A DNA stretch of 64,000 bases from Chelydra serpentina (lineage: Eukaryota; Chordata; Testudines; Chelydridae). The position numbers and the translations under genes were made by a program. The DNA is taken from positions 4,340,001 to 4,404,000 of the forward strand of contig JBAIAC010000026.1 of the NCBI GenBank assembly GCA_037349315.1. The letters run 5' to 3'. The notes beneath the pieces are model-generated. The model did not search any database. It was not told the origin of the DNA and saw only the letters and a program-made list of their open reading frames with translations. How positions within the stretch are numbered: the first letter of the stretch is position 1; every line of letters begins with the position of its first letter. This document shows positions 1-64,000 of the stretch, one piece after another.

Positions 1-241
1 GAAGGCAAAGCAAGGGTAAGGATCACAGTAAACTGTTAAGATCTGCATTTTAATTTTATTTTAAATGAAGCTTCTTAAATATTTAAAAAACCTTATTTAC
101 TTTAAATACAACAATAGTTTATTTACATAATATAGACTTATAGAGAGCCCTTCTAAAAACGTTCAAATGTATTACTGGCACGCAAGACCTTAAATTACAG
201 TGAACTTGGCACACCACTTCTGAAAGGTTGCCGACCCCTGT

Positions 242-341
242 TATAGACTAACAGATATATTGGAGCATAAGCTTTCATACGCATGACGAAGTGGGTCTTC
301 ACCCACAAAAGCTTATGCTCCAATATATCTGTTAGTCTATA
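242..341. repeat. Penelope-derived fold-back fragment
   Basis: Two perfect 34-bp inverted arms (242-275 and 308-341) surround a 32-bp centre holding GTGGGT/ACCCAC. The arm sequence (GCATAAGCTTT, GTTAGTCTATAAGGTGC) is the terminal sequence of the same Penelope-like family as the larger copy at 46.4-47.9 kb. Confidence 0.75.
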
Positions 342-1108
342 AGGTGCTACAGGACTCTGTCCCTCAAAATGTTAACCCTGTCACCTATTTCACTGCTGAT
401 CATTTCAGCAGAAGACAGCTAACCTGCTGATCTATCACTTCTGGATAAGAGGACAGATACCAGGTGGGGAAAACAAATTTCAAGATCTATCTACTTTAAA
501 ATGTAATGTTGCCTGTGCCATACTAAAAATGAAGAGGTAAAGAAAATGCCATCTCCAAGCCTCAATCTGTCTCCCAGTGCCAAAAACCAGAACTGCTCTT
601 GACTTCCTGAGTGCCAAAAATCCCTAACCTCCAGCCGTACAAAAATCTGAAACAAAGAAACCGTTATCCAGATATTCAGTTAGAACAGGGATACTGTACA
701 GCTTGTATTAAATGTCATATGTAATTCACTAAAAACTATTGCTGGAGTACCTGTATCTGCCACAGAACTTTTAGTTCACGACAGCTGAGAGCTCCAAAAT
801 CAGGGGGCATGTTGCAGATTTCTGGTCCAGCTAGCCAGAGTACACAGGACACTCCACTCATGAACTGGCCTCCCATCCTGGCCTCCCCTCCTTGAAAGAC
901 CATAGGAGGGGGAACTGTGGCTAGCAAGGGTGTTGGTAAAAGCAGCCCAGGAGGGATAAAGAGAATCACACTGCAGAACACTTTCAGAACTCAACAAGGA
1001 AGTCTTTAGATGCTTAAACTGGCAGTGGACTGGAGAGATACTAAGGGGAGGTGTGCACTTAAAGCAACCATCCCAGCCACAGAAGACATGCACCTTACTA
1101 ATGACTAA

Positions 1109-1357
1109 GGATATGTCTACACTGCAATTACATACCGCGGGCTGCCAGCTGACTCAGGCTAAGGGACTGTTTAATTGCAGAGCAGACATTCAGGCTTGGG
1201 CTGTAGCCTGGGCTCTGGGACCCTCCCACCTTGTAGGGTCCTAGAACCCAGGCGACAGCCCAAGCCCAAATGTCTACACCACAATTAAACTAACCCTTAG
1301 CCCGAGCCAGCTGGCATGTGGCAGCCACGAGTGTCTAACTGCAGCGTAGGCACGCCC
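1109..1357. mobile_element. Harbinger-type MITE with TAA target duplication
   Basis: 249-bp element whose ends GGATATGTCTACACTGCA and TGCAGCGTAGGCACGCCC are inverted relatives of the Harbinger termini in this window. It is flanked by TAA on both sides (1106-1108, 1358-1360). It has no coding capacity. Confidence 0.75.
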
Positions 1358-1806
1358 TAAAGGGCCAGGCTTAAGACTCAAGGAAGGGTCATCTCAACAA
1401 CAGACACAAGAGAGATTAGGAAGAGTCCTACCCTCACTAGCTTCGGATCATGCTGCCACTCACCTCATCGATAAACCATCCTCTAAAGAAAACAACCCAG
1501 AAACACACTCAAAGGAATAAGCCAAAGGTTCAACCAAAAGAACAGATGAAGACGTGACTGTCGCCTCCGTTATCTATAACCTATGCAGATACCACAGCGA
1601 CCCCTCACTCCTCACCGCACCCCTGCCTAAGAATTTTGATTTGTTTTCCAGAAGCACCCAAAGGCCAATTAGGATTGAGATACCATCATGCAGGTGCCTG
1701 TACTAGGAAATCATGCTTCTAACTCCAAGGAACTCCCAATCAATGCTTTTTTCTTGTTAAGGAAGGAAATTGTGAGAGTTTATGAAAAGTATTAGACTAA
1801 GTTATC

Positions 1807-1929
1807 AGAGGGGTAGCCGTGTTAGTCTGGATCTGCAGAAGCGACAAAGGGTCCTGTGGCACCTTATAGACTAACAGACTCTGTTAGTCTATAAGGTGCC
1901 ACAGGACCCTTTGTCGCTTCTGTAGACTA
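1807..1929. repeat. Penelope-derived perfect hairpin
   Basis: Starts with CAGAGGGGTAGCCGTGTTAG, the end sequence of the Penelope-like family, then two 43-bp arms (1836-1878 and 1880-1922) that are exact reverse complements separated by a single C. Confidence 0.8.
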
Positions 1930-3640
1930 AGTTAGTGCTTCAGTCTCTGTAAAGTGTCGGAAGGGAATGTGCACACAGCTCTGTCAATGCACCTACATCC
2001 AGACCCACAGCACTTCTTGGTCTTCGAGGACTGGCACAGCCACCACCAACCCTACAATTCTGCTGCCAGACTTCAATCCTGACCTGCAGCACAGTCCTAA
2101 ACCTCTCAGTCTGCCAGTCAGATTGAACGCGATATCTTCATGATACAAAGAAATGCCACTAAGGGAACAGACAGAGACTAAAGATATATTCTCAGTTGTA
2201 GCTTAAGACAACACTAACACAATTTAAGGTACAGGTGCCATCACCATAGCATTCGAACATCACCTCAATGACCCTCCCACTTCAATATCGCCGCACATTT
2301 TAATGGTGTAGAACCATTTCCGTGGGAAGAGCTCCATAGTGGCCTATCTGTTCCTGCTAACTAGATGCAAATGTGCCTTATGAAAAAGGCCTGAAGACTT
2401 CATAGAAGATAACTTGCTCTTTTACAGCACCTTTCCGCTAGGATTCCAGGTGTTCTACATTTACAAAGCCTGACAAACCCTTACAAGGTAAAGTTATGCG
2501 CCCTTTGGAGATGATGCCGTTCCCCCACTCAGACCTGCCCTCTGAAGTGCTCATCCAAAGCTAATGAGTCAGGGGTAGAGCCAGAATAGGATTCTGGAAT
2601 CCCAACACCCAAAGCCCTGTTTAAACGTCTAAAACCTGCCTTATAGATTTCAGTCTCCAACCACCACAAGTGACTAATTTCTGTGTCTTCTAGGTGAGTC
2701 ATAGCAAAATGGTCCCCAGGAGAAGGGAGAAGTCTATTCATGTGACAGGCAACCCCAGCAGCTGAAAGGCTTTCCTGTAGTGCCCGCATGAGTCCCTGGG
2801 GAACCTGCCAAAGAGCAAGATGCCAGTACAGACAAATAGCTTCTCCATCGCGATGTCAGAGAGCACAGAGAGGCCCTCATCTGTCAGTTGGCACTGACCC
2901 CCTCACAGGTACAGGAGAGGAAAGACTGACCATTCAGATCCTTTTAGAAGGGACACGGCCGGGGATGTTACAAGATGCAGTCATTTTCATTTATTTGCAG
3001 GCATCTAAGTGCATTACAAAGAACACATGTTATATATATATATGGATATTAAGTTACTGTGAAAGCTACACACATCCCAGTTCATGTTGTGTATTATTGT
3101 ATTAATAGCTCCCCCACCACCTACAGCCTAATGGCTTTCACAGATTAGCCATAGCATTCATTCAGGGTAAGCTACTCCGAGAGCTTCGTGTGAGCACAGG
3201 AAGGCAGCTGGGAAAAACAAACCTGTCCTGTAATGCTAAGTGTACCTGGTACATCCTGAAGTTCCACTAATTTCAGTCTGCTGTCACAGTTAAAAACACA
3301 CAGGAAGTACACCCAGGCTGGCGGGGATGCAGCAATAGTAGGGCAATGTATTTACACCCTCACTGGCAAAAGGCATAGTGCTACCATAAGTAAATAAAAC
3401 AATAGGGAAGAGCAGTTTAATTCAGTCACAGAGGAACATGTGCTTTCCCTCTGGTTCTCAGACAACTCCAGATACTACAAATTACCTCTGTCCCTTTGTA
3501 TTTGAAATTCTCTGAGAAGCTTGAAAATGAGTTTGCACCTTGATAAATGATAATTTAGCACCTTCCTCCCCAAGGTGCTTTACAAATGCTAAAAAAGCCT
3601 CAACCCCAATGAGGTAGACGAGGCTCAGCCCCATTGTAAA
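1930..3640. other. RANBP10 intron 2 sequence, no feature seen
   Basis: No exon, RNA gene or recognisable repeat. Short ORFs here have no recognisable content. The same holds for 361-1105. Confidence 0.5.
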
Positions 3641-4339
3641 GGGTACGTCTACAGTACGAAATTATTTCAAAATTATTCTATTCAAATTTTCCGAAGCAAT
3701 TGTATACATTCGGTCTTGTGTCCCCCCACTAAAGCACGTGAATTCAGCGGAGTGTGTCCACAGTACCGAGGCTAGCATCGAATGTCAGAGCGGCGCACTG
3801 TGGGTAGCTATCCCACAGTTCCCACAGTCCCCACTGCCCATTGCAATTCTGGTTAAGCTCCCAGTGCATGATGGGGCAAAAACATTCTCGCAGGTGTTTC
3901 TGGGTGTGTGTCGTCAGTCGCTCCTCCCTCTGTGAAAGCTACAGCAGACAATTTTTTCGCACCATACTGCTTTCAGCAGATGGTGCACCGCTGCTCTCCT
4001 GCTACTATGAATCCACCTCGCATTTCCTCTAGTCTTCCTATGTAATCTCTATAATATCTACTCTCTCTCTTCCTCATCGACCGCTTCCGCTACGAACTCT
4101 GCTCGGCCAGCGTGAACCGAGCAGCACAGCTTCCACCGCCAACTCTGCTCTCCCGCTCTTGCCACACTACCAAGCCTCTCCGTGTTGTCTGCCCTGGGCT
4201 CCCGCCTCCGTGAAAGCTACAGGAGACAACCATTTCCCGCCTTTTTTCTGCTATTGAGAACCGAACAGCACCGCTTCTGCTGCCACTCTGCTCTCCTACG
4301 TTTCGCCCCCTTTTTCCAGGATTACCCATGCAGGCGCCA

Positions 4340-5585
4340 TAGTGCGGCAAGCACGGAGCCCGCTCAGATTTCTGCTGTTTTGATCTTTGTAAATACCTCG
4401 CGCATTATCCAGCAGTATGCGCAGTACCTGCAAAACCGGGCAAGGAAGCAACGACAGCGCGATTACGATACTGATGAGGACATGGACACAGACGTTCCTA
4501 GAAGCACGGCATGTGGCAATTGGGAGATCATGGTGGCGTTGGGCCAGGTTCATGCCATGGAACACCGATTTGGTCCAGGAAACAAGCACAGACTGGTGGG
4601 ACCACATAGTGTTGCAGGTATGGGATGATTCCCAGTGGCTGCGAAACTTTCGCACGCGTAGGGCCACTTTCATGGAACTTTTGACTTGCTGTCCCCTGCC
4701 CTGAAGCGCAAAGACACCAAAATGAGAGCAGCCCTCACAGTTGAGAAGTGAGTGGCCATAGCCCTGTGGAAGCTTGCAACGCCCGACAGCTACCGGTCAG
4801 TCGCAAATCAGTTTGGAATGGGCAAATCTACTGTGGGTGCTGCTGTACTGCAAGTAGCCAACACAATCATTGACCGGCTGCTATCAAGGATAGTGACTGT
4901 GGGAAATGTGCAGACCACTGTGGAAGGCTTTAATGCACTGGGGCTCCCTAACTGCGGCGGGGCGATAGATGCAATGCATATCCCTATCCTGGCCCTGGCA
5001 CACCGGGGCGGCCAGTACGTAAACCGCAAGGGGTACTCTTCCATGGTGCTGCAAGCACTGGTGGATCACAAGGGAAGTTTCACCGTGATCAACCTGGGAT
5101 CGCCGGGAAAGGTGCATGATGCTCGCATCTTCAGGAACTCTGGTCTGTTTGAACAGCTGGAGGAAGGGACTTGCTTCCCAGACCAGAAAATTACTGTTGG
5201 GGATGTTGAAATGCCTATAGTTATCCTCGGGGACCCAGCCTACCCCTTAATGCCGTGGCTCATGCAGCCATACACAGACACCCTGGACAGTAGTAAGGAG
5301 CAGTTCAACTATAGGCTGAGCAAGTGCAGAAAGGTGGTACAATGTGCTTTTGGACGTTTGAAAGCGCGCTGGCACAGTTTGCTGATTCGGTTAGATCTCA
5401 GCACAATTGTATTTGCTGCTTGTTGTGTGAGAGTAAGGGGGAGACGTTTATGGCGGGGTGGGAGGTTGAGGCAACTCGCCTGTCGGCCAATTTCAAACAG
5501 CCAGACAACAGGGCGATTAGAAGCGCACAGCAGAATGCGCTGCACATCAGAGAAGCTGTGTGACAGTTGTGTTTGTTTCTCTTGA
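4340..5585 (+). pseudogene. Harbinger A transposase (HARBI1-like), broken
   Basis: The best part (about 4752-5430) encodes a HARBI1-type DDE transposase: VAIALWKLATPDSYRSVANQ (HTH region), CGGAIDAMHIPIL with the first catalytic Asp, VILGDPAYPLMPWLM with the second Asp. At the third position the sequence reads RKVVQCAFGRLK where the relatives read VVECAFG, so the catalytic Glu is Gln. A stop precedes VAIALW, the N-terminal part is split over several frames, and the C-terminus after about 5410 is shifted. It cannot make active transposase. Confidence 0.85.
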
Positions 5586-5586
5586 A

Positions 5587-5686
<100 letters not shown>

Positions 5687-5835
5687 TGAAAGGAAATAAA
5701 GTCACAATTGTTTAAAAACCATTCTCTATTATTTGTTGCACAACACACAGAGAAATCAGAAGGTAGACCGGGGGAGGGTGGGAGGGTTGGGTTAGGGGGG
5801 TGGAGGAGGAGGGAAGGACAAGTCCAGAAACCAAA

Positions 5836-6305
5836 TCAAAATTTCGAATATGCCAGCCTTCTGCTGCTTGTGCAATCCTCTGGGGTTGAGTGTGTGGGTC
5901 CCCGTAGCCTCCCTCTCCGTGTTCTTGGGCGTCTGGGTGAGGAGGCTATGGAATTTGGGGAGGAGGGAAGGCGGTTATACAGGGGCTGCAGCGGCGGTCT
6001 GTGGTCTTGCTGCCTTTCCCGCATTAGATCCACCATACAGCAGAGCATGTCAGTTTGCTCCCCCATGAGCTTGAGCGTAGCATCCTGCCTGCTCTCATCG
6101 CGCGTGTCCCTCCTCTCTTCGTGTTCATTGAACGCTTTACGGGACTCCGCAATTGTTTGCCTCCACACATTCAGCTGGGCCCTATCATTGCTGGAGGACT
6201 GCATGAGCTCGGCGAACATGTCGTCCTGAGTTCATTTTTCCCACCTTCTAATCTGGACCAGCTTCTGGGGCGGAGTAGATAGGGGCCTTGTTGAAGCATT
6301 TGCAC
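5836..6305 (-). pseudogene. Harbinger A Myb/SANT-like partner, exon 2
   Basis: Begins after an acceptor CCCGCAG in the same phase as the exon in element C. A stop lies just before MFAELMQSSSNDRAQLNVWR; the downstream frame is open and helical, ending in a basic Ser/Pro-rich tail. It is homologous to exon 2 of elements B and C. Confidence 0.7.
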
Positions 6306-6812
6306 CTGCGGGAGGAGAAAAAGGGAAGGTAGTATTTTAAAAGATACATTTTAGAGAACAAAGGGGACACTCTTTCTCAGTGAAACAGGCAATTCATAGT
6401 ACACAGCACATGTTCTTTCTATACAAGGTCACATTTTGCCTCTTATACTGAAGTGCCTCCCACTTTGGTGTGAGTAAGCCATCGCATGCGGCCGGACAAC
6501 AGAATTCAGCTTGCAGGCAGCCATGGTAAGCCCTAAGGGCATGCGGGGTTCTGCTTCTTCCACATTCATTTCAATACTTTCAAACTACCGGGACACCTTT
6601 CCCATAGCAAGCAATGTCTGGTGGGTTTGCAATATAAAAGGAGAGCCTGCGGGCTCTCTGGGATGATCGCTTCACACAACACCCCCCACCCCCGGCGTGG
6701 CTCCAATGAAGCTCTGAGCAGGGATGAGCCCTTTAAACTAAATACGAACAGCCCAGCATGGCTGGGTTTCCCCCCACCCCCACCGCGTGGCTCCAATCAG
6801 GCTCTCACTCAC

Positions 6813-7300
6813 CAGAAGTGCCTTCTCCGGGGTCATGGTCCGGGAGCCCGCCTTGGGAGTGGGGGAGAGGCTATTGGCTCCAACATTAAGAATAGTTCCT
6901 GGCTAGGGGGGAAAACGGATTCCCCACTTGCTGCCTGTGCACTGTCCTTCTCCTCCTCCTCTTCGTCCTCCAATAACTCATCCTCCTCGCTCCGTGCAAC
7001 TCCCCCACTGCAGGTGTCCATGGACAGTGGTGGGGTAGTTGGTGGTGTCACCCCCCATAATTGCATGCAGCTCATGGTAGAAGCGGCATGTATGGGGCTG
7101 TGACCCAGAGAGCAGGTTCGCCTCCCTGGTTTTTGGTACGCTTGCCTGAGATCCTTGATTTTTGTATGACACTGCTCTGTGTCCCTGGAGTAGCCTCTTT
7201 CCGTCATGGCCCTGGAGACTTTAGCATACGTATTTGCACTTTTTTTGGAACGTAGTTCTGCCATAACAGATTCATCTCCTCAACATGCGATGAGATCCAG
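6813..7300 (-). pseudogene. Harbinger A Myb/SANT-like partner, exon 1, frameshifted
   Basis: Encodes MAELRSKKSANTYAKVSRAM then TERGYSRDTEQCHTKIKDLR, a Myb/SANT-like trihelix DNA-binding domain of the Harbinger accessory protein. Frameshifts near 7130 and 7050 move the C-terminal Glu-rich part into other frames. It ends at a donor (G|GTGAGTGAG, 6813/6812) equivalent to those in B and C. In Harbingers the partner protein binds the termini and helps nuclear import of the transposase. Confidence 0.75.
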
Positions 7301-8217
7301 TACCTCCCGTTTGGACCATGCTGGAGCTTGTCTGCAAATCCAGGACTGCGTGATCTCTTGTGATGGTGGACTCTGCATGGTCGCCTGTGATGGTGGACTG
7401 TGCTGATGGTCACCTGTGCTGATGAGCTCGCCATGGTGACCAAACAGGAAATGAAATTCAAAAGTTCCTGGGGCTTTTACTGCCTACCTGGCTAGTGCAT
7501 CGGAGTTGACAGTGTTGTCCAGAGCGGTCACAAGGGAGCATTCTGGGATAGCTCCCGGAGGCCAATAACGTCGAATTGCATCCACAGTACCTGTAACCCG
7601 GAACTGCGATCTCGGTTTTAGCGCTATTCCACTTGCCGAGGTGGAGTACAGAAACCAGATTAAAGAGCCCTTTAAAACGAAAAAAAACGGTTTGGTCGTG
7701 TGGACGGAATCAGTTTTATTTCGAATTACCTCGGCTAATTCCGAACTAATCGCGTACTGTAGACCAGGCCAAAGAGGGAAATGGAGGCAGAAAGTGCACG
7801 TTGCGAGCACATGTCAACTGTCTACTTGCTGCAGGCCAGCAGCACCCATTTCTTTTTGAGAGGGTCATACCAACACACTGGACGTTTATTACAAATCACA
7901 TCAATTTCAAGAGGCAAAGTTGCAGGCCTGAACATCAGGCTGTATTCCTAGAATGAGAACACTTACACACAAGTAAACAAGAATCAGAACACAGACTGCA
8001 TTCACCATGGGTTAGCTTGTTTTGCAGGCCATCACCTTCAGTAAGGCAATGGTGTGCTCTGGTTGTGTGGTGGACTAATGGTAGCGCTGTCATGCAACAA
8101 CAATTCCTGGGTTTCACATTTTATTATATAGGCCAGCAAGGACCAGGGAAGCAGGTGAATGCATGGAACTGGCCCTCGAGCAATAAAAATTAAGTTACAC
8201 AAGGGTTCCTTTTCTTA

Positions 8218-8560
8218 TTCATAGATTCCTAGACCAGAAGGGACCACTGGGACCATGTAGTCTGACCTCCTGTATAACACAGGCCAGAGAACCTCTCCAT
8301 AATAATTCCTGTTTCAACTAGAGCAGATCTTTTTAAAAAACATCCAATCTTGGTTTAAAAATAGCCAGTGACAAAGAATCCACCACAATCTTTGGTAAAT
8401 TGTTCCAAGTCTGAACTAGACTAGTGTGTGGAAAGCTTACTGGGTCCTGAAAGCATTTATACTCCTTCACAAATAAATTACTAGACCCTAAAATCCTGTC
8501 CTTCCAATTAACTTGGTTTCTCACCACCGAGTCCTAACATGATTTTAGCTCCAGATTTCA
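8218..8560 (-). mobile_element. CR1 LINE 3' fragment
   Basis: Reads ATAGATTCCTAGACCAGAAG, GGACCA, CTCCTGTATAACACAGGCC, CATCCAATCTTGG and so on, the antisense of a CR1 3' end as found across reptiles. No coding potential remains. Confidence 0.75.
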
Positions 8561-9109
8561 CAAATAGCTAGAATCAGAGATTAATGTTTTATATCATTTG
8601 AATGATGGGACCTCATGCACTTCATAGGGCATAAGGCTTTGGATTCTAGATCTTGCCATTTGATGCTAAAATCACGTCAGACTTAAGTAAGGAAAAAGAT
8701 GGCAATCAGAATGGCATTATTTTAAGACCTGAACCCTACCATCCTTTCAATGCTTGAGGAATGCCTTATCCCATTAAAAAACAAGGAACTTCAGCTTCCC
8801 AGCTGTATAAAATGTTTTGGGCACCTATGGTTCATGAGATAGTGGCCTTGAAAGCACTCGTCACTCGTCTATAGCTGAATATAGTGAATCTTAGAGCAAC
8901 ATGACACTGGAATAAAAACTGCACTGCTCTATAACCAGTACTTTAGACTCACCATTGTCTGGCTCGAACGAGAATCCCAATTTAGTTCACCACAGATAAA
9001 AATTAAACACTGCCCAAATGCCAGGTGAGGAGAAGATGAGATAGGTAGGGAAATAGTGTGAATTCACAATATCCCATCAAGGATGACTACAAGTGAACCA
9101 AGGTTTGAC

Positions 9110-9335
9110 GAGGGGAGGGACCCCACTGTAGGGTAGTTAAGCACTGAAACAAGTTACCTAGGGAGATGGTGGAATTTCCCTCCATCTTCAGAGGCTGTCT
9201 AACCTATTCTTTAAAAACACTTGTCAGACATGGTCTAGATAATACTTAGTCCTGCCTCAATGTAGGGGACTGGACTAGATGATCTACTGAGGTACCTTTC
9301 CAGTCCTACATTTCTATGATTTTATGATTAAGTAC
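9110..9335 (+). mobile_element. CR1 LINE 3' fragment
   Basis: Contains GAAACAAGTTACCTAGGGAG, GGACTGGACTAGATGATC and the CR1 tail TTTCTATGATTTTATGATT. Confidence 0.8.
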
Positions 9336-9978
9336 CCCAGCAATTAGTGACTGCAAACCACATTCATTCACTACTTATTCATTTTGATTGTAGACCAGAT
9401 GAGTTCAATTGTTATCCTATTTGTCCTGTAGACTAAAAGCATGGTCCCAATCACACTAATGTTGCTAAAAACTGTTTTGCCCCGTGTACATTAGTGGTTC
9501 AACCAGTTTAATCGGCTAACAAGAAGCTGGGCTGCTCACAACAGGTCATTTTTCTAGTGCAGATAGGAGTCTGAAAGCTGCTAAATGAAAACAAGCCATT
9601 CTATCAAGGATGAAAGGCCAAAACCAGTGCACAGGAGAGGGCTTGCAAATGAAAAGGAGACATGTTCCATACTGGTGACTAACAGCTAAACAGCCTGCTG
9701 GTGAAACTGACACCATTGCCCTCTTGACGTTTCAGCGCAGCCTAGCAGAGACAATGTGAATTCAAACCCTGAGATTGGATGATTGACACTGAAAAAATGA
9801 TCTCAAGTTCAAAAGAGCACAGTGTGCTACTGTCACCAAGGCTTATTTGGATAGATGGTGCTCTGAAGAGGAAGGAGACCTTTGTTCCTGTCTCTATATG
9901 GCAGTTACTATGTCGTAGACCTGATCCAGGGAGGGGAAGGAACACTTCTGATTGAAGGACGGTGCCTATGCCTGACAA

Positions 9979-10860
9979 GTGGGCAGAGAGCTGAACATAG
10001 TTCTCAATGGTCAGAGAATAAAGCATGATTCACAACAGGACAACCTAGGCATCATGTTGAGTAGAACTCTCACATATCGTGACCATCTTACAAATACAGT
10101 GACTACGGTCAAAATGCACAACAACCTGCTCAGAAAAATGGCTGGAACGAGATGGGGCGCCAACGCCCAAACGTTACGCACTTCAGCCATGGCACTCTTA
10201 TTCGGCAGTGGATATTGCGCTCTAGTATGGGCTAGCTCACCTCACACAAAGATGATCGACGTACAACTTAATTCCACCATGGTTACTGGTTCTCTGCAAT
10301 ATTGCTCCATTCAGTGTTCACCGAGAGGAAAGCATAGCCAAGCTAGTGACAAAATTGTGTGATATGCGACATCTACCCTTAATTAAAGACTTGTTTAATC
10401 CACTACATAGTCATCTGCCCTCCCCGTCACCTGTTGTGGATAAGTTTACCGGGAGAGGGATTTACAGTAAAGGACACGTGGCGAGCTTCATGGTCCGCAG
10501 AGAAAGTGATAAATAATTATTTTGTCTTGGACCCCACTCAATGTGATTTACCGCAAAGGCAATGGAGCTTTCTGAACTGGTTTCATACTGGACATGGAAT
10601 TTGTGCGGCAGCAGAATTTCAGTGATGTTTTAGAGACAGTCCACTATGTCAATGTGGCCAGCCACAAACCATGACACATATTGTAGAGGACTTCAAAATG
10701 ACAATTTCCTGAAGGTCTTTGTGCCTTGAACATCGTCGACAAGAACGCTGTGGCTTGGCTTGACCGGATAGCATACCCCAAATAAATAAATGCCTGACCA
10801 GGTAAACCAATCTTCAGTAGGACAAGAGACACCAGTCCAGCACAAAATCTGAATGACATC
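9979..10860 (+). pseudogene. Decayed non-LTR retrotransposon, reverse transcriptase 3' part
   Basis: The open stretch reads DNLGIMLSRTLTYRDHLTNT, NNLLRKMAGTRWGANAQTLR, VWASSPHTKMIDVQLNSTM. This resembles the conserved C-terminal thumb region of a non-LTR reverse transcriptase family (the LG..LDRTL...LAGS.WGA..TLR type). Further on, split frames read LNWFHTGHGICAAAEF and CGQPQTMTHIVED, the usual C-terminal Cys/His-containing motif of such proteins. Many stops and frameshifts are present. I cannot name the clade. Confidence 0.65.
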
Positions 10861-10864
10861 CCTC

Positions 10865-13800
10865 ACTCCATGTGCACCTTAGGGCATTAATCACAACTGC
10901 ACCAAAGCCAAGTGCTCTACAGTGAGGTAACAGGAGGAAGCCAGATACAAGGCTGAGGTTAGAAAGGTCTTACAATTGAGAAAGGGTAAAGATAAGACAC
11001 CCTTGTTTTCTCTGCCTCCAATGAGGGTTGATCTATCACCATCAAAACTTACATTGTCAGTGCTCACCACAAGCTTTTCTTCACAAACACATTCCAGAAA
11101 TCCCAGCCCCCAGACCGCTATTAAATTCAAGCTCTGCTTTCAGTAGTGCTCCAGTTGATAAGATCTTAGCAAAGCAACACTGCAGGGCACAAAAGAGCAT
11201 TCAATGCCACGTATTATCAGTTGAAGCGAGAGTTACAAAGAAACCTAAAGCCTGTGCGCACTTCGGAGCAGTGAAGGATTAGCATAGAGTAGTGAATTCA
11301 GCCAGTCAGCAGCAAAGCTAGGCAAGACAGTTCAGATTGGGAACATGTTCGCAAACAGTGACTTAATTCTAGCCACATTCATACCATTTTGGTTGTTTTG
11401 CCATGAATGTTCAGGTTTTTTCGATTTGCTTAAATGTCTGGGGAGCAGCTTCTATTCCTGCAAACATCAGTATTAGCATGCAAGCGAACATTCCCTCTCA
11501 AAATGCTCCCACCGCCACCCCTATATGTGCTGGCTGCTTGGGGGTAAGGATGTCAGAGACAAGACTAAAAAAGGGGGGAAAGCCAGTAATTTAAAATCAT
11601 AGGAACATTAAATAAAAGCAAGAGATCATTCAGCAAAAGCAGCCGCAGGGAATGATTAGGCACCAGACAAAGAATCGTGAACACGTCCATCTCCAAAAAC
11701 ATGGAAGTAGGTGTCTGCAGTATGGCCAGGCAATGGATCGACACCCAGGGACAACCATGCTGTAAAACCCCCCACTACTGAAAGCAGAGGGCGAGAGAGA
11801 TGGATCTGCTGGCATCTGGGAGTCATCGGAATGGTGTCAAAAGGCAGCTGACAGGGAGAGCCATCAGACCCACCACAAGCTAAAAAGAAAAAGGTTGGCA
11901 AAGCAGCACTGCAAGTGAGGGAAAAGGGGGGAAGGAAGCAGAGATTACTTGGTATAAGTCTGCTAGACAGCCAATAAATCTGGCCTTTATATTTCTTTCT
12001 CCTTTAGTCATGAAGAAACCCAACTATTTTTAAATCTGGGGTATAACATACTTAGCCAAATATGATAACTATTCTGTGTAAGAGAGGACAGGAAAAGATC
12101 TTAAATGTCCCAAAATTGACTAAGCCAGCTTAGCTCCTAAGCCTCTCTGTAAACTGTCCCCCACCCTGTCCCTGAAAAATTCTACACTTCAAGGAGCTCT
12201 TCAGACAGGGGTCCTGTTTACAGGTGTAGGTCAGCCAATCTGGGGAGCAAACACATTGAGACTCTGTGACCAAACTGCTCAAATAGCAGATACACACAGG
12301 AGCAAAGACACAAATAGTTCACAAAAACCTCAAAGTTGTTTGCAAAACCTACAGACTAAACAGTTATGAATGTGACACTGATAAAATCGTGAGCTGTTTG
12401 TGGACAGGTCATGAACAGAAGAGAGTCACCACAAACAGTTCTGCCAGCTCTGCTAAATAAGGCAAGCCACAGGACACCTCAGGAATCAAGCCATGCTAAC
12501 TGCTGACGCCTAAGAGTGCGCTATGACGACACAGGAAGTTCAAAGGCCAGCAAGTCTTAGGGGAGCCTGGAACCAATTGCAGCAGCCTGCTGGGATCTCC
12601 ACTGTATCAGGCCAGCTGATTCAGCTCCTCCTCTCCAGTCTCCAAGAGATGAGTAGCATGGTACCCCCCTAAAGAGGGAGCAGTGTCAGCAAACAACAAG
12701 CCCTCTCCACTCCTCCTAGACACTCATCTGAGATTGAGGTTTTACAAGTTTCCTGGTGCCCTAAATCAGCTCCAAACCATAGGTGGACCTCTTGGAGAGT
12801 GAAATGACATACTGCAGTAATATACAGACGGTGCACAGTCCCTGGGAGAGAGCTTGTGCTTCCAGCCATGACAAATATGTAGAATAGCTCTGTGGCAGCT
12901 CTCAATTGCCACAAAGAGGCACCCAGGTATGCCTTCAAGTCCTGAGGTCTTGCCCCTAGGCCAGCGGGGGTTGCAGCACAGCCCTCCCCAGACATCACAT
13001 CTATCTGACAAACTGAGGAACAGTACTGCCAGGCTCCAGAGTGTGCCCAGGTGAGTCTTCCTTCGCCAGCCAGAAGGGTGGTGGAAGTAAAGCTGGGGAG
13101 AGTGGGTGAACCCAATAGGCTCTAAAATGGGCCAGGGTTCCTTATGGGGCACCAGGCAGTGCTCTTTGGATATTGCACTTTGTTTTGTAACATCCACCTG
13201 GGACCCAAGCCAATGTTTACCAATGCTTAGACAACAGAGCAGCCTAGGGATGGGGAACGGCAAGGAAACACGTCTATGTGGCTTCTCTGTGCACATGCAG
13301 TACCCCAGCAGAGCACCTTTAGAAGACAGCTGCATTAAACAGTATGGAAAGACAACATGGAGGGAAGCTGCTCTGTTAATGGACAGAGAACAATGCTGTT
13401 CTGCATCTTGGTCAAGAGCTACCAACAAGTTTTCAGTTCATGCCACCTCCAGAATCTCCAAGAATTCAACTCTGTCTAGGGTCCAAAGAGCTTACTGAAT
13501 GAGAACGAGTGTTGGGAAAGTTTGTTAGCCCTGCCTCCCATCAGTACCACCATCAGATAACCCTAGCATGATGGCAACACTAGCACAAGGCACATCAGTC
13601 TCTGGTGCCAGTTCATAAACTCCCCTTTATCTAAAAGGTATTGTAGAAAAGAAAAATTTGGTGCCATGTGGTGAAATAAAATCTAATAATCTGACTCCCT
13701 CAGAATGCTCCTTTTATACAGTGGAAGCTGCTCCAGAGTGGCCTCTACCTCATTGCCTAGCCACATAAGTTGCCACCACTTTACTTAGGCCCGACCATGA

Positions 13801-16800
13801 AACCTTGCCATAATGCCACTCGCTACAGCCTACGGATCAGAAAAGTCACATCTCCAATGCAGTTCATAAAACACAGTAACCTACTTCATGCTAAGCAAAA
13901 TCATATTCAGACATCCCCATCCGAAACCACAACCACACTTACTGAAACTGGTTCTCCCAGCACCCTAATCCAGCCAGCCTCTCTTTGCAAGTTGATCGTT
14001 TAGCCATTTCAAAACATGTGCAAATAAGACATCACAGTACCCAGCAATGTAAACCCAGTGAGCAGCACTACATATCCCTCATCCCATCATCAAACTAAAT
14101 GATTGTCAATACAGCAAGAAACAGTACGTTTAAAGACCTACAACCTACAAAGCTCAAATTATGGATTTGAAGTAGGCAGCGTGGAAACAAGCTTCAAGAG
14201 TCCTCTTGACCTGCTTTCTAAGGGATTTCAGATAATGTTGGAACACTTCTTCTCTCCTCCTTATACAATTCCGGTATTCCACTTCGTTAAACTGAAGTCA
14301 TTTGCATCACGGATGTACCAAGTACTAACAAACTCAGTAGCAGTAGAGGCACATACACCTGACACACTGTTACCGATACTCTAGGCCCCAAACCGATAGT
14401 CTGAAAAGTAAACATTAAGGATGAGACAAAGCCCACAAAAGGAAGTTCTGAGTTAGTGGAGCTGTAGCAGCCCTATTGTTTCCAGGTATCACAGCACAAT
14501 TTAGCAAAGGGTCCCAGACCTGAGAGATGTTACATACCCTGGGAGGTCTTTGAAAAGTTAGCACAGTATGCATAGTGCTTCAGAGCCCCCAATACAGGAT
14601 CCAGTACTGCAATGCCTAGGACAAGCAATCTTTATGGGTGCTGTGGCAGCCACAACACAGAACCTAGGTGCTTTTGTGACTTTAGGTCTCAGCCTGAGCA
14701 CTCTCAATGCAGCTGTGCATCTAATTTCTCTCTCCTCCAGCAACAGGGAAACAAGCACAGACACATCTTCGACATCAAAACAAGGTCTCGGCAAACTCTC
14801 CACCACCTTGTTTTGGTACGGTGTTGTGTCATCACCACAGGCTTACTGTGACATTTGATTTTTACACCACTACAGTGTTGGTAGACATGGCTGTGTACTT
14901 CATAAGATTATGATGTGCAGCAGAGAAATGGCTTGTCAAGATCAAGAGCTCTGCCCTCGGGAGTCAACCAGCAAGTTTATGTGATTCTGCCATCTCCATA
15001 TGAGATGGACCTAGTGCACCTTAAGGACAAACTAACTGTGCCTCAGGGTGCTATCATAATATAAATATTTACTCCTACTACTAACGCAGTCCAAATTGGA
15101 ATCCCTACCATGGTTGGCAATTTCCTGGGGAAAACACAGTTTAGGACAGGGCGGGTTAAACTGGGAAACTTGGAAAAATAATTGCATCAGTGTCCAGCAA
15201 GTACAGAACTAATCTTTTCAAACTTCGGATACATCCAGTCAAAACTGAGGAACAGGCTTAGTCTATCCACTACAGAATGCTGCATGGCCAAATGGACTTG
15301 GACTGGAGTTTGCAACTCGACACGCTTCTGATGGCTTAATGCATCAAGCCTACAATTCTGCATTAATGGTGTTTTCATATAATCAAATGTTTTCGACTCC
15401 TGTTTACACAATATTGAAAACTGAAATACGAGGCACAACATGCATAACTTCTCTGAGAAAATGTCAAATCAAAATATATAGACATTTCAATATTCAGTAC
15501 ATAGTAGTAGTAATCCTAATGCATTTTACTTTGTTTGTACAATCGTAAATTAATCTACAAATCTACTATCTTATGCAACCACAATTTGAATATGCAACTA
15601 AAACTAAGTGTAACGTGGTGTGCATTAATGAAACAGTTTTTAAAATAGAAAATGCCTCAAACTGGGATTAACTAGCTTTTCCCCGGGTCATAAAAAACAC
15701 CTCTGGTAAAGACCATACCATCCCTAGCCCCTACAATCCAAGCTGGCAGAAGGCCCCTATGAAGCTCTTTTTATAAACAGTCACCTCTCCTGATTTCAGT
15801 CCTCACTGGTGAAAGCAGCACCCTTCCCAAATGAGAAACCATGCCCATGATTTGATTTTGGTTAGGTTCCTCACTCTCCTTCCCACAATCCCCTACACTG
15901 CCTTGCATCCAATGTGTCCTCACACCTCCACAAGACTCTTGTATTACACCAATTTCACCATAGATTGTTCTCCCCTCTGGATAGCTACATTTGTGTTCAC
16001 ACTTCAGCCAACAGAAAATACTTGTACAGCAGGTGGCCATCAATTTCTTCCTGGCGAGCTCATCTACACAAGCCAGGTGATGAGAACCAAATGTAACAGT
16101 CACCATGCTTGCTAACCACACAACATTACATTAGTTTTCCCCCTCTCCTCCTAACATCCCTAGCAGAATCCCATGTCCCCCAATACACCCTTTAATTTTG
16201 CTCCCAGAAAAATGCTTAATGTAGCGATAAACATGCAACAGAGAGGATTGCTGAATAGGATTCAAACTAAGTACTCAACACTACTCACTGAACTGCCTCT
16301 TGGAGAACACTGCTTTTAATACCATGGACACAATGTACCACCTCTGCTGTGCTTCCAGCCATTACTGCCCTACGAAGCATGACGCTGGATTGGAAAATCA
16401 ATCCAAAGTCAGCCCATAGGAACCTATGTTATTTCAATGGCTAGATTTAATGGGAAGAATAGTCTGATTTTGGCATTCTGCCTCCAGCACTACGATTTCC
16501 CAATCCCACAGCTGTAGCCTGTCACTAACCCCTATGGTGTAATCAGCCTTCAGAAAACAACCTAATTAAGTGGAAATCCAGGGTCCGGACTGATGGTAGA
16601 AGATACACAGATCCAATCTACATTCACAAAGGCCTCGTTTTCTTTCCTTTAGATAGCTCTTCTTCTCACTGCACATGGATAGCTTCTGGACAAGATGACT
16701 GACCTCCTCCCAGAGCTCAATTACTGCTACTCCTTTTCATCCAGCAAACGTAACAGTTGAGACATAAGGTTCAAGCTCTTCCAGACCTCGGATTTGGAAA

Positions 16801-16955
16801 GCACTGCCCTTTGCTACACTTCCAAACATTGAGGGCTAAAGCCAGCATTAGAAGTAGGATTTGTATCAGAATATTAGTCACTAAGCCAGCCCTGAAGTGT
16901 CCTGATTTCTCAATTGGGCCTTTCAGGAGGCTGGCTGGCTGGTGTGAATAAAGCT
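10865..16955. other. RANBP10 intron 2 sequence, no confident feature
   Basis: Six kb with no recognisable exon, RNA gene or classified repeat. The longest open stretch (13428-12766, minus) lacks any recognised domain and overlaps equally open frames. The gaps 7771-8215, 8565-9105 and 9340-9975 are equally empty. Confidence 0.45.
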
Positions 16956-16965
16956 AGGGAGCATC

Positions 16966-18190
16966 TACACTTGAAACACAACAGCAGCACAGAAGCAGTG
17001 CTGCACCTGCGCTACTGTAGCACTTCAGTGTATACATCCCTACAGTGATGGGAGGAGTTCGCCCATTATCCAGAAAGGCAGTAGACAGGTTAGCAAGGCT
17101 GATTCCCCACTCTGGCACTTTGAGTGCAGAAGGTGGGGGCCCGCAAGGATTCTAAACATTAATCCTGGCCACTCCAGGCTTGTATTAAACTCCCAAGGTT
17201 ACAGCTTTTCTCTGACCTGGGATGGGTAGATGCTGCCACCACCCAAATGCAAAAAAACAACAAAAAACAACCTTTTGAGAACCCAGAAAGGCGCACCTGG
17301 GAATTCCTTCCTGTGGGGTACCCTCAAGCCCTTTTGCACCCCTCCGGGGAAGAACCAAGAAAAAAAAACAAAGGAAATCAGCTGTTGCCACCAGCTAATT
17401 AAACAATATGCACAAACCTTTTAAGGACACAAAAATTCAATCCTGTTCTTAAAAAAGGTAAATTTTATTAAGAACAAGAAGAAAGAAAATACACCTGGAA
17501 CTTAGGCTTTTTGCTAGATCAAAAACAAAACTATTACAAAAATTAAGCATCAAGATAGCTCTCTTGGGGTTCAGCTTAAAGGTTACAAGCAAAACAAAAG
17601 CACCTGGGGTTAGCACAGAGGAGTCCACAAGCCAATAAGAAATAAAAGAAATAACCCTAATTGTGTCTTCCTAGACATTCCCTGACTGCTTATCTGAAAC
17701 CTCAGATATGTAAGTAAATCTCTAGGCATGAACTGATGGTTTTTCATACCTGGCTTAAAGCTTCCTACATCATAGTTCAGCCCTGTTCCTGCTCTGCGTC
17801 TCCTCTTTCCGGAGAACAACAGACCAACACAGGGAAAGTTTTTTCCCCAATTTTAAAAAGTTCTAGCCCTCCCATTGGCTCTTTTGGTCAGATGCCCACT
17901 CCCTTCCTTTTACCTCTTTTTTAACTCTTTATAGGTAAAGCAAGTAGAGAACAGCTACCAAGAGGGATTTTATAGCTAACTAGCTGGCTGGGTGTCCACA
18001 AAAGGGAGCTACCCTCCCTCTCATTTATCACACAGGTCAACAGAAGAATGGTTCCGTCGACCTAGTGCTGTCTAAAACGGATTAAGTCGGTTTAACTATG
18101 TCACTCAGGGGTGTGGATTTTTCACACCTATGAGCAATGTAGCTGGGTCAACCACACTCTAGGGTAGCCCAGGCTCTACAAAGTAGCAAT
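16966..18190. mobile_element. MITE split by an LTR insertion
   Basis: The left part (16966-17099) and right part (18033-18190) read as two halves of a Harbinger-type MITE: GGGAGCATCTACACTTG and CAGTGTATACATCCC on the left, GGTTCCGTCGACCTAGTGCT and GGGTGTGGATTTTTCACACC on the right. They are separated by the LTR at 17100-18032. Confidence 0.55.
17100..18032 (-). mobile_element. Solo LTR
   Basis: 933-bp segment that on the minus strand starts TGTGATAAATGAGAGGGAGG and ends GTGGGGAATCA, the TG...CA form of an LTR. A polyadenylation signal (AATAAA) lies near 17463 on the minus strand. There is no internal coding region and no second LTR, so it is a recombined solo LTR. The flanks AGGC and AGGT could be an imperfect target duplication. 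I cannot assign it to Gypsy or ERV. Confidence 0.65.
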
Positions 18191-18503
18191 TCTCAGTGAT
18201 TAATGACCCATGTCACTCCCTCATTCACTCACATTCCCCTAACTGTTTAGCAAAGCTTCCACATATTTTGACATGAATGGATCCTTGAAGGGAAATACTT
18301 CAGTTTATGGGCTGTCCCCTCCCAGATGTTAGAAACAGAGACAATTTTCCATTTCCCCTGAAGTTAGCTGGACTGGTTTCCTGTATCACCTATCAAGGAT
18401 GTTGCAATATTCGTTTATTCAGTTCCAGCAGTCTGTTAGTTATTCAGACAGTACTGAAACAAAGGGAACACTATTGAATTTCAAACTGCATTAGAGACTT
18501 AAG

Positions 18504-18830
18504 TATCAGAGGGGTAGCCGTGTTAGTCTGGATCTGTAGAAGCGACAAAGGGTCCTGTGGCACCTTATAGACTAACAGAGGTATTGAAGCATAAGCTTTC
18601 GTGGGTGAATACCCACTTCTTCGGATGCAAGCAGTGGAAATATCCAGAGGCAGATATAAATGTGCAGGGAAGATTCAGGCTAGAGATAACGAGGTAAGCT
18701 TAATCAGGGAGAGTGAGGCAACTTCTCAAGTTGTCATAATTACCCATACAAAACAGCATAGGGAGCAGCTACATTCCAATATATATTATTGGCTTGCCAC
18801 CTGTTGACTACACAGACATAACCACTCACC
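18504..18830 (-). mobile_element. Penelope-like element 3' fragment
   Basis: Begins TATCAGAGGGGTAGCCGTGT, followed by GTGGCACCTTATAGACTAAC, GCATAAGCTTTCGTGGGTG and AATACCCACTTCTTCGGATG. It is the same terminal sequence as at 1.8 and 46.4 kb. It keeps the GTGGGT stem and GAAA on the minus strand, but CUGA has become CCGA. Confidence 0.75.
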
Positions 18831-18953
18831 ACATATCTGCCTATTATAAATGTCATCTGAGTGACCTCTAACCCTTCCAACAAGGGAGATTGAGCAAAAC
18901 AGAGCTAGTAAACACATATAAAACACTGGAGTCAAATTAGAGCAGTGCACTTA

Positions 18954-19109
<156 letters not shown>

Positions 19110-20095
19110 CTAGGCCCTTCGTTTCAAAATAACACCACATGAACAGAGCAAAGGACTTGCAACAGCAAAATTCATTCTGCATCTACTGAGAAATTAGAAG
19201 ATGACTCCTCAGTCAGTTTAAAACAAAAACAAAACACAAGCCTGCACTGCCACCATATAAATAACCTACAATATGTGCTCTTGCAGCTTTCCCTTTGCCT
19301 ACCCTCTTAAGGTGCTGAGAAAGAAGTATAATGCTACCTCCAGTTTTGAAATCTCAGCACCCAAAACAAACCAATTGTGCAAGATGACAATGACATCAGT
19401 GTTTGTTAGGCTGAGGGGGGCCAGTATGCTCAGCTCTCTCTGGCTATTCTGGAAAGGCAGCCTCCATCACAGTGGGGAGGGAAGAAACAAGAAACCATGG
19501 GTCTTAGAGCTCTGAACTTGACTGGTTTCCTAAGAACTCAAGTGGCGGAGGTACCCAGCCGGGAGCCCCTTTAGCCAGCATTGTAAGGGGATGGCAGAGA
19601 CAACAAGAAACCCTACGCAGGCAAAGCCTTACAGAGGAGAAAGCCAGGCCCCCAGCTAAATGACACCGCAAAGTGTTATATAAGGCAGGAACAAGGGGTT
19701 GGGCTCAGCGCCGCTTTAGCTCTCCCTCGCCCGGGGAAACCCCAGGGAGGGCTCCAGCCCCAAACCGCGCCCCCCCCAAGTCAGAGGAGCAGTTCGGCGT
19801 GGTTTGTGGTAGCGACGGGGGGGTGGACACACGACGACCCCCGAACTACCGCCCCTCTGCCCGGCCCGGTTCCGCTCCCCCTCGGGGAGGGGGGAGGGGC
19901 CGGCCGGGGCAGGGAGAAGCCCGACCCAAGGTCTGCCCCCCCGCTCTTGCCAGGGAGGCGCAGGCTGCGCGCAGGCCCCCACCCCCCGCAGCGCCACAGC
20001 GGCCCGGCTGCCCTGGACCGGCCCGGTGCCGGCTCCCCGCGGCCCCGAGGGGGGCCGGACTCCCGGCCCGGGGCTCTCGGCGCGGCTGCCGGCAC

Positions 20096-20300
20096 CTTTG
20101 TAGTGGACGCGCAGGTTGCCCTGCGAGAGGCCGATGTAGTTGTACTTGTCCTTGGGGCTCCAGGAGCGGGGCAGCGGCGTCTCGGCCTGATTCACGGCCG
20201 GGTAGAGACGGCGGAGGCGCTGGCTCAGCTCCTGCTCCTCGGGCGGGCACGGCAGCCCCGCGTCCCCGCCGTGCAAGCTCCCTGCGCCCGGATCCGCCAT
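20096..20300 (-). CDS. RANBP10: RANBP10 coding exon 1
   Basis: First coding exon of the Ran-binding protein 10 gene, a RanBPM paralogue of about 620 residues with SPRY, LisH, CTLH and CRA domains. The family works as a subunit of the CTLH/GID ubiquitin ligase and binds microtubules. The exon encodes a short acidic Gly/Pro-rich start, then the conserved block [20 protein letters not shown] and [18 protein letters not shown], which I recognise as RANBP10/RANBP9. The start codon at 20300-20298 lies in a TISU-like context. The exon stops at a GT donor at 20095-20094 after 68 codons plus one base, phase 1, which matches exon 2. The N-terminus is shorter than the human one as I remember it. TSNAXIP1 begins 1.05 kb away on the other strand. 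Ending the exon at 20096 rather than running on as one ORF is supported by homology breaking exactly at the donor. Confidence 0.95.
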
Positions 20301-20304
20301 CTTG
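20293..20304 (-). promoter_or_regulatory. TISU / YY1-type element over the RANBP10 start codon
   Basis: On the minus strand the RANBP10 ATG is embedded in CAAGATGGCGGA. This matches the TISU consensus SAASATGGCGGC at 11 of 12 positions and contains the YY1 core AAGATGGCGG. TISU elements act both as a promoter element (YY1) and as an initiator for scanning-free translation from very short 5' leaders. The sequence match is seen directly; a short leader is inferred. Confidence 0.8.
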
Positions 20305-20734
20305 GATTCGCTATTGTGTCACTGGACAGGGAGCGAGGCCCAGCTCCCTCCGCCAGCCAATGGGCTGCGGGCCCGGCCACAATGGAGCCGTAGCCCCGAC
20401 GGGAATCCGAGTCCGCTCCCCGCCACTGACAAGCCGCTTCCCGCGCGCATGGACTACAGCTCCCGAGAGGCACCGCGCCAAAGGCCCCGCCCCCGTACTG
20501 TGGCGCATTGCACGCCGGGAAAGAGAGTTCGCTATAGCTGCTGCCCCTATTGGCAAAACGGCGCAAGGCACTACAAGCCCCAGAACACCACCGGAGAGCC
20601 AGGCACGGCGCCGTGTTCAGAACTGTGCCCCAGGCATAGCGATATGGGGACCCCCATAACCTCCGTCCCGGGAAACGCCCTCCCCTCCCCCAGGGCTAAA
20701 CCCCTGCCGCACACACCAACCCTGGTCCTACAGG

Positions 20735-21050
20735 GTAACTACCCCCTGCGTTCTCCCCCATAGCCTGCCCCCCGCCTTCCCTAGGGTACGCGCCCTGCAT
20801 CTTCCCCCCGCCTTCCCCAGGGTACCCCCCTGCATCCTCCCCACCCCACCTTCCCTAAGGTACCCGCCCTGCATCCTCCCCCAGGGTACCCCCTTCGGCC
20901 TGCACCCCCCGTTTTCCCCAAGTACTCCCCCACAGCCTGCCCTCCGCCTTCCCCTGGCTATCCCCCCGCGGCCTCTCCACCCCCGCCTTCCCCAGGGTAC
21001 CCTCCTGCGGCCTGCCCTCCGCCTTCCCCAGGGTCTCCCTCTACGCCCCC
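20735..21050. repeat. Degenerate pyrimidine-rich minisatellite in the shared promoter
   Basis: About seven imperfect repeats of roughly 40-50 bp with the shared core GCCTTCCCCAGGGTACC and CCTGC(A/G)(T/G)CCTCCCC. The plus strand is almost entirely C/T plus AGGGTA blocks, so the minus strand is G-rich. It lies between the two start codons and likely spans upstream TSNAXIP1 promoter sequence. Confidence 0.75.
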
Positions 21051-21295
21051 CCAATTAGGTAGCCGGCTCAGCGCTACTCGTCGCCTTGCTCAGGGCGGAC
21101 GCTGGCGGGCTAGGTCAGCTCGGCGGGGACACCTCAAGCGGCCCCAGCCGTCCCTACCTACACCCCTCCCCCAAGCTGGGCTCCGCCAAGACACGGGCCC
21201 CGGCCCCACTCGCTCGGGCGGGCGCGGAGCTCTATGTCAGGCGGCCGCAGGCCAGCTATGGCAGGGGCGGGGTCCTGGTTGGAGGGGCGGGGCTT

Positions 21296-21309
21296 GTCTC
21301 CACGGTGAC
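21296..21309 (+). promoter_or_regulatory. X-box-like (RFX) palindrome upstream of TSNAXIP1
   Basis: The imperfect palindrome GTCTCCACGGTGAC lies 38 bp before the TSNAXIP1 ATG. It matches the RFX X-box GTTRCCATRGYAAC at about 10 of 14 positions and keeps the two-half-site architecture with a 2-bp spacer. RFX factors drive ciliary genes and TSNAXIP1 is expressed in testis and ciliated cells, so the site is plausible but unproven. Confidence 0.4.
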
Positions 21310-21346
21310 CGTGTCAACAACCCCCGCGCCGTGTCTGCGCCCAGCC

Positions 21347-21369
21347 ATGGCCCTGGTCCCTCCACTCGG
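21347..21369 (+). CDS. TSNAXIP1: TSNAXIP1 coding exon 1
   Basis: Short first coding exon with a strong Kozak start (CAGCCATGG). It encodes MALVPPLG with the last codon split after two bases, followed by the donor GTAAGG at 21370. That phase joins exactly to the exon at 38856, which supplies the third base. TSNAXIP1 (translin-associated factor X interacting protein 1) binds TSNAX/translin and is expressed mainly in testis and ciliated cells. The human N-terminus has a similarly short, weakly conserved leader before the conserved domain. This exon is called from position, phase, Kozak and donor rather than strong homology. Confidence 0.75.
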
Positions 21370-21843
21370 GTAAGGCCGTGGGCGGCGGGAGCCGGGGTCA
21401 GCGCCGCGGGGAGCCTTGCCATGGGCCGGCTCGGGGCGGCCGCTGTCGGCCTGAGGGGAGACGGGCGGACACCTCCCGCGCCGTGCTGCCCGAGCCTGGC
21501 CGGCGGGACGCAGCCCCGGCGCTGCGCCGACCCACGAGCGACCCGCGCACGGTGGGGCTGGAGAAGGGCCGCGGTGGTTAGGGAGCCACGGTTCCTCGGG
21601 CGCGCCGTGCGGAGACGGGCTGGGTCGGGTTCTGCTGCTGGCTCTGCGCCGCCTCCACCCCAGAGCCATGCCTGCCCTACAGCAGGATGTTCCTGGGGGA
21701 GTCTGCGCCCCCAAATTAAAACCTGTGTGCACCTTATTTGAGAATTCTGCATGTTTTAGTTGTCGGTCTAACACGATGTAATCACATCAGTTTCGGTTAT
21801 TTGCATAATTTATTTCAAAATAACTGTCAGCAAGAATGTCTAC

Positions 21844-22020
21844 CATAGAATCTCAGGGTTGGAAGGGACCTTAGGAGGTCATCTAGTTCAACCCCCTGCT
21901 CAAAGCAGGACCAATCCCCATTTTTTGCCCCAGATTCCTAAATGGCCCCCTCAAGGATTGAACTCACAATCCTGGGTTTAGCAGGCCAATGCTCAAACCC
22001 CTGAGCTATCCCCACACCCA
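21844..22020 (-). mobile_element. tRNA-derived SINE (turtle type), reverse orientation
   Basis: On the minus strand this is a tRNA-like head (TAGCTCAGGGGTTTGAGCAT, GAGTTCAATCC B box) and a body ending in a CR1-like tail (GGGACC...CCCTGAGATTCTATGG). It is homologous to the complete copy at 57.5 kb. Confidence 0.85.
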
Positions 22021-23505
22021 ACGCAGAGAAACACAAAAAAAGACTCCGGATATGTTTTTTGACAAAGAGATTCCTTACTGGGCATATTAGTCCAGACCTT
22101 TGAGTAATTAATTCAAACTACAATACAGAAACGTATTTCGAACCTCACAGAGGCAGTGCAAAGGCTTGGGGGGGGGTAAGGGGTAACAGAGGAGCTAAGG
22201 GAGAGGGAAGGAGCCAGGGGGTGAATCTGGAGGGTTGTTGGGAGAAATATGGAATGGATTTTTTTCTGTGGAGGGAGGGATTGTTTGGGAGTTGGGGAGC
22301 CTCCCCCATACAGACCCTGGCTGACCCCTAGCCTCCCCCATTCAGTCCGGCACATTTGCCATGCACCTGCCTCCCCCCCAACCCCATGTGGCCCTGCAAC
22401 CCGTCCCCTCCCCCCCATTCAGCCCCTGGCTCAATGGTGTCATATCACTAGCTCCTGAGCCTGCACCCCAGTCTGTCCCCCCACTAGCCATTCTGAATCC
22501 CAGTCTGTGACATGCCCCCCAGCAGTCCCATATGCTCCACTGTGCCCCACTCTGTCTCTCCTATGTTTCCTCACTTGGCCCAGCTGTGAGGAACACAGCT
22601 GCTGGCTGGCTGCCCTCTCTTCTGGTGCCACAGCAGCCCTTGGTGGCAAAAGGTGTAACTGCAGGACCTCTCCAGCAGAATCTATATTCTGTGGTGAAAA
22701 AAATCTGCAGGAGGACATGAATTTTGTATGTGCACAGTGGTACAGAATTCCCTCAGGAGTAAATTTAATATTAACATCACTTTGGGAGGTCTTTCATCCC
22801 ATATACTGACCAGGCCTGGCCCCATTTAGTTTGTGAGATCTGATATTATCACAGGTCATGCTGGCCATAGGCTCCTAACGAAGGACAGTTCGTATGCATA
22901 TATATTCCTATTGCAATACTTCAGAATATCCCAGTCTTTTGCCATAAGTGATAGATAGGTTTTGTCCTTTCAATGTATAACATTATGTGAAGCACAATTA
23001 TACACATTTACAATAAAAAGTACACTCTTTAATATTTCCATTTAACATTTCCATTGTTTATAATGTATTCCCTTTACAAAGTCTGAAGATAACATTTTTC
23101 TCTCTACCAGTCTTTTCCATGTGGTAACCATTGATTTTGCTTTCCTTGAACATGGCTTTTTTTCTTTGCTTCCTAGTTTGGAATAAGACTTATTGTCAGC
23201 CTAGTTCTTGCAATTGTTTTAATAGTTAAATGTGACTGTAAATAAGCCTTGCATGAACAGTGATCTCTGCTCTCTTAATTTCATTTTGAAACAAAGTGGT
23301 CAGTTAAAAACAATATAGGTACTTAGAACCCTGATAACATTGCCCTACCATGTTCTATTCACATTTCGGGCATGTACTGTTATATGACATTAGTAAAGAA
23401 TCTCAGAAAGAGTTGCTTTCTTCTAATACCGAACAAGGAACTTTATTAAAATGAAGAAAATAGGTTTGGTTGGTTGGGTTTTGGTTTTTTTGTTTGTTTG
23501 AGTTT
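22021..23505. other. TSNAXIP1 intron 1, no feature seen
   Basis: C-rich low-complexity stretch near 22140-22440, then AT-rich sequence. No exon or classified repeat recognised. Confidence 0.5.
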
Positions 23506-23509
23506 TTTT

Positions 23510-24609
23510 CAGGGTGGATTTGATTTAAATCACTAGTTAGGAAGATTCGATTTCATCATGATTTTCTACATAAAAGTGCATTCTTGTTGGTTGCTATAAT
23601 ACATATTCTTCACAACTCAGAGATAGATGTAGGTTTAATTTTTAGAAGGTACGCACTATACATTTTTAAACAGTGATTTATTTTGAAAACTTTTCAGATT
23701 AGTTTTAAAGCTGTATCAAAAAATGAATGATTGTTTGGTTATTTCATTTACCAAAGGTAATTGAAGCAGATAATTATGAAGTCATTGGGAGGTGAACTAT
23801 TTCCAATTCAACAGGTTAATCATTAATATTTGGAGGGTTTTCTTGCCATGCTGTATTAGGAGGAGAAAATCACCAGACAGACATTTAAATTGTTTTATTT
23901 AACTAAAACAACAATGTTAAGTATTATGGATTTTTTTCTTCAACAGCAAACATTTAATATTTTGACAAAACAAGCATATGTCCCTCACTTCTCACATTTA
24001 TCTCCAGACTTCTTCTCCTTGTCCAGATCTATTCCACCCCCAACAATCTTCTATTCAGAACTTTTTGAAACTTTGCACTTTTAGAGAGAGGTAAGGGATT
24101 GAATCTGTGTACACAAATTTGCAGAGGGACAATAGAGTTGAGGTCTCTTATTTCTCACCTCTATTCATTCTTTATTTATTTAAAAAACATTTGTTAACAA
24201 GCATCCTGTTACCTCTGGAGACACAAACCCACAGTTTGAGAACTGCAAAACTAAGCATGTCAGATGGTATCTTCTAGACTGAGCACTGAGTCCCCTTGGG
24301 TAGATATAAAGATTAGCCTAAATAATCTATACAGAAGCCCCTGGAACCCCATAAAATTGGGTCCCTAATCCATGAACTATTGGAACTAATTTACAAAACT
24401 TTTCTTAAACGTTACATGAATATTGTCTCATACTATAGAATTAGAATTCATAACCCCTATTCTATGATGAGATATCTTTGAGCTGTAATGTATCTTAATT
24501 AAAACTATCTTTAGATAAGTTTTTTTCCTCAAAAAGCATTTTATCAAAAAAATCTGATTTATATACAAAAAATCAGATTAAAAAAAATCATAGATTTTTA
24601 TCCACCCTG
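23510..24609. mobile_element. hAT-like nonautonomous element, AT rich
   Basis: Ends CAGGGTGGATTTGATTTAAA and GATTTTTATCCACCCTG are inverted and begin with the hAT signature CAGGG. The flanking 8-mers GTTTTTTT and GGTTTTTT agree at 7 of 8 but are T-rich, so the target duplication is weak evidence. No coding region. Confidence 0.65.
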
Positions 24610-24819
24610 GGTTTTTTTTTGTATAAACAACCTGTAACAAGAAATAATCTTTAACAACAAATTACCCAGATGTGTCACCAGCTTCACGGTTTTGTGACTG
24701 AGAGTGGTTTTGTCCAGTTGATTGATCTGGATTATCAAATTCCAAAGATGTAAACTCTGGTTCAGTAGATTTAGGATTCTTCTGAGTAGAATCCTACCCA
24801 TTCACTCCAGCTGTACTGT

Positions 24820-25600
24820 TAGTGCTATTGCTATAAGGGAAACATGCATCTGTGTTTAGAATCAGCTGTGTTGGTTACCTGCTGGTGGTTCTTCAAGCTT
24901 CTTTGTACCTCTGTTAGCCTGAACCATGCAAGATCTTGGGGTACAGCTTTGTCCGTTGACGACTGGAGTTGTCCAATGTCTTTCCTAATTCAGTTTTATT
25001 TGGACTGGGTCTCCTTGTTTAAGATTGGGTAAGTGTTAGTTGCATTCTACTGTTTAAAGGATAAAGCCTGAGAATGTATATTTGGCATCTCTACCTCAGA
25101 TCCTTTAAGCAGAGCCACTTGGGATGAAGGTTGGCAGTTTTGGTCTGATCTCTTGACCCACGAACAGATGAGCTGGGGTTACCCCACTGTCATCTACTAC
25201 TAAGGACTTCCCTGGTGCATATTCTGCATAGGATGTTCTTTCTCTGACTCCCCCATCAACTAAAATGTCATCCATATGAACGTCCATTCCCTCCCAGCCG
25301 TGGAGAATCTCGTTCCTTTTCCTCTGGGAAATTGCTGGGATGCTTGTGATGCCAAACAAGAAGTTACAAAAATGATCCCTTCTGACCTGCATTATAAAAG
25401 TTTTCAGCTTGGATTCTGTTCCACTACCCAGACATCAACATTAGCAAACATATTGTTGCACAAGATAATTTGGAGATTATAGTCCCTACAGTGGAGAGAA
25501 TATACCTTTCCCCTTCTACTGCTTCACTTAGCCTCTTTAGATCTATCCATGGATGTGCCCATCATTTCCATAACAGGTATCACAGGCACCTACCACTCTT
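24820..25600 (-). pseudogene. Ty3/Gypsy-type LTR retrotransposon remnant
   Basis: One 95-codon frame on the minus strand (25392-25105) carries a reverse-transcriptase fragment with the HMDDILV catalytic box. Without passing through RNase H or the integrase core it continues into sequence resembling the integrase C-terminal region (TPAHLFVGQEIRPKLPT). A second frame further on (about 25000-24850) matches the WTTPVV..PRS..V integrase tail. LTRs were not found. It is an internally deleted, inactive fossil. Confidence 0.65.
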
Positions 25601-25738
25601 AGTTCAGTAATGATATCGCGTGCGTTAGTCTTTTCCATTCTTTACAGTACTTTGTTTGCTTTGGGAAACATTTGGGTGGGCACTTCGACGCTCTGTTGAA
25701 TGCCTATGGGGACAGTCCTAGGAAGTTATTTGCAGTGG

Positions 25739-27844
25739 CAGGGCCGGCTCCAGGCACCTGCTTTCCAAGCTGGTGCTTGAGGCGGCATCGAGAATGGGGA
25801 GGCAGTTCGAGTCCCGTGACGGCAATTAAGCGGCAGGTCCGCCGCTCTTCCCGCCGCCGAATTGCCTCCACAGGACTCAGATTGGTGCCCCATTCTCGCC
25901 CGCCGCCGAATTGCCGCCGTGGGACTCGGATTGCTGCCCCATTCTCGCCCGCCGCCGAATTGCCGCCGTGGGACTCGGATTGCTGCCCGATTCTCGCCCG
26001 CCGCCGAATTGCCTCCACGGGACTCAGATTGGTGCCCCATTCTCGCCCGCCGCCGAATTGCCGCCGTGGGACTCGGATTGCTGCCCCATTCTCGCCCGCC
26101 GCCGAATTGCCGCCGTGGGACTCGGATTGCTGCCCCATTCTCGCCCGCCGCCGAATTGCCGCCGTGGGACTCGGATTGCTGCCCCATTCTCGCCCGCCGC
26201 CGAATTGCCGCCGTGGGACTCGGATTGCTGCCCCATTCTCGCCCGCCGCCGAATTGCCGCCGTGGGACTCGGATTGCTGCCCCATTCTCGCCCGCCGCCG
26301 AATTGCCGCCGTGGGACTCGGATTGCTGCCCCATTCTCGCCCGCCGCCGAATTGCCGCCGTGGGACTCGGATTGCTGCCCCATTCTCGCCCGCCGCCGAA
26401 TTGCCGCCGTGGGACTCGGATTGCTGCCCCATTCTCGCCCGCCGCCGAATTGCCGCCGTGGGACTCGGATTGCTGCCCCATTCTCGCCCGCCGCCGAATT
26501 GCCGCCGTGGGACTCGGATTGCTGCCCCATTCTCGCCCGCCGCCGAATTGCCGCCGTGGGACTCGGATTGCTGCCCCATTCTCGCCCGCCGCCGAATTGC
26601 CGCCGTGGGACTCGGATTGCTGCCCCATTCTCGCCCGCCGCCGAATTGCCGCCGTGGGACTCGGATTGCTGCCCCATTCTCGCCCGCCGCCGAATTGCCG
26701 CCGTGGGACTCGGATTGCTGCCCCATTCTCGCCCGCCGCCGAATTGCCGCCGTGGGACTCGGATTGCTGCCCCATTCTCGCCCGCCGCCGAATTGCCGCC
26801 GTGGGACTCGGATTGCTGCCCCATTCTCGCCCGCCGCCGAATTGCCGCCGTGGGACTCGGATTGCTGCCCCATTCTCGCCCGCCGCCGAATTGCCGCCGT
26901 GGGACTCGGATTGCTGCCCCATTCTCGCCCGCCGCCGAATTGCCGCCGTGGGACGCGGATTGCTGCCCCATTCTCGCCCGCCGCCGAATTGCCGCCGTGG
27001 GACTCGGATTGCTGCCCCATTCTCGCCCGCCGCCGAATTGCCGCCGTGGGACGCGGATTGCTGCCCCATTCTCGCCCGCCGCCGAATTGCCGCCGTGGGA
27101 CTCGGATTGCTGCCCCATTCTCGCCCGCCGCCGAATTGCCGCCGTGGGACGCGGATTGCTGCCCCATTCTCGCCCGCCGCCGAATTGCCGCCGTGGGACT
27201 CGGATTGCTGCCCCATTCTCGCCCGCCGCCGAATTGCCGCCGTGGGACGCGGATTGCTGCCCCATTCTCGCCCGCCGCCGAATTGCCGCCGTGGGACTCG
27301 GATTGCTGCCCCATTCTCGGCCGCCGCCGAATTGCCGCCGTGGGACTCGGATTGCTGCCCCATTCTCGCCCGCCGCCGAATTGCCGCCGTGGGACTCGGA
27401 TTGCTGCCCCATTCTCGCCCGCCGCCGAATTGCCGCCGTGGGACTCGGATTGCTGCCTCATTCTCGCCCGCCGCTGAATTGCCGCCGTGGGACTCGGATT
27501 GCTGCCCCATTCTCGCCTGCCGCTGAATTGCCGCCGTGGGACTCGGATTGCTGCCCCATTCTCGCCCGCCGCAGCAGCAATTCCGCGGCAGGTCCGCTCG
27601 CCCGCCGCCGAATTGCTGCTGCGGCGGGCGAGAATGGGGAGGCAGTCTGAGTCCTGTGGCGGCAATTCGGCGGCGGGAAGAGTGATGGACCTGCCGCCGA
27701 ATTGCTGCTGCGGCGGGCGAGAATGGGGCGGCAGTCTGAGTCCTGCGGCTGCAATTCGGCGGCGGGAAGAGCGACGGACCTGCCGCCAAATTGCTGCCAC
27801 AGCGGTGACTGCTTGGGGTGACAAAATTGTTAGATCCGCCCCTG
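25739..27844. mobile_element. hAT-type nonautonomous element expanded by a 49-bp array
   Basis: Ends CAGGGCCGGCTC and GATCCGCCCCTG are inverted and of hAT type. The element is flanked by a perfect 8-bp duplication TGCAGTGG (25731-25738 and 27845-27852). The body carries GCGGCAATT-type motifs in both orientations and a long 49-bp tandem array, so the copy measures 2.1 kb. It sits in TSNAXIP1 intron 1. Confidence 0.88.
25852..27566. repeat. 35 x 49-bp CpG-rich minisatellite
   Basis: Unit CGCCGCCGAATTGCCGCCGT / GGGACTCGGATTGCTGCCCC / ATTCTCGCC. Counting start to start from 25852 to 27567 gives exactly 35 units with no indel. Units 1 and 4 carry a CCTCCAC...CAGATTGGTG variant. Units from 26930 to 27321 alternate ACGCGG and ACTCGG. 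About seven CpGs per unit create an intronic CpG island. Because the unit lacks stops and 49 is not a multiple of three, long open frames occur in several frames on both strands; they are not genes. Confidence 0.98.
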
Positions 27845-28218
27845 TGCAGTGGCCTGCATAAACAAAATATTTTTAAATGTTTTAAAGTTCTTACATGGTT
27901 GTTCCTTCACTCTGAAATTTCGTTTATTTCACATGAATCAATGGATGTAGGAAATGCCATTTTGGAATAGACCTATAATCCATCTAATCTAGAGTAACCC
28001 AATGTCCAATATGATGATGGTATGCTGAGTGCTTTGATGGTGAATGTTTTTGAATATTACCATTTTAAGTCACAAGTTCTATGTTAAAGATAAGGGTTCA
28101 CTTTAGAGACACTATCAAAGAGACCCTTTCTGTTCTTTATTCTGCAATGTGGGTGTGACCTTTTTTACATACTATTTATGACCAAGGCTTTGCTCTGATT
28201 TGTTAGTGTAAGGTCTCA

Positions 28219-28446
28219 GGACTTGTCTTCATTACCGTGCTAAATCGGTTCTGCGGCGCTGATGTAGTGTGTCTGATGAAGATGAATTTATTACGTTGAC
28301 GGGCGAGCGCTCGCCCGTCAACGTAATTACTCCGCTTCTTCCACTGACATAGCTCAGTGTAGATGCTGCTTTAAGTCGATGTAAGTTACGTCTCTCAGAG
28401 GGGTGTTTTAACTTACATCGACTTAAGCGGTAGTGTAGACAAGCCC
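28219..28446. mobile_element. Harbinger-type MITE with TCA duplication and perfect palindrome
   Basis: Ends GGACTTGTCTTCATTACCG and CGGTAGTGTAGACAAGCCC, flanked by TCA on both sides. Inside lies a perfect 38-bp palindrome with no spacer (28290-28327, centre GAGCGCTC) and a second inverted pair around 28374-28426. Confidence 0.8.
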
Positions 28447-28805
28447 TCAGTCTGTGCTGTGCTGCTGCTACGTTTTTCCTTTAATAAATAACGTTGTAGC
28501 CCCATTTTTAGTGGAAAGGTTAAGAATGCCACTTAGGACTTAACTCTCCCTTCTGGTTGTAGGTGTTGGCAGGGTTTCAGAGCAGTGCTTAATGCTTGTA
28601 TCAGGTGTGCTTCGATACATAGGAAAAACAGGATGTGATAATCCTTGGAAAATTGGTCAGTTCTGAGTAGATGACTGGTCATTTGGCCACCTGGCTTCTT
28701 TATACTTAGATTGAAAACCTTTCAGGGCAGGGTTCATCCCTTTTGTTATGTGTTTGTACAGTGTCTAATACAAAGGGGTTTTACCACTGATTGGAGCCTC
28801 TAGAC

Positions 28806-28982
28806 CAGTGGTTCTCAATCTCTTTACCATCGTGGGCTGCATATGCAGCTCTCTGTGTGTTATGTGGGCTACAGCCATACAGTATATATACTACCTGTAT
28901 GGCCCTGAGAATGTCACTAGGGCCGCAGCTATGTGCTGATTGGACCGCAAGCGACCCATGGCCCATCGGTTGAGAACCACTA
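28806..28982. mobile_element. hAT-type MITE
   Basis: 177 bp with ends CAGTGGTTCTCAATC and GGTTGAGAACCACTA. Flanked by CTCTAGAC and TTCTAGAC (7 of 8 matching). Confidence 0.75.
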
Positions 28983-29224
28983 TTCTAGACACCACCACAA
29001 TGCAAATAAATAATAATATAATAAAGAGTGGATGCTAGCTAATCTGTGTAGTTTGGGATGTGGATCAATGGGGTGAGATGTTCTGGGAATTAAAAGGGTT
29101 TCTTGAAGGTGGTTGGGTCAGGAGTGGAATGAGTTTCGACTCATTTAACTCCTCATTGATGGAAACTTCCCTACATCTCACAGATATGTACATTCTCAGT
29201 GCAGTTTCCTAAGGCTGAGTGAGG

Positions 29225-29722
29225 CGGATGTTGTGAAGGCCAAGACCATACATGGTTCAAAAAATAACTAGGTAAATTCGTGGAGGATAGGTCCATCAAT
29301 GGCTATTAGCCAGGATGGGCAGGAATGATGTCCCCAGCCTCTGTTTGCCAGAAGCTGGGAATGGATCACTTGATGATAGGGGAGGTTTAGGTTGGATATT
29401 AGGGAAAACTTTTTCACTTGGAGGGTGGTGAAGCACTGGAATGGGTTACCTAGGGGGTGATGGAATCTCCTTCCTTAGAAGTTTTTAAGGTCAGGCTTGA
29501 CAAAGCCCTGGTTGGGATGATTTAGTTGGGGATTGGTCCTACTTTGAGCAGGGAGTTGGACTAGATGACCTCCTGAGGTCCCTTCCAACCCTGATATTCT
29601 ATGATTCCCTGTTCTGTTCATTCCCTCTGGAGCACCTGGCATTGGCCACTGTCAGAAGACAGGATACTGGGCTAGATGGACCCTTGGTCTGACCCAGTAG
29701 GGCCATTCTTATGTTCTTATTA
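29225..29722 (+). mobile_element. CR1 interrupted by a second CR1
   Basis: An outer CR1 3' end (GGAGGATAGGTCCATCAATG, GCTATTAGCCAGGATGGGCA, ATGGATCACTTGATGA) breaks at about 29376 and resumes at about 29607 (CCTGTTCTGTTCATTCCCTC to GGCCATTCTTATGTTCTTA). Between is an independent CR1 3' end (29377-29606) of another subfamily ending CTGATATTCTATGATT. Insertion order is clear. Confidence 0.85.
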
Positions 29723-29724
29723 GT

Positions 29725-30540
29725 GTAGTTGTCACCATCTTCTGTGTGTTAGACGCAGTGATGGCCTTTTAAACTTGGCTTTTCTGGCTTTTGTTGATGT
29801 AAGTAAATTCCTTAATGTTGCTTTAAAATAGTTTTTCATATATTTAACTATAAGTAGGAAGAGAATTAGACTGAACAGGCTATCTTAGGTTTAATGGGTT
29901 TTTAAATGGCTTCCATGATCCACCTTATGGTTCCATAAAATTTGCAACCCTGGCGAACTACTTCTACTTGCATTACAGCAAAGATTTTGCAGTCATAAAA
30001 TGACCTCATTTTCCACTTTTTATTCCAGGGATTAAACTATACAAACAAGGTAATAAGCTTTGAATTAAGCTCCAGGGTCACAGGAGAAGGAGTTGATTGA
30101 TTCATGAGCTATTTATGCACTATTTGATTGCTTTAATTTACTGTACATTTATAGCTGCAAGTATGTTTATAAAGCTATTGTAGGAATCATTACCTGGGCT
30201 TGAAAAAACATGAGTATTAATATTTTCTAAATTTCCTGAAAAACACAATGATTGAGAGTGAAACAGATTGGAAACATCTGCAAGTTTCAATCAGTATTTT
30301 GGTAAATGATCCTAGAAAAAAAAACTCATAAAAACATCCCCTGAGTATGAGAACCAAGGCCATTTACCTCCCTGTTTTCATTCTTCATTGCAACAAGATA
30401 ATTAGAGGGATATCAGCCAACTCTAATTATACCAGGATTTTGCAGATATTTCTTATTAGTAAACTCATGAAAAATCTGTCGAGTGGTTGAGAGATCCAGG
30501 ATGCAAGTAACTGCACTATCATCCGGTAACACCACTATCA
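29725..30540. other. TSNAXIP1 intron 1, no feature seen
   Basis: AT-rich sequence without recognised exons or repeats. The short gaps 27853-28215, 28450-28800 and 28990-29220 also hold nothing recognised. Confidence 0.5.
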
Positions 30541-30922
30541 CTGAGGGTATGTCTACACTACGAGAGTAGTTCGATTTTACTTAAACCGATTTTTTGAAAC
30601 CGATATTACAGAGTCGAACGTGTGTGTCCACACTAAGCACAGTAATTTGACTTTGTGAGTCCACAGTAACGGGGCAAGTGTCGACATTCCAAGCGGTGCA
30701 CTGTGGGTAGCTATCCCACAGTTCCCGCAGTCCCCGCTGCCCATTGGAATTCTGGGTCAAGCCCCCAATGCCTGATGGGGCAAAAAAAGGAACCCGGGTG
30801 GTTTTGGGTAACTGTCGTCATTCAACCCTTACTCCCCCCCTCCCTCCGTGAAAGCGGTGGCAGGCAATCATTTTGCGCCCTTTTCCACTGATTGACAGCG
30901 CAGACGCCACAGCACCGCGAGC

Positions 30923-31914
30923 ATGGAGCCCGCTGCGATCATCGCCACAGTTATGGCCCTTGTCAACACCTCGCGCCTTATCGTCCACTTTATTCAGCAG
31001 CAGATGCTGAGAAATCGGGCGAGGAGGCTACGGCAGCGCGGTGAGGACAGTGACGATGAGAGGGGCACAGTCCTCTCTCAAAGCACGGGACCCTGCAACA
31101 TGGACATCATGGTGGCACTGGGTCATGTTGATGCTGTGGAACGGTGATTCTGGGCCCGGGAAACGAGCACAGACTGGTGGGACCGCATAGTGTTGCAGGT
31201 CTGGGATGAATCACAGTGGCTGTGAAACTTTCGAATGCGTAAGGGCACTTTCCTGGAACTTTGAAACGCCAGGACACCAGGATGTGAGCAGCCCTGACAG
31301 TCCAGAAGCGAGTGGCAATAGCCCTCTGGAAGCTTGCAACGGCAGACAGCTACCGATCAGTCGCGAATCAGTTTGGAGTGGGCAGATCTACTGTGGGGGT
31401 TGCTGTGATGCAAGTAGCCAACGCAATCGTGGAGCTGCTGCTGACAAAGGTAGTGACCCTGGGAAACGTGCAGGCGATAATAGATGGCTTCGCTGCGATG
31501 GGATTCCCAAACTGCGGTGGGGCTATAGACGGAACGCACATCCCTATCCTGGGACTGGATCACCAGGCCAGCCAGTACATTAACCGAAAGGGCTACTTTT
31601 CAATGGTGCTGCAAGCACTGGTGGATCATAAGGGACGTTTTACCAACATCAACGTCGGATGGCCGGGCAAGGTTCATGACGCTCGCGTTTTCAGGAACTC
31701 TGGTCTGTTTAGACGGCTACAGGAAGGTATTTACTTCCCGGACCAGAAAATTACTGTTGGGGATGTGGAGATGCCTGTAGTGATCCTTGGGGACCCAGCC
31801 TACCCGCTAATGCCCTGGCTCATGAAGCCATACACAGGCGCCCTGGACAGTGAAAAGGAGCTGTTCAACTACCGGCTGAGCAAGTGCAGAATGGTGGTGG
31901 AGTGTGCTTTCGGC
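30923..31914 (+). pseudogene. Harbinger B transposase, 3' deleted
   Basis: Starts MEPAAIIATVMALVNTSRLI like the intact relatives, but stops and frameshifts interrupt 31147-31312. From 31312 the frame is clean: VAIALWKLATADSYRSVANQ, CGGAIDGTHIPIL, VILGDPAYPLMPWLMKPYTG and RMVVECAFGG, keeping all three DDE residues. After the Glu the sequence jumps into antisense partner-gene sequence, so about 75 C-terminal residues are absent. Confidence 0.85.
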
Positions 31915-32239
31915 GGGGCTCTGTCCTCCTGCCTCCGGTCCTGCAGAACATCTACAAGGCACCGGAGCGTGTCCATTTGCTCTCGCATTAGCCCAAGCAG
32001 CGTCTCAGTCACCCGCCGGTCTTCCAGCCGCCACCTGCCCTCACGAGCTTCCGTCCTCTCCTCCCATTCGCTGGATGCTCGCGACATGTTCTCTCTCCAC
32101 TGACTCTGCTGTGCTGCCTCAGTGCGGGAGCAGTGCATGAGTTCGGAGAGCATCTCGTCCCGTGTTCGTTTCTTTCGCCGCCTTATCTGTGCCAGCCTTT
32201 GGGAGGGAGATGCCGGGGGAACCCGAGAGACACACGCAA
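31915..32239 (-). pseudogene. Harbinger B partner, exon 2, 3' deleted
   Basis: Begins after an acceptor CCCACAG in the same phase as elements A and C and encodes VACVSRVPPASPSQRLAQIR then RRKKRTRDEMLSELMHCSRT. A Glu/Arg-rich helical region follows, ending at DRAPP where it joins transposase sequence. The usual basic C-terminal tail is lost. Confidence 0.75.
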
Positions 32240-32643
32240 CTGTGGGATGAAAAAAAGGGAGTGAATTCTTTACAAAGATACATTTCCCAGAACAATGATT
32301 ATAGTCTTTCCCAGTGAACAAGACCATGCACACTACCTATCACATGTGCTTTCAGTACAAGGTCGCATTTTTATTCTTTCTATTGAGTGCCTGGGGTCTT
32401 GGTGTGCAGATCACACAAGCGGGGCCGGGCAACGGATTTGGCTAGCAGGCAGCCATGGTAAGCCGTAGACTTTTGGCTGCTGAAAGCTTAACTTACAGCA
32501 GCGCCCTCCTTTCCCGTTCCAAGCACAGCTCCTAGAGTTGGCCAGTTACTGCTGCGCTGTGCGTGTTAACGTGCAGCTGCAGAAACCACAGTAACCCCAG
32601 CCATCCCATTCTCTGGGATGGTCGGTTTAGCCTTCACCTCAAC

Positions 32644-33195
32644 GCGTGGCTGTTCCCGGGAACTGTCCCTGCATGCTGCCGGCAAACCGCCCAGCAGGAA
32701 CGTCCCCCCTCCTCGCCCCCTCCGCATGGCTGTTACCGGGAACGATCCCTGCATGCTGCCGGCGAATCACCCAGCATGAACTGTCCCCCTTCCCCCCGCA
32801 CCACGTGGCTGTTCCCGGGAACGATCCCTGCATGCTGTCGGCGAATCGCCCAGCATGAAATGTCCCCTTCCCCCCCCCACCGCGTGGCTGTTCCCGGGAA
32901 CGATCCCTGCATGCTGTCGGCGAATCGCCCAGCATGAAATGTCCCATTCCCCTCCCCACCGCGTGGCTGTTCCCGGGAACGATCCCTGCATGCTGTCGGC
33001 GAATCGCCCAGCATGAACTGTCCCCTTCCCCCCCCACCGCGTGGCTGTTCCCGGGAACGATCCCTGCATGCTGTCGGCGAATCGCCCAGCATGAACTGTC
33101 CCCTTCCCCCCCGACCGCGTGGCTGTTCCCGGAACGATCCCTGCATGCTGCCGGCGAACCGGCCAGTAGGAACGTTCCCCCTCCTCGCCCCCACC
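32644..33195. repeat. Minisatellite of 7 units of 78-80 bp inside Harbinger B
   Basis: Units begin at 32644, 32724, 32803, 32882, 32961, 33039 and 33117, each starting GCGTGGCTGTTCCCGGGAAC and including GATCCCTGCATGCTG, CGGCGAATCGCCCAGCATGA and a C-run. A truncated eighth start lies at 33196. The array lies between partner exon 2 and ORF3. Long ORFs across it are repeat artefacts. Confidence 0.95.
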
Positions 33196-33285
33196 GCGTG
33201 GCTGGAAACTGCCGGGTAGATTTTTTTAAAGGAACAGGCAAACAATCGCCATAAAAAAAATTCGCCTACTTCCAACCAGGTCACC

Positions 33286-33576
33286 ATGACTGATATCACT
33301 CTGATGAGGATTACGCAGACAGAGAAAGTCCGTATGCTGCGTGAATGCCAGCAAACACCGGGGCCGTATGCTGCCATGCTTTGTCAGGCAATGATACCGG
33401 AGTACCTGCTACTGGCCTGGCGCGGTAAAGTTTCCTACCATGGAGGACGCAGTAAGGCCGCTCTCCTGAGAAACCTTCTGCAAAGGCTTTCACAGTACCT
33501 CCAGGAGAGCTTCATGGAGATGTCCCAGGAGGATTTCTGCTCTATCCCCACACATGTTAACAGACTTTTCCAGTAG
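33286..33576 (+). CDS. Harbinger B ORF3 (nested small protein, unknown function)
   Basis: Intact 96-codon frame with an ATG in good context (GTCACCATGA), starting MTDITLMRITQTEKVRMLRE then CQQTPGPYAAMLCQAMIPEY and containing LLAWRGKVSYHG and QESFMEMSQEDFCSIPTHVN. No domain is recognised; it looks helical and soluble, without signal or membrane segments. It lies on the transposase strand inside the intron of the oppositely oriented partner gene. Homologues sit at the same place in elements C and E. A pyrimidine-rich CAG (33277-33279) lies just before the ATG, suggesting a spliced leader or an upstream exon. Function unknown; accessory transposition protein is the simplest guess. Confidence 0.7.
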   Translation: MTDITLMRITQTEKVRMLRECQQTPGPYAAMLCQAMIPEYLLLAWRGKVSYHGGRSKAALLRNLLQRLSQYLQESFMEMSQEDFCSIPTHVNRLFQ

Positions 33577-33686
33577 CTGCACTGGCCACGAATGCAGCTG
33601 AAGCGCCTAGGTCAAATTAATCATTAAAAACCCATTGCTAAAATACCATGTCTATTCGATTCAAAAGATATTTTTAAAACACTCAC

Positions 33687-34248
33687 CTACTGATCCTTCC
33701 CCTGATTCACGGTCCAGGTTACCGCCTTGGGACGGTTGGTAGGGGATCTCCATCAGGGTAATGAAGAGATCCTGGCTGTCGGGGAAATCAGCGTTGAAAG
33801 CGCTGTCGACTGCCTCGTCCTCCTCATCTCCTTCATCATCTTCCCCGTCCGCGAAAACCTCCGAGGAAGCGGCCGTTGATAAAACCCCATCGTCGGAGTC
33901 CACGGACAGGGGTGGGGTAGTGGTGGCGGCCCCACCTAGGATTGCATGTAGTGCCGCATAGAAACTACATGTCTGGGGCTGAGACCCGGAGCGCCCGTTG
34001 GACTCTTCAGTCTTCTGGTACGCTTGTCTCAGCTCCTTGATTTTCACGCGGCACTGCGTTGCATCCCGGCTGTATCCTCTGTCCGTCATGGCCTTGGATA
34101 TTTTTTCGTAAATTTTCGCATTCTGTTTTTTCGACCGTAGCTCTGATAGCACGGATTCATCTCCCCATACAGCTATCAGATCTAACACTTCCCAATCAGT
34201 CCATGCTGGAGCCCTCTTTCTATTCTGGGATTGCATGGTCACCTCTGC
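33687..34248 (-). CDS. Harbinger B Myb/SANT-like partner, exon 1, open
   Basis: Clean frame from an ATG near 34236: [40 protein letters not shown], then [30 protein letters not shown] and an acidic tail. This is a Myb/SANT-like (trihelix) DNA-binding domain followed by an acidic linker. It ends at donor G|GTGAGTG (33687/33686). The frame is open further upstream only because CR1 sequence has been joined there. No stops are present in this exon. Confidence 0.8.
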
Positions 34249-35650
34249 TGGAGAGCTCTGCATCAAGGAGAGATTCCACCACCTCCCTAGGTAACCCATT
34301 CCAGTGCTTCACCACCCTACTAGTGAAAAAGTTTTTCCTAATATCCAACCTAAACCTCCCCCTCTGCAACTTGAGACCATTACTCCTTGTTCTGTCATCT
34401 TCTACCACTGAGAACAGTCTAGATCCATCCTCTTTGGAACCCCCCTTCAGGTAGTTGAAAGCAGCTATCAAATCCTCCCTCATTCTTCTCTTCTGCAGGC
34501 TAAACAATCCCAGTTCCCTCAGCCTCTCTTCATAAGTCATGTGCTCCAGCCCCCTAATCATTTTTGTTGCCCTCCACTGGACTCTTTCCAATTTATCCAC
34601 ATCCTTCTTGCAGTGTGGGGCCCAAAACTGGACACAGTACTCCAAATGAGGCCTCACCAGTGCCAAATAGAGGGGAATAATCACGTCCCTCGATCTGCTG
34701 GAAATGCTCCTACTTATACAGCCCAAAATGCCGTTAGCCTTCTTGGCAACAAGGGCACACTGTTGACTCATATTCAGCTTTTCGTCCACTGTAACCCCTA
34801 GGTCCTTTTCTGCAGAACCGCTGCCCAGCCATTCGGTCCCTAGTCTATAGCAGTGCATGGGATTCTTCCGTTCTAAGTGCAGGACTCTGCACTTGTCCTT
34901 GTTGAACCTCATCAGATTTCTTTTGGCCCAATCCTCTAATTTGTCTAGGTCCCTCTGTATCCTATCCCTACCCTCCAGCGTATCAACCACTCCTCCCAGT
35001 TTAGTGTCATCTGCAAACTTGCTAAAGGTGCAGTCCACACCATCCTCCAGATCGTTGATGAAGATATTGAACAAAACCGGCCTCAGCACCAACCCTTGGG
35101 GCACTCCACTTGATACCGGCTGCCAACTAGACATGGAGCCATTGATCACTACCCGTTGAGCGCGACCATCCAGCCAGTTTTCTATCCACCTTACCGTCCA
35201 TTCATCCAGCCCATACTTCTTTAACTTGCTGGCAAGAACACTGTGGGAGACTGTATCAAAAGCTTTGCTAAAGTCAAGAAATAGCACATCCACTGCTTTC
35301 CCCTCATCCACAGAGCCAGTTATCTCATCATAGAAGGCAATTAGGTTAGTCAGGCATGACTTGCCCTTGGTGAATCCATGCTGACTGTTCCTGATCACTT
35401 TCCCCTCCTTTAAGTGGTTCAGAATTGATTCCTTGAGGACCTGTTCCATGATTTTTCCAGGGACTGAGGTGAGACTGACTGGCCTGTAGTTCCCCGGATC
35501 TTCCTTCTTCCCTTTTTTAAAGATGGGCACTACATTAGCTTTTTTCCAGTCATCCGGGACCTCCCCCGATTGCCATGATTTGTCAAAGATAATGGCCAAT
35601 GGCTCTGCAATCACATCGGCCAACTCCTTTAGCACCCTCAGATGCAGTGC
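34220..35650 (-). mobile_element. CR1 LINE with long intact reverse transcriptase frame
   Basis: One uninterrupted frame of about 470 codons covers the reverse-transcriptase part of CR1 ORF2: [60 protein letters not shown], the catalytic FADDTKLGG, and the thumb and C-terminus up to [16 protein letters not shown]. Both ends are lost: the 5' end stops near 35650, and the last codons and 3' UTR are replaced at about 34266 by Harbinger B sequence (the open frame runs on to 34220). Lack of decay over 1.4 kb indicates a young copy. The sequence [12 protein letters not shown], where SGVPQGSVLGPV is usual, may carry substitutions at the motif. Confidence 0.9.
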
Positions 35651-35654
35651 TAAA

Positions 35655-37235
35655 ATCTTTAAAATACAACCAGCTTTCCTCGACTCCTTGTATGTGTATC
35701 CTGGGGATCAATATCAAAGACTTCCAAGTGATGCCTAAGAAAGATGAAGTATAAGTTAAATGTAAAAAAATGTTTAATGCAATATTAGGAAGTAAGTTTT
35801 AAATGCTCACAAGACAGTAAGTTCCAAACTATAGAACTCATAACAGTTTATAACCTGAAACCTATATTTTTGCTGGAGCATTTACATTTTAACAATTATT
35901 GAGTTCATATTTGCTCCTCTTTTCCACCATATATTCTTCTCTACTTGTATTTACAAAATATTTATATTAAATTACATGTAGAGTATCTTATATGCACCCT
36001 AGAAGTGACTTGTTATTTTTGCTCATAATAAGAAATGCTAGATGTGTGACCAATTTTGCAAATGCCCTCTATTGATTTATGTAACTCTTATGCTGACCTG
36101 CTCTTTTTGTTTACTTGCATTTTCTTTGCTATTTAGTTTTATTTACATCCCAAATAAATATGTGATTGTTTACTAGCGTAAATTTACAGAACTTCAGCCT
36201 TAGGGTTAGGGTTAGGGTTAGGGTTAGTGGATGATATGAGAAAACTGGACTTTTACATGTAGTAAAAGCAGCCTTTATTAAGTTAAAATTGTGGGTATTG
36301 ACCTCTTGCCTCTACAGGATCTCCCTGTCTATCTGACGGTGGCTGAGAAGCATCCTGTGTAAAATCAACTAGCGTTTTTTGTAGCTCCATTTTTTAAACA
36401 TTACTGTGCTGACATTATATTGAGCAGAGTCTACCTTTTGGATCTGCACTGTAGTTCAGGATACAATTGTTATCACTTGTGGAGAGGATCTAGACACAAC
36501 TTTTCACTTGTGGGTTTCTTTAAATATATTTACATTTCACAGGGTATGGAGCATAGGATTTTCCATACCAAACCATGGCCAATCTAGTCTGAGATCCTGC
36601 TTCTGTCGGGAAGAAGAAGAAAACCCAGCCTGCACCTGGCCAATAGTCCAGTGGTGCATCTGAGAGAAAAATGCCTTCCTGACACTTGTGGCAGCTAGCT
36701 GATAGTGGCAATCCAATCTGAAGGCCCAACCCTGCAAAAATCTGAGCCTGTTCTCCAGAATGCTAAATTAACTTAATTTCCATTAAAGTCACTGGGAATT
36801 GAGGGCGCTCAGTGCATGGTTCAGGCTCATAGCATGGTTAGCTACAGGTGTGAGTATATGATTTTACATCTCTGGATGATTAGGATCCATTTTGATTAAA
36901 TGAAGCGGTAGATGCATTAAAATTGCAGTTCAATTATCTGATTGCTACAAATCCTTAAAGATGCAAGTTATTTCATGTTTTACGGCCTGTGATGTACTGG
37001 AGATGTACAGAAATGTTTCCAGTATCACACAGCTGCAGTCTGTGTCTATCTGCCGACAGTACCTCACCACTTTAACAATAATGTAGGATTTCAAAATATT
37101 GGAGACCTCTTTTCTTCCTGGCACCTACAAAAGCTTTGAGAACAGATTTTCTGAAGCAATGTATTTACTAGACTTTTAGGTTTCTAAAGTGTTCCCAGTT
37201 AAGAGTCTTAGGCTGCTTGTACATTTATGAACAAC
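35655..37235. other. TSNAXIP1 intron 1, apart from the telomeric repeat no feature seen
   Basis: AT-rich sequence. Nothing recognised. 38086-38850 and 38950-39857 are likewise empty apart from exon 2 between them. Confidence 0.5.
36200..36227. repeat. Short interstitial telomeric repeat
   Basis: Four perfect TTAGGG units plus TTAG, in otherwise AT-rich intron sequence. No subtelomeric context is visible. Confidence 0.95.
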
Positions 37236-37239
37236 ACAC

Positions 37240-38085
37240 ACTAGGTTTGATTCCCTTTAAACATAGTTATTATTTGCATTATTGTCATGCCAAGGAGCCT
37301 TAGTCAAGGACCGTTGTGCTAGGTGCTGTACAAACACCGACCCAAAAACGATCTTTGCCCCAAGGAGCTTACACTGTTAGTATAAGACAAGAGACAACAG
37401 ATGGATACTGATGGGAAAGTACAAGGAAACAGTGAGCATGATGGGCAGTTATCTTAGCAAGCCAGCAGCCTGGCCATTTTCAAGTTTTTTGTTGGCATCA
37501 TGGCAAAGGAGAGTTTTGAAGGAGGATAATGAGGTAGCTTTGCAGATGCACATTGGAGCTCCTCCCAAGTGTGAGGGGTAGCATGAGCGAAAGCACAAGG
37601 TGCTTGTTTGAAAATTTAAAAAGAGTGAGAAAATGGAGGATGGCATCCTGATCAATGGGATTCGACATCTCAGTAGTGAAAGAGAGATGATAGGTAGAGT
37701 GGGGTTAGGTTATCATGAAGGGCGTTGAAAGTTAAGATAAGTAGCTTATGTTTGATGCAGTTGAGAAGGGGGAGCCAGTGGTGGGATTCAAAGAGGGAGT
37801 GACACATAGTGACAGGCTAGGAAAGTGACCTTTGCAACAGCATTCTGAATGGATTGCATAGTTGCATTTGTCAATGCCAGAGAAAAGGCAGCTGCAGTAA
37901 TTGAGATGCAAGATGATGAGAGTTTTAGCTGTATGGATTGAAAGGACAGACCATATCTTAGAAATGTTATGCAGAAAGAATCTGTATGATATCGACATAG
38001 TCTGCATGTAAGGACCTAGAGAGAGATATGAGCTGAAGATGGCTCCCAAGTTGCAGGCCTGAGTGAAAGATCAGTGTTGTGGCAC
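37240..38085 (-). pseudogene. Old L2-like LINE reverse transcriptase fragment
   Basis: Minus-strand pieces read SLGPYMQTMSISYRFFLHNI and SKIWSVLSIHTAKTLIILHL, further on AFSKLD-type decay, then ATSLSSFKTLLCHDANKKLE. These follow the order of the C-terminal part of an L2/CR1-clade reverse transcriptase and its last conserved motif. It is heavily decayed. Confidence 0.65.
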
Positions 38086-38855
38086 TGTGTGACAAAGTGA
38101 CAATGCAACTTCACTGAAATATCCAGAAATAACCATAGTTTTACTGTATCATGGAGTCAGATATGTGGCAACCCTACATCCTCAAAAGATGTGAGTGCAG
38201 CATTATTTGTACACCTTATAAACTCTAGTCATCTGCATTTGTAAGCAGCTGGTCTCGGAAGGAGTGCTCCTGGTTACACCCGCTGCATATCCAACCCAGA
38301 AATCTGTGCGAGTGAATCCAAAAGGTGATTAAGGGGGCAGAAAATGAAAGCTGCCAAAGGAAATTACACGTTACAACCAAAGGCACCAGAACACCAACTC
38401 TGAGAGATGAGTGGGTGTTTGGTCAGCAGTGGGCTTGAATTCATTGAATCTTCTCTGTCAAGTGAAGCAGAGATGATCAACAGGATTGTATTTCTAATTT
38501 ACTGTGTCTAGAAGGTGGGGACAATAATACTAACCTACTCCAGCCACATGGAGTTCTGAAATTAAAAGTGCTGAGTATCATTGGTAGCAACAAATGGGGA
38601 GATGTGATGTGAAAAAGATGCAGACTTTCACAGGCATAATGAGTAAAACCTTGCCCCTGGATTCTGCCCTCTTCCATTACTATCACCCCCATCCTATTAG
38701 GAGAGCTCACTAAACCACTGGTTTCTGTAGCATATTGGGTTCCAGCTGGTGGTGATGGAATTACGTATCTTTTGCTGCCCAGTGACATTCAGAATAGTAT
38801 TTTGGATGTTGTTGCACATTTTTTGAAATGTATGTTTCTTTTCCTACCATTACAG

Positions 38856-38949
38856 ATGGACACCTAGTCTACCTTCACCTGAGACTTCAAATGACCAAAT
38901 ACAGACTGGTAGTCTGAAACACATCCTTCCGAAGAAACGAAAGACTCTG
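38856..38949 (+). CDS. TSNAXIP1: TSNAXIP1 coding exon 2 (variable N-terminal linker)
   Basis: 94-bp exon with acceptor CCATTACAG and donor GTGAGT. Only one frame is open; it reads WTPSLPSPETSNDQ then IQTGSLKHILPKKRKTL, a Ser/Pro-rich linker ending in a basic patch. It enters with one base completing the split Gly codon of exon 1 and leaves in phase 0. The human protein has a comparable poorly conserved stretch (beginning WPTYTSG) before the conserved block. The splice signals and two-sided phase fit make this a good exon call despite weak similarity. Confidence 0.75.
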
Positions 38950-40245
38950 GTGAGTGGAAATATACCCACAGAGCACCTAATCTTTGTCCACCTGGGGATG
39001 TTTTGGCAACTTGACAGAAGCCCAGGGCCATGCCAGACACTTATAAAATGAAGCAAATTGCAGCTGCTTTCATTTTTGTGCAATCCATAGAAGCTACAGG
39101 TCTCAGCATGCAATGCTGCGATCCCTGGCTTTTCAGATCAAGAAACAGTATTGCAGGCTGGAGTCTTTGAATAATCAATGGCAGGTTTGGGGGGGTGGGG
39201 GAGAGGTGGAAATAACAGTTGTGCTTCAATTCTCTTCTCCTCTTGGCTGCAGTTTTTTTGAGTATAACCACAATATGGCAGACAACCAAAGCCAGAATTT
39301 GGCTGATGCAGTAAACATAATTAGATCTGACATCACATGCTATGTAATCACGAGCTAAAAGCTACTTAAAAGAACATCAGTTCCTTCAAAAGTGGCAGTC
39401 ATACTCAGTAAAATATAACCTAAACCTGCTTGTAGAAGTGTGTCCCATTAACAGAGAGCAAACTCCAGAAACACCATATTATTGAAGATAACTTGGAAGG
39501 GCAGGAGGAGACGGACAAGTCGCACATTGTTTCTTAAAAAAACAACACCATTGTGAGAGTTTAGTGGCACTCTGGGAATGCATCAGCTCCTGGAGTGAGC
39601 TGTATAGCCTACTCAGTGCAAACTGTACTGCTTTGTTCCTACAACTGGGAAGTCATTTTAGCACTTTTCTCACAACACAATATCTTTTTTAAGTCTCTGT
39701 AAATTGGAGTCACAGTGTTCCACCAGTACAATTTCTCCACTTCTTACTGAGGTCAGGAAGACATTTAAACTATCACAGGATCATGTTTGGCATCCTGAGA
39801 TTAAAACTTCTCCCATGGTTAACTCTTTATAAAGTTTCCAGACATAAGGAATTTGTATTAGCCCTGGTCTACACTACGAGTTTAGGTCAAATTTATTAGG
39901 GTTATATCGATTGATCAGTGCACCCATCCACATGACGAAGCCATTTACATCGACTTCTAGGGCTCTTAAAATCGATTTCTCCACTCCACCCCCAACGAGG
40001 GGATTAGCGCTAAAATCGATATTGCCTAATCGAATTAGGGTTAGTGTGGACGCAATTCGACGGTATTGGCCTCCGGGATCTATCCCACAGTGCACCATTT
40101 GACCGCTCTGGACAGCAGTCTGAGCTCGACTGCTCTGCCCAGGTAGACAGGAAAAGCCCCGCGAACTTTTGAATTTCATTTCCTGTTTGGCCAGCGTGGC
40201 GAGCTGCAGGTGAGTGCAGATTTCATCAGCAGACCATGATGGAGT

Positions 40246-40788
40246 CCTAGAACAGAAGACGAGCTCTAGCGTGGACCGAGCGTGAGGTACGCGATCTGAT
40301 CGCTGTATGGGGAGATGAAACTGTGCTAGCAGAACTACAGTCCAAAAGAAGAAATGCCAATACATATGCCAAAGTCTCCAAGGGCATGCAGGACAGAGGC
40401 TACAACAGGGACGCGCAACAGTGCCACATTAAAATTAAGGAGCTCAGGCAAGCCTACCAAAGAACCAGAGATGCAAACGGCCGCTCTGGGTCAGAGCCCC
40501 AGACATGCCGCTTCTATGATGAGCTGCATGCCATTCTAGGGGGTGCAGCCAGCACTAACCCACCCATGTGGTTTGACTCCGTATGTGGATCATCAGAAAC
40601 CAGCGAGGAGCATTTTCGGGAAGAGGAAGATGATGATAATGATGCTGAAAATAGTGCACAGACACAGCAAGGAAGCGGAGAAGCCCTTTTCCCCGACAGC
40701 CAGGAACTCTTTGTCACCCTGGAGCCAGTACCCTACGAACCCACCCAAGGTGTGCTCCCGGACCTTGAAGGCGGAGAAGGGACCTCTG
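40246..40788 (+). CDS. Harbinger C Myb/SANT-like partner, exon 1 (one early stop)
   Basis: Encodes [60 protein letters not shown] then NGRSGSEPQTCRFYDELHAI, a Myb/SANT-like DNA-binding domain, and an acidic linker ending DLEGGEGTS. A TAG replaces the CAG codon near the start (about 40249), so the original initiator at 40237 is cut off; the frame afterwards is open. Donor G|GTGAGT at 40788/40789. The protein in related Harbingers recognises the element ends. Confidence 0.8.
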
Positions 40789-40808
40789 GTGAGTGTACCT
40801 CCGTTAAA

Positions 40809-41150
40809 TTAATACATGTTTAATAAGCAAGCGTGTTTAATGATTAATTCGCGGCCAGTACAGCTACAGCTACAGTTAACATGTCCGGGGATGGAGCGGA
40901 AATCCTCCAGAGACATCTCTAGAAAGCTCTCCTGGATGTACTCCCAAAGCCTTTGCAAAAGGTTTCTGGGGAGGGCAGTCTTATCCCGTGCTCCGTGGTA
41001 AGACACTCTACCACGCCAGGCCAGTAGCACGTAGTCTGGAATCATTGCATTGCAAAGCATGGCGGTGTATGGTCCCGGTGTTTGCTGGCATTCAAGCAAC
41101 ATCCGTTCTTCATCTCTCTGTGTTATCCTCAGAAGAGTGATATCATTCAT
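40809..41150 (-). CDS. Harbinger C ORF3 (nested small protein, unknown function)
   Basis: Frame from ATG at 41150 starting MNDITLLRITQRDEERMLLE then CQQTPGPYTAMLCNAMIPDY, with LLAWRGRVSYHG and QESFLEMSLEDFRSIPGHVN. It is about 65-70 percent identical to the element B protein over 90 residues by eye. The C-terminus runs past the usual stop because a short segment is deleted. It is antisense within the partner intron (40789-41691). The ATG is preceded by TTTCAACCAG, as in element B. Confidence 0.7.
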   Translation of the reverse strand: MNDITLLRITQRDEERMLLECQQTPGPYTAMLCNAMIPDYVLLAWRGRVSYHGARDKTALPRNLLQRLWEYIQESFLEMSLEDFRSIPGHVNCSCSCTGRELIIKHACLLNMY

Positions 41151-41691
41151 GGTCACCTGGTTGAAATAGGGGAATTTTATTAAGGTGGCATTCAGAGGGG
41201 TCCGTCCCTGCTGGGCTGTTTGCCTGTGGCTGAACGGAAATCTTCCCCGCTGTTACCCATGCGGTGGGGGGAGGGAGAACAGCAATCATCTTGGATGTGT
41301 GTGTGTGTGTGTGGGGGGTCGATTAGGTTCACGCTGCACGTTAACCTGAAAACCGCCGCCCCTCCCTTTTCAATTGCCAACCCGTTTTAAATGGCCAACC
41401 CAATGGCTGTTTGTTATGGGAAATTAGGGGGTTGCTGTTTGAAAACATTCCCACATGTTATGAAGGTTAAAGAAGCCAATAGACTGTGGCTTACCATGGC
41501 TGCCTGCAAGCCGAATTTTATTGCCCGCCGGCCCTGCTTGTGTGATCTCTCACACCAAACTGGCAGACCCTCAATATAACAGGCAAAGTGCAACCTTGGA
41601 CCAAATGCACATGTGCTATGTAATGTTTGGAGCATTGTTCTCTAATATGTGTCTTTTAAACTACTCCTCTCCCGTTTGTTTCCTCCCGCAG

Positions 41692-42233
41692 CTGCAAATG
41701 TTTCAACGCTCCCCCTTTCATCACCGTCCCAGAGGCTAGCGAAGATTAGAAGTAAAAAAAAAAGGAATCAAGATGATATGTTCTCAGAGCTCATGCAATC
41801 CTCCCACACTGAAACTGCCCAGCAGAATGGGTGGAGGCAGACACTGTCGGAGTCCAGAAAGGCACAATTTGATCACGCGGACAGGTGGCGTGCTGAAGAC
41901 AATGACTGGCGGGATGAAGAGAGACAGCGGCGGGATGAAGAGAGTAGGTGGCGTCAGCGTGCAGAGAGAAGGCAGGATGCAATTCTGAGGCTACTGGAGA
42001 ATCAAACGGAAATCCTCCGGCTTATGGCTGAGGAAAGGCGTATGGTTGAGGAAAGGCCGCCTGAGCACAGACCGCCGCTACAGCCCCTGTGTAACCAACA
42101 GCCCTCCTCCCCGAGTCCCATAACCTCATCCCCGAGACGCCCAAGTACGCGTTGGGGTGGCCTCCGTGCACCCAACCACTCAAGCCAAGAGAACTGTCCA
42201 AGCAAGAAAGGGCTGGCATTCAATAAGTTTTAA
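41692..42233 (+). CDS. Harbinger C Myb/SANT-like partner, exon 2
   Basis: Begins after TTTCCTCCCGCAG and joins exon 1 in phase (G|CT). It encodes AANVSTLPLSSPSQRLAKIR, a long Arg/Glu/Gln-rich helix with DEERQRRDEESRWRQRAERR, and a Ser/Pro/basic tail ending KKGLAFNKF followed by a stop. The frame is open throughout. The coiled-coil-like middle may mediate dimerisation or transposase contact; that is inference. Confidence 0.8.
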
Positions 42234-42503
42234 AGTGCAGTGTGTCCTTGTCCTTCCCTCATCCCCTCCTCCACCACCCATCCTGGTGCTTCCCTTCCTC
42301 CATCACCCATCCCGGGTGACCTTTGCAGTTATCCCCTTATTTGTGAGACGAATTAATAAAGAATGCATGAATTTTAAGCAGCAATGACTTTATTACCTTT
42401 GCAAGCGGTGACCGGGGCGGGGGGAGGGGAGGGCGGTTAGGTTACAGGGAAGTAGAGTGAATCAAGGGGCGGGGCTTTTCATTAAGGGGAAAAAACAGAA
42501 CTT

Positions 42504-43801
42504 TCACAAAGCATCCTGGCCATTCATGAAACTGGTTTTCAAAGCTTCCCTGATGCGCAACGCACCCTGCTGTACTCTTCTAATCGCCCTGGTGTCTGGC
42601 TGCGCATAACCAGCAGCCAGGTGATTTGCCTCAACCTCCCACCCCACCATAAACGTCTCCCCCTTACTCTCACAGATATTGTGGACCGCACAGCAAGCAG
42701 TAATAATAATGGGAATATTGGTTTCGCTGAGGTCTAACGTAGTCAATAAACTGCACCAGCGAGCCTTTAAACGTCCAAATGCACATTCCACCACCATTCT
42801 GCACTTGCTCAGCCTATAGTTGAAAAGGTCCTGACTACTGTCCAGGCTTCCTGTGTATGGCTTCATGAGCCATGGCATTAAGGGGTAGGCTGGGTCCCCA
42901 AGGATAACTATAGGCATCTCAACATCCCCAATGGTTATTTTCTGGTCTGGGAAGAAAGTCCCTTGCTGCAGCAGCTGAAACAGACCAGAGTTCCTGAAGA
43001 TGCGAGCGTCATGTACCTTTCCCGGCCATCCCACGTTGATGTTGGTGAAATGTCCCTTGTGATCCACCAGTGCTTGCAGCACTATTGAAAAGTAACCCTT
43101 TCGGTTTATGTACTCGCTGGCTTGGTGGTCCGGTGCCAAGATAGGGATATGGGTTCCGTCTATCGCCCCACCGCAGTTCGAGAACCCCATTGCTGCAAAG
43201 CCATCCAGTATGAGCTGCACATTTCCCAGAGTCACAACCCTTGGTAGCCGCAGCTTGGTGATCGCCTTGTCTACTTGCATCACAACAGCCCCCACTGTAG
43301 ATTTTCCCACTCCGAATTGATTCGCGACTGACTGGTAGCTGTCTGGTGTTGCAAGCTTCCACAGGGCTTTCGCCACTCGCTTCTCTACTGTGAGGACTGC
43401 TCTCATCTTGGTGTTCTGGCGCTTCAGGGCAGGGGAAAGCAACTCACAAAGTTCCATGAAAGTGGGCTTACGCATGCGAAAGTTTCGCAGCTATTGCTGA
43501 TCGTCCCAGACCTGCAGCACTATGTGGTCCCACCAGTCTGTGCTTGTTTCCCGGGCCCAGAATCGGCGTTCCACGGCATGAACCTGCCCCATTAACACCA
43601 CGATGTCCGCTTTGCGGGGGGGGGGCTTTTTTGAGAGAGGTCTGTGTCCATGTCCTCATCACTGTCCTCAGGGCGCTGCTGTCGCCTCCTCGCCTGCTGT
43701 AGCTCTAGCAGCTCCTGGTTCTCGTTCTCCATATACTGCTGGACAATGCGCGTGGTGTTCATAACGGCGATAACAGCCGCGGCGATCTGATCGGGCTCCA
43801 T
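42504..43801 (-). pseudogene. Harbinger C transposase, catalytic part intact, N-terminus broken
   Basis: The frame 43475-42504 (323 codons) holds the DDE domain complete: CGGAIDGTHIPILAPD, VILGDPAYPLMPWLMKPYTG, RMVVECAFGRLKARW and the C-terminal ITACCAVHNICESKG, then QPDTRAIRRVQQ. The N-terminal part (43801-43592, MEPDQIAAAVIAVMNTTRIV) is separated by a frameshift at a run of eleven G (43615-43625), another shift, and a Trp codon changed to TAG near 43494. Few lesions, so it is a recent loss. C-rich runs could also be assembly error. Confidence 0.85.
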
Positions 43802-44007
43802 GCTTTCCCTGGTATGGTGTCTGCAGGACAGCAGAGTGGCAGGGGAAGCGGCGGGTGGATAACAATGGTGTCAGGAATATGGCGCCCGCATGAAAAAAGA
43901 TGCGAAAGGATTTTTTGCTCCCCCCTCAGTTGCTTTCACGGAGGGAATGGGGAGCAAGGGTTAGGCTGACAGTAGATGGTGCAGTACGCTTGCTATCCAT
44001 CATCATC

Positions 44008-44095
44008 TCTTGGCCCCCTCAAGGATTGAATTCACAACCCTGGGTTTAGCAGGCCAACGCTCAGACCACTGACCTATCCCTCTGCCCGTGTTCCA
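44008..44095 (-). mobile_element. SINE tRNA-like fragment
   Basis: GGCCCCCTCAAGGATTGAAT, CACAACCCTGGGTTTAGCAG, reverse complement of the tRNA-like head of the SINE at 57.5 kb. A second shorter piece lies at 44361-44412. Confidence 0.75.
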
Positions 44096-44873
44096 GGCAG
44101 TACTGAATCTCCATTAAACAAAACGTAAACAAGAGAATGACCAGAGTCACTCCCATTTATGTCCAAGCGCCCCCGGCCAGCCACACCATAGGCCGGCCAG
44201 GAGCACACAGGGGACGATGATGGTGGCTTGCAAGCATATTGCACTGTCTGCTGCACCCAGGGGACGATGACGATGGATTTCAGGCCTATTGCACCATCTG
44301 CTGCTAGAAGGCAAGAAGCTTCTGCTGTGTAGTCCCGCGACTACCAGCCTCAGGCAGAATGGCCCCCTCAAGGATTGAACTCGCAACCCTGGGTTTAGCT
44401 ATCCCTCTGCCCGTATTACGGGGGGACTGAATCCCCACTAGACCAAATGTCCAGGCATACCCTGGAGACGTACGGTCATTGTGAGCTGAGCAGGCTCCAT
44501 GCTTCCCATAGCAAACCTGGAAACCCCGGAAAAAAGGCGCGAAAAAGGTTGCTTTCACGGAGGGAGGGAGCGGGGGATGGCTTGACGACATGTACCCAGA
44601 ACCACCAGCGACAATGTTTTCTGCCCCATCAGGCTTTGGGATCGCAACCCAGAATTCCAATGGGCGGCGGAGACTGCGGGAACTGTGGGATAGCTACCCG
44701 CAATGCAACGCTCCGAAAGTCGACGCTAGCCCCAATACTGTGGACACGGTCCGTCGACCTAATGGCCTTAATGGTCTTTAGTGGGGACACACACAATCGA
44801 TTCCATAAAATCGGCTTTTAAAAGATCGACTTCTATAACTTCGCCCTAATTCCGTAGTGTAGACATACCCTCA

Positions 44874-46380
44874 GACAATCAGTACTCCAACTATCCCATG
44901 ATAATAGTGAACATAAAGAGTGGCAAGTCAACTCTTCCAACACTTTTCTCCAAGGAAATAATGATTTATGGAAGTCAGTGTGTCAGTGAGAAACCCTGCA
45001 AGATGCAGCAGTGGGAAAGTTCTGAAATGGCTGGTAGGCTTTCGGAATTCACCACAGGGGTCTGCTTCTTTTTTCAGAGGCAATTCAGTGTTTTGAAAGG
45101 AAATTCAATTTTATTGGCAATTGATTCTTTTCTTTAGGGCTCGCCTCCTTTAAGGAGATTTGCATCCACAGTGCTACATCCCTGCAAACCCCAAGTGATG
45201 ATGTGCTGCATAATGTCAAGTGGGGCTTGCATGGATGTGACATGCTCTGGTTCCAAATGGGTAAGCAACCCCAATTCGCGCTTGGCTTTCCATCAGCACA
45301 ATACAGCTCCACTGAGGGATTGCATGGGACAGCTCCCCCGTGCATAAGTCCCTAATGGAGAGAAAGCTCAAGTGAAGCATCAAATTCTGGTTTTCCTACA
45401 GATTTGGAGGTTAGACCAGAATGCTTCTTTGTTGACATGATATTTATTTTGCAATAGCACACAGAGTCCGCAGTCAGGATCAGTCAAGGGGGACCATTGT
45501 GTTAGTTTGTGCTGGGAGCTCCAGACATCCCTGGAAAGACATGGCCCCAGCCCCGAGGAACATGCAGGCTAAGAAGCATGGCCCACAGCCACCACGGCCT
45601 TCTTTACACACTGACTTGCACTAGTTTAATTAACTAAACCACTCAGTGCAGGTCATTTTCTTTTTCTTTTTTAAAAGAGAGATTGAGAGAGAGACAGTAG
45701 TTCAACTAGTCTTCGGATGTGGCCAACCCCAGCTGAGAGAAAGGGGTTTTCTGGCACCTTCTCTTTCCTGAGTTTAACTGTCCCTTAAGATCCTGCACTG
45801 GGCCATCTGTGCTGGTTCTAGAAAAGGGCCTGGTTATTCTAACCCCAGTTAGAAACACTGGGCATAGAGGGATTCACAGGTGTGATTTCTGCTTTTCTTT
45901 CAGGCCTATCAGTTTTCTGTTGGAGGTCGTTTGTCCACATGGCCTGCATATGCATCTGGGCAGGCTATCCTACAGAATCGGAAACCCTGTTGTAGTGCAG
46001 AGGGGAGAAGGTAAGACTAGCATTTTAAAGTGCTAGTAAAAACTGCAGCGTACAGCACTGGGTCTGGGAAATAGGCCCAGGATGTTCCAGGGTAGCAGAA
46101 AGTGGGCTTGTCTACACCCAGGAATTATAGAACAAAATCACCACCGTTGCTACTCAGTGCATCAGTGGGAACTCTAGTGTGGAGTGCTGGCAGCATCCCT
46201 AGGGATTTCAGGTATCAGACAAAGCAGGGCCAGTTCTGAGCAGCCGCTGTCTGGGAAACTCCAAGGGTTTGTTTAATAGTGATTGTGTGCAGTGCTTATT
46301 CAAAAACCAAAACTGGTTCTTAAGCTGAAAATGTCCTTCGGTGTTAGTGCATTGCTTCGCATTATATTGGGTCTACCTAG
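44874..46380. other. TSNAXIP1 intron 2, no feature seen
   Basis: No recognised exon or repeat. The 47945-48600 interval is also empty. Confidence 0.5.
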
Positions 46381-46734
46381 ACAGGTTTCAGAGGGGTAGC
46401 CGTGTTAGTCTGTATCAGCAAAAACAATGAGGAGTCTTTGTGGCACCTTAGAGACTAATAAATTTATTTGGGCATAAGCTTTCGTGGGCTAGAACCCACT
46501 TCATCAGATGCATGGAGTGAAAAATTCAGTAGGCAGGTATAAATATATAGCACATGAAAAGATGGGAGTTGCCTTACCAAGTGGGGGGTCAGTGCTAACG
46601 AGGCCAATTCAATTAGGGTGGAAGTGGCCCATTCCCAACAGTTGACAAGAAGGGGTGAATATCAACAGAGAGAAAATTATTTTTTGTAGTGACCCAGCCA
46701 CTCTGAGTCTTTATTCAGGCCTAATTTGATGGTG

Positions 46735-46971
46735 TCAAGTTTGCAAAGTAATTCCAGTTCTGCAGTTTCTCATTGGAGTCTGTTTTTGAAGTTTTTTTGT
46801 TGAAGAATTGCCACTTTTAAGTCTGTTATTGAGTGTCCAGGGAGATTGAAGTGCTCTCCTACTGGTTTTGAATGTTACAATTTTGATGTCTGATTTGTGT
46901 TCATTTATTCTTTTCCGTAAAGACTGTCCGGTTTGGCCAATGTACATGGCAGAGGGGCATTGCTGGCACAT
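46735..46971 (-). pseudogene. Penelope GIY-YIG endonuclease fragment
   Basis: Reads MCQQCPSAMYIGQTGQSLRK then RINEHKSDIK, the GIY-YIG nuclease core (YIGQTG, with the following Arg) preceded by the Cys pair typical of Penelope-like elements. After SDIK the frame shifts and a different frame carries the rest. Inactive. Confidence 0.85.
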
Positions 46972-47248
46972 GATGGCCTATATCACATTGGTAGATGTGC
47001 AGGTGAACGAACCCCTGATGGCGTGGCTGATGTGGTTAGGTTCTGTGATGGTGTCCCTTGAATAGATATACAGACAGAGTTGGCAACGGGGTTTGTTTCA
47101 GGGATTGGTTCCTGGGTTAGTGTTTCTGTTGTGTGGTGTGTAGTTGTAAGTCTGTAAGCGAGGACTGGCCTGTCTCCCAAGATCTGAGAGAGTGAGGGAT
47201 CATCCTTCAGGTTAGGCTGTAGATCCTTGATGATGCACTGGAGAGGTT

Positions 47249-47515
47249 TTAGTTGGGGGCTGGGTGACGGCTAGTGGCGCTGTTACTTTCTTTGTAGGGC
47301 CTGTGCTGTAGTAGGTGACTTCTGGATACCCTTGTGGCTCTGTCAATCTGTTTCTTCACTTCCCCAGGTGGGTATTGTAGTTTTAAGAATGCTTGATAGA
47401 GATCTTGTAGGTGTTTGTCTCTGTCTGAGGGATTGGAGCAAATGCGGTTGTATCTTAGGGCTTGGCTGTAGACAATGGATGGTGTGTAGGAAAGCACTTC
47501 AGTCTCCCTGGACAC
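47249..47515 (-). pseudogene. Penelope reverse transcriptase C-terminal fragment
   Basis: Reads SQALRYNRICSNPSDRDKHL, YQAFLKLQYPPGEVKKQIDR then ATRVSRSHLLQHRPYKESNS, the thumb/linker region of Penelope reverse transcriptase. The palm domain is missing because the element is 5' truncated. Confidence 0.8.
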
Positions 47516-48979
47516 TCAATAACAGACTTAAAAGTGGCCATTCTTCAACAAAAAACCCTTCAAAAACAGACTTCAATGAGAAACTGCAGAACTGGAATTA
47601 CTTTGCAAACTGGACACCATCAAATTAGGCCTGAATGAAGACTGGGAGTGGCTGGGTCACTACAAAAAAGAATTTTCTCTCTGTTGATACTCACCCCTTC
47701 TTGTCAACTGTTGGGAATGGGCCACATCCACCCTAAATGAAATGGCCTCGTTAGCACTGACCCCCGCCCCACTTGGTAAGGCAACTCCCATCTTTTCATG
47801 TGCTGTGTATTTATACCTGCCTACTGAATTTTTCACTCCATGCATCTGATGAAGTGGGTTCTAGCCCACGAAAGCTTATGCTCAAATAAATGTGTTGGTC
47901 TCTAGGGTGCCACAAGGACTCCTCGTTGTTTTTGCAGACACTAAGAAGCTTTGATGGTATGATAATTAAGAGGCCTGGGGGATTTTAAATGTAACTGTTG
48001 TTAATTAACACAATGTAGCAAGTGTGGATGAAGGGATAGGAAAAAGGCACCCTTATCCTAAAGAGCTCTGGGTTTCCTGTACAAAGAACTGGGATTTTCT
48101 CTGAGTCATTTGAAAATAATCAGTTGGCATTTATTATCTCCTGATACACAGCACCCCAAGCCTGGCTTTCCATACCAAAAAGGTGTCCCAATGCGGGATA
48201 CATACTGTAGGTGGCTGAAGAATCCTCATGTCAGGATTAGCCCTACCCCCAAGGGGAATGCTTTTACCCCATCCCGCATTTCCAGATCTTTCAGGCCTTT
48301 CTCTGGGTATCCTGTCTAGGCAGTCAGGCGCTTTCCAGGACAGAGTTGACTACAACTCCTGTCAGCCAACAGGGCAGGCTCCAACTAGAACAAATTCGAT
48401 TGATGTAAATAAGCATTCAAGTAAATCTGGCTGCAGCTGAGCCCTGTATTGATGGCGACTGGGAGTTGTCAACTCCCTGCAGGTCAGCAGCTTGGCCAGC
48501 CAGCCAGGACACTGGAGGCTAGCCCTGGTTGCGAGGTTAGTAATGGGAAGTGGGTTGGTGCAAAGCGAGGCTCCGCGTACACATGGAGGAGCAGACAGAC
48601 AAAGGCCTTGGCTACACTTGCTGTACAGCGCTGTGAGTTAAACCTGTCTTCGTACAGCTGAGTAGGGAAAGCGCTGCAGCCTGTCCACACTGGCAGCTGC
48701 CAGCGCAGTAACTACCACTGATGTGGCTACATTTGTGGCACTTGCAGCGGCTTTGGGAGCGGTGCATTATGGGCAGGTATCCCACAGAGCACCTCTTCCC
48801 ATTCTGGCGCCGTGGGTTGTGGGAAGGGGGCGTGGGGTATGGTGCATTTTGGGTCCTGTCCCAACACCCCGTGATGCATCACTTCGCATCCCAGCAATCC
48901 CTGTGTTTCCGGCCACATTTGGTGCCATCTTTCAACGGTTTCTTTGTAGCGCGATCTGTGCTCCGTTTCGGTCAGCGGG

Positions 48980-50218
48980 AAATGGACCCCGAACTGTTGA
49001 GAAAAATACTGACGAGTCTCGCCAGCACGTCACGTTTGGCAGTCGAGCTCTTCCTTAAGATCCACAGTGACAGCAAGGAGTCCGACGATGACAGTGAAAT
49101 CGACTCGTGACATGAACTTGCTTGTGGCATTCATGGACATGCTATGCACTGTGGAACGCCGCTTTTGGGCTCGGGAAACCAGCACAGAGTGGTGGGATCA
49201 CATTGTCATGCAAGTCTGGGATGACGAGCAGTGGGTGCAGAACTTTTGGATGAGAAAAGCTACTTTCATGGGACTGTGTGAGGAGCTCGCCCCCGCCCTG
49301 CAGCGCAAGGACACGAGATTGAGAGCTGCCCTGACGGTGGAGAAGCGGGTGGCTATTGCAATCTGGAAGCTTGCAACTCCGGACTGCTATCCATCGGTAG
49401 CGAACCAGTTTGGAGTGGGAAAGTCGATGGTTGGAATCGTGCTGATGCAAGTTTGCAAGGCCATTAATCGCATCCTGCTCAGAAGAACCGTGACTCCGGG
49501 TAACATGCAGGACATTGTGGCTGGCTTTGAACAAATGGGTTTCCCTAACTGTGGCGGGGCGATAGATGGGACGCATATTCCTATTCTGGCACCACCCCAC
49601 CTAGCATCCCAGTACATTAATCGGAAGGGGTATTTCTCCATGGTTCTCCAGGTGCTTGTGGATCACCGTGGGCGTTTCATTGACATCAACGCAGGCTGGC
49701 CCGGAAAGGTGCATGACGCACACATCTTTCGGAACACTGCCCTGTTCCGGAAGATGCAGTCCGGGACTTTTTTCCCAGACCGGAAGATCACGGTAGGGGA
49801 AATTGAAATGCCCACTGTGATCCTTGGAGACCCTGCGTACCCTTTAATGCCATGGCTCATGAAATCCTACACAAGAAGCCTTGACACCAGCAAGGAACAG
49901 TTCAACTACAGGCTGAGCCGGTGCCGAATGACTGTGGAGTGTGCTTTTGGCCATTTGAAGGGCCGCTGGCGATCTCTATATGGGAAACTGGACTTGGCCG
50001 AACACAGCATCCCCGCGGTTATATCCACGTGCTGTACCCTCCATAATATTTGTGAAGGGAAGGGTGAAATGTTCACTCAGGCGTGGACCTCAGAGGTTCA
50101 ACGCCTGGAGGCTGAATTTGCACAGCCAGAGAGCAGGGCTATTAGAGGGGCCCACCGGGGTGCTGCAAGGATTAGGGATGCCTTGAGGGAGCAATTAGAG
50201 GCTGAAAACCACCAGTAA
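48980..50218 (+). CDS. Harbinger E transposase (HARBI1-like), one frameshift from full length
   Basis: DDE transposase with all catalytic residues: CGGAIDGTHIPILAPP (first Asp), VILGDPAYPLMPWLMKSYTR (second Asp) and RMTVECAFGHLKGRW (Glu). Upstream it has the HTH-like region KRVAIAIWKLATPDCYPSVA, downstream CCTLHNICEGKG. The long frame is clean from 49067 to the stop at 50218; in-frame ATGs are at 49088 (MTVKSTRD) and 49112 (MNLLVAFMDML). The original N-terminus, MDPELLRKILTSLASTSRLA at 48980 in a strong context, lies in another frame and ends at a TGA at 49108-49110, so one shift near 49100 separates the two halves. Close to functional. Confidence 0.88.
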
Positions 50219-50480
50219 TGTCTGCTACCCTGCACGGCCCTGAAGTGAAGTGGTTCCGATGTTATTCGTAATCTGTCTTTGCTAAGCTGATTTGTGTTTG
50301 CTCAGCTGACTTGCGTTGCCTGTTTCTTTCCTGGGCTAAGGTATCTTTTACTTTATGCAATAATAAAGACTGTTTTCACATCCATTTATTAAAGAGAAAA
50401 TGCATGTATTAAAAAGAAACACAGCTGCTTGTGAGACAGAAAGGGCAAGGGGGCGGTGGGTGGTCTGGGGAACGGTTCAA

Positions 50481-51055
50481 TCACAGGTTATGGTATGTCC
50501 TGCTCTCATACTCGGCCTTCCTGTCTGGAGTGCAGTGCAGTGAGTGCTGCACTTCAGGATATCTATAATTCGGGATGGGGGTTGACTGCAGTGGGTAAGG
50601 GTCATAGTTTCCAGGGCTGGCTGGTGAAGCTACAGGTGTTGGAGGCATCTGGTGTGTGCGATAAGAACCTGGATGTTGGGTGAAGTGGGCAGGAGGTGAC
50701 ATGGGGGCACAAGGCAAAGAGTTTTGGGACAATGGCTGCAAGGGGGCGCGGGCACGGTACTGCTCCGCCTGCATGGCGACGAGGGCCTGGATAGAGTCCG
50801 CTTGGCGCGCCATGATGCTAATCAGTTCCTTTGTGCTTTCCTACCATAGCTGCATGCTTTGCCGCCGGTGCAAAGCGTTTTCCTGGCGGAGCCTGCTTTC
50901 ACTCTCCCTCCACTCCCGAGCCTTTTCATTCTCTTTAAGAGATTGGTTCAAAACTTCCTGCAGCATGTCTTCTTTTGTTCTTCTGGGCCTCTTCCTGAGC
51001 CTTTGGAGTCTCTCAGCCGGTGATAAGAAGGATGGCGGAGATCTCAAGGTTGCAT
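50481..51055 (-). CDS. Harbinger E Myb/SANT-like partner, exon 2 (one stop)
   Basis: Acceptor TTTTGCCTTCAAG, then DATLRSPPSFLSPAERLQRL and RKRPRRTKEDMLQEVLNQSL, a Glu/Arg-rich helix, and a Pro/Ser/Tyr-rich tail ending YESRTYHNL. A TAG near 50844 (after RRQSMQLW) interrupts an otherwise continuous frame. It shares the SPAERLQRLRKR..T..DML opening with exon 2 of B and C. Confidence 0.75.
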
Positions 51056-51344
51056 CTTGAAGGCAAAATGCAACACTTAACAGAGGCATCATTGTTTTAT
51101 GCCAGACAGAGCAATGATTCCCCCACACTTAAGGAGGGCACACACAGTCTCCAAAACAGCACAATTTTCCCGTCCCAAACAGAGCGCACAGAACCCATGG
51201 GAGCCCCAAAATGGTGAGTAAGCACAGGGTCAAGGGGGACTGATTGCTTCATGGATGTACTGTCCGGCGGGTTTCTGTGCCTTGGGGAGAGCCAACAACT
51301 GCAGGGGGAACCTACACTGAACACTGTCCCCACATTTTCCACAG

Positions 51345-51644
51345 GAGTTCGTCCTGGAAGATATCTCGCTGCTGAGGGTGACCGGGGAAGCAAGGGAGGG
51401 TCTTCTACTGCAATGCAGCTTCCGCCCTGACCCATATGCAGCTTGCCTGTGTGCAGCAATGGTCCCCCCGCCCCTCACGGCACAGTGGCGCGGACACGTT
51501 AGCCTGACTGGGACAAGGACCACGGCGGCTCTCCCAATAAACCTGCGCAAGCATTGCCCACGCTCTGGCTGAGACTTTCGAAGAGATCACCAATGCCGAT
51601 TTCCGCAATGTGATAGACCACATCAATGCGCTCTTCCGCATCTA
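51345..51644 (+). pseudogene. Harbinger E ORF3 homologue (one frameshift)
   Basis: After TTTTCCACAG the frame reads EFVLEDISLLRVTGEAREGL then CSFRPDPYAACLCAAMVPPP, with AQWRGHVSLTG. A shift near 51548 leads into AHALAETFEEITNADFRNVI and DHINALFRI before a stop. It aligns with B/C ORF3 along its length: DI.L.R.T, P.PYAA.LC.AM.P, WRG.VS, and .E.F.E......DF......H.N.LF. No in-frame ATG occurs before the next upstream stop (51318-51320), so an upstream exon or reinitiation would be needed. Confidence 0.65.
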
Positions 51645-51659
51645 GGCATGCATGCAGCC

Positions 51660-52220
51660 CTTACCCTCCTCGCCCAAGGACCCTGCACCGAAAAAACTCC
51701 TTCTTCCTTCCTTCCTTCTCTTTTTCCTCCACCGCGTACCGGCCGCTGTGACTGGCTGCCTTCCTCCTGGCTCAAGAAGAGCTCCTGGCTGCATGCCCCC
51801 AGGGAGTCAGGGGTTTCTCCCCCAGCCACAGCACCCTCGCTCCTGCTTTCTTCAACCCCCTCCTCCTCCTTCTCCTCTCCTGTGTCCACGGTGGTGCTCG
51901 GAATGGAGGTGGGGGTCACCCCCAAGTATTGTGTCCAGCTCTTTGTAGAATCGGCAGGTTGTGGGGGGAGCACCCGAGCGGCTGTTTGCCTCGCGGGCTT
52001 TGCGGTACGCACGCTGCAGCTCCTTCACTTTTAGCCTGCACTGCACTGTGTCCCGGTCATGGCCCCTTTCTATCATGGCCCTTGATATCTGGCCGAAAGT
52101 ATCGAAATTCCTCCGGCTGGAGCGCAGCTGGGACTGGACAGCTTCCTCCCCCCAAACAGCGATGAGGTCCAGCAACTCGGTATTGTGCCATACTGGGGCT
52201 CGTCTGGCATGTGGAGGCAT
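51660..52220 (-). pseudogene. Harbinger E Myb/SANT-like partner, exon 1 (frameshift)
   Basis: ATG at 52220: [80 protein letters not shown]. This is a Myb/SANT-like DNA-binding domain clearly homologous to B and C. A shift near 51920 moves the acidic linker (TTVDTGEEKEEEGVEESRSE) to another frame. The exon end near 51660 is approximate because no donor fits both frame and homology. Confidence 0.75.
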
Positions 52221-53126
52221 GGTTACCTGGAAAGATGTGCTGAGAGCACTCCACGCCTGGCTGAGCAAACAGGAAGGGGATGTTTATAATTCCAAGGGAA
52301 TTTAAAGGGTGGGACTGGCGATTGATCACCTGAGGCCAGGGAAGTAGAGTGCTAATTGATGACCAGAGTGGCTAGAACAGGCATTGTGGGATACTTCCGA
52401 ATACTTCTGGAGGCCAATAAGAGCGCATTGGGTGGCCACACTGGAGCCACAGTGCACCAGCGGCAGCGCAACAAACGTTATTTCTCTCGGGGAGGTGGAG
52501 TACCTGCAGCGCTGTATCTGCAGAGATGCAGCGCTGCACGTGCCTTGCGAGTGTAGACAGTTAGTGAGGTACAGCGCTGCAGGCAGTTTTATTGCGCTGT
52601 AACTCGTGAGGGTAGCCAAGGCCAAACTCTCTCACATGTGCACTCTCTCACTCTCACACATATATACCGTGATGAGAACTCCAATGCCAGATTGCCAGAT
52701 CTCCTCTAGTTTTGGGCCTAGATGGGAGGACAGAAAATGTAATGGGGAGGAAGACCTGCTCTCTGCCTCAAATACACACTGTGCTCCAGCCTGACACAAA
52801 TACAGATGGACCCCATTACTTCTTTTCACCGATATTCAGCAGGGGAAAATGTGAGTCTCTTTGTAATGCAACCTATATATGAAGCACAGCCCTGTTGAAG
52901 CTGACTAGTGAGGTAAAGTCTGGCTGGGTGGCAATCGAATCTGCCTCTGTTCCTGTGAGCCACTCAGGACACTGAGTCCCTCATAGGTTGGAAAGATGTA
53001 CCGCTACAGTAAAGTGATCCACTCTAAAGCTATGGGGGGTCGGTGGAGAGAACCCTAGAGCTCATTGATTGTAAACCATAGATGTGGTAGAATTTTGCCT
53101 GTCATTTTCTGTCTATCTGCAGCAAG

Positions 53127-53246
53127 AAACTGGCTTCTCTTACCATTGCAAAACCACGATACTTGGAGGAGCTGGAATCCTACCTAAGGAAAGAACTGCA
53201 GTCTCTGGACCTGACTAAAGAGAACGCTCAGGAACTTAAGCTCCAG
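53127..53246 (+). CDS. TSNAXIP1: TSNAXIP1 coding exon 3 (start of TSNAXIP1_N domain)
   Basis: 40 codons reading KLASLTIAKPRYLEELESYL and RKELQSLDLTKENAQELKLQ, followed by a GT donor. This is the start of the conserved TSNAXIP1 N-terminal domain (Pfam TSNAXIP1_N); human has KPQYLEELENYLRKEL at the same place. The acceptor region reads CTGCAGCAAG, offering AG at 53122 or 53126. Only the second gives phase 0 and fits exon 2. If the first is used, a four-base shift would need an additional unseen exon. Confidence 0.9.
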
Positions 53247-53249
53247 GTC

Positions 53250-55220
53250 TGATGGAAGGGAGACACTGGTGAATTCAAACATTAGTGCGGAGTGGGATGG
53301 ATTTTTTTTTTTTTAACTGAACATTCATAGGTTCCTTAAAAGAAAAGTAGATGGAAAGAGAAGAGCCTTTGGCCAGTGCTGAATGAGAACTGGCCTTGCT
53401 TGGCGCTTTGAAGCAATGTGCACAAAGCAGTGCAACTGTGCTATGATGATAACACTTAGCACCTCCTAGAACACTTCACTTTCTTGTGCAGCCACTACCT
53501 AGTTTCTCCATTGTTTTTTGGAAAGGTGAATGGGCCCCAGAATGCAACTCGTGGGCCAAATGCAGTTGCTGAAGTTCCAGGCTATGGCCGTCACGCATTG
53601 CCTTGCACTACTGTAATACAAATAAACAGGGCCCCGTTCTCCTAGGCCAGGGTTCCAAGCATACAGTTCATGGGCCAGATGTGACCCCAAGACCCATTTC
53701 TCCAGCCTCATGCTAGCCCCTTTGTATAGCCTTGCTGACCAATGCACACAGTAGAGATTTAGTGAGGAGGCTTCTTCCTTCTCTCTTCCCTGCCCCTGCT
53801 GAGCCCTGGCCTCAGAGGAGTGGCTGCTTCTCCCTGCCTCCCCTTCTGCAGATCAGCTCACCCCAGGTTCAGGGAAGCGGCTCTTGCTCTACTTTCCCCA
53901 CTCACACAGTTTGGGGGTGTGGAGACAGAGACAAATCCCCAAAGGGGCCACAAGAGAGGGGAAAGAACCCCAGTGGGGGTGAGGGGAAAGGGTTGGGTGG
54001 AGGGGAATAAAGAGAGGTCACTGGACAGAGGGAAGGAAGTTTCATAAACGAGAAATTTCTTTAAGTGAAACCCCCTAACTGCCTCAGTAAAGGGGTCCAC
54101 TCTGCAGTCAGTGAGTGAGACTGGGAAGTCCTTCCTAGTGCATGGTACTCCAGCCCAGGGACACTGACTGAAAAGTACTAATTTCCACTCCCTCCCAAAC
54201 GAGTTTCACCCTCTTGAGCACTGACCATACAGGTAGGGCGAGACAATCCCTGCCCGGCAGCCCTTAGTATCTAAACAGACAACACTGACAAAGGGTCAAA
54301 GCAATATCTCTTTTTGCTTATCTTTAGTACGGAGGCACACCCCATGGTCATTAGAGAGTTCATCATGCTGTGGGGATGTGAGGAACTCAGAGGCAGTGCC
54401 AGGAATGCCCTTCTTAAAATGAAATGACTAGAAGAAAAGAGAAGTGGGTCATTACAGATATGTGTACGGGAATATAGTCCCTTTACAGTTACCTGTTACT
54501 GCTGTAGGCTGTTCTGCTTGGCATTAAACAAGGGAAGAGCTATAGAAAAGACCAGATTACTTCGTTTTATGGCCAGGTCTAGCTCTATAGTGGCTTGGAA
54601 TTTTAGATGGAATTTGGTGTCATTAGATAGCTCCTGTTCCAGGCTTTCCATGAATACCAAGCACTGGCACCAAATGTAAGGGATTTTGGAGATATTGGCA
54701 ATAAACATCATGTTATATTATCTTGAAAACCCTGATCAGTCACGACTGGCTCATATTCTGCAAATAACATAGCTACTACCCAGAACAAAACTTGCTCACC
54801 CCAAAACCTGAGGTCCTGTCAGCTCTGCTCAGACAGTAAAGATCCCATGGCATTTTTCATATGATTGGGAATTTGCCCTGGGATAATTGGCCAAAATTTC
54901 CCATTGCCCCACTATCAAAATTTCCCATTCCTGTCTGTCATCCTCCACCCCAGAGGTCATTGCATTTCAATGGCAAAGCTGGAAGTATATTTTTTGTGAC
55001 TTACTTTGGGATCCAATTCTCAATATGCGGCTAATGTAATAGTGTTTATTTTATTAAGATTTAACAGTATTTTTAAAAGGGTGTTGACAACTACATCATA
55101 ATCTGTGCAGTAATTAAGACAGTAACAGTGATTGCCTCAACAGCTAGCCCAAAGTTCTGGATAAGGAAAATGAACAGAGTCCTTGATAGTGCTCCCTCTC
55201 TCTCTCTCTCTGTCTTCTGT
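53250..55220. other. TSNAXIP1 intron 3, no confident feature
   Basis: No exon recognised. A decayed hAT-like piece may lie around 53640-53700 (CCAGGGTTCCAAG, ATGGGCCAGATGTGACCC). 52627-53120 is also empty. Confidence 0.4.
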
Positions 55221-55223
55221 TAG

Positions 55224-55317
55224 CCTTATAGAGAGATCTTTGAGTTCTTCATAGAGGACTTCAAAACCTACAAGCCCCTGCTGTCTGCCATAAAGAATGA
55301 GTATGAAGTTACATTGG
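55224..55317 (+). CDS. TSNAXIP1: TSNAXIP1 coding exon 4
   Basis: 94-bp exon behind a long CT-rich tract and TTCTGTTAG. It encodes PYREIFEFFIEDFKTYKPLL then SAIKNEYEVTL, the most conserved block of the TSNAXIP1 N-terminal domain and nearly identical to human. It enters in phase 0 and leaves in phase 1 at the donor GTAAGA, matching the next exon. Confidence 0.95.
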
Positions 55318-55790
55318 GTAAGATCTTGGATTCTCTTCTGCTGGGAGTAACGGTCATTCTAGACAGGTGGCTTTACACAGTGGATTATCTGTATTGGATA
55401 GTTACAGGATGAGCAGTAGGGACAGGCTTCAATGCCAAAATAATAAATGGGCTCTTGTTAACTACCTCCTGTACTTATTGTGAACTGGAGAGTCTGCCTG
55501 TCTAACGATCTGTTGGTTCTGCCTCACTAATAGAGAATTTCCGCCCATCAATCTCCAGAATGGACACAAGCCAGGCGGCAGCAGTGCCTCAACTCTGCCC
55601 CGGAAGGACCACTCTGACGGTGGAGTGGGCCGATGTTTTTAATTATTTGAATTGAATTGCATTGGAAAGTAGGGATGGGATAATACTTATAGCAGGGCAG
55701 GCAAAGACTGAACTGACTGCTTCCAGGTAGCTCCTAGCGTACATCAAACTTGTCCAGCGCTCAGAGGCCATAGCAATGTACGCTTTATAA

Positions 55791-56848
55791 CAGGGGTCTC
55801 AAACTCAAATGACCACGAGAGCCACATTAGGATTAGTACATTGGCCTGAGGGCCGCATTACTGACACCTACCCCCTGCCGCCCTCGGCCCTGCCCCCACT
55901 CCCCCCCTTCGATGAGGCCCCGCCCCTTCCCTGAAATCCCCACCCCAACTCTGCCCCCTTCCTGCCCCCAGGGGGTGCAGAAGGGGGTGTGGGGTGTGGT
56001 AGGGGGTCAGGGTGCAGGGTGCGGCAGGGGGCTCAGGGCAGGGGGGGCCGGGGTGCAGGAGGAGTGCAGGGTGCAGCAGGGTCTCAGGGCAGGGGGTCGG
56101 GGTCCAGGAGGGGTGCGGGGTGTGGCAGGGGGCTCAGGGCAGGGGGTCGGGGTGCAGGAGGGGTGCGGGGTGCGGCAGGGGGCTATGGGCAGGGGGGTCG
56201 GGATGCAGGAGTAGTGCGGGGTGCAGCAGGGTCTCAGGGCAGGGGGTTGGGGTGCAGGAGGGGTGCGGGGTGCGGCAGGGGGAGGGGTTTGGGGTGCAGC
56301 AGGGGGCTCAGGGCAGGGAGTCGGGGTGCAGGAGGGGTGCATCAGGGGGCTCAGGGTGCAGGGTGTGGCAGGGGGCTCATGGCAGGGGGTCGGGATACAG
56401 GGTGTGGCAGAGGGCTCAGGGGAGGGGGTCAGGGTGCAGGAGGGGTGCGGGCTCTGGCCTGGCATGCACTGGGGGCAGGTTCCCTGCCTGCCTGCCCCTG
56501 CCCCGCTCGGGCAAGCTCCTGGAACCTGGGGGAGGAGGGGCACAGGGGTCTGTCTGTGTCACTGTTGCGTCCAGGCACCGCCCCCAGCAGCTCCCCGTTC
56601 CCGGCCAATGGGAGCTGCTGAGGGCAGTGCCTGGACGCAACACTGACACACACCCCTGTGCCCCTCCTCCCCCAGGTTCCAGGAGCTTGCCCGAGCGGTG
56701 CAGGGCGGCCAGGCAGGAGCCTGCCCTGCCCCCAGTGTGCGCTGGATCAGAGCCACTGTATGTAAACGTGTGGGGGGGTCCAGGGAGGCCATGGGGAGCT
56801 CACGGGCTGCAGAAAACAACCCTGCAGGCTGCGTGTTTGAGACCCCTG
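55791..56848. mobile_element. hAT-type nonautonomous element with internal minisatellite
   Basis: Ends CAGGGGTCTCAAACTC and GTGTTTGAGACCCCTG are inverted. A perfect 8-bp duplication CTTTATAA flanks it (55783-55790, 56849-56856). The interior has a G-rich degenerate tandem array and an inverted pair around 56575-56690 (CAGGCACCGCC / GGCAGTGCCTG). No transposase. Confidence 0.88.
55975..56460. repeat. G-rich degenerate minisatellite
   Basis: Repeats of roughly 45-60 bp with GGGTGCAGGAGGGGTGCGGG and GGCAGGGGGCTCAGGGCAGG, alternating lengths, inside the hAT-type element. All long ORFs over it are repeat artefacts. Confidence 0.9.
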
Positions 56849-57536
56849 CTTTATAAACACTTACAGATGGATAGAAATAGACTAACTAGCCACTCATCTC
56901 ACACAGGCCACTGACCAGCTGTCAGGTGGTAAAAGTTCCATCTCCTGGAGGTAAAATATTCTGTATCCCATGACCATTCCCCTGAACCAGCTAGTCCCGA
57001 AACCTCTTTGTGCAGCAGTATCCTGGATGGTGGCAGCGGGCTCTTAACTGGGAAAAGAAGTCAGTTTCAACTATGAATTTAAAACATTTAGACAAATTCC
57101 CCTTGAGCAGTTTGACCACCCTAATCTAGTGGTGATTTGGCTCCATGGGCTCCCTCCATGGTCTGGTTTCCATGCCCCACTCAGGCCAAACTGTGTTGCT
57201 TCTTAAACGTCTAACTATGGATGTTTATTTTACCCTTCCATATAAGTTAGGGTGCAATGTTCCCCATACAGTCTGAGGGAACCCAGTAACATGTGTTTAT
57301 AATACAACTATTTTTGGAAGCCAAGTAAATACACTGGCCTGCCTGGAGAATCTAGTTGCCATGGTAACAAATGGATTTGGAAGCTTTAAGAATAAAAACA
57401 AAAATGGGGCAGGGATTTGTTGTTTTTTAAATTTAGGGTGGGGATCCTGCCATCTCTCTCTGTTGTGAGGAGCTACCCACTTTTCCCTATTAAAGTTTTC
57501 CCCCATCTATGAGGCCTCATAGAGCCACCATCTTGC

Positions 57537-57727
57537 GGGGGGAGGGATAGCTCAGTGGTTTGAGCATTGGCCTGCTAAACCCAGGGTTGTGAGTTCAATC
57601 CTTGAGGGGGCCATTTGGGGATCTGGGGCAAAAATAATAATAATTGGGGATTGGTCCTGCTTTGAGCAGGGGGTTGGACTAGATGACCTACTAAGGTCCC
57701 TTCCAACCCTGATATTCTATGATTCAA
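57537..57727 (+). mobile_element. tRNA-derived SINE with CR1-like tail, complete
   Basis: Pol III A box TAGCTCAGTGG (57548-57558) and B box GAGTTCAATCC (57591-57601) in a tRNA-like head, then a body and a tail ending CCCTGATATTCTATGATTC. The tail matches the CR1 3' end in this window, so CR1 machinery probably mobilised it. Confidence 0.9.
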
Positions 57728-57729
57728 CT

Positions 57730-58469
57730 ACAGAGGGCTGGAGGGGACTATAATCAAGTGAGTTCTCCACCTCTCTGTGCAGCACACACGATGGGTTATG
57801 ACTCATTCCATTCCTAGGATTTGTCTTTCTTCTTCATTTATGCAATACTGCATGTATACATATAAACCTTAGCATGAGCCCATCTGAGCTGGGTTTCTCC
57901 CTGCAGAACTTCCTGTCCCTCCTCCATGTTCTCTCTGCTGCAGAAGGACTTGCAGTCTTATGCTCCTGAATTGGAGCTAATGACTCCCCACCAGTCTGGC
58001 TGTCATAGTGAGTCAGTAGCATAGCTCTGCAGCTGAAGTCTGACACTTGATCACGGGAATTTGGTTGCAGCAAGTCAGAATCACTCTTCAGTTGCTTTGT
58101 ATGGACTGAACAAAAAGAGACGCCCTCCCTATCCCAAGGGATGAACATGCTATCCCTGTAGCACTTCATCTCCTATTGAAACTGAGCCTCTAGTATCGCA
58201 ACATACTTTGACTGTGTGCGCCACATTCTACATCATAGCCAGTTGGGCCTTACCTTGCTAGTGTGAGTGACTCAGAAGCTGTCTCATTCCCTATGAGCTC
58301 TTGTGAGTAACCAGAGCACACTGGGCTTGTGCTAGTTGGTGCTCTGACTCCTAGAAAACAACTTTCTGAAGTAACATCTCCTTGTGAACATGAAGACACT
58401 AAGCACAAGCCAGAAAATAAAGCTGTGGGCGTGAGGTTTCGCAGACCCCCACAGCTTTTGTACTAATTC
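57730..58469. other. TSNAXIP1 intron 4, no feature seen
   Basis: Nothing recognised here, nor in 55318-55780 and 56857-57530. Confidence 0.5.
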
Positions 58470-58472
58470 TTA

Positions 58473-58737
58473 GCCCTGATGTACACTGTGGGGAGGGGGG
58501 GAAGAATCGATCTAATATCGATCTATGACAATAGCTGAAGTCGACGTACTTAGATCGACTTACCGTAGCATCTTCACTCCCCCGTCGACTCCGCCTGCGC
58601 CTCTCGCCACGGTGGAGTACAGGAGTCGATGGGAGAGCGCTTGGGGATCGATTTATTGCATCTAGTCTAGACGCGATAATTGACCCCCGATAGATCGACC
58701 TCACAGCGTCGATCCCCGCCGTAGTGTAGACCTGCCC
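58473..58737. mobile_element. Harbinger-type MITE with TTA duplication
   Basis: 265 bp with ends GCCCTGATGTACACTGTGG and GTAGTGTAGACCTGCCC and perfect TTA flanks (58470-58472, 58738-58740). The ends resemble the right end of Harbinger A/C. The interior is rich in ATCGAT and GTCGAC palindromes. Confidence 0.85.
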
Positions 58738-58977
58738 TTAGAAATATTTAGCATTGCTGGAAACTCCATAAAGACATGAGCTCAATGAGAGGGTCTATCT
58801 TCACTGCAGAGCAAACCTGAGTTATCTACACTCCAGTTACTACTCTCAAGTTAGCCTCGCTCAACTGAAAGTGGCCACACTGTAAAACAGCACTCGAGCT
58901 GCTGTGTCCTGACATTGGTGCTGCACTCACTGGTGTGTAGCACTGGGCCTTCTGGGGCCACATACCATGGTTTAAGC

Positions 58978-59816
58978 CAGTGGTCTCCAACCTTTTTACA
59001 CCCAAGATCACTTTCTGAATTTAAGAGCAACCCAGGATCTGCCCCGCCCCTTCCCCAAAGTCCCACCCCACTCATTTCATCCCACCCCCCATCACTCACT
59101 CTCCCCCACCCTCACTCACTTTCACCTGGCTGGAGCTGAGGGGTTCGCAATGTGGGAGGGGGCTCTGGGCTGGGTTTGGGGTGCAAGAGGGGGCTCCAGG
59201 CTGGAGCAGAGTCTTGGGGTGCAGGAGGGGGTACAGGGTGCTGGCTCTGGGATGGGAGGGGTCAGGGCTGGGGCAGAGTGTTGGGGTGCAGGAGGGGGTG
59301 GGGGTGCTGACTCTGAGAGGAGGATCAGGACTGGGGTTGAGGTGCAGGAAGGGGTTCGGGGTGCTGGCTGCAGGAAGGGGCTCAGTGCTGGGGTTTGGGG
59401 TGCAGCCTCCCACCATGCAGCACTTACTGCTAAGGCAGGCTCCCTGCCTACCCCGGCCCCACGCCGCTCCTGGAAGGGGCCAACGCACCCTTGTGGCCCC
59501 TGGGGGGGGGGGGGGGCGGGCGGCACAGGGCTCCACACCCTGCCCCTCTCTGCAAGCACCGCCCCTGCAGCTCCCATTGGCCACAGCTCCTCATTCCCGG
59601 CCAATGGGAGCTGTGGGGGGCGGGGCTTGCAGGCAGGAGCAGTGTGTGCAGAGAGACCCCTGTCCCCCCACCCACGCAGCCACGCTGGCTGCTTCTTGGA
59701 TCAGTGTGGGGGCAGGGTAGGCAGGGAGCCTGTCTTAGCGGCCGGAGAGCGCAATTTGACTGAGAGATCCTCTAGGATTGACCAGTCGATCACTATCCAT
59801 CAGTTGGTGACCACTG
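58978..59816. mobile_element. hAT-type nonautonomous element with internal minisatellite
   Basis: Ends CAGTGGTCTCCAAC and GTTGGTGACCACTG are inverted, with a perfect 8-bp duplication GTTTAAGC (58970-58977, 59817-59824). The interior contains a G-rich tandem stretch (59150-59410; GGGGTGCAGGAGGGGGT) and an inverted GC-rich centre around 59500-59620. Confidence 0.88.
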
Positions 59817-59824
59817 GTTTAAGC

Positions 59825-62007
59825 TGAGCCGCTCTGTGGATCCTTTCCCAGTGAATTGTCTGTTCTTTCTGGACACATGGAGAGAGTTGGAGGAAGGCAT
59901 TGGAAGACTTAGGAGCACTTGAGTGGCATTAGCCTGCAGCCACACAGCCGAGTGATCATCTTAGCAGCTGAGAAGTTGCGCTCACTTGAGTTTTAGCCTA
60001 TACCCCCTGAGGGGCCAGCTGACTCCAGCTGACTAAAACCATCGCCACCCTCCAGTGAAGGGGTTTTGTGTGTGGACAAGACTCAAGTTATAAACTGAGT
60101 TAATTTTGCAGTGAAGACAAGCTCGCAATCTTTTGAAAGAACAACACTTTCCCAAGACCGCGTACTTGTCTCTGGGAAGTGACTGCTTGTGCTGAAGTGT
60201 CAAGATTCCACAGGGAATTGTGAAGGTTAGAAAGAGCAGGTGCAATCTTCTAGTAACCTCCCTGGTTACAGAGATTTTTTCAAAGCCAGAACATAGCTGC
60301 GTGACTTCCACTAACTGTGGTTGAAAATGTGAGTAAAATAGCACGTCACCATGACGTCATGACTTAGGATGTTGTGAGGGAAAACTCCCGTGGCGTTGTA
60401 TCTCTAGCGTACAGGTCACAGGACTAACTGTATTCCTTTGGATTACTACAGAAACTGGACCTTTCATTTTTCCTTTCCAGCAGTCTGTTGTTTGAGCTCA
60501 TCTGATGAGAACTGGCAATGGCTGGACTCAGCATATCCTAGGACCTTCCCTACACAGGGCTTTTCACCAGTCTGCCTCTCTTGCACTAGCACAGCTCCAC
60601 ACGTGGCAGCAATGGTGAGAACAGTAGTGTAGACTTGCTGTGGGCGTTTTTAACAGCACCTTATCTAGACCTGCCCTGAGCAGGTGGTGAAAGTCCTGGT
60701 AGCTGGTTTACTCTGGTGCTCCCCCCAGTGCTACTATGAGGGGAGCTGTCCCAGTGTACATGCAACAGTGGGAAAACTTGACCCAAAAAAAATAAAATAA
60801 AAAAAGAACTCAGGGTAGTCCCAGCCCTGGAGTGAAATCGCCTGTGCATTGTTTATAGTGATAGAAAAGTGGGACGAGAAATAGTGCCTCTTATTCTAGG
60901 CTGCATGCACTTCAAGTAGTAAAATGCAGAACATCCTACAGCGTCTGGGCATAAATACTGCCGACAAGACGGTTGTTGGTGGAAGAGAGCAAGTCGGGCT
61001 CTCTGGACCTCACTGGCAATTCTTTCCTTACCTTTTGGAGAGAGGAGTGAATGGATGCTTGCTGGCTCAGCACAGCAGTTACTATAGCAGAGCCCTTGCT
61101 GCGCTATCCTTTGAGCTCAGTACACACAGCATCTTTGAGCAACTCCTTTCATCCTGACAGCATTTGGTCTCCTCATAAAAATAGGAGAGACGAGCAATCA
61201 CAACCCACGGCATCTTATTGTGTATTTGTAGCTGGAGTATTGGCAATAGAATAAGTGCGGTCACTATGCCTACCCCGTAGGTGAGTTTAAGAAACAACTT
61301 ATTTCAGTTGAAGGTCCGAATTAGAGCAGAGCACTTGGGTTCTGTCTGTCAGAGGCATCAGAGAGCAGGGCAGGAAAGGCATGAGAGTCATCATGGGCAC
61401 ACGAGCGTCTGGACGGGGAAGAGGGAGGAGCATCCCCAAAAGGGAAGAGAAATCATGGTTGAGAGTGCCCAGGTGTTCCTGACAATCACTCCTAGGGGAG
61501 CAGCACACATGAGGCTGTAGATCTAGAGGCAGATATCTCTACCAGGAATAGCGTGGAGGATTCAAGCCGTCTCTTTGTGGTAGTGGGTGGGTAATGAACT
61601 ACCAGCTGAATCTACCCCACACATCTGCCATTCCACTCTGGGAGATCTGTTAAAGTGAAACGTGGGGGGTGCTGGCCACATCTGAAGAAAATCATGGGTG
61701 CTCAAAAAGAGCCAGAGATCCTTTTTGCATTTAGTGTTTGGAATCAATATAAATAGCAGTGTATTAAGATCAGCAGCCCACATGGAGCATATAGCTATAG
61801 GAAGAGAGATCAGCAGAATACAGTCCCAAAAGCTAGAATTCCAAAGAAAGCCAGCCCTCAGCTGCCCACCATAGCAGGTGGAGGAAAAACTTGCTGGTTT
61901 TGTCCCAGGTTCCAGTCTTGAAGAGTAGTTCTTAGATTGACTCTTCTGCCTAATTCCATAGCCCTGTTGAGTCCTTAATTATAAGAGCCCACCCTTTCCT
62001 CCTTTAG
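59825..62007. other. TSNAXIP1 intron 4, no confident feature
   Basis: Possible decayed MITE ends (AGTAGTGTAGACTTGC near 60618). Otherwise nothing recognised. Confidence 0.4.
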
Positions 62008-62204
62008 CTCACCTGAGGGAGAAGATCCACTCCCTGGAGCCCTTGAAGGCAATGCTGGTGTCTGTGTCAGATGAGTGCACACGGCAGATCGTGGCACTCC
62101 AGGAGGAGGAGAAAGCTGAAATAACGATGCTGAAGAAAGAGAAACTGTATTTGTTAAAGCTTATCGACAAAATGAAGGAGGAGAAGGGCTCCCTGCAGAC
62201 TCAG
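62008..62204 (+). CDS. TSNAXIP1: TSNAXIP1 coding exon 5 (coiled coil)
   Basis: 197-bp exon after CTCCTTTAG. It encodes AHLREKIHSLEPLKAMLVSV and continues through a long Glu/Lys-rich heptad-like helix (EEEKAEITMLKKEKLYLLKL, IDKMKEEKGSLQTQ), matching the coiled-coil part of TSNAXIP1. It enters in phase 1 and leaves in phase 0 at CAG|GTAAAA. The open frame runs on into the intron to 62318, but homology stops at the donor. Confidence 0.95.
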
Positions 62205-62360
62205 GTAAAATGGGATAATGATCAACCAGATGTTTCCCACCCCAGCCTTATGCATCTCGTCCCAGACAGCTCAATCCTGCTCCCACTGAATCAATGGGAG
62301 CAGTCACAGGCCTCGTAAGGGGCTGATGATTTGGCGTGTTCAGCCTGATTCAGTGCTAAT

Positions 62361-62805
62361 GCAGAGGTCTCCATCACAATGTTCCCTGCAGACATAGGGT
62401 CTGACTCCGTGGGTGCTCCGGGGCTGGAGCACCCATGGGGAAAAATTGGTGGGTGCAGAGCACCCACCAGCAGCTCCCTGCCGGCCCCCCCGCCCAGCTC
62501 ACCTCTGCTCCGCCTACTCCTCCCCTGAGCGCGCTGCCGCCGCTCCGCTTCTCCTCCCTCCCAGGCTTGCCGCCAAACAGCTGTTTCCCACGGCAACCCT
62601 GGGAGGGAGGGGGAAGAAGTGGAGCGGTTCTGCGCACTCAGGGGAGGAGTAGGCAGAGCGGAGGTGAGCTGGGCGAGGGGCCCAGCGGGGAGCTGCCGGT
62701 GGGTGCTCTGCACCCACCAATTTTTCCCCTGTGGGTGCTCCAGCCCCGGAGCACCCATGGAGTCAGCTCCTATATCTGCAGGGAACATTGTGACGGAGAG
62801 GCTGC
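62361..62805. repeat. 445-bp imperfect palindrome (fold-back element)
   Basis: Two arms of about 220 bp meet at AAACAGCTGTTT (centre 62580/62581). They include GGGTGCTCCGGGGCTGGAGC on the left and its complement on the right, GTGGGTGCAGAGCACCCACC in both, and extend outward through CACAATGTTCCCTGCAGA. The arms look about 85-90 percent matching by eye. No terminal duplication is evident outside. Confidence 0.85.
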
Positions 62806-62809
62806 ACAA

Positions 62810-64000
62810 CGTCACTTCTGGCAGATCTGGGAATGGAAGCTGGGGCTAGATTCTGTGCCAAGCCTCTCAGAGGTTCAGACGATGGGAGGGAGGGGGACGG
62901 ACAAAGGTGGTTTATGCTACCTTTGTATAGGTACAATGTTACAACCAACAAAATGTAAAAGAATGCTATTAAGGTTGCAAAGTCAGTCACTCAAAAGGAA
63001 GGAAATGCCAAAATTAATGCTGCCTTGGCAACCTTAATTTCACCCCCTGTGCATATGCATTATGATACAGGCTTTAAGTACATGATCAGGTGCTGTTTTC
63101 CCACAGGAGCCTGCCTCATTGAGTGCACAGGGTGGCCAGTGCTCAGAGAATGAGCAGCCATTCAAGATTTTGTTTTCTCCTCATTGTTGTGTGTGTGGCC
63201 CCAGGCCTTATTTACTGCACACTATTCAAACCCTGCTCTGAAGACAGAACGATTAGTTTTCTCATGGGCTTTTCAGTGGTGCTCATCTCTACAGTATCTG
63301 AGAGCTTGAGTTCCGTGGTCAGCCCAGCCTCCTGTGCCCTGCAGGTGAACATGCTGCGGAAGAACGTGGCCAAGGAATACATGCGCTACATTAATGAGTG
63401 TGACGCACGCAAGCTGCTGCTCGCAGACCTGAATGAAATGCGCAATCAGCAGTTGGAAATGTCGCTTCGCCAAGTCCAAGGTAGAGAAAGCACATTTTTG
63501 TAAGTGCTTATCTTACAACAAGCCCCAAATCCAGAGCCACATAACCAACATTGCATGGAAGACTGAGTAGGTGGCCCCTGCAGAGTCACCCGCTGGGATT
63601 CTTGCACCCCCAGTGCTGCTGGTTGGGAACTTGCTAGAAAGCAGTAGCTAGGTGTCCACATGAGCACCCCATATATGGATTTGAATGTTCAGATCCAAAG
63701 AGAGCACATCCCTGCTTCTGCTCTGTCCCTTCCCGCTAACCTAAAATCCAGCCTGGGACTTTGAATATGGGTAAGGAGGGCAGTGAATGTGGGTCCGCAA
63801 AGATAATTTACTCCAAGAACTACAGTTACTGGTAAGTAGCCTTTCTTCTTGTTCTTTATTAGTCCTGATTTTAGTATTGAATGTTTGCATTACAATAGCA
63901 GCCAGACCAGACCTGCACAACACACATGCTCACTGTGCGGCCCGCCGTTTTATGAGTTGTGCAGGCCTGAGCCAGACACACCAATGGAGATTGAAGCGCT
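62810..64000. other. TSNAXIP1 introns 5 and 6, no other feature
   Basis: Apart from exon 6 (63345-63480) nothing is recognised. The last 500 bp contain no clear further exon. Confidence 0.45.
63345..63480 (+). CDS. TSNAXIP1: TSNAXIP1 coding exon 6
   Basis: 136-bp exon after CCCTGCAG, encoding VNMLRKNVAKEYMRYINECD then ARKLLLADLNEMRNQQLEMS and LRQVQ. This aligns with human TSNAXIP1 (LRKNLAEEYLHYL..DA.KILIADLNELR). It leaves in phase 1 at G|GTAGAG. The remaining coding exons of the gene (the protein is about 660 residues in human) lie beyond the right edge; none was recognised in 63481-64000. Confidence 0.95.

Follow-up and report, generated by a model that had tools for sequence, protein, structure and literature searches.

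A predicted third gene, antisense within the Myb/SANT intron of Harbinger transposons of Chelydra serpentina

Introduction

Canonical Harbinger elements are described, in the accessible text of two accounts (PMC9179366, PMC4482050), as having a two-ORF structure. A preliminary description of 64,000 nt of the Chelydra serpentina genome (contig JBAIAC010000026.1, positions 4,340,001 to 4,404,000 of the forward strand; here termed the window) proposed that three diverged Harbingers (B, C and E) each encode an additional small protein, designated ORF3. The question addressed here is whether ORF3 represents a third Harbinger gene and, if so, what its product might do.

Results

Identity of the elements and position of ORF3

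The transposase and Myb products of an E-type element located elsewhere in the genome (L051) were identified as DDE_Tnp_4 (E=7.8e-36) and Myb_DNA-bind_4 (E=3.8e-19) proteins, respectively. Using tblastn, elements B, C and E were shown to match the L051 transposase, while Myb exons 1 and 2 were found in these three elements and in a fourth, A, which the preliminary description had not mentioned. Inverted-repeat ends were present, with TTA, in keeping with the TWA target duplication of PIF/Harbinger, on both sides of L044, L047 and L048 (by eye); target flanks were not uniform, being TCT in L051 and inexact in several B copies, and element B of the window lacks its right end. These elements share with canonical PIF/Harbinger a DDE_Tnp_4 transposase, a Myb_DNA-bind_4 protein, inverted-repeat ends and, in several copies, 3-bp duplications, but differ in possessing a predicted third gene, which runs antisense through the Myb intron. 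The presence of two genes only is a usual rather than a strictly defining feature of PIF/Harbinger, and the elements depart from it by a third conserved coding exon, for which a separate start and splice sites are predicted and which is followed by a poly(A)-like signal.

Sequence comparison corroborated that the B, C and E ORF3 copies are homologous, and tblastn placed each on the transposase strand, within the intron of the Myb/SANT gene, which is encoded on the other strand. The features of element B, in which ORF3 lies between both Myb/SANT exons, are as follows (a slash marks an exon boundary).

30923..31914, plus strand: transposase, broken and 3'-deleted (tblastn; one stop in the aligned stretch)
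31914..32240, minus strand: Myb/SANT partner gene exon 2 (tblastn)
32455..32457, plus strand: predicted ORF3 start codon, last codon of exon 1 (sequence comparison)
32458-32459, plus strand: splice donor GT (CCATG/GTAAGC at 32453-32463)
32458..33279, plus strand: predicted ORF3 intron, 822 nt (length; TRF)
33280..33576, plus strand: ORF3 exon 2 (acceptor CCAACCAG/GTCACC; stop at 33574-33576; dN/dS)
33623..33628, plus strand: poly(A)-like hexamer (ATTAAA), 46 nt past the ORF3 stop
33691..34236, minus strand: Myb/SANT partner gene exon 1 (tblastn)

The right part of element B is broken, just upstream of its Myb start, by a putative CR1-like LINE stretch at 34250-35650. A short run of interstitial TTAGGG telomere-type repeats was read by eye at 36200-36230, and an Rfam search of 30-53 kb of the window returned no match at the gathering threshold.

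The ORF3 copies of elements C and E are located as follows.

41495..41497, minus strand: predicted ORF3 start codon, element C (CCATG/GTAAGC at 41499-41489)
40809..41156, minus strand: ORF3 exon 2, element C (acceptor CAG/GTG at 41156)
51211..51213, plus strand: predicted ORF3 start codon, element E (AAAATG/GTGAG at 51208-51218)
51345..51645, plus strand: ORF3 exon 2, element E (acceptor CCACAG/GAG; frameshift after about codon 70)

The ORF proposed at 33286-33576 of element B was found to be open over 96 codons from an internal ATG and to translate as the preliminary description states. That of element C is likewise open, but its last ~20 residues are non-native: homology extends until about 40875, beyond which a small deletion has changed the end, the GTTAACAGACTTT stretch retained in all eight other fetched C-family copies being missing. 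Five of these eight carry the exact B-like ending RLFQ-stop (read by eye). For element E, the proposed frame holds for the first ~70 codons but is then shifted, since the window copy is 2 nt short compared with the intact copy L051; intact E-family ORF3 copies are present elsewhere in the genome.

Predicted gene structure

ORF3 is predicted to form exon 2 of a gene with two exons. The last three nucleotides of the first exon are the start codon, as GCAGCCATG/GTAAGC in window elements B and C and CCCAAAATG/GTGAGT in E, the ORF3 acceptor is kept and the predicted splice is in phase 0. In element B, joining of the two exons would yield a 99-aa protein (MVTMTDITL...), and the predicted start is the ATG of the upstream exon rather than 33286. 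An internal ATG as the family-wide start was rejected because window E lacks an ATG at the internal-ATG position of B and C and because the junction in many gene models falls on the acceptor. As the start codon closes exon 1, ORF3 would not be translated from unspliced RNA.

For E-type copies, exon 2 is directly preceded by CCACATTTTCCACAG, with CCCAAAATG/GTGAGT positioned 131 nt upstream (L051); the predicted junction joins CCCAAAATG to GAGTTCGTC, giving M/EFVLEDISLL in phase 0 with the ATG as the last codon of the upstream exon. This ATG/donor site is kept in six copies (window E, L051 and L063-L066). When B elements were scanned, ATG/GTAAGC was located upstream of the ORF3 exon, ATGGTAAG being observed in window B and in 15 of the 16 fetched B elements (the exception, L040, has its 5' part missing), 349-828 nt ahead of the ORF3 exon. 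The 20-mer GCAGGCAGCCATGGTAAGCC is identical across window elements A, B and C within a region that is otherwise only loosely alignable, and many fetched B copies carry GCAGGCGGCC at its place.

The ORF3 intron of window B contains a ~79-nt tandem repeat of ~7 copies (about 32640-33200; TRF), and intron length among B copies (L035-L050) shifts in ~80-nt steps of this repeat. Its candidacy as a shared binding site was dismissed, as GCATGC (7) and CCCGGG (5) occur in window B and not in L041, C or E. Downstream of the ORF3 stop, 29 of 30 B copies have a poly(A)-like hexamer at a distance of up to 110 nt; it is similarly placed in window C and in seven of eight other C copies, and 63 nt past the stop in L051, L063, L064 and L065, though not in window E; the E-copy score of four out of five omits L066, whose exon start is off by one base.

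Database relatives and gene models

Thirty-one database relatives of ORF3 were retrieved, and all those with an organism name are from turtles (Chelonia, Caretta, Lepidochelys, Malaclemys, Chrysemys, Mauremys and Pangshura); the five others are short-contig proteins. In about 17 of the 31, as read by eye, ORF3 homology begins at the acceptor behind differing upstream exons, comprising six B/C-type (P0003, P0015, P0016, P0018, P0029 and P0032) and eleven E-type models (P0005, P0006, P0007, P0009, P0011, P0012, P0013, P0014, P0017, P0019 and P0033). Model P0007, of 101 residues, reads M/ELVLED..., just as predicted for the E type, whereas P0028 reads through the intron end instead of joining at the acceptor.

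At least five models (P0006, P0014, P0018, P0029 and P0032; by eye) fuse transposase-like N-termini to ORF3, and P0018 matches the element-A transposase (tblastn). Such fusions would be expected if the ORF3 exon served chiefly to terminate, at the 3' end, a transposase transcript produced by alternative splicing, with an N-terminal transposase-ORF3 fusion acting as a repressor, a scheme resembling that of the P element. We consider this improbable: the models differ in the transposase junction used, several derive from one annotation set (Chelonia UY3) and were possibly stitched ab initio, and the conserved partner of ORF3 is the ATG/GT donor within the Myb intron.

Selection on ORF3

The preliminary description had named a dN/dS near 1 and stop-rich homologues as signs of a non-coding relic; neither was observed. 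Comparison of the family-majority B and C ORF3 sequences revealed 39 differences in 276 nt, distributed as 10/8/21 over the codon positions, with a dN/dS of 0.245, a value matched or undercut by 0.2% of 2000 neutral simulations in which transition bias was modelled and the CpG effect left out. The remaining five frames gave values of 0.38-3.5. For the single copies L041 and window C, dN/dS was 0.256 for ORF3, 0.286 for the transposase and 0.133 for Myb exon 1. Purifying selection has thus acted on ORF3 between families B and C, and in the single-copy pair its constraint is about as strong as that of the transposase. Values obtained within families (B 0.16, C 0.55 and E 0.71) were discarded as a neutral control, being biased by the choice of ORF3 copies by protein score.

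Between B and E, dN/dS was 0.31, but dS was 1.9 and hence saturated. At the DNA level only the transposase and Myb exon 1 align between these elements, while at the protein level ORF3 aligns as well, the match beginning at the acceptor and reaching 40% over 99 codons. In-frame stops were present at 8 of the 150 scored B-type places, which are the best-scoring rather than random ones, so that this fraction is no unbiased stop rate.

Were ORF3 a relic without coding function, or a frame left open by chance within repeated DNA, the damage to the window C and E copies and the absence of ORF3 from element A would agree with this. Against it stand the in-frame dN/dS of 0.245, a B-E protein match where the flanking intron fails to align, and ~120 of 150 scored E-type places sharing one stop-free score over residues 1-71; we regard it as highly improbable.

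Genomic abundance and elements without ORF3

A tblastn search of the 2.28 Gb genome with the B, C and E ORF3 proteins returned 13,632, 15,209 and 12,183 first-look candidates, respectively, which overlap and are mostly unscored; the best 150 per query were scored and all were significant. ORF3 is present in at least three Harbinger families of this one genome. About 120 of the 150 scored E-type places gave an identical 140.6 bits over residues 1-71, without a stop, which marks a young family. Sixteen B-type places of 10 kb each and one E-type element, L051, were fetched. The transposase, Myb and ORF3 frames of L051 are all open; in L041, transposase and ORF3 are open and Myb exon 1 has one in-frame stop. 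Most of the 16 B places have a broken transposase, and only L041 and L048 align over all 426 residues without a stop.

Element A of the window has the following features.

about 3.7-7.6 kb (3700-7600): Harbinger element A, with transposase and both Myb exons, without ORF3 exon 2
4356-5560, plus strand: transposase, broken (tblastn)
6306-5839, minus strand: Myb exon 2 (tblastn)
6521..6531, plus strand: ORF3 exon-1 end (ATG/GTAAGC), kept though exon 2 is missing
7348-6872, minus strand: Myb exon 1 (tblastn)

A search of its Myb intron did not find ORF3 exon 2. A 211-bp probe across the ORF3-less stretch matched at least 15 further places at 84-93% identity that run across this stretch, among 40 scored of 551 candidates. 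As element A and at least 15 similar copies lack the exon, an element does not require ORF3 in cis; the protein may come from other copies in trans, or may be dispensable altogether. Overall, the observation of a conserved ORF3 was partly confirmed and its reading as a third Harbinger gene is supported, with the amendments that the window C and E copies are damaged and that element A is devoid of ORF3.

Remote likeness of the ORF3 protein to BEN domains

Profile comparison by hhalign aligned ORF3 with BEN domains of the same genome over 81 columns (score 36.2, P=2.8e-6); the score had risen from 25.4 as BEN sequences were added, and none of 150 column shuffles reached it. At the level of Pfam, ORF3 had no match to PF10523 (BEN), and single sequences mostly scored at decoy level. 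Other weak Pfam matches (DUF416, UNC45-central, 2_5_RNA_ligase2, CDH and others) were rejected; those with a cut-off shown lie below it, and the rest are characterized by an E-value only. Sequence searches of solved structures with ORF3 yielded nothing convincing, and the best E-value among viral structures was 0.9.

The better AlphaFold model of ORF3 consists of five helices and no strands (pLDDT 80.8). With an earlier, low-confidence model, VIA-align placed BEN domains at ranks 1, 2, 5 and 6 (BANP first, BEND3 second); with the better model, BEN was ranked seventh, the PNPase helical domain first and CUL5 also above BEN. The PNPase helical domain was rejected despite its top rank: no relation to it is claimed, since a PF03726 profile search of the genome gave no match and pieces of E. 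coli PNPase reached scores of at most 10. ORF3 resembles BEN proteins (BANP, BEND3, BEND6 and NACC1) in profile over 81 columns and in its five predicted helices, but differs from them by <20% identity, by falling below Pfam detection and by being a stand-alone, transposon-encoded domain; moreover, the NACC1 and BANP BEN domains possess two N-terminal strands, which the ORF3 model lacks. The ORF3 protein is considered likely to be of BEN type, for which the structure searches offer support only in part.

A true third Harbinger gene might instead encode a non-BEN, lineage-specific helical accessory protein contacting the transposase or the Myb protein. The absence of a Pfam match, the better ranks that the better model gave to CUL5 and the PNPase helical domain than to BEN, and the near-neutral charge of ORF3 fit this alternative, which we hold to be rather unlikely, given the BEN profile match with its rise in score and its shuffles, and the low scores of the PNPase pieces.

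Discussion

On balance, we favour the reading that ORF3 is a coding exon kept across Harbinger families B, C and E and, by predicted phase-0 splicing, part of a third gene that lies antisense within the Myb/SANT intron; the product of this gene, of ~100 residues, would be a likely BEN-type, trans-acting DNA binder. The upstream ATG exon would be spliced to the ORF3 exon in phase 0, and the spliced RNA would give rise to the protein, likely with a BEN-type fold. Acting in trans, this protein would work alongside the transposase and the Myb protein, binding the element's own DNA and promoting expression or transposition of the element. Human BEN domains, according to the available text of PMC11472053, bind DNA sequence-specifically via their last helix. 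The likeliest reading of its function is that ORF3 assists the element as an accessory protein that binds DNA and acts in trans.

Elements of the Harbinger lineage that carry additional chromatin genes have been described, namely TET-carrying PHISTA of rust fungi and HarbingerS with SET of oomycetes (PMC12730594). As far as the accessible part of that source describes them, these are, like the ORF3 elements, Harbinger relatives with a gene beyond the usual pair; their extras are enzymes acting on DNA methylation or histones, whereas ORF3 is a small, BEN-like protein that does not look like an enzyme. PHISTA third proteins, as presented there, lack a Myb/SANT domain, whereas ORF3 resides in a vertebrate element that keeps both transposase and Myb. 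The same source, in the part available, presents plant Vandal anti-silencing proteins as transposon-encoded, sequence-specific regulators of the silencing of their own element; the likeness to ORF3 lies in possible working only, and no sequence relation is claimed. A bolder and distinctly doubtful proposal is that a Harbinger lineage of vertebrates recruited a BEN gene to protect itself from silencing; the anti-silencing factor would be a stand-alone protein made from spliced RNA only, which would bind the element interior and keep it unmethylated, as an animal counterpart of the plant Vandal proteins. Within the literature that could be searched, to which Repbase and most subscription journals do not belong, neither a third gene in a vertebrate Harbinger nor a transposon-linked BEN domain was found.

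With such a third gene, the usual two-gene picture of Harbingers looks incomplete: descriptions of the full element may have been wrong, and reconstituted two-gene Harbinger systems may be missing a regulator. If the ORF3 protein is indeed BEN, DNA transposons would join the carriers of that chromatin domain. The ORF3 exon also appears portable as a 3' terminal exon: two turtle host gene models, P0015 (RAB3C isoform X3) and P0024 (glycine-transporter-like), end in ORF3, which in these models represents an exonized transposon gene.
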